A DNA stretch of 64,000 bases from contig MU657168.1 of NCBI GenBank assembly GCA_026770575.1, positions 623,807 to 687,806 of the forward strand, in the 5' to 3' direction. How positions within the stretch are numbered: position 1 is the first letter of the stretch; the number at the start of each line of letters is the position of its first letter. Below, piece by piece: positions 1-64,000 of this stretch. The position numbers and the translations under genes were made by a program. This stretch comes from Pelagophyceae sp. CCMP2097 (taxonomy: Eukaryota; Sar; Pelagophyceae). The notes below the pieces were generated by a model, which saw only the letters and a list, made by a program, of their open reading frames with translations, had not been told where the DNA came from and made no database searches.

Positions 1-197
1 AATAAATAGCTCAATAAGAAATAAAATAATAAAAATAAAGATAAGGAGGATTTGAAAGTTCAGCGATTAGTTAAATAATTTCAATTATTTACGTGGGCAT
101 TGCAATGGGATTTGGCTGTATCCTTCGGGTCCTCCGTGTGCCTCCGGCGCGCTCTTGTAATAGATCTAGGGAAGGAGAGCTTGCCTCGTCGGCGGCG

Positions 198-820
198 ATG
201 GCGGCGCTGGCGGAGAAGGGCAACGTGTCGCGCGACGGCGCGACGTCGGTGACGAAGCGGCTGCAGAAGGAGCTGATGACGCTGATGACCGAGGCTGTTC
301 CCGGCGCGACTGCGTTCCCAGAGGCGGACAACATGTTCGAATGGGTGGGCACTTTGCGGGGCACGGCGGACACGGTCTACGACGGCCTCGAGTACAAGCT
401 CTCTATCAAGTTCCCGGCGGACTACCCCTACTCCGCCCCGACTGTGAAATTCGTGACGCCGTGCTTCCATCCTAACGTCGACGCGCACGGCAACATCTGC
501 CTAGACATCCTCAAGGAGCGATGGTCCGCCGCATACTCGGTCAAGACGCTGCTCCTCTCGTTGCAGAGCTTGCTCGGCGAGCCAAACTGCGACTCGCCGC
601 TGAACACACAAGCCGCGACGCTGTGCGTACGCTAACCGCCTCCCAACTGCCTCGCGCCGGGGAACACCAATAAAACAAGCCGGAAGGGGAAGTGCAGGGC
701 ACAAACAATGCTCCGCACGAGCCCCCTTCGCCGCCGCCGTTTACGCAAAGACGTAGGTGGGACGACCAGGTCGAGTACTTGAAGGTACTCAAGCAAAAGT
801 ACGAGCTCAAGCAGGCGTGA
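198..820 (+). CDS. UBE2C: Ubiquitin-conjugating enzyme E2, UBE2C/UbcH10 type
   Basis: Two exons, 198-622 and 757-820, separated by a 134-base GT-AG intron; 162 residues. The E2 fold carries the HPN motif followed by the catalytic cysteine in GNICLD. The sequence [11 protein letters not shown], the C-terminal [11 protein letters not shown] and the overall length match UBE2C, the E2 that builds chains for the anaphase-promoting complex; the partner CDC27 lies at 41 kb. Without the intron the frame stops at 635 and loses the C-terminal helix, and splicing restores the conserved [10 protein letters not shown] chose the ATG at 198 because an in-frame ATG at 93 would add 35 residues unlike any E2. 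The intron contains AATAAA near 669. Family assignment is firm; cell-cycle role is inferred from family. Confidence 0.93.
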
Positions 821-890
821 TGACCCGGCCATATACATAACGCACGGAATCTGACCCGCCTGCCGGGCCGCGAGGGCCTTTGCCTGGAGT

Positions 891-3800
891 TTACGACGGG
901 GATTTGCTCTTGAGGGAAGCGCGGTTGGTCACCACCGAAGCGCGGCTGGTCACCTCCTTGCCGCGCTGCCTCGCCTGCGGCACGACGGGCGCTTGTGCGG
1001 CGCCGTCGAGCTCGGCGAACGCGGCGCGGAGCGCGAGTCCGAGAGGCGCGCGCGGGCCTTGCTTTAAGCGTGACGTCATGTTCGCCGCGCGCAGCGCCGC
1101 GTTGGCCGCATTCGGGCCGAGGCCCTCTGCAACGAAAGTGGCCGCGTCCTTGCCCGACGGCGGCGGCGCCGAGACGCCCTCTGCGGCGTCTAGGGTGCGG
1201 TCGGCGAGGGAGACGCGTCGGCGCTCTGACTGGTACGCGTCGTCCTTGTGCGCCGTCGTGAGCACGCGCAGCGCCGGGTGTGCGACCGCGTTCAAAGCCA
1301 CGGCGTCGCCCGGCGCCTTGCCCCGTTTCGGCGGCGACTCCTTGGGCGGCGGGGGCGTCTCCCGCTTTGCGCCCGGCGCCTTCCCTTTCCCGGAGGTGTC
1401 GTCGTCCTGGAGCTGCTTGTCGATGGAGACGACTTCCCGCACGGACATGATCGTCTCCTCGCAGTCTGCCAAGAGTTGGTGCACTGCCGACTTTCTCTGC
1501 TCGCCTTTGGGCGTCCCTTTCGGCGAAGCGGGCGCCTCCGAAGCGCGGCGGGCGCGCTGGGGCGGTGATTCGGCGGTGGGTTTCTCGGCGCGGGCCGGGC
1601 CGGCCCAGTCGCCCGGCGGGGCCTGGCGGAGCACGGCGGCCGCGTGGTCGGGCGTCAAACGCAGAGGCACGACGCCAGAGTCTCTTCCCGCGCGCGACGT
1701 GTACGCTTCGATGAGGTGCGCTAAATGTAAGACGCCCGAGCTAAGCTCGGCGAGGAAGACGGTGCCGTGCTCGGCGTTCCTCGCGGAATGGTGCAGGCGG
1801 ATCTCGGCCTTGAACATTTCAGCGTCCACGCGCCGCGACGCCGAGCCGTCGGGCACGACGCCGTCGGCCGGCTGCGCGGTGGTGCCGTCGCCGTCGACGG
1901 ACGCGGCGTCGGCCGGTGCGGCGTCGGCGCTGGAATCGGCGAGACCTCCGCCGAGGCGCATCTCGGAGAAATCTCTACGCATATTCTCCAACTGCGCCCG
2001 CAACTGCGAGGATCGAGCGACGTGCGCGCGGTGCTGGTCCTGCAGCGACTGCGCGAGGTCGACGGACGCGCGGTACTTGTCTGCGATTTCCGTCGGGTCA
2101 CTCGACGCCGCGGCCAGCGACAACTGGCCCATCAAAGTCGCCGCCGCCTCGCCGGCGTCGTCGTGCGATCCATCGTTGCCGTGCGAGTGTTGGTGCTGCC
2201 TCGCCAGGGCCTTTGCGTTGATGACGAATTCGACTTGGCGCTGCATCGCGGAGCGGCCGGACGCGGGCACCGAGTCGCGGCTCTCATCGTCGTCTTCGCG
2301 CGGGCCGTAGACGAGGCGGTCGCGGAGGCGCCCAATCGTGTCGCGGGCGGCAGCCTGCTTTTCTACCGCGACGTCGCGCATAGACCGCCACTTCTTTGCG
2401 TCTCGTTTGAGGCGAGGCACTTCAACCGCCGCCGCGCGCTCAGACTCCTCGTACAAAGAGCGGCGATGCAGGAGCAGGTCTTTCGCCTGCGCCCTCGCGA
2501 GGTCGAGCTGGCGCGCCACGACCTCCAAGCGCGCCTGGCCCTGGGCTTGCGGCGTGGCGGTTTCGGTGGCCGACACAACTTCTCCGTAGTACGCCCCCAG
2601 CGCAGACGCTTCTGCTAAAGCGACGCGCACGGCGTCGAGGCGCGCGTCCAAAACTTGGAGCGTGCGCTCGCCTCTTTTCAGCTGCCGCGCGCAGTGGTCG
2701 TCTGAAGCGCATCGGGCCACAATTTGAGTCGTCGCCACTTCCAGATCTCTTTTCCGTGCATCGCGGTCGGATACGAGCTTGTCGTTGGCCTGCCTTAAGC
2801 GGGCGACTCGCGCGGTGGCGACGGCGATGATGACGTCTTGCTTGGTGGCCGGAAAAGAGGCGGCGTGCGCCGGTAAATACGCCAACGCATTCGAAGAAGC
2901 GGCGACCCCGCGCTCGACGCAGGCCTCGGCCTCGCGCAGCGCCATCATCGTCTGCAGATCCGCGGGCGGCTGCGTCCCGCCGAAGCGCGCTTCGGGCGAC
3001 CGTTCAAAGGCGTCGGCGGACCTCGACCTGAGCAGAAATTGCTCTGCAATGAGCGCCTCAGCCGAAGGGAAGCGCGTGCCGCGCCGCTGCGACCGCAGCG
3101 ACGAGTACGAAAACGGGCCCAGGCCGTTGAGTGGCGCGGCGTCGTGCGTCGACGTCGTCCCCGAAAACGTCGAAGCGCTCGGCGACGGGGCCGCGCCCTC
3201 CTTCTGCGTCGGCTCGAGGCGCATGCGCCGAGGCGGAGGCCGGTTCGCGACGTTTGTTAAACGCCGGAGCCGAGGGTCCGCCGAGGCCGCGAGGTCCGTC
3301 GCGGACCGCCATTCGGCGTCTTCGTCGAATACAGACCCGTTCAGGCCATTCAAGGCCTGCGTGCGCGCGTGGTGCTCGACGAACGGCACCGGCCCAGAGT
3401 CGAGCGAGCAGCCGGCGGCGTCGCGTTTTAAAGCGTCGACGACCTTGGCCGTAAAGGGCTTGCTCTTCGTCACCGCCGCAAGCGACAAGGCGCGCATGCG
3501 CTGCTCCGAGACGCGGTGCGCCGGCGCCGCGGAAGGATCCTGCCTCTTCACCGCCCAGTAACGTCGGTCGTTTGGCCCCGACGAAAATGTGGCCACCGCG
3601 GCCGCGGCCGCGTCGACGGCGGCTTTTGCCGCCGAAGTGTCCAGCGAGACCTGCAGCGCGCCCGGCTGGCCCTGCGTCTGCGTTTGCGCGCTGCCGCCGA
3701 CGTAGCCCTGGCCGACGTGCCAGGACACGGCCGTCGCCGTGGCCAGCGCGAGCCACGGGAATTGGATCCAAAGCCACCTCTCGTAGTAATACAAAGGCGA

Positions 3801-6800
3801 GTCCTCGCTGCCGTGGCGGCCGTCCTCGCCGCGCACGTTACTGAGGAGGTCCGACATGGAAGTGACCCCACCGGCCGCGCCGCTTTTTTTCATCATCGAT
3901 TCTTCGTCGTCAGCTGGCGCGTCCGCCGCCGCCGTCATGGCCGCAATCGGCGCCCCGGAGTGGCGCTTCGCCGGCGACGGCGCCTCGGCGGCGGCGCCGT
4001 TGGCGTCGAAGACGTCGCGCCGGACGCCGACAGACCCAAGCCTCGGCCAGTCCAGTGATGCGCGCAAAAAAGGCGGCGCGGCGCTGGAGAACGGATCGGC
4101 GAAGCCGGCCAAGAACTCGCCGATACTCCGCAAAGCCTCGACGAGGCGGTGCGTCGTCGGGCGCTCCGCTTGCTGCCAAACCTCGACGGCGTGGTTGTGC
4201 GCCAGCACGACATCAAAGGGCGCCGCCTGGTCCGCCAAACGTTCCTTCCGAGCGCGCGACTCGACGAGGCCCAAAGCGCAGGCCGTGTCGAGGTTGGAGA
4301 GGAGGACGTCGTTTGGCGATAAAGCGCCCTGCGCCACGGCCGCTCTTTGTGCCGCGCTGTTGGTCGTGTACAAGGGCCCGTCGACTAAAAGGCGCCAGTA
4401 CGCCTGCAGCTCGAGGCGCATTTGGGGCGGGCCGTGGAACATGGTTTCGAAAGTCTCGACGGCGGCTAAAGTGTCGCAGAGCGCGGCCCAGCGCCGGCAG
4501 CGCTTCAAGTGCCAAGGCAGCTCCTCGGCGCGCCTGCGCGACGGCGGCGCGCGGCCAAAGTGCGCCGCAAGTCGAGCGTGCCACCGGTCCGCGCCCGTCG
4601 CCGCCTCTTCGGTGGGCTTGTCGCCGGCGCCCGCGCGCCGGACGCGCGGCCCGCCTTCGATGTATCGCCTCTCAACCACCGCTCTTAAAGCCTCCGACTC
4701 GAGCGGGAGCACGAGGACGCGCGAGACCGTGTCGTGCAGCACGCCCAGGGCCTCGAGCATCATCGGGAGCTCGTTTGCAAGTTCGGGTCGGAAGGACCGC
4801 TCGTCGGGCGCCGCTTCCGTCAGGAAAGCGTACTCGTCTTCGTTGTGCGCGGCGGCCGGCGGCGGCGCGCCGTCGCGCGCCTTGAGCTCGGCGTCGCGCG
4901 CGTCGGTCAACCTGTCGTCGTCCAACGACCTCAAAAGGGTCCAGAGCTCGTCCTCGCGGAGGCCGTAGCGCGCCACGTACAGCAGCGCCAGCGCGTCGCC
5001 GAGGAGCATGCCCACGCCGGGGATGGAGTCCACGCCCCCGTCGAGGTACACGGGCACGCCCGCCGAAGCCTCGCTCGACTCGGACGCGACGGCCGCGCCG
5101 GCCGCCGTGTCGGCCGCCAGCGACGTATTCAGCGCCGCGTCGAAAGCCACTTCGTCCGTCAGGTACGCCCCCACCGAGTCTTGCTCACTCGCCGCGACGG
5201 CCGCCGCCGCGGGCGCGTCGTCCGCCGCCGCGGGCGCGTCGTCGTCGCCGTTTTCAAAGTCTTCGTCCGCGTATTCCTCATCAAAGTCGTCGTCACCGTA
5301 CTCGTCGTCGTCGTCCTTCGGCGGCGACTTGGGCGTCGAAGGCTTCTTCGGCGTCGGCGGCTTCTTCGCCGGCGCCGTCGTCGTGGTAGAGTCGTCGCCG
5401 ACCTCTTCGACGGTCGGCCGCGGCGCGGTTTCGCCCGCGCGCTCGGTGCGGCGCTCGCCGTTTTCGGCGCTCTGCGCGTCGAGGAGCGCGAGCAAGGCGT
5501 GGCGGCCCTGCGCTTTCGCGGCGCTTGCGGGTCGCCGGAGGAAGCCGTCTACGTCTTTGCCCGCGTGCTCGCTCGTCTCGGCCAGCGCGGCGTCGGCGTG
5601 CAACTGCGCGCTCCGCCACTTCAAGTCGGCGACGCTCGTGCCCGTGCCCGCGGCGACCATGCGCCGCGCGCCGGCGACGACGAGGGAGACGCGGCCGGCC
5701 AAAGCGAACGCGTCGCCCGCAGAGTCCGCCTCCTCCTCCGCCGCGTGCGCAGCCGCAAACGCGTCCAAGACCACGGACTCCAGAGCCTCGGGTGCGCCAG
5801 CGGCGACGGCGCCGCCCGAGACGAGGCGGCCGCCGACTCGCGCGCGCCTCCTTGCGCGCGCCTTGTCGGCGTCCGTTGACACCTGCCCCGCCTCCCAAGT
5901 CTCGACAACAGCGTCGTATAAAGCCTGGCAGGCGGCAAACTCGGTGCTGCGCGGGCCGCCCGCGAGTTTCTCGAGCCACTTGTCCTGCAGGGACCAAACG
6001 TCGTACCCTCGCGCGGCGCTAAACGACAGCGCACGGAGGTACGTCGCCAGCGCGAGCGAGTTCGTCGCCGTCGCCGAAAGCAGAGCGTGCTGCTGCGCGT
6101 ACATGGTGAACGGTTTCCGCGCGGGCGGCGCGTCGTCGCGAGACTGCCGCGACAACGCGGAAGAAGAGTCGTCCCGCGGCGGGCCGCCGAGCGAGCCCAC
6201 GGAGATGATGCTCGAGCTGCGGCGCCGGCCCGATTCGTCGTCGTCACCGATGTCGGTGAGGAACGAGGCTGACTTGGAGCCCGCATGGAGCTTCTTGGGA
6301 AAAATGTTCTTGGAAAGAGACCGCAAGTGGGGCATCGCGTCGGTTCGGACAAAGTTCGCCACGATGGAGTCGCGCACGCCATCGGCGAGCGACGTCATGT
6401 CGAGTCTTTGGCAGGCGCGGCGGCAGACCTCTGCGAAGATCTTTTGCGAGAGGCGCGCCTCCTCGTCCTCTTCGCCCCTGCTTTGCCGCGGGCCCGGGTC
6501 CGTCGAGCCGAGGACGACGCGCACGTGGGCCGGGTACGCCGACGGCAGCCAGTTCAAGTTGATCTCGCCGACGTCGTTGCGGAGCCGGTGAAGGCCGTCG
6601 ATGACCAAAAGTACGGTGCCCTTTAAGCTCGCTGCGGAGATGAGGCGCGGCAGGTCCCAGGCCAGCCTTTCCGCGTCAAAGTTCTTCGGCCTCGGGAGGT
6701 CAAAGTGCGCCACGAGCTCGGAGACGAGTCTGGTCAGCAGCTCTCGCACTTGGAGCGACTGGCGCGTGCACCCGACGACGTGCACAAATATGAACCTGCG

Positions 6801-7249
6801 CGCGATGAATCAATCGATGAATCAATCGATGAATCAAGCGGGTGGCGAAACGCACTCTTCGACGACGATGCCTGCCGGCTTCCGCGGCGCCGACAGCGCG
6901 CGCCGTTGGAGCCACGCCGCGAGCCTGCGTATCGGCCGTCGTCGAGCCGTGCCGCGGGGAACGGCCGTCGGCCCTGCGGCGACTCCGCGTCGACTCACAG
7001 CGTGGATTTCCCGCATCCGGGCGGCCCGACGAGGAGGACGGGCGCCTGGGCGTCTTGGAGCGAGGCCTCTGAGACGAACTCGTCCAGGACGCCGAAAAAC
7101 TCGTGGTCAAACGACGCGTTCGACGGGAGCCGCGAGGCGTGGAACGAGGCGTGCAGCTCGCGCTCCAGCCCGCCGAGGCACCGCACGTCGTACTCGGACG
7201 CGGCGGTGGAGCCCGCCGTATTCACCGTCCGATCGTCCTGATTCGGCAT
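891..7249 (-). CDS. Large STAND/NACHT-type NTPase resembling nephrocystin-3
   Basis: Two exons, 7249-6999 and 6795-891, giving 2,051 residues. The first exon ends inside the P-loop GPPGCGKST. The second resumes with FIFVHVVGCTRQS, the strand that follows Walker A in nephrocystin-3-like proteins, and soon gives a Walker B, VLLVIDGLHRL. The intron (6796-6998) has GTGAGT and AG ends, keeps phase, and contains a 12-base repeat. After the NTPase come long alpha-helical stretches, an acidic tract (about 5200-5330) and a coiled coil near 2500-2900. The tail is low-complexity and basic. Nephrocystin-3 relatives act at cilia, so a flagellar role is possible but inferred. The start ATG at 7249 is the first in frame; a further 5' exon cannot be excluded because the ORF stays open upstream. 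It is divergent from the CCDC25 gene. Confidence 0.8.
6804..6838. repeat. 12-base minisatellite in an intron
   Basis: About three copies of GATGAATCAATC lie near the 3' end of the intron of the NPHP3-like gene. The AT-rich unit contrasts with its surroundings and sits just before the splice acceptor. Confidence 0.85.
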
Positions 7250-7486
7250 CGCGCCGGCGAAAGCCCGCTCAGCGCCCGTCGACAAACAGGGCTGCTCCCG
7301 CGCGGCAAAGCCGAGAAAGCCCGAAACGACGGCCAGCCGCGTCCGCCTTCACCCGCGCCTCGGCCGTGTCCAACGCCCAAGCGGCTTTTGCGTGCGTGCA
7401 GTTCCTCGAGTGTCGTGGATTTCTTTGCGGCTTCTATTTGGCGACGCCGGAGACCTCGCGAAGTGGCGGGCCTCCAGTAGTGCCCC

Positions 7487-9330
7487 ATGGTCTTCCTCTT
7501 CGAGGCGCGCGCGGGCGCGGAGGCGAACTATGTCGTGTACATGGGCGCGGACAAGCACGAGAACGAGGGTCTGATCGAGTGGGGTTGGTTTACAGACGTC
7601 TGGTTCCACGTCGACGGCTTATCATCAGCGCACGTTTACTTAAGAGTGCCTTTGGCAAAGGCGCTGTGCGCCTGCACGAGCAAGCGCTGTTCCTGCGTCT
7701 TGGACAGCATCCCGGACGAGACGGTGGAGGAGATGTGCCAGTTGGTCAAAAACAACTCCATCGAGGGCTGTAAGAAAGCCTCAGTCATGGTCGTCTTCAC
7801 GCCCTGGAGCAACCTGCACAAGGACGAGACGAGAATGGTCACTGGCTCCGTGCGTATCCCCACGTCCTCCCTCTGAAAAAGGCGCCCTTTGAGCCTCACG
7901 CCAGCGCCGATCAGGTCGGCTTCCACGACTCCAAGCTGCGGCGTTTCCGCCGCGTGGACAAGAACAAGGAAATTGTGAAGCGCATCGAGAAGACGAAGAC
8001 GGAGGCCACTCCAGATTTGCAGCGCGACAAGCTCGCGTTCGACGCCCGCGTCGTCGTCCTCCGCAAGCAGCGCCTGACGGAAGCGCGCGCGAGCGACCTT
8101 GAGCAAAACGGCGACTCGCGCAAGGACGCTTTGATGAAGAGGCAGGCGCGCGACGAGTTCCTCGCCAGCGGCGGCTACCACGCGCCCGCGTCGAGCTACG
8201 CGTCCGCGCCGCCGCCGCCGCCGCCGGCGAGCAGCGTCGTCTTCGACGACCAGCTGCAGACGGACATGCGCAAAAAGGCCGCCGGCGACGCCGCCTCGGG
8301 TGTGGACAAGGGCTTGGACTCGCTCATGTCGGCTTTAGACGTGAAAAAAGGCGACGTCAAGAAGGCGCGGCCCAAGCCGGCGGCTACAGTCGCCGACGAC
8401 GAGCCCGCGCGGCCGCAGTGGCAGGAGGAGGACGCGCGGCGCGCCGCCGAGTCCACGGGCGAGGCGCAGTGGCTTCGAGCGCGCGGCTACGGGAAGGCCG
8501 CCGTCGACCAGGCGCTGCTGGCGACTCGGTCCAAACTCGACGCTTTGGCGCGGCTCTACCGCGCCGACGACGCCGACGCCGGCGTCGGAGCGGACGACGC
8601 GCTCCTCGCGCAGGCGGCCGAGGAGCGCGGCGAGGAGCATGAGGCGTTGGAGGCCATCTTCGAAGATGATCTGGAGGCCTTGGGCGAGGCGGGCGACTTC
8701 GGCCTCGCGCCGCTGCCGGGCTTCGAAAACGCCGCCGACGCCTCGGCGCCGCCGCTCCGCTTTGAATTCTACGCGAGCGTGGCGCCCGCGTACCCCGCGG
8801 GCGGCGCCGCGCACTTGCTGCCCGTTGCCGCAGTCGTGGGCGGCGGCCTCACCGAGGCGTCGCTGCTTCGCGTCACGCGCGCGCTGAACGCGCACGCTCT
8901 TGCAAACGCGGACGCGGGCCAGCTCTTCTTCGACCTTGCCACTCTGGCAGCTGAAGAGGCCACCACTCTCCTCGAGCAGCAGGCTCTAGAGGCGCAGCGC
9001 GCGGCGGCCAAGGTCGCCGCCGTGGAGCGCGCGGCGCTCCTTGGCACCGCGGCCGCCGCGCCGCCGCCTGCTGCAGAATTCTCGGAGGAGGAGCAATTCA
9101 AGAGGGACCTGGCACGAGCGAAAAAGGCTTCTGACGCAAAGGCGCGCCTCGGTTGCTTTGCCGAAAAGCAAGAGTTCGGGCGGCCCGCCAACTTTAGCAT
9201 CCGCGGCAGCGGCGAGGCGTGTGCCGACTCGTTTGGCGCACAAGCGCCAAAGGCGCCCAAAGTGGCCAAGCCCTCGCGCATGGCAGAGGACTTTGACGAT
9301 CTCATCGGCGTCGTCAGGGTCGCGCGGTGA
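7487..9330 (+). CDS. CCDC25-like (NFACT-R) protein fused to an RWD domain
   Basis: Exons 7487-7849 and 7915-9330, with a 65-base intron; 592 residues. Residues 1-130 match CCDC25: MVFLFEARAG start, IEWGWFTDVWFHVDGLSSAH, VFTPWSNL and, just after the splice, VGFHDSK. A lysine-rich helix follows, as in CCDC25. Unlike CCDC25 (about 208 residues) the protein continues through a proline run, a UBA-like patch near residue 310-350 (ARGYGKAAVDQAL) and an RWD-like domain starting EERGEEHEALEAIFEDDLEAL-type sequence at about 370, with a charged C-terminus. NFACT-R domains occur in ribosome-quality-control factors and RWD domains in GCN2/RWDD1, so a translation-related role is a reasonable inference. No intron signal suggests two separate genes. 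The ATG overlaps a palindromic CCATGG. Confidence 0.88.
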
Positions 9331-9404
9331 TGGCCATATTAACGCACGTACCGAAAGGCCGGATCGTGAACCGGATCGTGAACCTGTTAGAAGGACCACT
9401 CCTG

Positions 9405-9482
9405 GGTAGCGCCGCCGTGCGTGGTTCGGGTGCCGAGGCGGAAGAGCGCCCCGGGACCGTCATGACTTCGGCGCGCGCGCGG
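9405..9482 (-). promoter_or_regulatory. Candidate SECIS element in the 3' UTR of the GILT gene
   Basis: About 30 bases after the stop of the GILT gene the minus strand holds ATGA (9463-9460). Then comes a stem of 12 pairs with one C-C mismatch and one G-T pair, a 6-base loop, and GA (9427-9426) opposite the ATGA. This is the geometry of a eukaryotic SECIS quartet with helix II. Below it, GCGCCG and CGGCGC can form helix I across an internal loop. The apical loop is CTCTTC and lacks the usual AA, although a CC variant becomes available if the top pair opens. Pairing was done by hand. Confidence 0.65.
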
Positions 9483-9494
9483 GGAGCGAGGGAA

Positions 9495-10144
9495 CTAGAT
9501 GACGCGGGGGACGACTCTTGAAGAGCCGCAGACGTTCGCCTTGGACCCCGCGGCGCACGCGGCTGCCGTGACCGCGTCGGCGGTTCGGCCCGCGAGCGGC
9601 ACCCCATCGACGGCGAGGGCGGGGATCGTCGCCGTTTTCGGGTACTGCTCGTTGAAGAGCTGGGACGCCGCAGAAAGGAGCTGCGCGCCGCGACGGCCGT
9701 TTGCGCACTGCTCCACGGCGTCGGGCGAGGATGCGGCGCACTTTTCCGCGAGCGCGTCCGCATTCGTGAACGCGTGCGTGTCGGCGCAGCGCATAAACTC
9801 GACCGCGCACGCGTTGGCGGCTTGGAGCGACGCGCCGCAGGCCTCGATCGCGCAGGCAAAGACTTTTTCCGCGGCGCAGCCGCGCTCGTCGACGCAGTCC
9901 GCTTCAGGGTCGCGGACGGCCGGGATTATTCGGATAGTGTCCGAATAGTGGAAGTCCGCCCAGAGCCGCGGCAGGTCCGTCGCGCCAAACTGCCGGCAGC
10001 CTAAACGAGGCTCGGTGCAAGGATCGCGAAGGCATCGCAACACAACCTGATACGTGCCTTACCTGGTCACTCGGCGCCAAAGTAGTACGATATCTCGACC
10101 GCCGAGGCCAGGGACAGCATGAACAGGACGGCAAAGGCGCGCAT
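9495..10144 (-). CDS. GILT-family thiol oxidoreductase, predicted selenoprotein (in-frame TGA)
   Basis: Exons 10144-10063 and 10000-9495; the 62-base intron has GTAAGG and TTTAG ends. The product has 195 residues. It begins with a signal peptide (MRAFAVLFMLSLASA) and then EISYYFGAE, TGA, Pro, Gly, Cys, Arg, Gln, Phe. Human GILT has YYEALCGGCRAF here, so the TGA (10069-10067) takes the place of the first cysteine of the CXXC redox site and would be read as selenocysteine, giving UPGC. The rest matches GILT: the Cys-rich stretch DCVDERGCAAEKVFAC and the block CANGRRGAQLLSA followed by IPALAVDGVPL. GILT enzymes reduce disulfides in secretory or lysosomal compartments. Donor and acceptor agree only if the TGA is kept in the exon. 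A SECIS-like hairpin follows the stop codon. Start-to-start distance to the divergent helicase gene is 182 bases. Confidence 0.8.
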
Positions 10145-10326
10145 GGTCGTCCGCGAGGTCCGCGTGAACCCTGAGAAGGCTTGGCTTTCCAGAAAGTTCT
10201 GAACAATCACGGACACTGGCACTGCCAGTGACAGAGATCTGGAAATTCCTGGAGGAACCCGTTGGTGCTTGCACGGTTCAAAACTCGGAGAAGCGAGCGC
10301 TCAGCCGAGCGGCGCGCGCGGGGTCC

Positions 10327-13300
10327 ATGGACGCTCGCCGGGAGCACCTTCGGCGGACGCTCGAGGGCCTGGATGACGGCGCGGTCGTGACGCACAGGCC
10401 GTTTAGCGACGTCGACTGGTCCCGGTGCCTCTCGCGCGACCAAGCGTGCGCCTGCGTGAGTCGCTGCGCCGCTCGCCCTCGGGCCACGTGCGGCGCACGC
10501 GCATGGCACCTCACACACGTCGTGCCTAGGCGGCGTCGCCGTTTGTCGAAGGCGAGTGGCACCTCGACGGCCAACTCGCCTTCGTCGGCCCTGCCAAGTC
10601 GGCCACGTCGCTGGAATGGCGCGGAAACGGCGTCTGCCGCCTGGCCGCCGAAGTCGACGACTGCGACTACGAGCGCGTCGTTGTGGACGTTTCCGGCTTT
10701 GAAATAGAGTCGTCTTCAGAGACGCCGCGCCTCACATTCCGCTTGGAGTGCGCCGCCGGCGACCTGCGCCAAATCGACGGCCCGACCTCGCTCGAGCTCC
10801 AACAGACGCGTGAGTTTCCCAGGGCACAAAGGGGTGCCTCCCAGGGCGTCGAAGGGACTTGCGTTTGGACAGACGGGCAATCCACAAACCGGACAGGCGG
10901 GCAATCCACAAACTTGTCCAAGTGCCCCCTCGGCTGCGGCCTCGCCGACTACCTGCGCTTCGTCGACGCGTGCCTCGCGGTGAGACCTCGATTGTACACC
11001 GCAGCGGTCAGGAAATGCGTCAGGCGGACATTGCGACGCCGTGCTCCGAGCCGCGCCACGCCGCTCTCGTCTTCATCGAGCACGACGACGACGGCGCCGT
11101 CGTCGGCGTCGCGCGCGCGCCGCTCCTCGTCGCCACGCCCTCGAGCCGCCTCGTCCTCGGCTACCTCTGCATCGCCTCCGCTGCTCCGGCGCCCGCGGCG
11201 CCCGCGGAGAGTGGCGACGCAACATTTTACCACGGCCGGTCGTTCCTCGAGGCCGTCGACGCGCTCAAACGCGCCTGGCACGCGGCGCCAACGCTGAAAG
11301 TCGATGCCGCGCTCGACATCTCCGCAGGCGATGCCGCGGCGTGGCTCCCGCGAGACGCCCCCCCCGACGGCGCGCCCGGGAGCAAGGGGCGCTACGTCGT
11401 CGACGCCTGGGCAGCTGCGCTCGCGCTCGATGTCGCCGGCACGCCGCGCGTCGTGCCAGACGCGCCCGACGCCGACGCCGACGACGCCGACGACGGGGCC
11501 GTGTTCTTTGATTGCGCGCGCGACGGGGCGCCGTCGGCCCGCGACGGCGCTCCTTCGGACCGCGATGTGAGCGCGGCGCTCGGCCGCGGCGTCGAGGCGC
11601 TGAGCGACCGCTCGGGCGGCCTGCGCCGGCTCCTCGCATGCGGCGCGCCGCGCGGCGCGGCGCTGCACGCGCGCGGGCCGCGGGCCTGCGCCGCGCTCGT
11701 GGAAGCGGCCCTGCGGTCCACGCTCCGCATCGTGCCCGTCGGCGCCGCGCCGGACGCCGAGCTCGCAGTCACGCTCGCGCGGCACGCGGGCGTCGCGCTC
11801 GCGCGGGGCGCGCCGGCGCTTCCATGCGACGATGAAGCCGCGCCGCTCGTCTTCCTCGTCCTCGGCGCGTCCAACGAGGCCCCGTCGTCGGCGAATTCGG
11901 AAGACGAAAACGGAAACGGCAGCGATTCGGCTCGCGAGGAGGACGAACCGCCGCGGCGCCCCGGGCAAGATGCGCCGCGCTTCGTCATGCCCCTTGTCCG
12001 CACCGAGTGAGTCCCCTCTGCTCCGTCGTCATCGACAAAGGTCCTCTGTCGTGGTCAACAACAAAATCGAGAGACTCGGCATCACAAGGAGACCGGAACG
12101 CGCAGGCACGGGGCGTGGGCTGCGGACTTTGCGCGGTCGTTTTCGAACCCCGTCGCGGCGACAGCGCCTCCTCTTGGGCCGGGCCTCGAGGCGGCCGTCG
12201 AGGCTCAAGTCGCGGCGGTGCTGAGGCACGTGGGGGCGGCGGAGGGCTGCTTCCTCGCCGTCGTCGAGGTTGGCGACGTGCGCGCCGAGGAGCGGACCGT
12301 CCTCGACGCGCTCTGCGCCACCTGGCCCGCGCGGCCGACGGTGCTCCGCGGCGCCGACGGCGGCGGCGCAGACGGCGGCGACGCGGACCACCTGAGGCTC
12401 GTCCTCGCCCTGGCGGCGCGGCTCGACGCCCGACAGCGCGACTTTGTCGTGCGCTCGGCGACTGCGGCCTCTGGCGTCTTCGCGGCCTCTGGCCCGCCCG
12501 GGTCAGGCCGGACGCACGCTCTGGTGCACGCAGTGGCCGCGCGCTGCCTCGCCGACGGCCGTTCGGCGCTCTTCGTGACGCAGCGGCCACGCGCCGCAGC
12601 GGATGCGCTCCTGGCGTGCGGCCTGACGCACGTCCTCGAGCTCTCCGCCCTCGCACACTTTGACGCCGACGCCGTGGCGCGCGTCGAGGCCGCAATGGCC
12701 GCCGCGCGCCTCGTCGCCGTCGAGTTACCCGAGGACCAGAAACGTACAGAGGCCGCCGCAGTCGAGGCCGCGGGTGCGGCGCTCCGCGACGTCCGAAGCG
12801 CGCTTCGGGGTGGGCGCACGCTCGAGGCCGCGCATGCGCTCCGAGACGCAGCGCAGCGCGCCAACGTACGTTCAACCGCGCGGAGACGGGACGAGCGTGC
12901 ACAAAGAGCGGGCGTGGGAAGACTCTTGGTGCGGACGCTCACGAAGTGAGGACCCAAACCGAGGGTCATAGGCGGCGGCGCGGTCGGTACTCTCGCGGCG
13001 CGGCGCGGACCGCGGCGCGCGGCGGCGGCAGCTGGAGCGCCTCGCCGACGGCGACGCGGCGCGCTGCGTGCGCGCGGTCTCAGAGCACCGCGGCCCCAAG
13101 CCGGATGTGGCGGCTGACGTCGTCGCGAACACGGGCTGGGCCGACGTGCTGCGCTGCGCCGCGACTGTAGTCGTCGCGACGCCCGACGCCGTCGCGCGCT
13201 GGCTGCCGCACAGAAGCGACCTCTTCGACGCCGTCGCGTGCGACGCCGTGTCGACGACTCCGGACGCCGCGTCGGCAACTCTGGTTAGCAACGCGGATCA

Positions 13301-16300
13301 TCATCGTCTTCGTAGGTTCGACGACGCCGACGCGGCGGGCACGTACGTCGGCGCGCTCGCGGCGACGTTCCGCGCCGCCGCCGTCGTGCTCGTCGCTGGG
13401 CCGCCACTGGCGAAAAGCGGCAAAAATGAGGCGAGGACTGCTTGGAGCGTTTTAGTCAATCGCGCCGATTTAGTCGACCGCGCCGATTCGCACGCGCTCG
13501 AGCGGGCCTACCGCGGCGACGCGCTCCCCGCCGCCATGTCGCTCCTCGATGACGAAGACGCGGGCGACGACGCAAGCGACGCACAGAGCAGCAAGCGCCG
13601 AGTCATCCGAGGTGAGGGGCCTCTTTGATTGATGACGTCGCCTTGATTTCTTCGTGGAGCGCGCGTTGCAGGCGCGTGGCGATGCAGCCGCCTCGGGACC
13701 ACGCTCGGCGCGGTGGCGGCGGCCTTGGCCAAGTGCCGCGGTGGCGCGACCAAGCTCGACGACCGCGAGTACGACCTCGCCGCGGGCGGTGAGAGGTCCG
13801 TCGCCGAAGCGTTCCGAGCGCTGCGCGGCGCGCGTGTCAATGTCGGTGAGGCGAGCGAAGTCGTCCGCGTCGTGCGCGCCGCGGCGCAAAGGGCGCGGCG
13901 GCGGTCGCTGCGCACGGACCTTACCGTCCTCGTCGTCGCTTTGGACCCTGCCCAGGCGCGCCTACTTCGCGTCGTCCTCGCTTTGGAGCGCGCGGGGGAC
14001 TGCGCCAACGCGCACTTTGAAGTCCGCGAAGTGAAGAGAGCCGCCATCGACGTCGGCGGCCACTGCGACGTCGTCGTGGCGTCAGTCGGACGCGAAAACC
14101 CGGCCAAGTATTTCGGCCTCGCCGGCGGCGGCGCGACGCCGTCGGCGCGAAACGACCTCAAGGCCCTCCGCGACACCATGGCCGCCGCGCGCTTCGCCGC
14201 ACAAAGACCGCGTCGGATCGATTGAGCGCGTCCGAGTGCATATCGCCACGACGCCGATGATTGCATATGGCCACGACCCCTTTGCTTTGCGGCGACGACG
14301 ACGCGTAGGGCGTCGTGCTCGTCTCGTGCGCCGCGTCCGACTTGGCGAGCATCGAAAGCGCCGTCTTCCCGTCGCTCCGAGGAGGCAACCTTGGCCCATC
14401 GGCAGCCTTCTTCCGGCCGCCGGCGTGGGCGGTGCAGCTGCTCCGGGCTGTGCACGCGACGCCCGACGCGCCGACGCACGAGTCGCGTCTCGTCGAGCTG
14501 CGCTTCTCGCCCGTGCCGCTCTGCGCCATTGCCAACTACGACACTATCGTGCTCTGCCACTCCAACGCCGCAGGAGACGAGCTCGTGCCCCTCGTCGCGC
14601 TCCTCCGAGCCTACGGTGCGTCCCGCGCGCATCGCTCGACGCCTCACGATGCCCGGCAGGCTGGCGCCGCGTGCTGCACCTGCACGAGCCGCCGCGCGTG
14701 CCCGCGGACGACGTCGAGGCGTCGGAGGTGTTGGTGCCTCTGGCCGCGGCGCTCCTCACGGACCTCTGCTCCTGGCGCCATTCGTTGCACCTCGTTTCGG
14801 CGGCCGTCGCCGACGCCGGCCGCGGCGCGACTGCGGTGCTGATCGTCTCGGGGCCCGTGCCGCTGCGCATCCTCGAGGGCCTCAGTATTTTCGTCACCGT
14901 CGATGTTGCGCCGCCATGGCGGCGCCCGCGCAAGCCGGCCGACGGCGAGGCGCTCCAGCGGCGCGTCCGCCTCGACCTCGGCGGCGCCGGCGGGGACGTT
15001 TTGGAACGCGCTGCCCGCGCCACGGGCGACCAGCGCGCGACGCTCCGCTTCTCAGTCGCGCTGGAAGCGCCGGCCGGCGACGACGCCGCGGCCCTCGGCC
15101 CGGGCCTCGCGCCGCGCTTTGACCTCGTCGACGCCACGGGCTGCGTCCTCGCGAGCCGCGACGCCTCGGCGCGCGCGGACGCGCCGAAACCGCCAAAAGT
15201 CGCACGCCTTGTTTATTTTTCGCCAAAACGCGACGCCTCGGGCGCCGCGGGAGACCGCGGCGTCGCCGTTGTCATAGAGGCGCGCGGCAAAGTCGCTTCG
15301 CCGTGGAACGACGTCTCGGTGACGTACCACGCTGAAATGGTCGACGAGGTCACGGGATGCATCGTCGCGACGAAGTCCGTTTCAGAAGTCGCTTCGGGCC
15401 GCGCGCGCCTCGCTCGAATCGAGCTCAGCACGGCGTCGCTCAGCGACGACCAGCTCCGCGCGCCGCACCGCATCAATGTTTGGGCCGCAAATTCGCGCAA
15501 CGAAGCGTCGGCCGTCATCGCCGCCGCGGTAGACTTTGTGCCCTGGAGCCTCGTCGAGGAAGAAGAGCCGATCGAGGAAGCGCCGCTGGAAGCCGAGCCA
15601 AAGGTCGAGCCCAAGGAGGAAGACGCTGTTTTTGACTCTGGGGGCGACGACAGCGGCGAGGACAACCAAGGTGCGTTTGATCCCTCGTGTTTCATTTCCG
15701 CGACGCTTCTACAGGTTGCTTCCTCGGAGACGACGTCGCTTTCGAGGCACCGCGGCCGTTTGCGCTGCGCGACGACTGCTCCGATCCATGCGCCTTGATC
15801 TTCGAGGGTGTACCCTCTCAGTTGGAGGGCCCCATCCTCGTCGAGTACCGCGCCTGGCGGACCGGCGCGCCGTCCAGCGCGTGGTCGCGCGGCGGCGTCG
15901 ACGAGCACGCGCTCGCCCCGCACGACGGCGCGCTCCGGGCCTCTTCGCTGGTCGCGGCGCTGGAGGCGTCCGGCGCCGCAACCCTCCACGAAATCGTCCG
16001 CGGCCTCGGCGGCGCGGCACCCGAGGCCGCGGGGCGGTCGGCGGCTCGGCTGTCGATGCAGGTCCGCGCCCGGCTGAGCAGCGACTCGGAATGGTCTGAG
16101 ACGTGCGTCGTCGACGCGGTCCCCGTCGGCGACGAGCCCCAAGACGCGGAACCCGCCATCGCAGTCGACGAGGTCGTCTGTGAGGTCGTGTCGCCCGACG
16201 GCGCCACGCGCCTCGGCCCCTCGTCCAACGATGTTTTGGTTGCGCTGATCCGTGGCGACGCTTTTAGTCTGGTCCTGCGGCTGGCCGAGGACGACGAGGC

Positions 16301-19300
16301 TCCGATCGCGGGCGCCGAGGCCTGGGCGGCGCCGGCGGCGCGCGTCCACGGCGCGGCGTTGGAGCTCGGCGGGTCGTCGGACGGTGAGTACTGCCGTGAG
16401 ACGTTCTCGCTCGACTGCGATGCCGAGCCGCGCCCACGCAAGCGCGCGGGGCGGCGCTACCTCGTCATCAGCGTCCGCGCGGTGGCGGCGGACGCGCGCG
16501 CGCTCTACGAGGCCGCCGCGGAGCAGCCGCGTGGCCACCGCCTCCGGCTCGAGGTCAAAGTCGGCGCTGCGGAGGCGTTTGTCGTTGAGTTTGCCGCGGC
16601 GCCTTTGAACGATGAGGCGCAGCCCGGCCATGCGCTGCTCCGCGGCGCGGGCGCCGACTGGGGCGTTTCGATGACGGCGCGCGAGGCCTGGGCGCTCGCG
16701 CGCGACCGAGGCCGAGTCGCGCTCGAGGACCAGAGGCGCGCAGTAAACGGCGACGCAACAGCCCTCGACGACGAATTCGACGCCGCATTGGCGCGCCGCA
16801 GGACGTCGACGCCGCTGTCGCCCCTCGCGGTGCGTGGAATTGTTGCCCGTCGTCCCGTCGTTTTTTTGTGCTCGCCGTCGTCTCGAAAATTCGTCGGCGC
16901 TCGCCCTCGTCGGTCGATGGATGCACTCACGCAAACGACACAGGCGACCAAGTCGGTGCTGGCGCGGCTGGCGCCGACGGGCCTGGTCTGGGCGTACGCG
17001 CTGCACCTCGCTTCCGGCGACCTCGACCCAGAAACCTGCGGGGCCGTCTCGCGCGCCGACGTGGCGCCGGGGTCGCTGAAGACGTCGCGCACGTTCCGCG
17101 CCGCCGCGCCGCCCGACGACGTCGACGCCGTCGCCGCGCTCGGGCTAGAGAGGTGGCTCACGCTCGACGGAAACGTGTCGGAAGTCCTCGCAGCAAGCCT
17201 CCTCGAAAACGAAGCAATCGTCGCAGTCGTTGGTTCTGCGAAGCTCCCCGGAAGCGCAGCGACCGCTCACGCCGCGCTCCTGCGCTTCCGCCTCGCGCAG
17301 GACGCATCCTGGGGCGACGCGGCGGAGGACGACGGCGACGGGTACGGCGTCGACCCCACTCCCCAAGAGCTTTCCGAGGCCCCTCTCGAGGCCGTTTTCT
17401 GCTTCGGCGGCAGCGAAGAGGGCGACGCGCGCGTCGTTTTGCCAGTCGAGATGTTCGCCGAGTCGGGCGCATGGGTCGTACGGCGGCACAATCGCATGAC
17501 CGCGTTCGTCGAAGCCGCAAGGGGCGGCGTTTCGGGCGTCTTCGGCGTTTCGCGGCACGCGGCGCGCGTCTACCGGCGGCGCGGCGGCGCGCGGACCATT
17601 GCTTGGGACTCGGCGCCGGACGAACTGCTGGCGCTGCTCGAGCACGGGCCGCGCCTCGCAGCTTCTAAAGCGTACGCCGCCATCTTCGGCCACGACGGCG
17701 CGGCCCAAAGCGCTTCAAACGAGGCGCGCTGCGTCGCGCTGGTGCACCACGCCGACGCGACGCAGAGGCGCGCCGTCGAGACGGCCGTCCTCGGCCAAAG
17801 TTTCGTGCTCCGCGGGCCCCCAGGAACAGGCAAGAGCTCCACCATCGCCCTCCTCGCCCTCGCCCTCGTCGCAGACGGCAAGCGCGTCCTCGTCATCGGC
17901 CGAGAAGCCTCGGTGCGTTGCCTCTCCCGACTCGGAGGGCCTGCTTGATGGTGGGACGAATGACTTTCCGAGCAATCAGGCGGCGCGCGTCGTGGCGACG
18001 AAGATCGACGGCCTGCTCCACGGCACGTCCGTGCGGTCGCTCTGCGCTGGGCCCGAGCACTTTGACGAGAAGAAAAAAGCGCGAAAGGGGTGGCGCAAGG
18101 ACGTTGACGACGAGCGGGTTTTACTATGGCGCGCCTGGCACGGCGCGTCCGCGCTGCCGGCGTCATCGTTCGCGGCGCCGCTCCTCGACGACGGCTGGGT
18201 TCTCGCGCCGGGCGCAAACGCGTTCGCTGGGCGTTTGGTTTCAGAAATGAAAAACTTGGCCGAGGACTCGGAGGACGGGGACTTGCACATCAACGCTTTG
18301 CACCGCGGCACAAATGCGCGCACGGGCGCGCCCAAGGAGTGGTGCTACGTCTGCGAGTTGACGGGCAAGGTTTCTGCGTCTGCGTCTGCGGCGCGGAACT
18401 ATGGGTTGAAGCAAACCGCAAACCTTGTCGATCCGAATCCACCCAAGAAAAAGCTCGCCGCAATCGAAGCGCTTCGAAAACGGCTCCTCGACCTCGAAGA
18501 CGCGGGCGAGCCCGTCGACGAGGGCGACTGGGCCGCCCGCGTCGCACTTGCTGCGGAGCTGCGCTGCGGCGAGGCGCGCGCTCATCTGGTCGAAAGCGAC
18601 GCAGCTTTAAACAACGCTTTAGCAGCGCTCGCAGCTGCCGACGCCGCGGAACGATGCGACGCGTTGACGGCGCGGCGCTGCCTCGAGGCGGCGCTGATTT
18701 TAAGACGGCAAAGGGGCGACGTTTCGCGCGACGCCGCGTGCCGCGACTTCCTCCGAAACGTCGCCGAGCCCTTTGCGCGGTCCGCAAACGCCTCGCAGTC
18801 GGAGCTTTACGCCGTGGCGCGCATCGCGACGCGGAGGCACCAGGGTACGGCGGCGACGCATGCTGCCCTCGAGCGCTGCGCGGCCGGCGGCGACGCGGGC
18901 GCGGCGACGGCGGCGGCACGCGCGCTGCTGGCGGCGGCGCCGCGCGGCCGCCGGCGGCTGGCGACGCTCCTCGTCGCTTCCGTCGACCTTTCTGTAGAGG
19001 ACCGCCACGCGCTCTTCGGCACAGCGAGATCTTCGGCGCGGTTGGTCGTCGAAGCCGCGCGGCGCCGGCGCGCGGCGTCGCTGCGGCTGGTTGCCGCCGC
19101 CGCCGACGCGCAGCTCTTCGCCGACCTCGCCACACACCCGGCCAACCGGCCGGTGCCGCTCGTCGCCTGCGCGACGCCAAAGGGCGCCCTCGCGCACGGC
19201 CTTTTAGCCTTGGCCTCCATCGACGCGGTCATCATCGACGAGGCCTCGCAGATGCCCACGGACCCGGACGTTCTCGCCGTCGTCGCGGCGGCGAAGACTT

Positions 19301-20560
19301 GCATCGTCATTGCGGGAGATGATCAGCAGCTGCCGCCGCGCAAGCACGCCACGGGCCTTTTGGACGACGCGCTTGCGGCGGCGCGCGTGCCGCTGGTCCC
19401 GCTCGGCTGGCATTATAGGTCGGGTGACCCGTCGTTGATCGCGGTGTCCAACGCGCTGTTCTACGACTCGCGCCTCGTCGCCCCCGTCTCCGCGCCTCGC
19501 AACGTCGATTCTGGGCGGCCGCCCGACGCCGACGCCGCGGCGTTTGATGTCTGCGCCTCGCGGGGCCTCGTCGCCGTGATAGTCGACGGCGGCATGGACT
19601 CTGCCAAGGGGCCTCCCGCGGGCCTGGTCAACCCGGCCCAGGCGCGGGCGATTTCTCGCGACGCGGGCTTCTTCGTAGAGGCGGCGGACCGAAACGGCAC
19701 GCCGCTCTCGCTCGGCATCGTCACTTTAAATCGACCGCAGCGCTGCCTCATCGCGCGGCTGTTGGCGGAGATGCCGCACCTCGGCCTCGAACCGCACCCG
19801 ACGGTCCCCGGGGCTTTACGGCGAGCGTTGACGCCAGACCGCGAACATCTTGCCCAAGTGCTCCTGCGCGACGAGCCTTTGTTCATCGAGTCCATCGACC
19901 GGATCCAAGGCGAGGAGCGCGAAGTTATTTTATTTTCCACGCTCCTCGCGCCGAAAGATCAAGGCGCGACAAAGGCCAAGACGCCCGCGCGGCCGCGCCG
20001 TATGCGCGGCTCGGACGACGACTCGGACGCCGACGGCAGCGCCGCGGCGCCGCGCGACGACGACGCGATTGACGCTCTGGAGGAGCTGGACGACTCTGAC
20101 GACTCTGACGACGGGGAAGACGGTGCCGTCCTCGTGCGCAAAAACGCCGGCGCGCCCACCCCGTCGCGGAAGCGGCGCCCCGCCGCGCGGCGGCCCCAGG
20201 GCGCCCGCCACTACTCTACTTTGACACACGCGCACGGCCACCGTTTGCTCAACGTCGGCATCACGCGCGCAGTTGTCGCCATGAGATGCTACGTCCACCC
20301 GGACTGTGCGTGCCGGGTTGGGGGAAGGCGTTTGCACCGACGATACTCGCGTAGGCCCCGCGCCGTCGCCGCACGACGACCGCGCCGGCCGGCGAGCCTT
20401 TGGGTGGCTCGTCCGCGCCGTGCTCGACCGGCCCTGCGGCTGCAGCTGCGCCCGCTGCACGAAAACCGCCGCGGAGCTCAAGGCCGCCTGCCGGCCCGCC
20501 GCGGCCGCCGTCGCCTCGACAACGGCGGTCCGCCAAGGCGTTGGCTCGGACGAATCATCG

Positions 20561-20591
<31 letters not shown>

Positions 20592-22249
20592 ACGAGGCCG
20601 ACGGCGAAAATCGGCTCGCGGCGGCGACGCTCGCCTGGCTCCGCTTCGCCGGCCGCGCCGTCGGCGTATCCACCGACGGCCGCGCCGCGACGAACGACCG
20701 AGCCGCGGTGCGGATGCCAGCTGCCGCCGACCGCCGCGGCGCCGTCGACATCGCGGCGTTTTGTTCGCGCGGCGCGACGGCCGTGCTCTGCGGCGCGGCG
20801 CAGGCCGAGGCGCCAGACTGGCTCGACGACCTCGAGACGCTGCCGCGTGCCCTCGGCCACCCCAAACTCGGATGGTGACGCCCGCTTTGCTGCCGAATGC
20901 CGCCCCGGAAAACCGCCTTTACGTCGCTTTCTAGGCGCAACGTGGCCCGCTTCGGCACCTCGGACGTCCTCGAGGCCATCCGGGCAGCGTCGATCCGCGG
21001 CTGCGAATCGGCAGCCGGCGACTCGGGAGCCATTGGCTCGGCCCTTGTCGACTCGGCCGCCGTCGCCTCGGCCCTTGTCGGCTCGGTCGTCGTCGGCTCG
21101 GTCGTCGTCGACGCGCTCGAGGCTATTGCCGCCGCCGCCGAAGGCTTCGCGGCGCGCGCGTTCGACGACGACGCCACCGCGCGCTCCCCGGAGTCTCCTG
21201 AGGACGACAGCGCCACCGACGACGACGGCGCGCGGTGGCTCCGCGTGAACTTCGCGCCCGCCCATGCAAAGCACGCGCAGCGCCGCCCCCCCGCCGAGCG
21301 CGCCGCGCCCAGCACCGCCAAGCCGTCGCGCAAGGTCAAGCCTGAGCCCGCGCCCGTGGGCAGCGACGACGACGGCAGCGAACCGCAGGCTGCGGACGCA
21401 CCAAAGGCCGTACCACGGACCGCGAAGCGCGCCGCCGTCAAGCCGGAGCCCGCGTCCGCGGGCAGCGACGACGACGGCGGCGAGGAACCGCGGACCGCGG
21501 AAGCGCCTAAGGTCGCGAGGCGCGCCGTCGTCAAGCCGGAGCCGCAATCCCCGGGCGACCGGGAGGCGCCGCGCCGCGCGATGCAGGCGACGCCGTCGGT
21601 CAAGGTCGAGAAGACTGTGCGCGTCGAGAAGACGGTCGAGAAGACGGTCGAAAAGACGGTGCGTATCAAGGCCGAGCGGCCGCCGAGCCCGGAAACTGCA
21701 GAGGCCGACGACACACCGGCGAGCCCGCCGCGCGGGGCATCGTCGTCACCGCGCGGGGCCCCGCCGTCGAGCGCGCGCGGGGGACGCGGCGCCGATGCCG
21801 AGGCAGACGCCATGCCGGACATTTACGTCTCGCGCCGGCCGCTGTCGTCTCGCAAGCCGGCCCCGCGGCCGCGCGCGGCGCCGGCGCCGCGCTCGACGCC
21901 CGCGCGCGCGGCGAGCCGCCGGCCGCCGGCCGCGGCCGCCGACGAAGACGCGTCGATATCCACGGACGCCGATTCAGTCGGGTCTCTCGACGACTTTATC
22001 GTCGGCAACCACGGCGACGGCAGCGACGAAGGCAGCGAGGCTGGGGACGATGGCAGCGACGACGACGACGGCAGCGACGCTGACGACGCCGACGCTGACG
22101 ACGCCTATGCCGCCGACCGGGCCGGGCCGCCCACGCCCCGCGAGGCCTCGCCGCCGCCGCCGACGCCCGAGGCGGCGACGCAGCGGCCCGCGACGTCCAC
22201 GCAGCGGCGCAACCGCGTGGCCGACTTGCTCGCAGACGCAGACTACTAA
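10327..22249 (+). CDS. Giant protein with two superfamily-1 (UPF1-like) helicase modules, first one degenerate
   Basis: Fourteen exons, about 3,630 residues: 10327-10455, 10530-10809, 10897-10979, 11024-12006, 12106-12865, 13032-13611, 13672-14198, 14309-14615, 14660-15670, 15715-16829, 16944-17912, 17980-20305, 20355-20874, 20935-22249. Phases agree at every junction; the start of exons 3 and 6 and the end of exon 7 are the least certain. Module 1 (about residues 600-1150) has a P-loop with Arg for Lys (GPPGSGRTH) and VACD followed by Ala where Walker B has DE. Module 2 has GPPGTGKSST (about 2216), VIIDEASQ, GDDQQLPP, WHYRSGD and NVGITRA, so it looks active. Intron 16830-16943 is 114 bases, in frame and without stops. 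The tail is acidic with three KPEP repeats and ends QRRNRVADLLADADY. UPF1 relatives remodel RNA or DNA with protein partners; the substrate here is unknown. Confidence 0.82.
10871..10914 (+). repeat. 24-base tandem duplication carrying a splice acceptor
   Basis: CGGGCAATCCACAAAC occurs twice, 24 bases apart, each copy preceded by GACAG. Both AGs give an in-frame exon 3 of the helicase gene, so either acceptor (exon start 10873 or 10897) would add or remove eight residues. Confidence 0.85.
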
Positions 22250-22448
22250 CAACGAACTTTATGGTCCCTCGCGCGGGCTCCTGGACCCCCCCCGTCGTGT
22301 GGCTGGTGCGATGCCGGCGTGTTCATTTACAAGTGGTTCGAGCGGCGCGCCGGCTTGGCGGCGGCCGTCGAAGCGCGGCGCCCGTCGAGGGCGTCGGGCG
22401 CGTGCCGCGGTCGAACGGCGGTCGAATGCGCGGGGTCCGACGGCGGCG

Positions 22449-22512
22449 CCTCGTTATTTCAACGGCACAACTTCGGGGCCGCAGCCGCCTCGTTATTTCA
22501 ACGGCACAACTT
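22449..22512. repeat. Tandem duplication over the end of the channel gene
   Basis: The sequence CCTCGTTATTTCAACGGCAC is present twice, about 39 bases apart. The right copy contains the reverse complement of the last codons and TAA of the channel gene; the left copy is an extra duplicate downstream of it. Confidence 0.85.
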
Positions 22513-25500
22513 TAGCGGCTCGGACGGCTGCGAGGGCGCGGTTGGTGATCCCCGCCGTCCTGGCCATGTTGACGGCGGAGGCGAGGGACGCGCGTTTGTC
22601 CGACGCTGCGTGAGTCCGGCGCTGCCTGTGCGGGATGCGCGAGGGCCGGTTGTTCTCACCGCGCAGGCTAGAGTCCTTTTGGAAGACGCTGCCCTTGGTG
22701 CTGCGCTTGCTAAACGTCTCTGACATGTAGGCTTCAAAGCCGCGCGACCCGGCGACGTGCGTGCATAAAGACATCTCATCGTCGCCGTCGCACATCACCT
22801 CGAGATCCGCCTCAGAGGGCCGGAAGGGCACCGCGCCGTCGTGCAGCGCGGAGAGGCGCTTGGCGATTGGCAGGCGCATGCCCTTGATGTAGTGGCGCAC
22901 GACCTCTTGCGCGCGGAAATCGAGTTTGTATAAATGGCAAAACGAGTCTGCAATCACCGTCAACTCTGCCGTCGCCGCAATCTCGCCGCGGCCTAAAGCG
23001 TCGAAGCGGCAGCTCAGCCGAACCTCGCCGCACTTGCGGCCGCCGTCGTCGCATAGAGCGTGCCACCTTGGCCGCGCGTTTGCAGAGTCTTTGACAGCGA
23101 CTAAGCACGCCCCGAGCTTCTTGCCCGCCAAGCCGCGGCGCCAGTGGTAGGCCGAGACGGTGGCGTGCTCCGTGTTCTGGTACGCCTTGACTCTAAAAGT
23201 CTCGTCGAAGACGGGGGCCGCGGTGTGCTTTCGCACTTTGGTGGAGCACGTCTTGAGGCTCGAACCAAAGACAGTCTTCGAGACGATGACCACTTCCACG
23301 TAGGGGTTGCACAGCGCCGCGCCGGTCACCAGCGACCTTGCCAGGCCGACCTGGTGCGGCAGGCCGCGCGCCGCCACGACGGTGATGTCGAGCGACTTCG
23401 TGGGCACGCCGACGCGCTTGGCCACTTGTTTGAACTCCACATTTGACAAAATCGTCCCTGTCGCAATTGGCTCCTCGTCGCCGCAGCCGTCGACGCTGTG
23501 CGCCACGCCCTGCTGGAAGATGAAGAGAGACGGGTCCGGCTGGCCGATTTGCAAGATGCGCTCGAGCGGGACGCAGACGACGGTGCGCATCTCCGAGACC
23601 ATCGTGGCCACGATACCGGCTTCAAAGCCGCCGTACATCAAAGAGTCGCACAGCTTGGTCAAAGCGGCGCGGTGCAAAATGGCGTTGCGCAAGGCGGTGT
23701 TGAGCTCGGCGAGGACGGCGCCCTCGTCCAGATTCCCGAGTTCGTCGTCCATGTACGCGAAAAAGTCGGCCACCCTCCCCTGCAAGGGCCGTGGGACGCC
23801 CGCGGCGCCCAACATCTTGGCGCAGCAGTTCAACCGCCTCGAGTTGGTCCCGGCCTGGTGGTCGCGGTGCTCGAAATACGAAGTCAAGCAGGCCACGATG
23901 CCGGCGTCGCAGCAAATGGCCCCCACGACCATGGCGGCGATGCAGAGCACCTTTTCGGCGTTGGACTTGATCGAGACGGCCCCGTAGCCGATGGTGGAGC
24001 ACGTGTACAAGGCCCAATAGTACGAATAAAGCCACCTCGTCGAGGCCCGCCCTCGATAAATATTCGAATCGGCGCAGATCCAAACGTTCGACGAAGTCCG
24101 ACGTGCCAAATACGCCTCGCAGCCCGCCGAGTCGTCGGTGAACCAGCCCCACTGTCCGGAAGCGGCGTAGAGCTCGTATCGGCCGAGCGTGTAGAGCGCC
24201 GAAGCGAGCCAGTGGCACACGGTGAGAATGCCGCAGAACAGGATGACCAAGAAGACCATGTCGCCCTTGACCTGGACGCCGCAGTACTCTCCTAGAAAGG
24301 CGAGGCAAGAACGGAAATAGAGATTGAGCTGCCGCGCTCGCAAGACCTGGAACAAGCGTAAAATGTTGAAAAGAGGCGAGTAGTGCTGCTTGCCGAAGCG
24401 CTGCCCCCAGGGCCCCGCCTGGGCCAGGACGGCGATGAGCGAGACCGGGAAGATGCCCAAGACGTCGTTCGCCAGGTCCGCGCGCACGTACAACTCTCGG
24501 AAGTGCTCCGGGTCCTCAACCAGCTTCCCTTGCTTCTTCACCATGAACCTCGTCAAGTTGAGGTAAATGTCGCTGACGTAGACGGCCATGAAGAAGACGT
24601 CGCCGGCGAAGATTGTCGGCTTGTAGTGCCGCGAGAAGGCGATCTCGAACGGCACGCTGATGACAAAGTACAGCGCGCCGGCGAGGCAGAGCAGGAGCCA
24701 GGACCTCTTCAGGATTGAATTCGGGTCGACGAGGAACCGCTCCGTCAGCGGATTCGCCTCGCGGATGACGTGGGCAAAGGCCCTTTGGATCTTGGCGTGT
24801 CGGAGGTTTGGGATCATGGTATCCTTCAACTTCTCTAAAGCTAAGACCTGCAGGTCCGCGTAGTCCCGAATCGTCGCTGATCGGCAGGCCTCGACGAGGC
24901 CCCATTTCGCTAAAAGCTGTTCAAAGTTCGAAAACCGTAACGCAAAGACTTGCGAGTGGTCGATCACCTCTGCCGAGAGCGGGTACAAAACGCGTCCGAA
25001 GAACTCGGCCTCTCCCAAGGCGGCGCGGCCGAGGACGGAGTAGACTTGCCGCGACGCCTCGTCGAGGAGCTGGACGGAACCGAAGAAGACGAGGAAGATA
25101 TTCCAAGCGCACTCGCCCGCTCGGAATAAAAAGTCCTGGGGCATGTACAGGTCGAGATCCAAAATGCAGGCCAAGTCGTCGACAAAGGCGGCTCCCTGGT
25201 CGCGCACGAAGAAGAGGCCGCTGACCATGGAGCCGGCGAGCTCGCCTACGACGGCTGCCCGGAGGTTGTGAGGCAGCATATTCAAGAGACTTGTCCCAGA
25301 GACGCCCTTTTGCACGGCCCACAGTTTGTCGTAGTAGTCGTTGATGCTGCGCTGCACGCTGTCCGGCAGGTAACTTCGGACGCAGTACCTCTGGACGCGC
25401 TCCCGCTGGATGGCGTTGAGCGTCAAAGTGACGTCGAGTTGAGAGACGATGTCCTCCAGGTTCGCGATGATCAAGGTGTACAACGAGACGGAGACGAAGA

Positions 25501-28500
25501 GGCAGATGATGCTGAATTTTGACTCTGCCACGCTCCCAGCGGAGACGTCGCCGTACCCCACCGTGGTGATGGTGGCGGTCCCCCAGTAGAGCGAGGTCAC
25601 GTACTGCCGCCAAAGCAGGCCGTTGCATCCCAAAGAGGGCAGTCTTGCCTTGGAGTACTTTGTGCCCCAGGCCGGGAAGACTGTCGAAGATACGTTTTGG
25701 AGGTGGAGTGCGTTGTCAAATTTGATTTCGCGCCAGCGCACGTTGAGGAGATTCTTGCCCTGGGCCCAATTCTTGCAGCTTTTGCCGCTCGCCGGGTCGG
25801 CGTATTCCGGGCAGCCCAGCGCGCGCCCGCGCGAGTCGGCGATGAAGAAGAAGATGCTCCCGAAGACGTGAGAGGCCGCCAGCATGGCCAGGATCAAACG
25901 CGCCATTCGAGTGCCGTTCTTCGGCAGCTTCAAACCCCACCGAGCGGAAGCGCGCTCGCACCGCTCAAAGTGGTCCCCGATGTAAAAGAGGCGAGCGAGG
26001 CGGTTCAAACCTACGCCACGCTTCCTGCGACGGTTCGGGTTGCCCGGACAAGGGTCGCCCGCCGACAAGGGTCCTCACGGAAGAGGCCGAGGTACTGTAT
26101 CCGCCCCAGGTTGAAGGCGTGCCGCGCGGCCGGGTAGGCGAAGTAGACGACGTCCAAAGGCAGGGAGGCGAAGATTTGCGCGGGGCACCTCCAGGAACGT
26201 CGGTATCTGCGGAAGATCTTTTGCGGGTTTTTCACGAGCTGTTCGCCGTCGTGGTACGCCACGTGCCTCGCGCAAAGGACCACGTCGGCCAAGAAGACGG
26301 CGTCGCCGCAGTAGTCCACCGCCGCCAACGCGGCCATGGCGCCGTCCAACGAATAGCCGGCGCAGAAGCAAATTTTGAGAGGGACGAAGAACGCGTTCCA
26401 GACGTTGAAAAACAGCAGGACAAAGGCCCACGCGCGCATGAATGCGCCCTCGGGGTGCAGCACGCCGCGCGGCATGCGCTCCGCGACCTGGGCCAGCGTC
26501 ACCGCCGTCGCCAAAGCGGTGGACGAGAGGCGCCTTAAAACTTCCCACCCGGCGTCCCTCGTCGGGTCGCGCTTCGGCCGGTACTTGCGCACGCGCCTAG
26601 TGGGTCGGTTCTTGGCCGCTTCGGGACCCGCCACGGGCCTCGCGCAATCCGGACGCGGGTCGATGCCTCTCCATGTCTGCGTGCTTTGCGGCGACGGTCG
26701 GAAACGAGGGCAGCAGCCCCCGGAAGGTGTGCCTCGCCAGGTACCACTGCTCGTTGTACGTCAGGCACCTCGCCGAGTACGGCATCTGCGAGACGGGCCG
26801 TAAGATGGCCTCCTCTGCGAAGAATCCGTTCGGGGCAAGAGTCGCGAGCTTGTCCCCGTCGACTATAATCGCCACCGTCCCCGCTGCCACGAACGACATG
26901 CCGTCGGCGGGTCGGTTCTGGTGGACGACGACCTCGTGCGCGACGTAGAAGCGCTGGCGCAGCTCGAGCATGACCGCTCTCAAGAAGCCGGCTTCCGCGC
27001 CGCGAAAGACCTTGCAACTCAGAATGAGGCGATGCGTCATGTACAAAACGACGTCGTCCCGCAGGTTCGTGGGCATGTACTTGCGCAGCAGCTTGAGCTC
27101 GTCCAGGCCTCCCTTGGCCGCCTCGACGAAGTCAAAGTAGGCCATGACCTTTGCGACCAAATCTTCCGAGAGTTCGCGCTCCGACATAAAACACGATAAA
27201 ACGGCCTTCTTGTGCGAGATGTTGTCCTCGGAGACATCCACCGAGTGGACGAACCCGGTGATGTTCGCCACGACGCCCGCGAAGAAGGTGGCTCCGCACA
27301 TGGCGGAGAAGATGATGAACCACGTCTCCGACACGCTCGTCGGGACAATATCCCCGTACCCGACAGTCGTAAAAGTGACAATCGCAAAGTAGAACGCCCG
27401 CGCAAAGTCGTTTCTGAACAAGTCGCCGCCGCCGCCGAGGCCGTGGATCACGCCCCAGAAGCAGGCCATGTTCACGAGAAGAGTGACCGTCTCGTACGCG
27501 CGCTTCGCAACCGTCACAAACGTCTCCGAGAGCTGCGTGTCGTGCGCCGCGGCGAGGTAGGCGCGGACGTCGCCGAGGTAGACGCTCAGGTTCAAAAAGC
27601 GCGCTAAATGGGGGAAGCGCAGAGCGGCGAACCACATGCAGCCCATTTGAGGCTTCGCCCCTGCTGCTATGAGCGCCGGCGCCAAGGAGAGCCAGGGAAA
27701 CGCGGCGAAGCAGTCGACCTTGAATCGGCACGAAGCGCGGTAGTTGCGCCAGATTGCAGAAGAGTCGTTGACTCGAGTCGTCTGACGGTTCACAATGTCG
27801 TGGTAACTCAACGTCGTCGCTCTCAACACAATCTCGACCCAGAAGACGGCGTCGATGGCCAGGTCCGTGAGAAGCGAATCGTCGCTTCGGAGGCACTGCT
27901 TCGTCGATGAAAAAGGTGTATCCTCCGTCGCGTACCGCATCATCCGAATGGGAGTATTCACCAGCTGCGACATGACCGCCAGAAAGAGCACCGGCTCCCA
28001 AAACGCGTGGAACCGCGCGTCCGGCGCGATCTTCCAGCCGTCGCCCGCCGCCGCCGCCTGCGCCAGCGCCGCTAAAGACTCGGCCTTTGCCTCGCCGTCC
28101 GCGTCGGCGCCAGCCAGCATCGCGTGCGCCCCGCGCCAGCAGCGCAGCCTTAACCTGTAAGCCTCGATCATGGCCTGGACGCCGCGGTCCTTCTCCTCGA
28201 CTTTGATGTGCAGCTCGTCTAAGACGCGCTTGAACGCCGGGTACGTGAGCACGAAGACTTCTGTGAACGCATCCGACGTTTTAATCGCCACGGGGTGCTT
28301 CACGTCCAGCACGAGCTGAAAGTCGCCGACGTAGTCGCCCGAGACGAGCTCGGCCAACGGCGCGGGCGACTTGATCGAGAAGACTAAGAGCGTGCCCACT
28401 CGGACCACGAGGAGCTCCCTGTGCTTCTCGTGGGCGTAGATCACCGTAGAGTCCGGCTGGAAGACGCGCGTGTCCAGGGCCAGCGCCATCTTCCTCGCGC

Positions 28501-30599
28501 ACTCGTCGGAGTGGCCGCGGTGCCTCGGGGCGAAGAATGGGACCTGGAGGAGCATTCGAATTTGCTCCTCGGCCACCAATTCTCGGAGCTTTGGTGGCAT
28601 CTCGCCGGAGATGGTCGCGTCCAGCATGCCGTACTGCTTCGAGTAGAGGTACTCCTGGACGCCCGAGATGCGCGAGCGGAGGCCGTCTGGGAGGTCGCGA
28701 TTCTTGATCAACGAATTTATCTTCGAAACGTCGTCCAAATGCCTCCCCTCCAAGACGTTTGCGTTGGCGAAGATGGACGTCATGTTCGCGACCATGGATG
28801 CATACGTGAACGCGCCCGTGATCATGAGGAACAAAGTGAATCGAATCTCCGTTTCAGAGGCCGGCGAGACGCTGTCCCCGTACCCAATCGTGAAAAACGT
28901 CTGCACCATAAAGTAGATCATGCGCGCGACCACGCTCGTCCAGGCGTGGCGGTGCTCCAAGAAGACGGCGTCGTTGGCGACCCAGTTGCGAGGCGTCGAT
29001 GAAGTCCGGAAGCGGCCCGTGACTAGAGTGCCGTTGATCCACTTATCCCGCTGAGCGTGCTTCGAGTCGCCGTAGACGCAAAACCTACAAACGGCGTCCG
29101 ACCAAGGCGCCCGGCAAACGAGGCTCCCAAAGGCCAACGGGCGCCTCTGACGGTCTCCGCGGCCCAAAGGGCGGAGACGGCGCGGCCAAAGGGCAATCCG
29201 ACCGTGCCGCGGAATTTTCCATGCGCCCGGGGCAGCGCCGTCCGCCGAGGCGGCGTTTCCCGGCCTCTCGAGGCCTTTCCGCGGCCGGCGAAGCCTTTTG
29301 GCGGCCGGCTCGGCCCGCGGGCCGCGTCCGAGGCCGCCCCGGCCCCCGCGAAAGGGGCGCCGGTCTTGACGGTCTGAGCTGCGGGTCTGCGTCGTTGCAG
29401 GCGATGTAAAAGTACATGGAACCGAAGCTAGAGAGACGCGTGGGGTCGGGATCCCAATACACCGAGCCTCTCCCCGTCGCCGGCGCCCGGCGCGCCCGGC
29501 CAAAAAGGCGAGAGAAACCCCGGCTGCCGGTCCCTGGTGCCGCGCAAAGGCTGCGCCGTCGGGATTTCCCCGACGTCGGGCGCTGGACGAACGCACGTCG
29601 TGAAGCACATAATCAGATAAACGCCAATCTTGCACATTCGGAATTGGGGCTCGTTCAGGTCCGCGACGCCGCCGCGCGCGAGCATGTGCTTGACTGCGAT
29701 GAGTTGCGCGTTGCACATGAGAATGCGCGACGACCGCGTCATGCGCGCGACTTTCAAGCAAGAAAGCCGCGCGATGCGCCGAGACTTGGTGCCGTCGCCG
29801 GGCAGGGCCAGCTTGCAGACGCCGCGCCACCGCCCGTTCCTACGGATCGCAAACCCGTCGGCCCCTGCGGAGACAAGCGCCGACTACCCCCCTCGTTTCA
29901 TTTCCCGCACTCGGCGCGGGTTGGCGCACGGCAGCGATAGGAGGGGCGACATGGCCAGGAGGTTGATCTTGAAGCGCGCCGAGGCGAGGTACGTGTCGTG
30001 GATGACTTTGTGGTTCAGAACAATTTCTTTAGAGTCCTACGCCCGCTGCATTTCGGCCTTTGGCGGCGGCGAGGCGCCGTCGCGGCTGAGAGCACAAAAG
30101 GCGCGCGACCCCCGCGATCCAAAGTCGCGGCCGGCAAAAGCCCGCGCTTTTCGTGAAGGCATGCTCGTCGTTCGAGGTCCCTTTTACGCGCACCGGCCCC
30201 GGCACGTCCAAAAGGCCTTTCTCCTTCTCTCACCTCGTCGACGTGGCCGAAGAGGAACCCCGTGCACGTGTCCAGGGCGAAGAGGACGTCGATGGCGAAG
30301 TCGACGAGTCGGAGCTTGCTCAGAACAGATCTCTGCCTCGGCGGCGTGGCCACGAGAATGGGTGTCACGTTGCAACTGTAGAAAATGGCCACAAAAACGA
30401 GCGCATCCCAGTACATCCGCAACCTCGAGTCCGGCTCCACGACGGGCAGCCACGCCCGGATCGCCGCCAGCGGTCGGGGTAAACGGCAGCCCGCGCTGCT
30501 CCGCCGCCTAGCGCACACCACCGGCGCCACCACGGCCAGCGCCGCGGCTTCCGACTCCCGCCGCGCCGCACCGCCGACGGGCGAGCCTAACTCGTCCAT
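22493..30599 (-). CDS. Four-repeat K+/cyclic-nucleotide-gated-type channel with C-terminal C2 domain
   Basis: Seven exons, phase-consistent: 30599-30234, 30036-29930, 29839-29597, 29469-29371, 29084-26655, 26596-26079, 26010-22493; 2,426 residues. Four six-helix channel repeats lie in one chain. Their selectivity filters are TIGYGD (about residue 340), TVGYGD (about 847), TVGYGD (about 1408) and TIGYGA (about 1930). Arg-bearing S4 segments are seen, e.g. SRRIARLSCLKVARMTRSSR (repeat I) and RLNRLARLF (repeat III). Each pore is followed by a C-linker and a cNBD-like barrel, but the conserved phosphate-cassette arginine is not obvious in any of them. After repeat IV a short barrel leads into a C2 domain (KSLDITVVAARG, about 2128-2240). 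Ordinary EAG/KAT/CNG subunits have one repeat; the four-in-one design recalls CNGK of sea urchin sperm. It should form a pseudo-tetramer in a membrane. Weakest splice calls are the GTCCGG donor at 26654, the GTCAAG donor at 29370 and the acceptor at 29470. Confidence 0.85.
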
Positions 30600-30992
30600 G
30601 CGCCGCCCCGGCGCGACCCCCGCGCGCCGCAGCGCAGGTCCCTGGTCGATCGGTCGAAAAGGGTGTCGAAAAGTTGGAACTGTTTCCTGGGCACTGCAGG
30701 ATAGGGTCCTGAAACTGTTTCCACGCTTGAAGCACGCTTGAAGCGCCGCCGCGTTCCGCCGGAGGGCGCTTCGGGGCGGGGCCGCGGCCTATAAGGCTGG
30801 CGGCGACGTCGCCTCGGGCGTGCGGTCTCCATGGGGCTTCCGAGTCACTCCCCGGATCACGGCTCGGGTGACGGGTCGACCAAAGCGCAACGTTGCTCGT
30901 CGTCTATCTCAAAAGCGGCCTCGCGCGATTGCCAGGTTGGGTCAAGGACGACGCGGCGGGTATAGTTACGAGGCGGCGCCGGCGGCAAGGCG
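30600..30992. other. Intergenic gap between channel and DUS3 genes
   Basis: No ORF here looks like a protein family. AACTGTTTCC-like sequences occur in near-direct copies around 30677 and 30711. The promoter of the channel gene and the 3' end of the DUS3 transcript should both lie here. Confidence 0.5.
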
Positions 30993-32817
30993 TCAGCCCC
31001 ACTCGGAGAGGGCCTGGGAGTTTCCGCCGTTGTCAAAGGCGTTGCTCCGGTGCTTGGGCAGGAAGTTGAAGTTGTCCGGCGCCGGCGGGAGCACGAGGTT
31101 CGAGAGCGTGACCCAGTCCTCCGCGTTCGTCGAGGCCATGAGCGTCTCGAGGTCGTTGCGGCCGACAAAGGCGGGGGGCCGGTCGTTGAGGCGCTGCGGT
31201 AACACGTCCAAAAGCCCCACGGGCGTGTAGCGGTACAAGAACGAGAGCCATTCGAGCAAAAAGCGCCGAGTGCGCGCAACGCCGCACTCGTCGGCGCCCC
31301 AGTGGTCCAAGCCGAAGCGGGCAAAGTCTTTGAGTACGTCCAAACGCTCGCCGCTGGAGATATCCCAGGCGCGCTGCTCCTTGATCTCAGTCGGCAACCA
31401 GGGCTTGATCAGCGCGCCGCGCGCGAGCATGGCCGTGTCCGCGGCGTGCGGCGCCGCCGCGCGCTTCTCGGAAAAATCGGCCCAACTGAAGACGTCGCCG
31501 TTGCCGACGATGGGGATCGACGGGACGCAGTCGTCCTGCGATTCCGCCACGTGGTCAATGTACTCCCAGTTCGCGCTGCGCGAGTACCGCGCCAGCCGCG
31601 AACGGCCGTGCACCTAAGCGGGGCCCTTGCGCGCCGTGCACCGAGGGCGCGGTCGCGAAACGTCTCACGAAGATGGCTGCGATTCTGCCCTCAAACGATG
31701 CGGACCAGGACTGCCCGAGGCCGGCGAGCGTGTGCGCGATGGGCGTGTCGTCCTTCCAGCCGGTGCGCATCTTGAACGTGACGCTTCCAGGGAAGCTGCC
31801 CAGCGCCGCCTCGACGACCGACTGCATCTTCCCAGTCTTCGTCATCAGTGCCGCGCCCATGCCCTGGTTGCAGATGAGGTCGATCGGGCACCCCATGTTG
31901 ATGTCCACCTATGAAGCGCGTCACCGAGTTGATAAAGGGGGCGAGGACTTACAAAGTCAACCGCGCAGTATTTCGTTAGCAGCTCCCCGAGGTGCGCCAT
32001 CTTCTCCGGATTGCTGCATGCCACCTGGACGCCGAAGCACTTCTCCTCGGAATGGCGCCGCAGCAGAGCCCACTCTGAGGCCTGGCCTTGCCTGTGTTGG
32101 GCGGTCAGTCGCGGCGAGGGGCCTCTTCTGGGGCGCGGGTAAGCGCAGGAGGTTGTCGGCGACGGCCATCTCGCCGCAGGTGATGTCGGCGCCATATTTC
32201 GTGAGGATTCGGCGAAAGGGCAGATTGCCCACGGTCGTGAGCGGCGCCACGTACACTTTTCCGCGAAAGTCGACGAGCTTGCGCTCGCGCAGCGCGGGCG
32301 TGCCCGCCCACGCCGCCGCGCTCTCGGGCACGGCGGCCAGCGCCGCCGCGTCGGCGGCGATGGCCGCGGCCACGCCCGCGTCGGGGTCCGCGGCGCGGCC
32401 GAACGGCGGTTCCGGCCAGTAGTCGTACTTCTTCGACCGCAGCAGTCTGATCACAGAAAGGTCGAGGCGGTTGGCCTCGTCGGCGAGGCCGGCGGGGTCG
32501 CCTTGGGTTTTTGCGACGTCACCTTTTGCTTCTCTCGGCCGCTTCGTGTTCTGCCCGCGCTGCTTCTTCGCCGCGGGCGGCTTGGAAGCGTCGCGGTCGT
32601 CGACCAACCCGACGCGGTGCGTCTCCAAGAGGTACTCGGGCTTGACGCATTGGATGTGGCGCGAGACGCAGTCGGACTGGCGAGCAGTACGCGCCTCCGC
32701 AGTCTCCACCCGCGGCGCAGGGATGACGTCCACCATCGAAGGCACCACCACGGGCACAATCACCACCGGCGCCACTTGCACGTCCGCCGCCGCCACGAGA
32801 GCCGCCGCGTCGGCCAT
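30993..32817 (-). CDS. DUS3: tRNA-dihydrouridine synthase 3
   Basis: Four exons: 32817-32147, 32091-31953, 31908-31669, 31613-30993; 556 residues. The FMN-barrel core matches DUS3: [29 protein letters not shown], then [13 protein letters not shown] after the first splice. The INMGCPIDL segment holds the catalytic cysteine. The C-terminus carries [33 protein letters not shown] and FLPKHRSNA. The enzyme reduces uridine to dihydrouridine in tRNA variable loops. The N-terminus is shorter than in human DUS3L and I see no CCCH zinc fingers. Introns are 55, 44 and 55 bases. The first (32092-32146) must start with GC rather than GT to keep the conserved NLLQGQ. It is divergent from the coiled-coil gene, 158 bases between ATGs. 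Confidence 0.93.
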
Positions 32818-32975
32818 GCTTCTTGCAGATCGGTTCTTTCGCCAAACTGCAAATGCATCTAGGCTGGAGGGAGAGAGAGGCCCGGTCGCAGCGCGACGAA
32901 GCGCGAACGGGACGCGAACAGCGCGGCCGGCGCCCATTCGACGCGTTGCCCTCTTCAGAGTGCGCGGGGCCCGCC

Positions 32976-35900
32976 ATGGGCGACGACTCGGACTCGCACG
33001 GAACGGTGGACGCGGACGTGCTCAAGCGCGAGCAGGCTCTGGGTGCGATGCAGACCGAACTGCACCGCCTCTTCGGCTTCGACGGCGGCGCGGTGGGCCT
33101 CGTCCAGTTGGACGTCTCCGCGCTGCATCGGTTCCTTGGGGACGTGGGGGAGAAGCTGTCTGACCACGACAAACTCCTGATCCAACCGCCCTGGCTCCAG
33201 TGAGTCCGAATCCAACCGCCCTGGCTCCAGTGAGCCCTTTCCTCCTCCCATCTTTGCCCGCGAATGATTTAGGCACCTGCAGAAGAAGCAATCGGCGCTG
33301 GAGAAGCAGGTTGCAGAAATGGGCGGCGAGCTGGCCTCGATGCGTCTAGAGGTGCAGCGCGCCCGCGACGCCGCCGAAAACGCACAGTCCAACGCGCCGT
33401 CGAACCGGCAAGCTGCGCCCGAGGGCGGCCCGCGGCGCACCGACGAGCTCGAGTCGCACGTGCAGGGCGCCGAAGACAACGGCGCCGTCGCCGAGGGCGG
33501 CGCCGAGGGCGGCCACGCGGCGGCGCCGGCTGCGGCGCCTGCCGAAGACGACGGCGCGCGCGCGTCCCCTGGCGAGGCGCCGGAGGGCGCGGGCCGGCCG
33601 TCCTTTGACTATGTGTCGCGGGACGAGGTCGCGTCTCGTCTACGCCAACTCCGGCAGGACTGCGTCCCTCGCGCGGAGCTGGAGCGGCGGCTGGCTTCCG
33701 TGCTCGATTCGGCGGCGCGCGCGGACGGCGTGGCGCGGCTGGACGTCAAGGCGCAGCTCGTGTCGTTTTCGATTGACTTGGAGCGTATGCGCAAGACGGT
33801 CGACGTAGCCCCCTCGATGATAGAAGTCGAGGCTCTCAAGGAACTCTACGGCGGCAAGCTCAAGGCCTTCAAGGTCCTTGTGCTGGAGCGCGTTGCAAAG
33901 GCGGAGCGCGACGCGCGCTTGGACGCGTCGGCCGACGTTTTGCGCCTCGAGGACGAAGTCCACGCCTCAAACGCGCTTGCCGCCGGAACCATTGAGGCTC
34001 TCCAGGCATCCGCTTTGCAGCTGCAGGACGAGGTCTTACTCGTCGGCGACGAGACGCGCAAGGCGGCCGGGCGCTTGGAGGGCAAGATGGACGAGGCTCA
34101 GGCAGGGTTGGAGAGGCGCGTCTCCGCCGTGCGCCAAGAAGTCCAAGCGCAGACGGACCGCCTCTGCGAGGTTCACGCCACTTCCGCGGCGCTGGACTCG
34201 AGTTTATCCGCGATGAGCCTGCGCTCGTCGGAGACGGCTGCGATGGTTGGGGAAGAGGGATCCAGAAATAGAAAGGTCCTCGCAGAGACCAAAGCCGAAA
34301 TCTCCTTCCTCAAGTCGCTCATCGACGGCAACACGCAGCAGTACAAGCACATGAAGGATGGGTCGCAGGAGCTGGACTCGAAGATGGACGGCTTAGAGTC
34401 TACGTTGGCCGACGTTTCGAAAAATGCGACTTTGCATTCCGACAAAATTGGCGCCGTCGAGGACCGCGCCTCCAAGCTCGACGAGTTGATGCCGTCCTTC
34501 AAGGCGGCCGACGCGGCGACGGACGCGAATCTCGAGGCTTTCAAGGTCGAGTCTTGCAAATCGAGTGCGGCGTGCAAATCTCATTTAGCAAACTTACAGG
34601 CCGACCAGGTGGCGCAGCAGGCGCGCGTCGGCAAGGTGGAGCACGAGGTCTATCACGTCCTGCCGCCAAAGCTCTCGGAGCTGGACCTGACTCTGGGCGT
34701 TTTGAGAGACGCGCACGCGCAACAGAAGAATGCTCAAGACGACTGGAACGAGCGCACTCTGGCGCAGGCGCACGAGGCGGACCAGCGCGCTTTCGCAGAC
34801 GCCGAGGCCGCGCGCGCCACGGGCCAGGCGCACGCCTTGGCGATTTCGGGTTTGGAGTCCAAGGCCGAGGCGGCGGCTTTATCTTCCGCGGCGACTGCTG
34901 ACCACGTGCGGAGCCTCGAGCGCGCGGTGGCTGCCAACCACGGCGCCGTCTCGGCGGCGGTGCGCGCCTTGACGACGGACAGCGAAGCGCGGTTTGACCT
35001 GGGTGAGGCGCAGCTTCCTTTGGAGATTTCCAAGCTGAGGTCGCACGTGAAATCCCTCTTCGACTCGATGGAAGAAGAGCTGACTTCGAAAATCAAGCAC
35101 TCGCACAACTCGCCCATCCATCTGACCGCGGCGGACCAGAAGGAGTATCTCAGGCACCAGGCGCAGGAGCTGGCCAAGCTTGATATCCGCTTCGAACAGC
35201 AGGCGCACGACAAGGGCAAACCTGCCAAGGAGCTGCCGCGCGACGTGTGCCGCGCGATTTCTCTGGTGACTCAGGAGATGGCTGAGTATATCGCGCAAAA
35301 GGCCGACGTCTGGGCCGTGGAGCAGCACATTCACGGAGCGGCGGAAGACCACCCCTACGCCGACAACACCGTGGAAGCTCGAAGGCAACGGATCGCGGAG
35401 AACTTTATGGATCTACTGGCCGAAGAGGTCGAGCGCCGGCACCCCGACGCGGGGGCGGTGAGGATGGACGCGCGCCGCAAGATAAATGCCAAGATTCGAG
35501 GCGCCCTCGAAATGTCCCTGTCGAAAATGGACCAGGTCATGGTCGTCGGCAACTCGCGCCTGCTGACGCGGCAGCTCCACGTCCCAAAGTGCGTCACCTG
35601 CGACCGGCCCCTGCACAACGCCCACAACGCCTACAAAGACGTGGCCGCCAGAGCTTCGACCATCGTCGAGCACCTCTCCAGACCAGAGTCTTCGGCCGCC
35701 TTCCCGCGGCCGCTGACGGAGCTCGGCCTGCGCGCCACGACGGCGTCGGCGGCGGCGCTGCGCGGCCAGAGCGGGTCACAGCTCTACGCCACGCAGGTCA
35801 GACACCAAGTGGACATCACGGACAGGCTCAACACTTCAGAGGGCAGCCGGTCGGCGCAGATCAAGGCGAATACGATCATGCGCGGCGGGTTTCGGATGCC

Positions 35901-36045
35901 AAAGGCCGGCTTGTCGCCGGAGATCCAATCGATGATGGAACCAAATCGAATTCAAGCCCAGCGCCAGCTCGACGTCGAACGAGACTCCGACGACATCGCC
36001 CTCTCGACGCAGTCCCTCTCCGCCCTCCCAGGCCTCCGACAGTGA
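32976..36045 (+). CDS. Long coiled-coil protein with a conserved C-terminal block
   Basis: Exons 32976-33199 and 33273-36045; 998 residues. The N-terminus is [20 protein letters not shown], followed by a low-complexity Ala/Gly/Glu stretch (residues about 115-165) and then some 450 residues of heptad-like helix rich in Ala, Glu, Lys and Leu. The C-terminal third is less repetitive and includes [19 protein letters not shown], a basic helix, and [11 protein letters not shown] with a CXXC pair. I do not recognise the family with certainty. Layout and the globular tail resemble axonemal or basal-body coiled-coil proteins, but that is only resemblance. The donor of the intron is present twice because of a 30-base tandem duplication; the first copy keeps the frame. 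Confidence 0.85.
33180..33238 (+). repeat. 30-base tandem duplication containing a splice donor
   Basis: ATCCAACCGCCCTGGCTCCA followed by GTGAG occurs at 33180 and again at 33210. Each copy offers a GTGAG donor. Use of the second would insert 30 bases in frame, including a TGA, so the first copy is the functional one. Confidence 0.9.
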
Positions 36046-36208
36046 AATAATCCTGATAATCAAACACGCCCACACTCTTGGGATCTTTGGCACGGAGCCC
36101 CTTTGAGGGGTGACTTTATGCGGACCTTTCCAATCCATCCATCCGTTAAATCTTCGGAGGAGGCGCAAGCTTGCAAGAGCCTGCGGCTTTATGGTTCAAA
36201 GAGCCGTG

Positions 36209-37060
36209 TTAATCGTCGTATTCGGCGTCCCAATCCTCCTCCTCGACTAGATCGGGGTCCGTCGTGTGGTCGCCCTCGAAGCAATACGGCCCGTCGTCTT
36301 GGATGGCGTTTTTGGCCCAGCTGTGTATGCCGTTGAGGTCGAACGTGGCGTCGCACCGTCTGCAGACCTCCCACGACTTCTTCGACGTCTCCCACTCCGT
36401 CTCCGAAGAGGGGTGCAGCACCTTGCAGGGCTTGCCCTGGCACAGGGCCGGGTCATACTCCTCCTTGCACCGGAGGCATGTCAGCGCCCGCGGCGGCGGC
36501 AGGTCCGCAAAGAGGTTCGCGGCGTGCTCGAGGCCCTCAAACGTCTGGATGCGCCGCGAGATGACGTCGACCAACTGCGCGGCCGAGAGGTGCTTCAGCG
36601 CGTGCTCGACGCGCGCGCGCTCGCCGGGCAGCTCGCGCTCTTGACGCAGCCGCGCCTCGGCCGCCTCCCGCGCCGCCGCGTCTACTAGGCGCGATACGGC
36701 CGCCTCGCCGTCGGGGTCCATCACGGACCGCAGGGCGGCGTCGCCGTGCTTGCACACGACGATGGCTTCGTCCACGGAAGCCGCGTGCCTCTGGCCGTCG
36801 GGGCAACTGCAACGCACGACGAGGCCGCGCCACGACGGCGCGCCGTCGGCTTTTAGGACGACGCGCACCGCGCCCGCCGCGGTGACCTTGTACACGGCGC
36901 TGCCCGTCGCGCGCCACTCCGCAAGCACGAGGCCATCGTCGGTCACACGAAGATCGACGAGCTCCGGAGTCGCCGCGTCGTGGCGCGTGCCCTTTGCAAA
37001 GCCGCGCAAGACGAGCCCCGGGATGCAAGAGGGCCGGCGCCGCTTCGCCGGCGACGCCAT
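36209..37060 (-). CDS. SWIM-type zinc-finger protein (copy 1)
   Basis: Intronless, 283 residues from the ATG at 37060, which is conserved in copy 2 (MASPAKRR). Residues about 85-120 give a SWIM-like CXC...CXH pattern, VRCSCPDGQRH then VVCKHGD. A helical region with ERELPGERARVEHALKHL follows, then a second metal-binding candidate with four CXXC/CXC pairs from LTCLRCKEEYDP to VCRRCDATFDL. The C-terminus is acidic. SWIM domains bind DNA or protein in transposases and nuclear factors; the job here is unknown. A frameshifted relative lies 1.6 kb downstream in the same orientation, and a WD40 gene lies between them, diverging from this copy. Confidence 0.72.
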   Translation of the reverse strand: MASPAKRRRPSCIPGLVLRGFAKGTRHDAATPELVDLRVTDDGLVLAEWRATGSAVYKVTAAGAVRVVLKADGAPSWRGLVVRCSCPDGQRHAASVDEAIVVCKHGDAALRSVMDPDGEAAVSRLVDAAAREAAEARLRQERELPGERARVEHALKHLSAAQLVDVISRRIQTFEGLEHAANLFADLPPPRALTCLRCKEEYDPALCQGKPCKVLHPSSETEWETSKKSWEVCRRCDATFDLNGIHSWAKNAIQDDGPYCFEGDHTTDPDLVEEEDWDAEYDD

Positions 37061-37315
37061 CGGACCTCCTCGCGAGCTCGGGCGGCCGGCGGTCTCAGGC
37101 GGTCTTCTCTGGAATGTCGCCTTCAAGTGACTTGCCTGGCTGCGACGCCTTAAGGCCTTGCCTTGCAGAATCATTTAGCGAATTAAAACCTCGCGCGCCG
37201 AAGCTCAGTGGAAGTCCACTGGCGACCGCGACCACGAGTCTGCGACTGACCGCGACCACGCGCGGTGGCCCGGGCCTTTGCAAAGGGTCCCGCAGGTCCC
37301 AGGAGGTCGGGGAGG

Positions 37316-38383
37316 ATGGAGGGCGCCCCGGAGCGGCACGCGCGCGCGGCCGCGCCGGCTTTGGCGGTGCTCGAATCGAGCGACCTCGCAGGGCTCATCC
37401 TGCGCTTGACCGCGAGGCTTGACGCGCTCCTCTTGACGAAGCTCGTCGCGCGAGCCGCGCGGGCCGCGGCGCCGGCCGCGCTCAGGCTCATCTGGCACGA
37501 CCGCATCGTAAAGGGCACGGCAATCCTCGAGGGGCACGCCGGCTGCGTCAACAGCTGCGCGTTCTCGCCCGACGGCACCCGCGTCGTCACGGGGAGCGAC
37601 GACGGGACGGCGCGGCTCTGGGACGCCGAGACGGGCGTTTTACAACATACGCTCCAGGGGCACACCCGCGCCGTCAACGGCTGCGCGTTCTCGCCCGACG
37701 GCACGCGCGTCGTCACGGCGAGCGGCGACAAGACGGCGCGGCTCTGGGACGCCGAGACGGGCGTTTTACAAAAGGCGCTCCAGGGGCACACCCGCATCGT
37801 CGAATGCTGCGCGTTCTCGCCCGACGGCAGGCGCATCGCGACGGCGAGCGAGGACAGGACGGCGCGCCTCTGGGACGCCGCGACGGGCGTTTTACAAAAG
37901 ACGCTCGAGGGGCACACCTACCCCGTCTCGAGCTGCGCCTTTTCGCCCGACGGCAAGCGCCTCGTGACGGCGAGCGAGGACGACACTGCGCTCTGGGACG
38001 CCGAGACGGGCGCGCTGCAGACGATGCTCAGGGGACACACCTGCGCCGTCAACAGCTGCGCGTTCTCGCCCGGCGGCAAGCGCGCCGTGATTGCGAGCTG
38101 GGACAGCACGGTGCGGCTCTGGGACGCCGAGACGGGCGCGCTGCTGAATACGCTCGAGGGGCACACCGACAGCGTCAACAGCTGTGCGCTCTCGCCCGAC
38201 GGCAAGCGCGTCGCGACGGCGAGCTTCGACAGGACGGCGCGATTCTGGGACGCCAAGACGAGCGTTTTACAAAAAACGCTCACGGGGCACACCGAGGGCG
38301 TCAACAGCTGCGCGTTCTCGCGCGACGGCACGCGCATCGTCACGGGGAGCGACGACAAGACGGCGCGGATCTGGAACGTCTAA
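37316..38383 (+). CDS. Seven-repeat WD40 protein
   Basis: Single exon, 355 residues. A helical N-terminus of about 65 residues (MEGAPERHARAAAPALAVLE) precedes seven WD40 repeats of about 42 residues each. They have the pattern GHT..VNSCAFSPDG...TAS.D.TARLWDAETG and should close one beta-propeller. The repeats are nearly identical even at the DNA level (126-base unit), which indicates recent expansion or gene conversion. Repeat 4 lacks one residue (DDTALWD) and repeat 7 ends IWNV. Such propellers serve as protein-interaction platforms; no catalytic domain is attached. Two in-frame non-ATG starts lie upstream, so the ATG at 37316 was chosen. Confidence 0.9.
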   Translation: MEGAPERHARAAAPALAVLESSDLAGLILRLTARLDALLLTKLVARAARAAAPAALRLIWHDRIVKGTAILEGHAGCVNSCAFSPDGTRVVTGSDDGTARLWDAETGVLQHTLQGHTRAVNGCAFSPDGTRVVTASGDKTARLWDAETGVLQKALQGHTRIVECCAFSPDGRRIATASEDRTARLWDAATGVLQKTLEGHTYPVSSCAFSPDGKRLVTASEDDTALWDAETGALQTMLRGHTCAVNSCAFSPGGKRAVIASWDSTVRLWDAETGALLNTLEGHTDSVNSCALSPDGKRVATASFDRTARFWDAKTSVLQKTLTGHTEGVNSCAFSRDGTRIVTGSDDKTARIWNV

Positions 38384-38492
38384 CCTGGTACTTCTCTGAC
38401 GCACGGGGGACTCGAATCGAGCGGCGGCCTCGCTCTCTCTGAAGCACCGAAGAACAACGCCCGGGTTTTTGCATCTCGTGCATGATGCATCT

Positions 38493-38600
38493 TTAGTTCG
38501 ACCCGGGGTCCTATCTCCTTGCCACGCGTGGTTCGTCGGCAACCACCTTGTAGCCTAGAGGATCCGACTCGGAGTCGGTGCCTGGCGGGGCTCCGCGGGA
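38493..38600. repeat. Direct repeat, left copy
   Basis: About 108 bases from TTAGTTCGACCCGG to CTCCGCGGGA. They match 39756-39866 with scattered substitutions and share GTCGGCAACCACCTTGTAGC exactly. The pair brackets the second SWIM copy. Confidence 0.88.
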
Positions 38601-38616
38601 TTGAGGAAATGGTGAC

Positions 38617-39617
38617 TTAAAACGGTTTAAAGGGACCACTCGAGGTGGGTCGCCCGTTCGTGCCGCGCTGGTAGTGTTCGGGCTCCAAAATCTCGAGGTA
38701 TGCGTTCGTCGTGTGGGCGCCCTCGAAGCAGAACGGCCCGACGTCTTTGACGGCATGGCCAATTCCTTGGAAAATCCTTCCTTGGAAAATCCTTGCCGGG
38801 GCCGTCGAGGTCGAACGCGCCGTCGCAGCGGCGGCAAAACGTATACGAGTCGCCGTGCGTGACCCAGACATTCTCCCTGGTGGGGTGCTTCACCTTGCAG
38901 GGCTTGCCGTCGTCTCCCCGCAGCGCCGGGTCGTACTTATTCTCGCAGCGGAGGCAGCGCAGCCGCACCCGCGGCGGAGGCAGGTCCGCAAAGAGCTCCG
39001 CGGCGAGCGCGAGGCCCTCAAACGTCTGTAGGCGCCGCGAAATTGCCTTGACGACCTCCGCGGGCGAGAAGTGCTTGAGCGCGTGCTCGACGCGCGCGCG
39101 CTCGCCGGGTAGCTCGCGCTCTTGCCGCGCGCGCGTCTCGGTGTCGGCCCGCGCCACCGCGTCTAGGACGCGCGCGTTGGCCGCCTCGCCGTCGGGGTCC
39201 ACTGCCGACCGCAGGGCCGTGACGACATGCCTGCACCGATGTGGTGCGATGCGGTCGTCCGGGGTCCACGCCGTCCGCTGGCCGTCGTGGCAGCTACACC
39301 GCACGTCGAGGCCGTGCCACGACAGCGCGCCGTTGGCGTTTTGGACGACACGGACCGCCCGCCGCGGTGACGGTGTGCGCAGTGGTGCCCCATTTAAGCT
39401 CGCCCGGGGGCCCTGTGACGACGACGCTCGTCGTGCGCCACTCCGCCGCCACGACGCCTTCGGTCACGCGCAGATCGACGAGCTTGGCTTTATCCGACGA
39501 GGCCATCACGATCTCCCATTGGGTGAGGACGCCGCCGCGGTGCGCGTCCTCGCCAAAAGCGCGCAAGACGAGCCCCGGGATGCAAGAGGGCCAGCGCCGC
39601 TTCGCCGGCGACGCCAT
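38617..39617 (-). pseudogene. SWIM-type zinc-finger protein (copy 2), frameshifted
   Basis: This is a paralogue of the gene at 36209-37060, in the same orientation. It opens with the same MASPAKRR and PSCIPGLVLR, and later has VRCSCHDGQR, ERELPGERARVEHALKHF, LRCLRCENKYDP and FCRRCDGAFDLDG. The reading frame breaks twice relative to copy 1. Near 39357 two bases are missing after VTAAGG. Near 38780 a tandem 15-base duplication (AAGGATTTTCCAAGG twice) is followed by a frame change before GPFCFEGAHTT. The copy also has an insertion around 39500. The SWIM histidine region is altered (APHRCRH). A small intron could hide one break but I found no good splice sites, so I call it a pseudogene; sequence error cannot be excluded. 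Confidence 0.7.
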
Positions 39618-39755
39618 CCCGCCCCGGACTCGCAACGCACGCTCGATGGGCACTCCGAGGAGATACCGTGACTCCGAGGACTCGGAGACGTACGTTTTTC
39701 AAATTTGGGCGAGGCTTTCGTTCGGAGTACCCTTTTCTGTCTCCGAGTGATCAAC

Positions 39756-39866
39756 TTAGTTCGACCCGAGGTTCCTATCTCGTCGCCAGGCGTGGCTTGT
39801 CGGCAACCACCTTGTAGCCTAGAAGAGAGAACTCTTGGGTCGGTTGCCTGGCGAGGCTCCGCGGGA
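39756..39866. repeat. Direct repeat, right copy
   Basis: This is the counterpart of 38493-38600, about 111 bases. It overlaps the start region upstream of SWIM copy 2 and the 3' flank of the PH-domain gene, whose stop lies at 39874. Confidence 0.88.
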
Positions 39867-39873
39867 ACAACCT

Positions 39874-40733
39874 TCAAGCGGCAAAGGCGCGCACTTCTCG
39901 AAAGGGGCGCGGGTCGGTACCATGGAGGTCCTCTCTTGACGTGTCCTCGGGGGCCACGCAGCACTTGCACATGTCGAGGAGCCGCGGCGCCTCGTCCTCG
40001 CGGCGGTTGAGCGCGAGGCAAACCAGGTTCGGCGGCTCGGCGCAGCACGCGGCTTCGCCGTACGCGAGCCGGCCCAGCCGCGCGCTTTCGTGGTCTTCAA
40101 GCGCCTGCGCTCGGCTCGCCTGCGCGGCGCGCGCTGCGGCGTCGTCGTCGTCTGCGATGCGGTTGGCGACTGCCGCGAACGCGTCGTTGGCGAGTGCGCG
40201 GCGGCGCGGCGTGTGGGGTGCGAGCGAGCCGGACAGTTCGAGGGCGACGGCGCGGTGCAGCTCTGCGGCGGCGCGCGCGGCGGCGGCCGGCGGCGAGCGG
40301 TCCGCCGCGGACGCGACGGCCGCGGCCCAGACGGCGAGCTTCTCACGGTCGGCCGCGCGGAGGACGACGTCGCTGCGACGGCCGCACAGCGTAAACGTCT
40401 GCGCGTCGCCGGACTCGTGGGAGAGGACGCGCGACGCGCTGTCCAGGTCGACGCGCCTGCGCCAAAGCGTGATGCGACGCCCGTCGAGCAAGGCGCGCAC
40501 CCGACGATTTTGCCGCCCTCGTGCTTGGCGTAGAGGAGGCGGTCGGCGTAGAGCTCGAACCAAAACTGCTTCCAGGTCTTCCGGAGCCAGTGCTTCTTTG
40601 CGAGGGTGCCCGACAAGATCGGCGGCACGACGTCTTCGTCCGAGTCACGGTCCGAAAAGGCGTGTTCGAACTCCTCCTCCGCGTCCTCGTTCTCCTTGTC
40701 GTCGCCCCCCTGGAACGACCACTCGGACCACAT
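39874..40733 (-). CDS. PH-domain protein
   Basis: Exons 40733-40501 and 40456-39874; 271 residues. An acidic N-terminus (DDKENEDAEEEFEH) leads into a pleckstrin-homology fold. Its first strands are LSGTLAKKHWLRKTWKQFWF and LYADRLLYAKHEGGKIVG. After the splice come VDLDSASRVL, FTLCGRRSDVVLRA and the closing helix with its conserved tryptophan, KLAVWAAAVAS. The last third is Ala-rich and helical with several cysteines. PH domains bind phosphoinositides or proteins at membranes. The intron is 44 bases (GTGCGC...GCAG); without it the two halves of the PH domain lie in different frames. It diverges from CDC27 with 409 bases between ATGs. Confidence 0.8.
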
Positions 40734-41142
40734 CCGGACGTCGACGCGGCCCGATCCCGAGGTTTCAGAACTTTTGTCAAGTTTTGGAAAAGAGTTCTCC
40801 CCAAAAGATTTGAAGTTTTGTTTCGAACCGCAAGGCGGCGCAAGGCGGAGGCCCGCTGTCTCGCGTGGCAGCGCCTACCGTACCCCTCGAGCACGCGCGC
40901 CCATCGGCGGCGGGCGAGCGTCAAGACAGGTGTGTGTGAAGGAGACATCTCCAAGAACGGTGGAAGCTGCGGAGGACGCCTCGGGCGACGGCAGCATCTG
41001 CAGCCCCGACGGCGGCGGCGCTTCCACGCGCTCATCCTCTTTCGGCCTGCATTTGCATTGGTTTTATAAAAGCGGCGAAGCCGGTAGTGAGAGGCGGGGT
41101 TCGACGGTGGTGATTGCGTCGGCGCTTCCCGCGTTCGGCGCC

Positions 41143-43642
41143 ATGGCCGCGGCGCTGTGCAACCACTACAGCGATTTGCACCTGCACACGAACGCGACGT
41201 TTCTGTGCGAGCGCGCGCACGCCGAGCTGCGGAGTGCGTCCCGCCGCCGCCGCGCCCGCGGCGCCGCGCGCCGCCCGACACACGCCCGCAGCTTCCGAGT
41301 CGCTGTCGACGCTGGCGTCGTGCTACCTGAGGCAGGGCCAACCGAAGCGCGCGTACTCGATCCTCGACGGCTGCGCGCGCACGCCGCACGCGCGCTATCT
41401 GCTGGCCATGGCATGCTACCGCCTCGACAAGGCGCACGAGGCCGAGGCCGCGCTCCTCCCCGATCGCGACGCGTGAGTCGGGTCACGACGCGCGGCGCCC
41501 GCGGACGCGTTTGAGGATAGGCGCGCGCGGGGCCCGCGGCTGTCGCGCGAGCTGCTGCTGGGCCCCGACTCGCCGGTGCCGCACGGCGCGGCGGGGCTGC
41601 ACCTGCTGGGCGTGGTCTGCGAGGAGACGCGGCGGCGGGAGGACGCGATTGAGTACTATACGATGAGTTTAGACGTTGATTGCTTGATGTGGGTCTCTTT
41701 CGAGGCCTTGTGCCAGCTCGGCGCGCGCGTCGACGCGGACCGCTTCTTCCGGGACGGCGCGCCCCACGCGCTCTCCGGCGATTCGGCGCCCGACCAAGCG
41801 CACGCGCGTTTTGACAACGGCGACGACGACGACACGGCACCGACGCTGCCGGTGTTCCACGTCCGCGCCGCCGAGGCGCGCGGCGGCCACGACCGCCGCC
41901 GCGAGAGCGCCGTCTCGTGCCCCATGAGCGTGACGTCGACGAGCAGCAAGGCCTCTTCGATTGCGACGCCGTTCCACGGCCGCCGCGAGGATTTGAACAT
42001 CGACTCCTGCGCGAGGTGCGTTTCTGCAACTGTAGCGAGTGTTCGCGAGGTGTGCCGCCTCGGCGCCTCGTGTTGGACGCGAAAGAGGGGCGCCTCGTGT
42101 TGGACGCGGCTTGCGCACCGTTGGGACGGTTGCGAGCAGGCTCGACTCTGCGTCTCTCGCGGACGCGGCCGACGACGACGAGGCGCCGCCGCCGCGCACG
42201 GGCCGGCGCGTCGCGGCCAAGACGCTGACCTTTGCTTCCGCGACGACGGTGGACACGGTGGCGAGCCCCGCGGCGAGCCCCGCGGACCTCTCCGCGGAGA
42301 AGCCGCGGGCGAAGATAGCACGCCACGACTCTTCAAAGGCCGCGCGTGGCGCGTTCCGAGACGAGGCGCAGTCCAGCCGGCGCGGCGACGATTTTGACGA
42401 CTCGGACGCCGACGACGGCCTGTTCTACGGCGGCGCGTCGTCGGGCGGCCCGTCGCCGGCGCGGCGCGCGCCCGCGTCTGCTGGCCGCGCGGCGCGCGCC
42501 GCGGGGCGGCAGCGCGCGCTGGCGGCGGCGGTGGTGTCGGTGCTGCGGTCGCTCGGCGCGGCGTTTGACGCTCTGTCGCGGTCGAAATGCGCCGCCGCGC
42601 TGAGGCTGCTCCACGCCGTACCCGCAAAGCACTTTGAGACGGGCTGGGTCCAGCACGCAGTCGGTCGAGTCTGCTTCGAGTCCGCAGACTACGCCGGCGC
42701 CGCAAAAGACCGCGCCGAACCATCGGCAAACTCGGGATCCCGAGGCTCGAATGGACGAACCCATACGCGGACGCGGCGTGGTCCTGCCGCGCGCGTTGTT
42801 GAACCGTCGTTCTTTAGGTGCGCGCGTTCCGGTGCATGCAGCGGGTGGAGCCGCACAGGATGGCGGGCCTGGAGCTCCTCTCGACTGCGCTGTGGCACCT
42901 CAAGGACGACGTGGAGCTCTGCCACCTGGCTCGGACGAGCGTGGACTTTGACCGGCGCGCCCCTGAGGCGTGGTGCGCGGCGGGCAACTGCCTCTCGCTG
43001 CAAAAGGACCACGACGCGGCCGTGCGGTGCTTCCAGCGCGCCATCGCGGTGGCGCCGCGGTTCGCCTACGCCTACACGCTGTGCGGGCACGAGTACGTTG
43101 CAAACGAGGACTTTTCAAAGGCCGTGGGCATGTACAGGCTTGCGATGAAGCTGGACGCGCGCCACTACAACGCGTGGTACGGCCTCGGCGCGATCTATTA
43201 TCGGCAGGAGAAATACGACCTTGCAGAGTACCATTTCGCCCGAGCTCTCGAGTTGAACCCGCAGTCTTCCGTGCTGCACTGCTACCTGGGCATGACGCTG
43301 CACGCCTCGAAGCAGTGCTCCAGAGCGCTGGAGCACCTCCGGCGCGCGGCCAAGATGGAGCCTGCAAATCCACAAGCGAGGTTCCAGTGCGCAAACGTCC
43401 TCATCTCCATGGACAGATACGAAGAAGCTCTCGAAGAGCTCCAGGCCGTCGCGGACCACGCGCCGCGCGAGGCCAGCGTGCACTTCCTCCTGGGCAAGGT
43501 CTGCAAGAAGCTGGGCCGCTTGGACGCGGCGATGATGCACTTCACGTACGCGCTCGACTTGGACCCGAAGGACAACAATTTGATCAAGTCCGCAATCGAC
43601 CGCCTCGAGGATGTCGACATCTCAGACGACGAGAAATTCTAG
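41143..43642 (+). CDS. CDC27: Anaphase-promoting complex subunit 3 (CDC27), TPR protein
   Basis: Five exons: 41143-41233, 41292-41472, 41521-42015, 42140-42701, 42818-43642; 717 residues. TPR units at the N-terminus (SESLSTLASCYLRQG, HARYLLAMACYRLDK) and a disordered middle rich in Asp, Ala and Ser are followed by the C-terminal TPR array. Hallmark segments are TALWHLKDDVEL, PEAWCAAGNCLSLQKDHDAA, AYTLCGHEYV and RHYNAWYGLGAIYYRQEKYD. CDC27 scaffolds the APC/C ubiquitin ligase and docks coactivator IR tails. The protein is shorter than human CDC27 (about 820) through a shorter middle. The last intron (42702-42817) has a GC donor, GCC followed by GCAAAAG; this choice aligns YAGA-VRAFRCMQRV with human CDC27 without a gap. 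The fourth exon start is the least certain. Confidence 0.93.
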
Positions 43643-44221
43643 ACGCCGAAGCGGCCACGCAAAGGCGGCGCCGGCCGATTGTATGATAAGTGTGTACCTG
43701 CGACAGACCCGGGGAGACGACTCCGTCTGTAGACTCTTTCGGAACGACACGGGGATTTTCGGCAACTTTTGTCGGTGCGCGGCGCGCGGGCGTGGTACGT
43801 GGGCGTTAGCCTCGCGCTGACCTGGCTGGCGAAGACGACGGGAGGCGCTTTTTCTGCTTGTGCGAGGTCAAATGCCGTCCGTTGAGCGTCCCACGCCGGC
43901 GGGCCGCGGGCCCAGTTTTTCGCTGGCGGGCCCTCGGCTCCACCCCCTCAAAGCGCCCGTCCCCCCGCCGGCGCCCTCCTCTTTCTAACAGGCTCGTGAC
44001 TCTCACAGTCACAAACTATTGCGTTACGTCCCTGTCTCGTTTCTAGAGAAGTGGAGCCGACGACTCTGGATGCGGGGGGAATCTTGTTGGACGACACTCA
44101 CCTTTGGCCTACACTCTGGATGCGCCAGCCTCGCCTTTTGCTGCGGCTACAACGTTCACGAAGTACCCAAGTCGGTTTTCCTACGACTCGGAGCACAGTG
44201 TTGCTTGCTTAAAACCCACCC
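43643..44221. other. Gene-free stretch downstream of CDC27
   Basis: No coding pattern was found on either strand. The segment holds the presumed CDC27 terminator and scattered short repeats, including an early copy of GTTGCTTGCTTAAAACCCAC at 44202 that belongs to the foldback family to the right. Confidence 0.5.
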
Positions 44222-44593
44222 TGTGTTGCTTGCTTAAGATCCACCCTGGGTGGGGCTGGCCCAAAGGGGTATGACCGTCAAACCCGAGTCAAAGGTTGGC
44301 TTCCAGGCCCAGAGGCCCGGAGCCAAGGCCTCGGAGAGCGCGTCAGCACATATAGCGCGGCGTCTCCTCGCGGTGGTATGGGTGCCCAGTCACTTTGGCA
44401 CTTCGGTGTGTTGCTTGCTTAATATCCACCCTGGGTTCTATCTACCCTCATGCCTCATCTACAATTGTACATGGTATAAATTACAACCCTGGGCATCCAC
44501 AGCCTTTTGGCCTGGTAGCCCGTCTTTGTCACCGTTTTGGCGGGCACTCCCTATTGGGCCAGCCCCACCCAGGGTGGATTTTAAGCAAGCAAC
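44222..44593. mobile_element. Foldback/MITE-like element
   Basis: The left end (GTTGCTTGCTTAAGATCCAC continuing to GGGGCTGGCCC, about 44225-44262) is the reverse complement of the right end (44556-44593) over 38 bases with one mismatch. No transposase ORF is present in the roughly 370-base unit. Extra copies of the terminal motif sit at 44202 and inside at 44408, suggesting nested or rearranged insertions. Target-site duplication is not clear. Confidence 0.75.
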
Positions 44594-44618
44594 CCTCACA
44601 CCTCACATGACATTATTG

Positions 44619-44630
44619 TAGGAATTCCTA
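44619..44630. promoter_or_regulatory. Palindromic motif TAGGAATTCCTA
   Basis: Perfect 12-base palindrome 268 bases upstream of the phosphofructokinase ATG. The same 12 bases recur at 50081, and shorter 11-base forms at 48538, 48588 and 62024. Confidence 0.4.
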
Positions 44631-44897
44631 GTAGGACTGCCTTCAATGGCGACGTGAAAAAAAAGCCGTTGTGTGGAGCCCAGCGCGACGGACCCGCCTG
44701 TTGGTTTTTAAAGCGGCAGCCTCGGTGGAGTGCATAATAGAAGAAGAGGCATGAGGCATGAGGGTGTTAATTTATAGACCGGAAAGCGGCGTTAGAAGAA
44801 GGTTTTTAGTTTTCTGGATTCTTCGGGACGTCGCCCAAAAGTGACTTTTAAAAGCTTGGCGCCGGATCTTCTCGGCGCCGCGCCCCGGCCGGACACG

Positions 44898-46635
44898 ATG
44901 GCGTTCGGCACGCTCTGCCTCTTTGCGCAGCTCGCCTTGCTGGTACTTCCGCCGCCGGCCTCGTCCCAGCGGGGGCCCCTTTCCTGTGCCCGAGTCGCGC
45001 GCGTTGCAGGCGCACGGCCTGCAGCACGGCGCGCAGCACCGATGGCGCACGCCGCGGACGCAGCTCCGAGCCCAGCGCGTCGTCAGCTTTGAGGTGATGC
45101 GTTTTCTGCCCCGCTTCGGCCACCGGACTCGCTCGCCGGCAGGTCTCCGTGGGCGTGCCACGCCGCGCCACCGAGCCGATGGTGCGTGCTTATACGTCGT
45201 CGCGACTCGTCCGCGTCTCCGTCGCCACTCTGCGGCCAGGCGCCGAGCCCCGTTTCGATGCCGCGCGGCGCTGAGTTCGTCTCAGACGACGAGATCGTCC
45301 TCGCGTCAGCGGCGGTGGAGTGCGGCGCCGACTCGTGCGCGGCGGCGCCGTCGCGGGCCTACGTGCGCGCCGGGCCGCGCGCGACGGTGGCCCTCGGCGA
45401 CGGCAGCTCCGCGGCGATTATGACCTGCGGCGGACTCTGTCCGGGCCTCAACACAGTCGTCCAAGAGGTCGCGCGCGCCCTCGAGGCCCAGTACGGCGTC
45501 AGGTCCGTTTCCCGAGGAGGAGCCTTCTCGCCGGAGACTCGGGCACAGGAAACCTGCTCCGGGCGCGGGCCCCGATTCAGCGATCGCCGCATAGACCGCC
45601 ATAGACCGTCGTGGTAGGCGTATCTACGGCGTCCAGGGCGGGTTTCGGGGCCTCGCGGCGGGCCGCCTCGAGCCGCTTGTTGTTTCACCTTCGCTGTACT
45701 CTTCGGGCGGCACGGTGCTGGGGACGTCGCGCGGCGCCGCCGACGCGGGCGAGATGGCGGACGTCTTAGAGTCTTTTGGTATCGACGCCGTCTTCATCGT
45801 CGGCGGCGACGGAACCATTCGCGGCGCTTCCGCTTTATGCGCAGAGCTTTCAAGGCGCAAATCCAAAGTCTGCGTCGCCGTGGTGCCCAAGACGATCGAC
45901 AACGATATTCCTCTCATCGACCGCAGCTTTGGCTTTGATACTGCAGTAGCGGCGGCGAAGAAAGCAGTCGACTGCGCAGTCGTCGAAGCGAGATCCTTCC
46001 CGCGCGGCGTCGCGGTCGTGCGCCTCATGGGCCGCGGCGCGGGCTTCCTCGCGACGCACGCCGCCCTCGCCGCGCCGGGAGACGTCGACGTCGTTTTAGT
46101 GCCGGAGCAGGGATTTGCGCTTCAAGGCACCGGGGGCCTTTTGGAGTACGTCAAAAAAACATTGGATCGCCGCGGGAACGCGTGCATCGTCGTCGCCGAG
46201 GGCGTCGGGGCGCGCATCGGGGGCGAGGCGGAAGATGTCGGTCTTTGGCTCTGCGCGCAGCTCAAAGACCACTTCCAAGACGACCCTGTCTCGATCAAGT
46301 ACGTTGATCCGACGTACATGGTCCGCGCTCTCCCCTCCGACGCCGCCGACACCATCCTCTGCGCCCGACTCGCCGCGAATGCGGTGCACGGCGCCGGTGC
46401 AGGGTTTACGGACTTTGCCGTCGCCACGATCAACACGCACTACGCCTACGTACCTCTTGGAGAATTCGCAAACCGAAAGAACCTGATAGCCGTCTCCGGC
46501 CGACTCTGGGCGGACGTCGTCCGCAGCACGGGGCAGCCGACGTTTGGCGAGACGGACGACGCGTTCGAGGACGCGCAGTGCGACGACGCAGGAGAGACGC
46601 CCGCCGGCGGCTGCGTCGTCTCGTACGACGCCTAA
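44898..46635 (+). CDS. 6-phosphofructokinase, plant-type (group III)
   Basis: Core exons are 45240-45502 and 45618-46635. A short exon 45143-45181 and a first exon starting at ATG 44898 are likely, but the first donor is unresolved because the frame from 44898 stops at 45092. The core shows IMTCGGLCPGLN, then RIYGVQGGFRG after the splice, VGGDGTIRGA (substrate loop), PKTIDNDIPLIDRSFGFDTA, VVRLMGRGAGFLA and PEQGF. These define the PFK family that phosphorylates fructose-6-phosphate. GGDGT rather than GGDDT favours ATP over pyrophosphate as donor. The first exon would encode a hydrophobic leader (MAFGTLCLFAQLALLVLP), suggesting entry to the ER or a complex plastid, unusual for glycolytic PFK. 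The second core intron uses a GTCCGT donor. Confidence 0.88.
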
Positions 46636-46742
46636 CACTGGGCGCGCCCAAGGCGGAGCCGCCCCTCGCTTTCAAGAGTAATTTTGTGTAAATGTACTTG
46701 GATTATGCGACGACGTTCTCAAGGCGGCGTTGTGGAAAAAGC

Positions 46743-48444
46743 TCAGTGCGTTGCGTCGGGCGCGCCCCAGAAGGAGGAGATCGACTCGGCGGTCTCGCGC
46801 GCCTTGAGCTCGACGAGGTCCTCCATAGCGCCGCCTTGTCCGCGCCGGAAGCCGTAGACGGGCGGGGCGAGTCTGGAGCAGTGGCGCGAGAAGAGCGACA
46901 GCGTGTTCGACCCGGCGTCCTTCATGACGATGAAGTCGCCGGGCTTTAAAGCCGTGGGCAGGTCCAAGTCCTTTGCCATGATATCTCCCTGGAAACAGAG
47001 GGGCCCGCCGACGACCGTCTTCGCCGCCGAAGCCGCCTCTTCGGCGGAAAAGGCGGTGCCGTCGGCGCGAAAGGCCTCGAAGCGCCTCTTGTGGTCCGTG
47101 GTGTACGCCTGGCGCACGCCGAGGTCGGCGCCAAAGTGGATGATGGCCGTGCGCCTTGAGGAATGCTCCTTGACCCACTCGATGCGGCTCGCGGCAAACG
47201 CAGTCTTGGCGTGCAGCGACTGGCCAAACTCGGTGACGACCTGGAACGCGCCCGAGAAGAGCTCGGGCGCCGCCGACCGGAGCAGGTCGGCGTACTCTGC
47301 AAAGCTCGGCACGGCCGCGGACGTCAACGCGTCAGAGGCATAATTCGCAGGGAGGCCGCCGCCCACGTCGATGATCTTGACCTGTTGAAAGCCCACGAGC
47401 GCGTTGATCTCCAGCGCCAGGTCCACGGCGACGCGCACGCCCGCGGCCAGCATGGCGCCGCCCATGCCGCCAGAGCCCACGTGCACGTGCACCTGCGGGG
47501 AGATTCCGGGCTTTTTTGTAAATGACGGGGCCGGCGTGCCTCTGTTTCCCAGATTGGGTTTCCCGGTCGCCGACGCGGCCGCTTGCGGCGTCGAGCCACT
47601 TTGACGTCTGGTACGCCTTGAGCACCTCGGCCTTGGTTCCCGCGTTGGAAATGTCACAGCCGAACTTGGAATCCTCCGTCGACACGCTCAACGCCTAGGT
47701 CTTCCGTCGACACGCTCAGCGCCTGGGCCGTCGGGGCGAAAGGTGGCCGCGGGAATACTCACGGCGATGGTCCCCGCGCCGACGCGCGGGTTGATTCGGA
47801 CGCCGACTGAGCCGTTGATGTGCTCGAGCGTCTGCGCGCGCTTGAGCTCCTGCAGGTTGTCGAGGTTGGTGTATATTCCGTGCAGCAGCGCAAACTCGAG
47901 CTCGGAGAAAGTCTTGCACGGCGAGTCGAAGACGATCATAGAGTCGGGGATGCCGATGCGCCGCGCGTGCAAAAGCTCGCCGATCCTGCGCGGAAACGCG
48001 TTTTCCGGGAGAGGCACCTCTTTGAGCGACGCCAACACTCGTGATCGACGCCGGCGCGCGCGACGCGGCCTCGACGCCAAAGCCGTGCTCGAAGTGCGCG
48101 CGCCGCAGCATCGTCGTCAGGCAGTTCGACTTCATCGCCTAAAGGGCGGCCGCGCTCTCTCGAAGGGCGGAAGCGGGCCTCCCCGACGGCGCGCCACGCA
48201 CGGAGCAGTGCTTGAACGTCGGCCCGAACGCGTCCTTGCAGGCGCGGAGCGTTTCGTCCCACAAGTCGAGGTCGTAGAAGATGGCGACGGGCGCGTCGGC
48301 GACGCCCTTGGAGTCGAAGACGGCGGGCTTTGTTGCAAGGGCGTGGCGCAACACCGGCGAGACGTCGGCGAGGGCATGCATGCTCATCGTGCGCGGCGAA
48401 GTGACCCGGCGAGTGAAGAGCTGCCGGAAGTGCACCGCGAACAT
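46743..48444 (-). CDS. Fold-III PLP-dependent decarboxylase (diaminopimelate/ornithine decarboxylase family)
   Basis: Five exons: 48444-48202, 48138-48062, 47985-47763, 47694-47587, 47492-46743; 466 residues. The PLP lysine is in AMKSNCLTTMLRR, followed by GVEAAS-IGELLHARRIG, FDSPCKT, VGVRINPRVGAGTIA and TSKFG-like EDSKFGCDIS. HVHVGSGGMG and the glycine loop IDVGGGLP come next. GGPLCFQGDIMAKDLDLP carries the family's catalytic cysteine. The usual EPGR motif reads EFGQ, so the arginine that contacts the phosphate or substrate is missing and substrate cannot be assigned. The N-terminus (MFAVHFRQLFTRRVTSPRT) looks like an organelle leader. Introns 47986-48061 and 47493-47586 need GC donors to preserve the family motifs. 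A 28-base duplication straddles the acceptor of exon 4. Confidence 0.87.
47672..47722 (-). repeat. 28-base tandem duplication containing a splice acceptor
   Basis: TGAGCGTGTCGACGGA occurs twice, 28 bases apart, each copy preceded by an AG (CCAG and CTAG). Only the copy starting at 47694 keeps the decarboxylase in frame. Confidence 0.88.
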
Positions 48445-48537
48445 GCGCGTCCGGAGGAGGCGGCGGGGGCGAGTCCAAGTCGACGCGGCGCACGGACGCG
48501 CCTTTTTTAAAATGCTGCTGCTTTTGAATCCTAGCCC

Positions 48538-48598
48538 TAGGAATCCTATTCCAGCAACCTTCCAAATCCTAATCCTTTCTGACTACGTAGGAATCCTA
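48538..48598. promoter_or_regulatory. Two TAGGAATCCTA motifs
   Basis: The motif is at 48538-48548 and 48588-48598, in an AT-richer strip between the divergent decarboxylase (ATG at 48444) and membrane-protein (ATG at 48720) genes. Several partial AATCCT repeats lie between them. Confidence 0.4.
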
Positions 48599-48719
48599 CT
48601 TCTGAGCTGGCGTCTCCAGCCACCGATTTCCACAGAAAGGTCACAGAAAGGTCACTGAAGTGAAGAGTCAGGACGGAACATCAACTTAGAACACCTCCAG
48701 GCAGCTCCTCCACTCTGCC

Positions 48720-49979
48720 ATGGTCAGCGTCCCCAAGGCGCGCGGTTCGGGCTGGCGCGACGTCGCCGCGCGGCCGCTCGCGTCGTCGGCGGCGCAAAGC
48801 GGCAACTCCATGCGCGCCGTCTCGGTCCTCGCCTCGGCCGCCGGCGCCTGCGCCTGCGCAAGACTCGCCGCGCTCGTCCACGACGACACGCAGACGTCAT
48901 TGAAGGCGGTCCGCGCCTACGCGGCCGCGTTCGCGTCGCTGCACGGCAAATTCGCGGGGCCCTTGGACGCGCTCGCACTCATCTCTTCGGACGCGCTCCG
49001 CGACTGCCTTGAGGGCGCGCACGCGGCGCGGTCGCTCCGCGGCGTCTCCGTCGCGCTCCTGAGCTTCTCCGCCGCGCGCGCGCTCGGCTCCGGTGCCGGG
49101 CCAGCGGCCGCCGCGTCGATCGCCGCCGCGCTCTTCGTCCTCCACGAGAGTGTTCAGGGCCCCATGGCGGCCACGGAGCATACGGCCGTTTTCGGCATGC
49201 TCGCCGGCTGCCTCGTCGGCGCCGCGCTCCTTTCGATGAAGCGAAAACCGCGCGCGGCGCCGGTCGGCGCCGACGACGCTCCGCCGAAAGCCGACTTCGC
49301 GCCGAGGCGCGCCGAGTTCCGCGTCGCGCCGCAACTCGCCGGCGGGCCCGTCGAGGCGGTCACGGCGGCGCCGCTGCTGAAGGAGCTGTGCGCGGTGCGG
49401 TGCGACGGCGGCGAGGTGTCCAAGTGCGACGGCGGCGAGGGGTCCAAGGCGCTGTGGAGGGAGGCGGACGAGGAGCGGCCGCCGCGGCGCAAACGGCGGT
49501 CGCCGAGCGGCGACCTGGCGCCGGTCGCGGAGGAGAGCGCGGACCGGCGCGACCGCTGCGAGTCGAACGCGGACCGGCGCGACCGCTGCGAGTCGAACGT
49601 GAGCGACTCGAACATTGTCGAGCTCAGTTTGGACTCTAAAGCCGACGACGTCGTCTTCGTCGACGAGTACTTCGTCGACGACTTTGGCGAGGCTTCCGAG
49701 GACGAGGCGCCGGCGGTGGACACCGACCTGACGGAGGCCGCCCACGAGCCGATGACTTACGACGAGATCATCCAGCACTCGCTCCGCAACGCGCCCCCCG
49801 TCCGCAGCCAACAATACCACGCCGACGTCGCCGCCGCTTTCAACGCGCACGCGGAGCCGCACACTTCAAGCGCCCCGGCGCCCTGCACGCCGCCGCGCGC
49901 CGCGAACGCGTCGAAGGACCTGATGACGCTCGACTCGCGCGACTTTGCCTTCATGGCTTCGAGTTCCAAGGCGTACTAG
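48720..49979 (+). CDS. Unrecognised membrane protein with acidic tail
   Basis: Single exon, 419 residues. The first 180 residues are Ala-rich and contain hydrophobic stretches that could span a membrane (around residues 30-48, 100-125, 128-145 and 155-170). A charged cytoplasmic-type tail follows, with Arg/Lys clusters (RPPRRKRRS), two exact copies of ADRRDRCESN, and a conserved-looking acidic block VVFVDEYFVDDFGEASEDE. The C-terminus is Ser/Thr-rich. I do not recognise a family. Codon use is like its neighbours. Upstream TAGGAATCCTA motifs sit about 122 bases before the ATG. Confidence 0.7.
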   Translation: MVSVPKARGSGWRDVAARPLASSAAQSGNSMRAVSVLASAAGACACARLAALVHDDTQTSLKAVRAYAAAFASLHGKFAGPLDALALISSDALRDCLEGAHAARSLRGVSVALLSFSAARALGSGAGPAAAASIAAALFVLHESVQGPMAATEHTAVFGMLAGCLVGAALLSMKRKPRAAPVGADDAPPKADFAPRRAEFRVAPQLAGGPVEAVTAAPLLKELCAVRCDGGEVSKCDGGEGSKALWREADEERPPRRKRRSPSGDLAPVAEESADRRDRCESNADRRDRCESNVSDSNIVELSLDSKADDVVFVDEYFVDDFGEASEDEAPAVDTDLTEAAHEPMTYDEIIQHSLRNAPPVRSQQYHADVAAAFNAHAEPHTSSAPAPCTPPRAANASKDLMTLDSRDFAFMASSSKAY

Positions 49980-50080
49980 CCCCGTCGAACTCCGATAATC
50001 TGAGCAATTTACGTATGAACGCGCCTCGTCGAGGAACTGGGATCAGCCGACGAGCCACGCAACTGAGCGTTGCTTACATG

Positions 50081-50092
50081 TAGGAATTCCTA
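50081..50092. promoter_or_regulatory. Palindromic motif TAGGAATTCCTA
   Basis: Identical to the motif at 44619; ends 119 bases before the ATG of the tubulin-tyrosine-ligase-like gene. Confidence 0.4.
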
Positions 50093-50210
50093 AGACTCAA
50101 AAGCCAAGAGACGACTATTTCAGCGGCGCTATTTCAGCAATTTCGGCGAGCGTAAACGCCCTCCCGGGCTTCCGCGCTTACCGCACCGCGGGCCGTGGGC
50201 CTTCTCTCGG

Positions 50211-51581
50211 ATGATCGCCGCCGACGACGTGGGTTCTGCGTGGAAGGCGGTGCCGTGGGCCCGCGTATTTTCCGGTGAGATCATTGCCGATCGCCTCTTC
50301 CTCCGGTCGGCCCTCATCCGCAAGGATGTCCTCCCTCTCTTCGCGGGCAAGGACATGCCGCTGACTTTCGCCTGCAAATCCGGCGCCGACGCCGAAAAAG
50401 CAAACGAGGGCTTCCGCGACGGCAGCGACGGGACGGCGCTCAACAAAGTCGGCCGGCGCTGGGGCCGCGACAACGTCGAAATCGGCGCCGCTTGGGTCGT
50501 CAAACCGTCCGACTCGTCCAACGCCTTTGGGGTGCGTGCTTGTCCTTTGCGTGGCTGCTTTCCTGCCCGTGGCTTTCTGAAACCCCGCGCAAAGGTTCGC
50601 TTCTGCGCCGAGGCCGCGCTGGCCGCGTGCGTCTCCGGCGCCGTCGCCGAGGACGCGGCGCGTGTGTCGCCGTGGATCGCGCAGCGCGCCGTGGCCTCGC
50701 TGCTCCTCGACGGCCGCAAGTTCCACCTGCGCGCGTTGCTGCTCGTCGTGGGGGACCTGGACGCGTTCGTTTTTGATGACGCCAGAGTCCTCGTCGCCCC
50801 CTGCGCCCCCACAAACGACTACGACGAGCACGCGCACGTCACGAACCGGTCCCTCAACATGCGCCACGCCCAATACGACGTGGAGAGGCACAACATGTCG
50901 CTGAAGGAGTGCGCCGCGCTCGACGGCGGCGGCGATGAACCGCGGTGGCCCCGCGGAGGCGCGCTGCGGCAGATGCGCGACATTTCAGCCGCGCTCTCCG
51001 CCCAGCTCGTCAAGCACTCCGAGTCACTCAAGGAGGCACGGTGCGCCATTTTCGACGCCGGATGGGCACGGGATCTTTCGACTCTAGGGGAACGGCGAAC
51101 GACGGCGATGCGGACGCGCCGCCGCGCCCTCCCCAGGAGGCCAAGCCCAAGTCGAAGCGCGTGTTCTTCCCGCTGCCGAATACATGGGAACTTTTTGGCC
51201 TCGACTTCATGGTCGACACGGACCGCGAAATCGTGCGTCGCCTCTCCTCGCGAAACCCGCCCACCGACCGCCGCACATACAGGTCCTGCTCGAGGCCAAC
51301 CCGGAGCCGTCGATGGACATGTGGGGCCTGACGAAAGTGGCCATCCTCCGCGGTTTGTGCCCCATATCTCAAGGTGCGTCTCCCGGATGCCGTGGTCTCG
51401 GCCGGCCGGCTTCTTAACGTGTTTCGCAGGCGTGCCGCGGTCCAACGAGGTGAGCACGGGGTTCACAAAAGTGTTTTCGAAAAGGTTCGAGGCCGCTCTG
51501 CAACAGATGCGCGCGCAACGTGCCGCCGCCGCGAAAAAGACCGCGCAACGTGCCGCCGCCGCGAAAAAGACCGATTCGTAA
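50211..51581 (+). CDS. Tubulin-tyrosine-ligase-like (TTLL) ATP-grasp enzyme
   Basis: Five exons: 50211-50531, 50595-51040, 51088-51232, 51283-51373, 51430-51581; 384 residues. The ATP-grasp signature WVVKPSDSSNAFG is followed by FHLRALLLVVGDLDAFVFDD, a strand with the family's arginine, then LTNRS-like HVTNRSLNM, and after splicing WELFGLDFMVDTDREI-VLLEANPEPSM with the metal ligands. TTLL enzymes add tyrosine, glutamate or glycine to tubulin tails, often in axonemes. Which amino acid is used cannot be read. Intron 1 (63 bases) is in frame and stop-free, so retention would insert 21 residues. The tail holds two identical 30-base units encoding AQRAAAAKKT. Confidence 0.87.
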   Translation: MIAADDVGSAWKAVPWARVFSGEIIADRLFLRSALIRKDVLPLFAGKDMPLTFACKSGADAEKANEGFRDGSDGTALNKVGRRWGRDNVEIGAAWVVKPSDSSNAFGVRACPLRGCFPARGFLKPRAKVRFCAEAALAACVSGAVAEDAARVSPWIAQRAVASLLLDGRKFHLRALLLVVGDLDAFVFDDARVLVAPCAPTNDYDEHAHVTNRSLNMRHAQYDVERHNMSLKECAALDGGGDEPRWPRGGALRQMRDISAALSAQLVKHSESLKEARCAIFDAGWARDLSTLGERRTTAMRTRRRALPRRPSPSRSACSSRCRIHGNFLASTSWSTRTAKSCVASPRETRPPTAAHTGPARGQPGAVDGHVGPDESGHPPRFVPHISRCVSRMPWSRPAGFLTCFAGVPRSNEVSTGFTKVFSKRFEAALQQMRAQRAAAAKKTAQRAAAAKKTDS

Positions 51582-51800
51582 ATGGCACTCGACCGAACCG
51601 ACGCGGAGGAAACGTTCGGAGACGCGCCCTTCAACTCTCGAGAGGACGCGCCGATTGGCCCACCTCGTGGACAATGATGTCCGCGGCAATTCGAACCCTT
51701 CGCCGAAACAAAAACAGGCGCTGCAGCGCGGACAGGCGCTGGGACGCGCCGCGCCGTGGGAAGACCCCCCTCGTTGGCGGTGCCGTCCGAATTGCCCGGC

Positions 51801-54467
51801 ATGGCGGACGCGCTCTTGTGCGGCACGCGCGTGTTTGTGCCGTTCCCCGAGGCATCCGTTTTGCGCGACCGCAAGGTCCTCATCGAGCGCCTCATCGACC
51901 AGAAGCGGCAGAAGAAGGCGAAGCGGGCGGCGCAGCGCGCCGAGGTGCGCTCTCGCCTGCGGCCGGAAAGCCGGAAACGCCCGTCGGTAGGAGCGAGATT
52001 CGCTGCCGCGGCCGCCCGCGGCGCCGGCGCCGGCGCGCGTCCGCGTCAAGCTCGAGCTCGCGCCGCTGATGCGGCCGGACGGCACGGACCTCTGGCGGGC
52101 CGAGGCGGCGCAGGACCTGCCCGTGCTCAGCCTGCCCAGGATCCAACCAGAGTCGAACGAGCGCTTCGTGCACCGGCTCCCGCGGTCGCTGGCGCCGGTG
52201 CGGTTCGCCCGCGCGTACCTCAGCGCCGGCCGGTTCAGTTGAGGCGCCGCCACTAGGCGCAGCTGCGGCGGCAAGTTGAGGAAGCGGAGCGCGTCCTGCA
52301 GCTCAAGGCCGATCTTGGACTCTCGGACATCGAGCTGCGGGCCTTCGAGCTCGAGCTCTCCGGTGCGCCAACAACGAAACCCGCGAGCCCGACGGCGGCG
52401 TCGAGCCTCGAGAGCCCGGCATCGAGCCTCGGAAGCCCGTTTGTGGAGGGAAGCCCCGCGCGCGGCTTTGACGACACTGGCGACTGGTCGCTCGGCGCGC
52501 GGTCGGGCACGGGCACGGCGTCGGCGCTGCGGCCGGGCACGGGCACGGCGTCGGCGCTGCGGCCGGGCACGGGCACGGCGTCGGCGCTGCGGCCGGGCAC
52601 GGGCGGCATGCCGTCTGCGCGCAGCGCGGCGCCGCGCAGCGGAGGGCGCGTCGACGCGGCCGGCCGCGCCGCGGCGCAGGAGCGGCGCGTCGCGGCGCAG
52701 GCGGACCAGCTGGCGGCGAGCGTCGGCGCCGCGGCGACTCTGGCGTTTGAGCTCGCATCCGTGAAAGCGGCGACGCAAACTATGGTCCACGGCTTCCGTC
52801 CGACAGACGCCATGTCCGTGGCTATCATGAAGAGGTGGGGCGCGGAGCGGCTCTTAACAGCGTTTTTAGACGTCGGCCTCTCGCTGGCTTTTGCGGCGCT
52901 GGCGCGGTGGCGCTCCGTGACAGTCGAAGCGGCACAAACCAACAAATTGGCTGAATACAAACGCTACCAGGGCTACCGCCGCATCGCCCTCGCCTGGCTG
53001 CGGCACGTCCTCAAGTTCGTCGCCCAAGCCTGGCTGGCGTGGACCGAGCGCACCCGCGCCTTTGCACGCGCCGAGGACGTGGCTCGGAGACGGCGCATCG
53101 CAACCCTCATCCAGCGCTTATACCGCGCGCGAAAAGCGAAGCGGCTCATGGCCGTGGTCCGCGCGCAGCGGCGGCGCGCGGCGCTCATCCGCGCGGCGAT
53201 TTCGGCGCAGAGCCTGCGCCGAAGGAAAAAGGCCGTCGCGCGGGTCAAAAAGCTGCGTCGGGAAAGAACACGGTTCAACGCCGTCGCGGCGCTGCAGCGG
53301 AGCTTGCGGTGCGCTTTGGCGCGGCGCGAGCGCTTACGGCGGGCCGAGGCCCGGCGGCGAGCAAATGCGGCGCTGGTTATGCAGAAGCGGCGCCGAAGCG
53401 CGGTGGCGACGGCGGACGTGCGCCAAAGGCGTTTGGCAAAAAAAGAAGCCGACGCGGCCGGCCTGCTGCAGCGCGTCTGGCACGGCAAGCAAGGCCGTCG
53501 CGCGTTCGGCGCCGAGGTGCAGCGGGCCGTCCGACGCGCGGCGGCCCGGGGTGTGCAGACTTTAGCTCGTGGCTGGCTTGCAAAAAGGCGGCTGGTTCGC
53601 ATGCGCGCCGCGCGGCTCATTTACGCCGTCGAGAGCGTCCGGTACGCACGCATCCTGCAGGCCATCTTCCGCGGGAATCGTTCTCGCACCATGGGGAAGA
53701 TGACAAGACGTGGAACAGCGCAGCAAGGCAAACAGCAAAGACGCGCGGCTACAAGGCTGCAGTCTTCATTTCGCGGCTGGCTCGCGCGGCGGTCTGCAAA
53801 ACGCCGGCGCGACGAGCTTTACGACGACGCGGTCTCGGCGGCGAAGCGTTGGACCAAAGTGTTTTCGAGGGATGAGGGAATTTTCGTCTTTGTCAACAGC
53901 GAAACGGGCCAAGTTTTGGAAGCCGCAGCGCCGCCAGACTGCGGCTTTGTGGACGAGGCGGGCAACATCGTGCTGGACGGCGGCGAGACGGTGATCGAAA
54001 ACCCGTTGCACAAAATGTCTGACGAGGACCGTTTGATCCACGCAACGGACAAACTCTGCTCTGAATGCGAGTCCGCCGAGGCATCTCGGAAATGCGACCA
54101 GTGCGGCGACCGGTTCTGCGCAAAGTGCTGGTCCGTGGTCCACGCGTTTGGCAAGAGACGGGACCACTCGTGCGTCGCGTACCCCTTTAAAAGTCCCTTT
54201 AAAGTCCCGAGATACGGAAATAGGTACGCGCCCGTCGGCGACAAGCCAGAGTGCTCCGAGTGCGAGGCCAAGTTCGCAGACAGGCCAGTCCCCTCGCTTT
54301 CCGGACTGTCGTAGAGCCCCCGCCTCCACAGGTGGTGCGTCTCGTGCGACGACTTTTTTTGCAACTTTGACTTTGACCGCCTGCACATCGGCAACAAGGC
54401 GCAGCACGTCTCCAAGCCCTGCGGCGCCGCAATGCTCCAGCGGCTCAGCGCCGCACCCTCGGGCTGA
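51801..54467 (+). CDS. IQ-motif protein with C-terminal zinc-binding region
   Basis: Exons 51801-51944, 51991-52197, 52257-54283, 54332-54467; 837 residues from the ATG at 51801, though an upstream exon is possible. Near residue 200 are three 27-base copies encoding GTGTASALRP. Residues about 400-620 hold at least five IQ-like motifs such as IQRLYRARKAKR, LQRSLRCALARRE, LQAIFRGNRS and LQSSFRGWLARR, which normally bind calmodulin. A B-box-like cysteine/histidine array follows: CSECESAEASRKCDQCGDRF, CAKC, then CSECEAKFADR and, after the last splice, WWCVSCDDFFCNFDFDRLH. The last intron (48 bases) needs a GC donor (CAG followed by GCCAGT) to join these halves. Role unknown; calmodulin-regulated scaffolding is a family-based guess. 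Confidence 0.72.
52504..52600 (+). repeat. 27-base tandem repeat, about 3.5 copies, inside a CDS
   Basis: The unit CGGGCACGGGCACGGCGTCG plus seven bases (ending GCGCTG) encodes RPGTGTASAL in the IQ protein. Copies are essentially identical, indicating recent expansion. Confidence 0.9.
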
Positions 54468-54742
54468 CAAAGCTGCGCAAGTGCCGTCCCCTCTATGTGT
54501 TTCCCCTCAATCCAATACGTTGTTTGTTCGACGGCCTCGTCTTTTGGCAACCTTCCTGGACGACGGCGCCGTGCCCTCTTTGAGCGGGTCAAGCGGGGTA
54601 GGCCTGCGCGCTGCGAGACCAGGGGTCACTCTTGCTCTCGCTGAACTGCCGCGGACATGTATTTTCAAACTCGTGGCTGGGAACTGCCGCGGGAGGTGGG
54701 CCGGCCTCGATCTCCGCCACCGGACTCCGCGCCCCGGGCGGC

Positions 54743-56409
54743 ATGGACGACGAAGAGTTGCGCCCGCGGACCATGTCGCTGGACGAATTTCATTTGGCGC
54801 CGGACGGGGCCGTCGAGGTTGCGGCGTGCGAGTCCGAGCCGCCCCGCCATGGCCGCATGTCTCTCGACGACCTGCCACCGGCGCACGGCGAATTCGACGG
54901 GGCCGCGCGCGAGCCGGCGGGCCAGGGCCGCGACGGCGACGACGGCGGCAATTCGCCTCGCGGCGACGAATCGCCGCGCGGCGACGACTCGCCGCAGGGT
55001 GGTGACTCGCCGCGCGACGACGACTCCGACGACGGCTCCTGCTTCGGCAACGTGGACATGCTCGCCCGTCGTCTAGACGAGATGCGCGACGCGGGCCAGC
55101 TGCCCGCGCACTTGGTCGACCCGCCGCCGCGCGCGCCGTTGCTCGACTCGTTCGACGTCCAAGGTGCGGGGCGCTTCGTGTGTACCATGGGATGCGAAAC
55201 GGCCAGGCGTGGCGCGGTGCATTTTGGCGACGTCGGGCGCGGACGTGGTCGTCCTCGGCGGCGCCGGCATGAGCACGTCGGTCCGTCCTCTTGCGGCGGT
55301 CCCCACGTTCGAAAGCGCAACCCTCCCGCGTTGGAAATAGGCGGGCATCCCCGACTTTCGCTCGCCGGGCACGGGCCTCTACGACAATTTGCAGAAATAC
55401 GACTTGCCGCGGCCGCAAGCAGTCTTTGAGATTGAGTACTTCCGCGAGTCGCCAACAGCTTTTTACGAGCTCGTCCGGGAACTCTGGCCAGGCGCGTTTT
55501 CAAAGGCAGAGGCGCCGTTCGAATGTGGCTTAGGCACCAAGTACAAGCCGACGGCGACGCACCTCTTCATCCGGCTCTTGGAGGACAAGGGGAGGCTTTT
55601 GCGGTGCTTCACGCAGAACATCGACTCTTTGGAAGCGTGCGCCGGCGTGCCGCCGGACCGCGTCGTCGCCGCGCACGGCAACTTCGACTCGGCGACGTGC
55701 ATCGACACTGGCGAAAAGGTGGACGTGGTCGAGGTGCGAGACGCCGTCCTTGCCGGCGAGTGGGAGGCGCTGCGTTCCAAGTACGGCGGCCTCGTCAAGC
55801 CCGACATCGTCTTCTTCGGCGAGGGCCTGCCCAAGCGCTTCTTCGACCTCGCGCAGCACGACTTGCCCAGAGCCACCGTCTGCCTCGTCGTTGGGACCTC
55901 GTTGGCCGTCCAGCCCTTTGCCTCCCTCGTGAACCACGTCGGCGAGGACTGCGTCAGAGTCCTCGTGAACCGCGACGCGGTGGCCCTGCGCGATTCTAGA
56001 ATTCCACAGTGCATTGCGATGCAGCTGGGCATGGGAGGCTTCGAATTCTTCAATGAGCAAAATTACCGCGACGTCGCGCTCCTCGGCAACTGCGACGACC
56101 GCATACTCGAGTGAGCATTGGGGAACCTCTTGCTGGGGTCGTCCCTGGAGACACCGAGCTCGGCAGCCCCGCCGACACTTTTTTCGCAGGCTCGTCGAGG
56201 CCCTCGGGTGGATGGACGACTTCAAGGTCCTCCTCGCGCACTTCGGCCACGCGCTCCCGCCCGACGTGAGCGCGCGCGCGGTGGCGCCGCCGCACGTCGA
56301 GGCCGACGAGGCCGACGACGTCAACTTTGGCTGCCTCTCCGTGACGCCGCCCACGGCGCCGGGCGCCGCGCCGCCCATCCCGCCCTTTGATATCGACGCC
56401 GAACTGTAA
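54743..56409 (+). CDS. Sirtuin (NAD-dependent protein deacylase, SIRT2-like)
   Basis: Four exons: 54743-55163, 55207-55280, 55341-56110, 56190-56409; 494 residues. An acidic disordered N-terminus with GDESPRGDDSPQ repeats precedes the catalytic core: VVVLGGAGMSTS then AGIPDFRSPGTGLYDNLQKY, TQNIDSLE, VVAAHGNF with the catalytic histidine, IVFFGEGLP and VVGTSLAVQPF. The enzyme class uses NAD to remove acyl groups from lysine. The two CXXC zinc pairs expected after the histidine are not intact: the first reads CIDT and the second is replaced by SKYGG before LVKPDIVFFGE. The C-terminus (LVEALGWMDDFKVLLAHF) resembles the SIRT2 tail. The second intron has a GTCCGT donor. Confidence 0.92.
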
Positions 56410-56566
56410 AATACCATTTGATCGAGCGGCCGTCCCAGTGTGGCGAGGCGGCGAGCAGGGGATACAGTTGTTAATAGGCGGGAAGAAGGGTACACAGTTG
56501 ACAAGGTTCAGAAGACACTACGAGGGGAATGGCTTACGCGACGCGTATGAGGGGGTGAGCAGGGTG

Positions 56567-57994
56567 CTAGAAGCCGACGGCGTCGCGGGCCCACTGCATG
56601 ATGATTTCGTCGGACGGCAGCCGGTACCGGTACCGGTTCCAGGCGCCGACGCGCCGAGCCGTTTCCGCCTCAAACGGCACGCCGATAGGCAGCACGGGGC
56701 CGTGCCAGTGCCCGTCGCCTAGGGGCCACGGTGACGGCGGCATCGTCGCGCGTCTGACCAAGACGTCTCTCCCCCGGAAGTTCATCTGGCCTCAGTCTGC
56801 GGCGGTCCGGGTTTCAGGACTTACGAGGCGGTCCTGGTTTCCCGAGCGAGGCTGTGTTTGGCCTTGGTCCATCTCCACCAGAGATATTTGAGCACCAGTA
56901 CGATTTCGAGGTTCATTTTCCGTTTTGGTCCACGTCGAGCCAGGCGGCGCAGGGGCAGGGCCTTGAACGCAATTGCCAGAGGCGAAGCCGTTGAAGTGCG
57001 CTGACCCGGACGCGTCTTTACCAGACTTGGTCCGCGGCCTCGAAAACGGGCGGCGCCGTATACGATGAGATGTCGGCCTCGATCTTGCCGATGCCGCTGC
57101 GCCTCTCCATGCCCACCGACCCGCCGCAGTTTGGGTACGGAGACGCGCACGAAGCGCTGCGACTGCGGCAAAAAAGTCTCGAGGCCGAAAATGCCGCCGC
57201 GGTGCGTCATCTTGGCCAGGTCTTCTTCGGAGACGCTCGTAGTCAATACGTCCTTATGAGGCGATTTCACCCAATTCGTCTGTCTCGAGGGGTACGCCAC
57301 CCGAGAGCCACGCCGTTTCGTTTGTGATGAGCAGAAAGCTGTCTCGGTCGTCGAGTTCCAGCGTCTTTTCGAGGAAGTGCACGCCCGCGCGCACCACGAC
57401 CGCCTTTGAAGCATGAGCGTCGAGCGAGCGCGTTTCCGAAACGGCGCGGTGGAGCGTTCGAAACGGCGCGTCGATTCCGCCGTCGTTGGAGTCGTCGCCG
57501 TCCACGGAGACGTAAAAAGCCCCAACCGGCAAGTCGTGCGCCGGCGGGAAGACGGCGCGGCCGTCGGCGGGGCGCGCCAGCCCGCATTTGGTCTCGAGCT
57601 CCAGGGCGTCAAACGCCGCGAGCCTGCACGCGCGTTCCCCGGAGGCCCGGGGCAGTCGCCGGACCGGGCCTCGGCAGTTGCCGCTCCAGTGGGCCTCTGG
57701 GCCGCTCTTTGCCGGGTGGGCGAGTATATTATAATTATCCCTCGCCCTTGGGACGGTGCGGCGTCACAGCGGGGCTCGATCGGGCTGGATCTCGAGGCTA
57801 AACTCGTACGTCAGCAGCCGGGCGTGGCACTCCGTCGTATTGACGACTCGGCCGGCATTTATTGCCGCGCGGAGCTCGGCGCGCCGCCGCAGAGTCGAAG
57901 GCGTCGGCGGCGAAGAATATACGACTCTGATTTGCAAAATCAGCACAAAGACAAAGAGCCAGAACCGGCCGTCCTGCAGCAGCGACTTCGCCAT
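56567..57994 (-). CDS. Right-handed beta-helix (pectate-lyase-like) secreted or membrane-anchored protein, gene model partial
   Basis: Exon 1 (57994-57768) encodes an N-terminal anchor or signal (FWLFVFVLILQIRVVYS). A GTGACG donor and CAG acceptor join it to exon 2 (from 57623): LAAFDALELETKCGLARP, then FYVSVDGDDSNDGGIDAPFR, VVVRAGVHFLEKTL and LSGGVPLE. This is the first rung region of parallel beta-helix proteins. Further pieces lie at about 57240-57130 (EEDLAKMTHRGGIFGLETFL), 57125-57010 (YPNCGGSVGMERRSGIGKIE, one base out of frame with the previous piece), near 56990 (DASGSAHFNGFASGNC) and 56785-56567 (an ORF with GPVLPIGVPFEAET ending at a stop). I could not join these with confidence; either small introns or a frameshift intervene. 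Whether the last ORF belongs to this gene is uncertain. Confidence 0.5.
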
Positions 57995-58122
57995 CGCCCG
58001 GGGGCCCCGAGGCGCTGCCCAAAGCCGGCGGCGAGGTGCGAGCTAGGTGGGCAGAACGAATGTCACGACCCTTCGCCAAAGCGCTTGTAAACTGACTCGG
58101 TGTGACATCAACAGCTCTCAGG

Positions 58123-58629
58123 ATGCGTTGCGTCGCCCTCGCTCTGCTGGCCGCGAAGCTGGCGATTGCGCTGCGCGCGCCCTCGGCCCGCCGCGCTTCG
58201 CCGACGGACCTGCGGCTGCGCGCCGTCGAGGAGCCCGGCGCACCCGAGTCCACTCTGGTCGCTGAGTCAGTTTCGTCCCCGGAACTCGAGCTCACGCCGA
58301 CGGAGGTGGAGAACAACCGCCTGCGGGCGGCGGAGAAGTTCATCCGCAAGGAGACGGGGACGCACATTTGCCGCACTTGCAACTATAAGTACGAGCCCGA
58401 GGCCATGGGCCAGCCGTTCTCCGACCTGCCCATCTCGTGGCGGTGCCCCACCTGCCGCTCTTCCAAGACGTCGTTCGAGGCCGTCGTCGTCGTCATCGCC
58501 GGCTTCGAGGAGAATTTGAACTACGGCTTGGGCTACAACAACATGTCGGAAGGGAACAAGAATATCCTCATCTTCGGAGGCCTCGCAGGCTTCTTCGCCC
58601 TCTTCATGTCCGGCTACCTCCTCACCTGA
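58123..58629 (+). CDS. Rubredoxin, plastid type with C-terminal membrane anchor
   Basis: Single exon, 168 residues. A hydrophobic leader (MRCVALALLAAKLAIALRAP) with an alanine-rich cleavage region suggests a bipartite plastid-targeting sequence. After an acidic spacer the rubredoxin fold appears with its two CXXC knuckles, ICRTCNYKYEP and WRCPTCRSSK, which bind one iron. A linker GYNNMSEGNKN leads to a single membrane helix, ILIFGGLAGFFALFMSGYLL. The arrangement matches RBD1 of algae and plants, a thylakoid rubredoxin required for photosystem II assembly. The frame has no earlier ATG. It diverges from the beta-helix gene, 128 bases apart. Confidence 0.93.
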   Translation: MRCVALALLAAKLAIALRAPSARRASPTDLRLRAVEEPGAPESTLVAESVSSPELELTPTEVENNRLRAAEKFIRKETGTHICRTCNYKYEPEAMGQPFSDLPISWRCPTCRSSKTSFEAVVVVIAGFEENLNYGLGYNNMSEGNKNILIFGGLAGFFALFMSGYLLT

Positions 58630-58999
58630 ACAAACAGCGAAACCCGCAGACGCGAAGCCACTCTAATCGTGCATCGTCGGTCTTTGTGAGGCCCCCGGAC
58701 TCAGCTCTTGGGGGGATCTCGTCGAGGGACGGCCTGCGACCAAAGCACCGAGGGTCCGAGGAGGAGGAGGTGCAGAGAAGGGATGGTGTGAAGTGATAGG
58801 GACGCGGCATGACCGTCCTCGTTTGGCGCCCGTCCTGCTGCCCGGGACGGTGCCGCACGCCAGGACGTGGATCGCCAAAAATCTCCATCGTTGTGCGGGC
58901 CGCCCCGTTCCCGAGGGGGGAGACGCGAGAGGGCGTCATGAGCGCGACGTGCTCCCACGGCAACGGGCCCGAGTCATTACCGGCGTCCCCTTTTGTACG
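58630..58999. other. Intergenic gap between rubredoxin and RING genes
   Basis: A plus-strand frame from ATG 58938 (MSATCSHGNGPESL) could be a 5' exon of the RING gene, but I found no splice pair that keeps phase. Nothing else recognisable. Confidence 0.35.
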
Positions 59000-59616
59000 A
59001 TGATCCGATTTGAGCCAGCATGGACTAGGTGCCCGCAATGCAGTTCGATCCCTGAAATCATCGACGTCGAGGAGGACTTCGAGGCGCGGGCGGCGTCGGA
59101 GGCCCCCGCGGGAGCGGCGCGGAGAGAGGACGGGCCGCGAAACGTCATCGACGTTTGCGACGACGCGGAAAACGGCGACGCCGCGGACGCCGAGGACGCC
59201 GCGGACGACGACGTCGCGGAGGAGGAAGAGGAGGAGTGTCCCTTGTGTGCGTACATATTCCGGGGACGACGGCGCACGATTGCGGACGGCGGCTCGTAGG
59301 CATCGAGGTGACGAGGCTCGTGACGATTGAACCTTGCGGGCACCGCTTGTACTGCCGCGACTGCTGCGCGAAGGTCACTATCTGTCCTTCTTGCCGCGCG
59401 CACGTCACCGGCCTCACCGATTGTGCGCGGACCGCGCGGGCCGCGCGAGCAGCGCCGACGCGGCCCGCGCCGACGCAGCCGAGCCGACCAAAGAAAGCTG
59501 CGGGCCCGCCGAGCCGACCAAAAGGCGCCGCGAGTGCGAAACCGCCGAAGAAGCGCAAGCAGGAACCCGTGCAGACGAACCGCATCGACGCCTTCTTCGT
59601 CCGACTCAAGAAGTAG
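59000..59616 (+). CDS. RING-finger protein (putative E3 ubiquitin ligase)
   Basis: Exons 59000-59246 and 59300-59616; 187 residues. An N-terminal CPQC pair and an acidic linker (DVEEDFEARA, EEEEEC) precede the RING. The intron falls between the second cysteine and the rest: ECPLC-IEVTRLVTIEPCGHRLYC, RDCC and ICPSCRAH give C3HC4 spacing. The tail is basic, Pro/Lys-rich (KPPKKRKQEP) and ends RIDAFFVRLKK, which resembles a PIP-type QxxIxxFF box read as NRIDAFF; a PCNA link is speculative. The 53-base intron has GTGCGT and TAG ends. The start is the first ATG in frame; the reading frame is open further upstream. Confidence 0.8.
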
Positions 59617-59858
59617 CGCGGCCGAAAGCGCCCTCGGTACTAAAAATCTATTGTGTGAAGCTGCCTCCAACGGTTCTTTCTTTGCGGCGTCGTCGGTGCA
59701 AGGAAACGTCGATGAACGACGTTCGAGACGGCCCTTCGCCACAGTGGCAGTAATGTGGTTATCGCCAAAACTACGTCAGCTTCCGAGTCGTCTCGAGATC
59801 TCGCGCACCGTCGACGCCGCTCGGCCGAGGAGTGCGTAACAGAAGAAGCAGAGCCGTG

Positions 59859-60897
59859 ATGGTGTCGCGGGTATACTGCGCGGCCGTGCTGTGCACCGGG
59901 GCGCTCTCCCTGGACGTTTCGCCGCGTCTTGTGGCGCCGCGGCGGCGGCAGTGGCTGCAGGCCGGCTTCGGCGCCGCCGCCGCCGCGGTGGGCGTGCCGC
60001 TACCGTCGTCGGGCGTCATCCTCGGCACGGAGGCGACTCAGGCCGAGGCGGCGGCGGCTGGCGCCGTGGCGCTGTGGATCGACCTTGCAGGGTGCGAGGT
60101 CTGCCGCCACGACGTCCCGGCGGCGTGCAGCGGCACGCTCATCGGGCCGAACCTCGTCTTGTCAGCAGGCCACTGCATCGATGTTCCAGAGGCTTTAAAC
60201 GGCAAACTGACCAAAGTCATCTTCGGGCCGGACATGTTCGACGGTAAGGCCCAATCCGTCGAGGTGGAGCGGTACCTGCGGCCGCGCGACATCGGCATGG
60301 CCACGAGCACCGAGGGCGTCCGCAACACGGCCAGGGCCGACCTCAGCAACGACATTGTGCTGATCAAGCTAAAAAACAACGCCCCAAAGGAGTGGCGCCG
60401 CGCGTCGATGCGGCTGCCGGACCAGGAGAGCACGGGCTTTGGCAAGGATGCCTCCAACCCGCTCTACCCGAGGGCGACGTTGTTCGGCTTTGGCGACTCT
60501 CGCGAAGACGAAGACGACTACACCTCCGGCAGACTCCGAAAGCTCCAAGTCGCCGCCATCTCGCCCGTGAGTGCACGGAATGCGCCGCGTGCACTGGTTG
60601 CGCCGCGACGACCCCGCCTCGATGCAGGTCTTGGAGAACCGACCGAGCTTTTACACCATGGTCACGGCAAAGGGTTCCGGGTCGTGCAGCGGCGACTCTG
60701 GCGGCGCCGCCGTCGACGCTCAAGGAGACGTTTTGGGTATCCTCTCCGCAAACTCGTTGCCCTGCGCCGACTCCAACGGCATCTTCGTCAACCCGTTCTT
60801 CTTCCGGAAATTCATCGAAAAGGCCGCAAAAGAGATGGGCGCCGCGCCACCGCAATTTCTCGTCACGGAATCCCCGACCAACCTCACACCTTCGTAA
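59859..60897 (+). CDS. Trypsin-like (S1) serine protease with thylakoid-type leader
   Basis: Exons 59859-60566 and 60628-60897; 325 residues. The leader has two parts: an ER-type hydrophobic segment (VYCAAVLCTGALSL) and then RRRQWLQAGFGAAAAAVG, a twin-arginine-like segment that would suit Tat transfer into the thylakoid lumen. The catalytic triad is complete: His in SAGHCID, Asp in LSNDIVLIKL and Ser in CSGDSGGAAV. There are cysteines around the active site as in chymotrypsin-fold enzymes. The C-terminus ends after FRKFIEKAAKEMG. The intron (GTGAGT...GCAG) is 61 bases and phase 0. Confidence 0.9.
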
Positions 60898-60995
60898 AGG
60901 ACAAAGCAGTGCCTTTGCTCTTGCCGTCGGAGGACTGGCGCCGTCGACGCCGCTCGGCCGAAGACTGCAGCTTAACACTTTAAGACCTCTACCTA

Positions 60996-61528
60996 CTAGA
61001 GCGGCAGCGGCGCGTTGATGTAACCCCCAGTGAACGCGTGGGCGCTCGCTGCCTTGAAGTTGTAATGCGAGTCAGGGTCGTGCACGTCGCACTCGCCGTA
61101 CCAAGGCGGCGGCGGCGCGTCGTCCGAGGCGGAGAGGCCATCCCCGTCGTCCTCGTCGGGCTCGCTGTCCTGGACGTCCTCCTCCACGCCTCCTCCGTTG
61201 ACCACGGAAGAGGCGTGCGCGGCGCTCACGTTGTGCACGTGCGCCGCGGAGAGCTCGTGCGCGATTTGCCACGAGTGCTCAATGTGCAAGCTGCACGCGG
61301 CGCACCTGAAAGGTGAGACGCTGCGACATGACATACTCCAAGCTGCGCGCAAACGGAGGCAACGAAGCATGCCACTCACCAAGCGTGGCCGCCCGGAGAA
61401 GGGCCACTGGCGCCTGCCTCGTGGGCGACCTTGTGCACAGACGTGCAGTGTCGTAACAAATTATACTTATTCGCCAAGGGCTTGCCGCAGTACGCGCATG
61501 GCCGCGCGTCGTCTGCGTGGCGCACCAT
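60996..61528 (-). CDS. Small C2H2 zinc-finger protein
   Basis: Exons 61528-61380 and 61305-60996; 152 residues. Two C2H2 fingers are visible. The first is PCAYCGKPLANKYNLLRHC with a following histidine. The second, formed right after the splice, is CAACSLHIEHSWQIAHELSA with AAH. A Ser/Asp-rich acidic linker (EEDVQDSEPDEDDGDG) and a Pro/Trp patch (PPPPWYGECD) make up the tail. Likely nucleic-acid binding; target unknown. The intron is 74 bases with GTGAGT and CTTTCAG. Confidence 0.78.
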
Positions 61529-61633
61529 GATCGCGAGCCAAAGCACCCAAGACACCAACCGACCTGTCCGAGTCAGTGAGTGGACGCGTAACGCGGCGGC
61601 GACGATTTGTTCCTACAATTTAAAAAAGAAATT

Positions 61634-62004
61634 GTAGAGTAAAGGTCAATTTAAGAACCTGGTCAATTTAAGAACCGACGAAAAAATCGACAAAAGACGT
61701 TCAATATCCCAATAAGGCATTTATAAGGCCCAATTAAAATCCATTAAATCCCTTATTGGGATATTATCCGGCTCCAGGGGCCCGGTTCTTAATCTGACCG
61801 GCGGTTTTTAAGGAACCGATGGTCGGTCCGGACTCTGCCTATGCTAAATTTCTCACAGAGGTCCCCCGCGGACGCCATGATTTGGGGGTGGGTGGAGGGG
61901 ACCCAGGCGCGTCCCCTGGCAGCGTCAAAACTGCAAACAACGGCGTCGCCGGGCCGCTGATTTTTTTTTCGCTTAGCCGGTTCTTAAATTGACCTTTACT
62001 CTAC
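61634..62004. mobile_element. 371-bp MITE with perfect terminal inverted repeats
   Basis: The left end GTAGAGTAAAGGTCAATTTA continuing to AGAACC is the exact reverse complement of the right end (61979-62004), 26 bases. A second copy of GGTCAATTTAAGAACC follows the left end. Inside, AATATCCCAATAAGG and CCTTATTGGGATATT form a further inverted repeat. The unit is AT-rich against a GC-rich genome and has no ORF. Flanks (ATT on the left, TAGG on the right) give no clear target duplication. Confidence 0.88.
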
Positions 62005-62034
62005 TAGGATTCCTCCCGTCGACTAGGATTCCTA
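62005..62034. promoter_or_regulatory. TAGGATTCCT / TAGGATTCCTA motifs
   Basis: Two copies, 62005-62014 (incomplete) and 62024-62034 (reverse complement of TAGGAATCCTA). The second ends 131 bases before the ATG of the CS-domain gene. Confidence 0.4.
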
Positions 62035-62164
62035 GCTAGGATTTGAAATTAGAAACTAGAATTTTTATAAAACTAGTCGAGGACTAGATCTGGCGTGGAT
62101 CTGCTGTAGAGGGGAGACATTTCGGCGAGTGAGGCGACGATTTGCGGCTGCTACATTTGACGAG

Positions 62165-63016
62165 ATGGCGGCGTCCGCGGCACCGGCGAAGAGTTTGTTC
62201 ACGGTGCTGCCGTGGCAGTTCGATTTGCCGAGCGACGTGCGCGAGTTTGCATCTGTCGACTCGGCCCTCGTCGGTTTTTCGGCGCTCCTCGACGCGGCGG
62301 CGCTGACGCCGCTCGTGCTCCTCCCGCCGAAACTGGGCGGCGGCACCGTCGTCGGCGAAGACGCCGTCGTTTTGTTTTTTAACCCCGAGGCGCCGCGCGG
62401 CAAGCCCAACAGGCGCGCGTCGCTCTTCGCGTCTGCGGCTGGCGCGGTAGCAGACGTCTACGGCGACGCAGTCGTCGGCCGCTTCCGCCTCGACGGCGCG
62501 GAGACGTCGCTCGGCGGCGAGGCCGCACCCGCGCTCCTGACGCAGCGCTGCTGGCTCGAAAAGGCGCAGGCCAACGCCGGCGATGGCGCGGGCACGGCCG
62601 CCGCGCTGGCCGCGCTGCTGCAGTTCCGCCTCGCGGTGGGCCTCGCCGCGAAGGCCACCGCGCGCGCCGCCGCGCAGGGCGGCGCGATGCGCGACGACGG
62701 CGCGCCTGCCGCGGTGGGCGAGGCTTATACTTGGCAGGATAACCGCACCGACGTCGACGTCACGGTACCTCTGCCGCCGGGCGCGAAGAAGGGTCACGTC
62801 CGCGTGAACATCACCGCCGAGCGCTTGGCCGTCCACGTCGGCAGGCTCGACGGCGACGGCGCCTTTGCCATGGCGGCAATCGTCGACGGCGCGCTCTTCC
62901 AGACCGTCAAACCCGAAGACTGCGACTGGTCCATCGTCCACGACGCCGACACCACGAATCTACACATCTCCCTCGTCAAGGCCCGCGCCATGAGGTGGCT
63001 CGTGCTCACACGATGA
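62165..63016 (+). CDS. CS-domain (p23/NudC-like) protein
   Basis: Single exon, 283 residues from the ATG at 62165. Residues about 1-185 are Ala-rich and helical and do not match a family I know. Residues about 188-283 form a CS domain: YTWQDNRTDVDVTVPLP, VRVNITAERLAVHVG, GALFQTVKPEDCDWSIV and LHISLVKARAMRWLVL, close to NudC/NudCD. CS domains act as Hsp90 or client co-chaperones. The C-terminus stops right at the end of the domain. Confidence 0.85.
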   Translation: MAASAAPAKSLFTVLPWQFDLPSDVREFASVDSALVGFSALLDAAALTPLVLLPPKLGGGTVVGEDAVVLFFNPEAPRGKPNRRASLFASAAGAVADVYGDAVVGRFRLDGAETSLGGEAAPALLTQRCWLEKAQANAGDGAGTAAALAALLQFRLAVGLAAKATARAAAQGGAMRDDGAPAAVGEAYTWQDNRTDVDVTVPLPPGAKKGHVRVNITAERLAVHVGRLDGDGAFAMAAIVDGALFQTVKPEDCDWSIVHDADTTNLHISLVKARAMRWLVLTR

Positions 63017-63067
63017 CCATATAGGCGCCCCTTTTCCGGCATTTATAAAGTATCGTTTTAGTGTGGT

Positions 63068-63304
63068 TCATCGGAGGGCCTTGTTTGCGGCGTGGCAGAC
63101 GCGGAAGGCTTTCCACTGCTCGGCGCACGCTTGGACAGACGAGCGGTCGTCGCGCTTCATGCATTCGTCGACGGCCTTGTACAATTCGCTGCAGTCCGGC
63201 GGCGCGAGCTTCCCGCCGTCCAGCGCCAGGCTCGCTGCCTTTTGCTCGACGCAGTCCAGGCACACCACCTCCTCGGCTTCCTTGACGAACCACGGCAGGC
63301 GCAT
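63068..63304 (-). CDS. Twin-CX9C (CHCH) protein
   Basis: 78 residues from the ATG at 63304 (MRLPWFVKEAEEV). The helical hairpin has two CX9C units, C-SELYKAVDE-C and C-AEQWKAFRV-C, the hallmark of small proteins oxidised by Mia40 in the mitochondrial intermembrane space. An additional CLDC pair lies near the start. The frame is open a few codons upstream without ATG, and a tiny first exon (ATG at about 63375, donor AAGTGAGT) is possible, but its phase did not match. Exact function unknown. Confidence 0.7.
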   Translation of the reverse strand: MRLPWFVKEAEEVVCLDCVEQKAASLALDGGKLAPPDCSELYKAVDECMKRDDRSSVQACAEQWKAFRVCHAANKALR

Positions 63305-63528
63305 TTTCTCTCGCGCGACGTCGGCCAAAGAATGTGACTCACTTTTTCAGACGCTTAATTTTGGCGATCATGTTCAGCTTTCTCCTTACGGCAACGCGTC
63401 CCAGACGAAAAGGGCCGACGAGAACCGCGGGAGGGGGTGCCTCGTCCACCGTCTACCGCGACGCGGGCCCGAGCGCAACTGGGCAAAAGTCGCCTTTGTG
63501 TTAAAAAGCGGCTTTGAATGCGTTTGGC

Positions 63529-64000
63529 CTAGAGCTCGTCGCGCATAATTTTCTCGCGCATGTCCTTCATGAGGTGGTTCATGAAGAGGATGTTGTGGAG
63601 CGAGGCGAGGGTCAGTGCCAACGGCTCGTTTTGCTTGAAGAGGTGGTGCAAGTATGCGCGCGTGTAAGGAATGGTCTTGACTTCTGGGTCAATGTCGCCG
63701 TAGTCCGAGCGGTGCACAGTCGCCTTGATGCGCAGGTTGCCGGCCGTTGTGAGCAGCGTGCCGTGGCGCGCGATGCGCGTCGGGTTGCAGGAATCCATGG
63801 TGTCCACGCCCAACGGCACGACGGCGAGGCAGGATTCCGGGTCTGCGATGCCGAGCAAGTGGTTCGGCTTGTCGCGCGGCAGCGCGGGCATGAGCCACGT
63901 CAGCATCTCGACCATCTCCGCCTTGTCCTTGCCTAGCGACCCGCCGACGGCGAAGCCGTCGAAGGGCAGCGATTGCAGGTATTCGGCGCTGCGCAGGCGA
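63529..64000 (-). CDS. tRNA-guanine transglycosylase (queuine transferase family), 5' end outside window
   Basis: The C-terminal 157 codons are present; the gene continues past 64000. FDGFAVGGSLGKDK is the substrate-pocket glycine loop, LGIADPESCLAVVPLGVDTM-DSCNPTR contains the nucleophilic aspartate block, and YTRAYLHHLFKQNEPLA with SLHN is the C-terminal signature. The CXCXXC zinc ligands that normally precede this signature are absent: the stretch reads DPEVKTIPYTR. Only the later histidine remains. The enzyme class exchanges guanine 34 for queuine in tRNA; the missing zinc site raises the question of an inactive or partner subunit. Confidence 0.85.
   Translation of the reverse strand, partial: RLRSAEYLQSLPFDGFAVGGSLGKDKAEMVEMLTWLMPALPRDKPNHLLGIADPESCLAVVPLGVDTMDSCNPTRIARHGTLLTTAGNLRIKATVHRSDYGDIDPEVKTIPYTRAYLHHLFKQNEPLALTLASLHNILFMNHLMKDMREKIMRDEL

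Follow-up and report, generated by a model that had tools for sequence, protein, structure and literature searches.

The question raised by this locus is whether a TGA within the reading frame of a GILT-like gene is decoded as selenocysteine (Sec). The gene, here called GILT1, lies on the minus strand of contig C5 of Pelagophyceae sp. CCMP2097, in a stretch of 64,000 nucleotides (the window), and starts with the ATG at 10144. We consider it very probable that GILT1 is a GILT-family selenoprotein gene, spliced from GTAAGG to TTTAG, in which the UGA at 10069-10067 specifies Sec by way of a SECIS in the 3′ UTR. The reading frame, the alignment column of the TGA, a paralogue, the machinery genes and a hairpin behind the stop codon are present in the genome; from these we infer the splicing, the insertion of Sec, the localisation and the reductase chemistry of GILT1.

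Predicted structure of the GILT1 gene

The following features, all on the minus strand, are relevant to the reading of the gene.

10063..10144, minus strand: exon 1 (82 nt), encoding by translation MRAFAVLFMLSLASA, VEISYYFGAE-U-P and the first base of a Gly codon
10067..10069, minus strand: TGA, proposed Sec codon at position 1 of UPGC (first active-site residue), from translation and alignments
10001..10062, minus strand: predicted 62-nt intron GTAAGG...TTTAG, phase 1, within the Gly codon of UPGC
9996..9998, minus strand: TGC codon of the resolving Cys of UPGC, read from the sequence
9495..10000, minus strand: exon 2, remainder of the GILT domain, with the stop codon TAG at 9497-9495
9990..10099, minus strand: 110-nt intron GTCGAG...GGCAG of the public model M885DRAFT_558227 (P0001) of Pelagophyceae sp. 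CCMP2097

With the two exons joined and the TGA read through, the product is MRAFAVLFMLSLASA-VEISYYFGAE-U-PGCRQF..., in a frame of 195 codons before the TAG at 9497-9495. Judged by eye, MRAFAVLFMLSLASA resembles a signal peptide. The GC content of exon 2 by codon position (0.677/0.569/0.844; GC3 84.4%) is of the coding type. The start at 10144 and the UPGC/CRQF join of the original prediction are both present in the sequence, and the intron at 10062-10001 indeed keeps phase and leaves the TGA inside exon 1. It had also been claimed that no other intron keeps phase, which was overstated: the GTCGAG...GGCAG intron of the public model (10099-9990) is in phase as well. That no splice pair removes the TGA and yet retains the UPGC/CRQF join went uncontradicted among the best 25 enumerated pairs listed.

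GILT1 and its paralogue as members of the GILT family

A phmmer search of PDB sequences (E<=1) with Cys placed at the TGA of GILT1 returned mouse GILT (6nwx) as the sole match (E=8.9e-7, 32.2 bits). The alignment covers residues 15-168 and sets ECPGCRQF of GILT1 opposite the active-site sequence LCGACRYF. A Cys is aligned with the TGA in the plant protein P0008 also, which bears out the placement of the TGA at the first Cys of the GILT CXXC motif. The CXXC-type active site lies close to the N-terminus of GILT1, with UPGC on the aligned column. Using the Pfam GILT family (PF03227), GILT1 with Cys at the TGA scored 21.0 bits (E=4.3e-4), below the cut-off of 22.4, while no match was obtained with X (listing to E=1) or with S, W or R (listing to E=10) at this position. 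The column appears to want Cys, since among C, X, S, W and R only C yields a match. Cys is the usual partner of Sec. The GILT family signature CQHGX2EC, visible in the homologues, is missing from GILT1, which carries CVDERGC instead, with the spacing of the Cys residues partly kept. By its sequence, GILT1 is a divergent GILT. At E<=0.01, its only relative among 882 candidates was P0001, the public model of the same gene.

A second gene, GILT2 (L001:1168-2100; C47, about 76 kb), is located on another contig and is canonical. It reads MMVRLLPCLALAVVASASDRVPVLVLTEAL-U-PGCEDF..., with a TGA at 1258-1260 at the first position of UPGC and with CQHGELEC present. With Cys at the TGA, GILT2 scored 83.6 bits against Pfam GILT; when the genome was searched exon by exon with this family, a single place was found, on C47, and GILT1 was not among the matches. 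In an alignment in which both TGAs were entered as Cys, the TGAs of GILT1 and GILT2 and the Cys of P0008 coincide. The predicted intron of GILT2 interrupts the Gly codon of UPGC in phase 2, and that of GILT1 the same codon in phase 1. Homologues had been proposed as a check on the Sec reading: the paralogue has TGA at the column and those relatives that reach that far have Cys.

The original prediction expected a gene finder to misplace the N-terminus, and the public model is a case in point. In P0001 (179 aa), the in-phase intron at 10099-9990 deletes VEISYYFGAEUPGCRQ, including the whole UPGC segment. If this deposited model were right, GILT1 would be a secreted protein of 179 aa without a redox motif, and the TGA would be intronic. 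The model keeps the reading frame, but its intron removes the segment that resembles the GILT active site. With it, the score against 6nwx drops from 32.2 to 22.4 bits, so that the skipped segment is worth about 10 bits, and the match to Pfam GILT is lost (none for P0001 in a listing to E=10). The predicted intron of GILT2 in the same Gly codon also speaks against this splice, under which the SECIS-shaped hairpin described below would be a coincidence. As splice donors go, GTAAGG is better than GTCGAG, and gene finders commonly dodge the in-frame TGA of selenoproteins. We judge the 9990..10099 intron to be an artefact by which the public model has probably lost the active site, and consider it very unlikely that P0001 is correct. 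A fold model of P0001, without UPGC, had a pLDDT of 71.5 and a pTM of 0.61; its best PDB match was again mouse GILT 6nwx, albeit a weak one (E=0.015, TM 0.40, rmsd 8.2), followed by ScsC, YjbH and DsbA-type entries with E above 0.5.

Among 78 GILT relatives collected from databases, 39 have a motif of the CXX[CS] type no more than 50 residues ahead of VPYGNA; this class takes in the animal proteins and also many jgi, lgn, ena and mmetsp entries. Another 35 (P0002, P0004-P0007, P0010 and others) start 1-24 residues before VPYGNA. The TGA of GILT2 lies 27 residues before VPYGNA and, by that yardstick, all 35 short relatives therefore start past the column. All but one of the short relatives (34/35) are jgi, lgn, ena or mmetsp entries, the remaining one being from Tetraparma gracilis (P0030). 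Four relatives (P0001, P0003, P0009 and P0067) were left unclassed by the pattern, although P0067 does show CPGC, and P0039 was classed on the wrong motif, its CPYC being located further upstream. If a TGA stood at the column, late starts of this kind would be expected; they could also stem from introns or from contigs that are short, many being near 1 kb. No relatives of P0002 or P0001 were found in scans of viral contigs.

A SECIS-shaped hairpin behind the GILT1 stop codon

Two further features lie downstream of GILT1.

9404..9485, minus strand: SECIS-shaped hairpin with ATGA at 9463-9460, an 11-bp helix II at 9459-9428, the loop CTCTTC, GA at 9427-9426 and a GC-rich helix I on both sides
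9328..9330, plus strand: TGA closing the long convergent frame 7774-9330

The fold can be written as ATGA-C-[GGTcCCGGGGCG]-CTCTTC-[CGCCTCGGcACC]-C-GA, and its ATGA begins 31 nt past the stop codon. In our own scan, with controls from the same genome, the hairpin has the SECIS quartet core and two helices. The pattern used by SECISearch, as described for that program, asks for an apical loop with AA or CC at a distance of 10-13 nt from the quartet (PMC2375036). Neither dinucleotide motif is present in the loop CTCTTC, and this remains the weakest point of the SECIS case for GILT1. The rule may be looser in this genome, because the element of the glutathione peroxidase (GPx) genes L017 and L018 also lacks the motif.

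A search of the 3′ UTR for a SECIS had been suggested as a check, and it gave a divided answer: the hairpin was found by our scan, and the Rfam family SECIS_1 had no match at the locus at E<=10. Of four other hairpin-bearing loci, L001 (GILT2), L008, L009 (SelT) and L011 (SelW), SECIS_1 matched L008 only, which was also its one match genome-wide at E<=1 (133 of 365 candidates scored). With L008 as its one match among the candidates scored, SECIS_1 is narrow here. Strict scans requiring AA or CC revealed no SECIS within 900 nt for GILT1. A scan of 2.5 kb that accepted AA, CC, AC or CA gave a weak TTGA/CA candidate at 8360, which was dropped because of its position within the convergent frame.

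The apical rule was abandoned only after the GILT1 fold had been inspected. Without it, the scan gave one match each at GILT1, L008, SelT, SelW and the GPx loci L015-L018, none at the methionine sulfoxide reductase (MsrA) locus L022 and none at GILT2 at that threshold. The background amounted to 16 matches in the window (both strands) and to 4 in 500 shuffled sequences of 400 nt (0.8%). GILT2 does have a SECIS-like hairpin, at 2196 of L001 (-13.7 kcal/mol), which is slightly weaker than the threshold of this first scan.

A refined signature was derived from the controls: a C after the quartet, C or T before the GA and unpaired flanking bases, with the energy cut eased to -13, which admits GILT2, and the length limit shortened to 46. 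It was present at 7 of the 8 control loci (the elements of L017 and L018 being identical), at GILT2 and at GILT1, and 2000 shuffled versions of the 300 nt that follow the GILT1 stop codon gave no match. The window contained four matches including GILT1, that is, three others in 128 kb, and 39 other, partly overlapping loci gave six matches in 244 kb (both strands), representing three distinct sites. The MsrA locus L023, which had not been used in defining the signature, carries a match with its ATGA at 1926, 62 nt after the stop codon of the MsrA frame. For MsrA L022 (contig C10), the 1500 nt following the match contained no convincing SECIS-shaped hairpin. The SECIS set did not align well enough in MAFFT to support a covariance model.

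The other hairpins in the window that fit the signature are at 47522 (plus strand), 49363 (minus strand) and 11772 (minus strand). No selenoprotein was recognised upstream of the one at 47522.

Selenium use elsewhere in the genome

In-frame TGAs occur at Sec sites in several other families of this organism. Two Rdx genes have been named by their motifs: L009 (SelT) has its TGA at CTSUG, and L011 (SelW) at GUGYG, in frame just ahead of the matched stretch. The AhpC/PrxQ-type gene L008, also named by motif alone, has a TGA in TGGUT. All four GPx matches that cover the active site (L015-L018) carry TGA at the Sec site, as does MsrA L022 in GUFW. MsrA L023 (contig C8, 1236-1961) is probably a Sec-MsrA too, with GUFW in an upstream frame and a predicted splice. 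Cys instead of Sec is found at the site in Rdx L010 and in five MsrA matches (L021, L024, L025, L027 and L030). L017 and L018 (contig C111) are neighbouring GPx genes with identical SECIS-shaped hairpins that are devoid of AA/CC at the usual spacing.

Of the Sec machinery, SepSecS (best E=7e-45) and eEFSec (eukaryotic SelB domain III, E=6.9e-8 and 1.3e-4) are present. A tRNA-Sec was not found in the genome using Rfam (53 of 5768 candidates scored). One search pattern for this tRNA gave 54 matches against 52 in a reversed control, and no tRNA-Sec emerged from the 20 of the 54 that were run through ARAGORN or from the 11 of those 20 that were run through Rfam; a second gave 3 matches against 5. 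A red algal Sec tRNA has been described as missed by both ARAGORN and tRNAscan-SE on default settings (PMC2375036).

Reading of the locus

The hairpin in the 3′ UTR and the TGA at the same column in a paralogue from the same genome support the earlier suggestion of a probable selenoprotein. The GILT1 mRNA would be spliced at GTAAGG/TTTAG, and the UGA at 10069-10067 would be decoded as Sec through the SECIS at about 9485-9404 and the eEFSec/SepSecS pathway. The product, with its predicted N-terminal signal peptide, is probably secreted or lumenal. Its Sec-Pro-Gly-Cys motif would reduce disulfides: Sec would attack the disulfide, and the mixed selenosulfide would be resolved by the Cys located three residues further on.

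No Sec would be involved if the TGA were an assembly error in a Cys codon, or if GILT1 were a pseudogene in decay, interrupted by a premature stop. The TGA is one base away from TGC or TGT, and such a reading would fit with the missing tRNA-Sec and a hairpin lacking AA/CC. It is nonetheless highly improbable, as TGA occupies the same column in two separate GILT genes, the GILT1 frame stays open past the TGA with a GC3 of the coding type, and several families in the same organism have TGA at their Sec sites. A general use of TGA as a sense codon in the CCMP2097 nucleus, as several conserved genes with an in-frame TGA might suggest, can practically be dismissed, because the TGAs recognised in the conserved genes examined sit at Sec/Cys sites and the neighbouring convergent frame ends in TGA; the end of frame 7774-9330, if this is a gene, is consistent with TGA as an ordinary stop next door.

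With GILT1 as a selenoprotein gene, a wider reading can be put forward tentatively, and we think it rather less likely than its opposite: GILT1 might found a divergent pelagophyte branch of Sec-GILTs that lacks CQHG and has a SECIS working without AA/CC, and Sec-GILTs might be frequent in environmental and protist sequences without being recognised. The latter idea comes from the 35 of 78 relatives whose start falls between VPYGNA and the Sec column, as would that of a gene call cut by a TGA.

The public gene model can now be corrected, and a pelagophyte gains two Sec-GILTs together with a group of other likely selenoproteins. The results suggest that genes of this lineage may be overlooked when a SECIS search insists on AA/CC. 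A question that becomes testable is whether the heavy selenium use of pelagophytes is linked to Sec in a thiol reductase that is secreted or lumenal.

Comparison with known GILT proteins

The Cys-containing GILTs of mouse (6nwx) and plant (P0008) align with GILT1 at the active-site column, in the CANG/CATG region and in the C-terminal part. Unlike these proteins, GILT1 has TGA in place of the codon for the first Cys, and its CQHG motif has degenerated to CVDERGC.

A Sec-containing GILT family was described in 2008 from Global Ocean Sampling reads, and the account given there reports a eukaryotic SECIS for one of three such sequences (PMC2398784). By that description, these proteins share with GILT1 that a GILT thiol reductase is a selenoprotein; in contrast, a known organism, intron and genomic locus go with the CCMP2097 genes, of which GILT1 is divergent. 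GILT is also listed among the selenoproteins of Aureococcus anophagefferens in the legend of Figure 6 of PMC5917014. This organism is likewise a pelagophyte, and its GILT is comparable to GILT1 and GILT2 by family name, as listed there. In a survey of algal selenoproteomes, GILT is one of the Sec families with the narrowest distribution (PMC7539508). No paper on selenoproteins of CCMP2097 was found among the papers searched. Going by these sources, Sec-GILT as a kind is already known, since 2008 and from Aureococcus; what is probably new is a divergent, unannotated member of which the public model appears to lack the active site.
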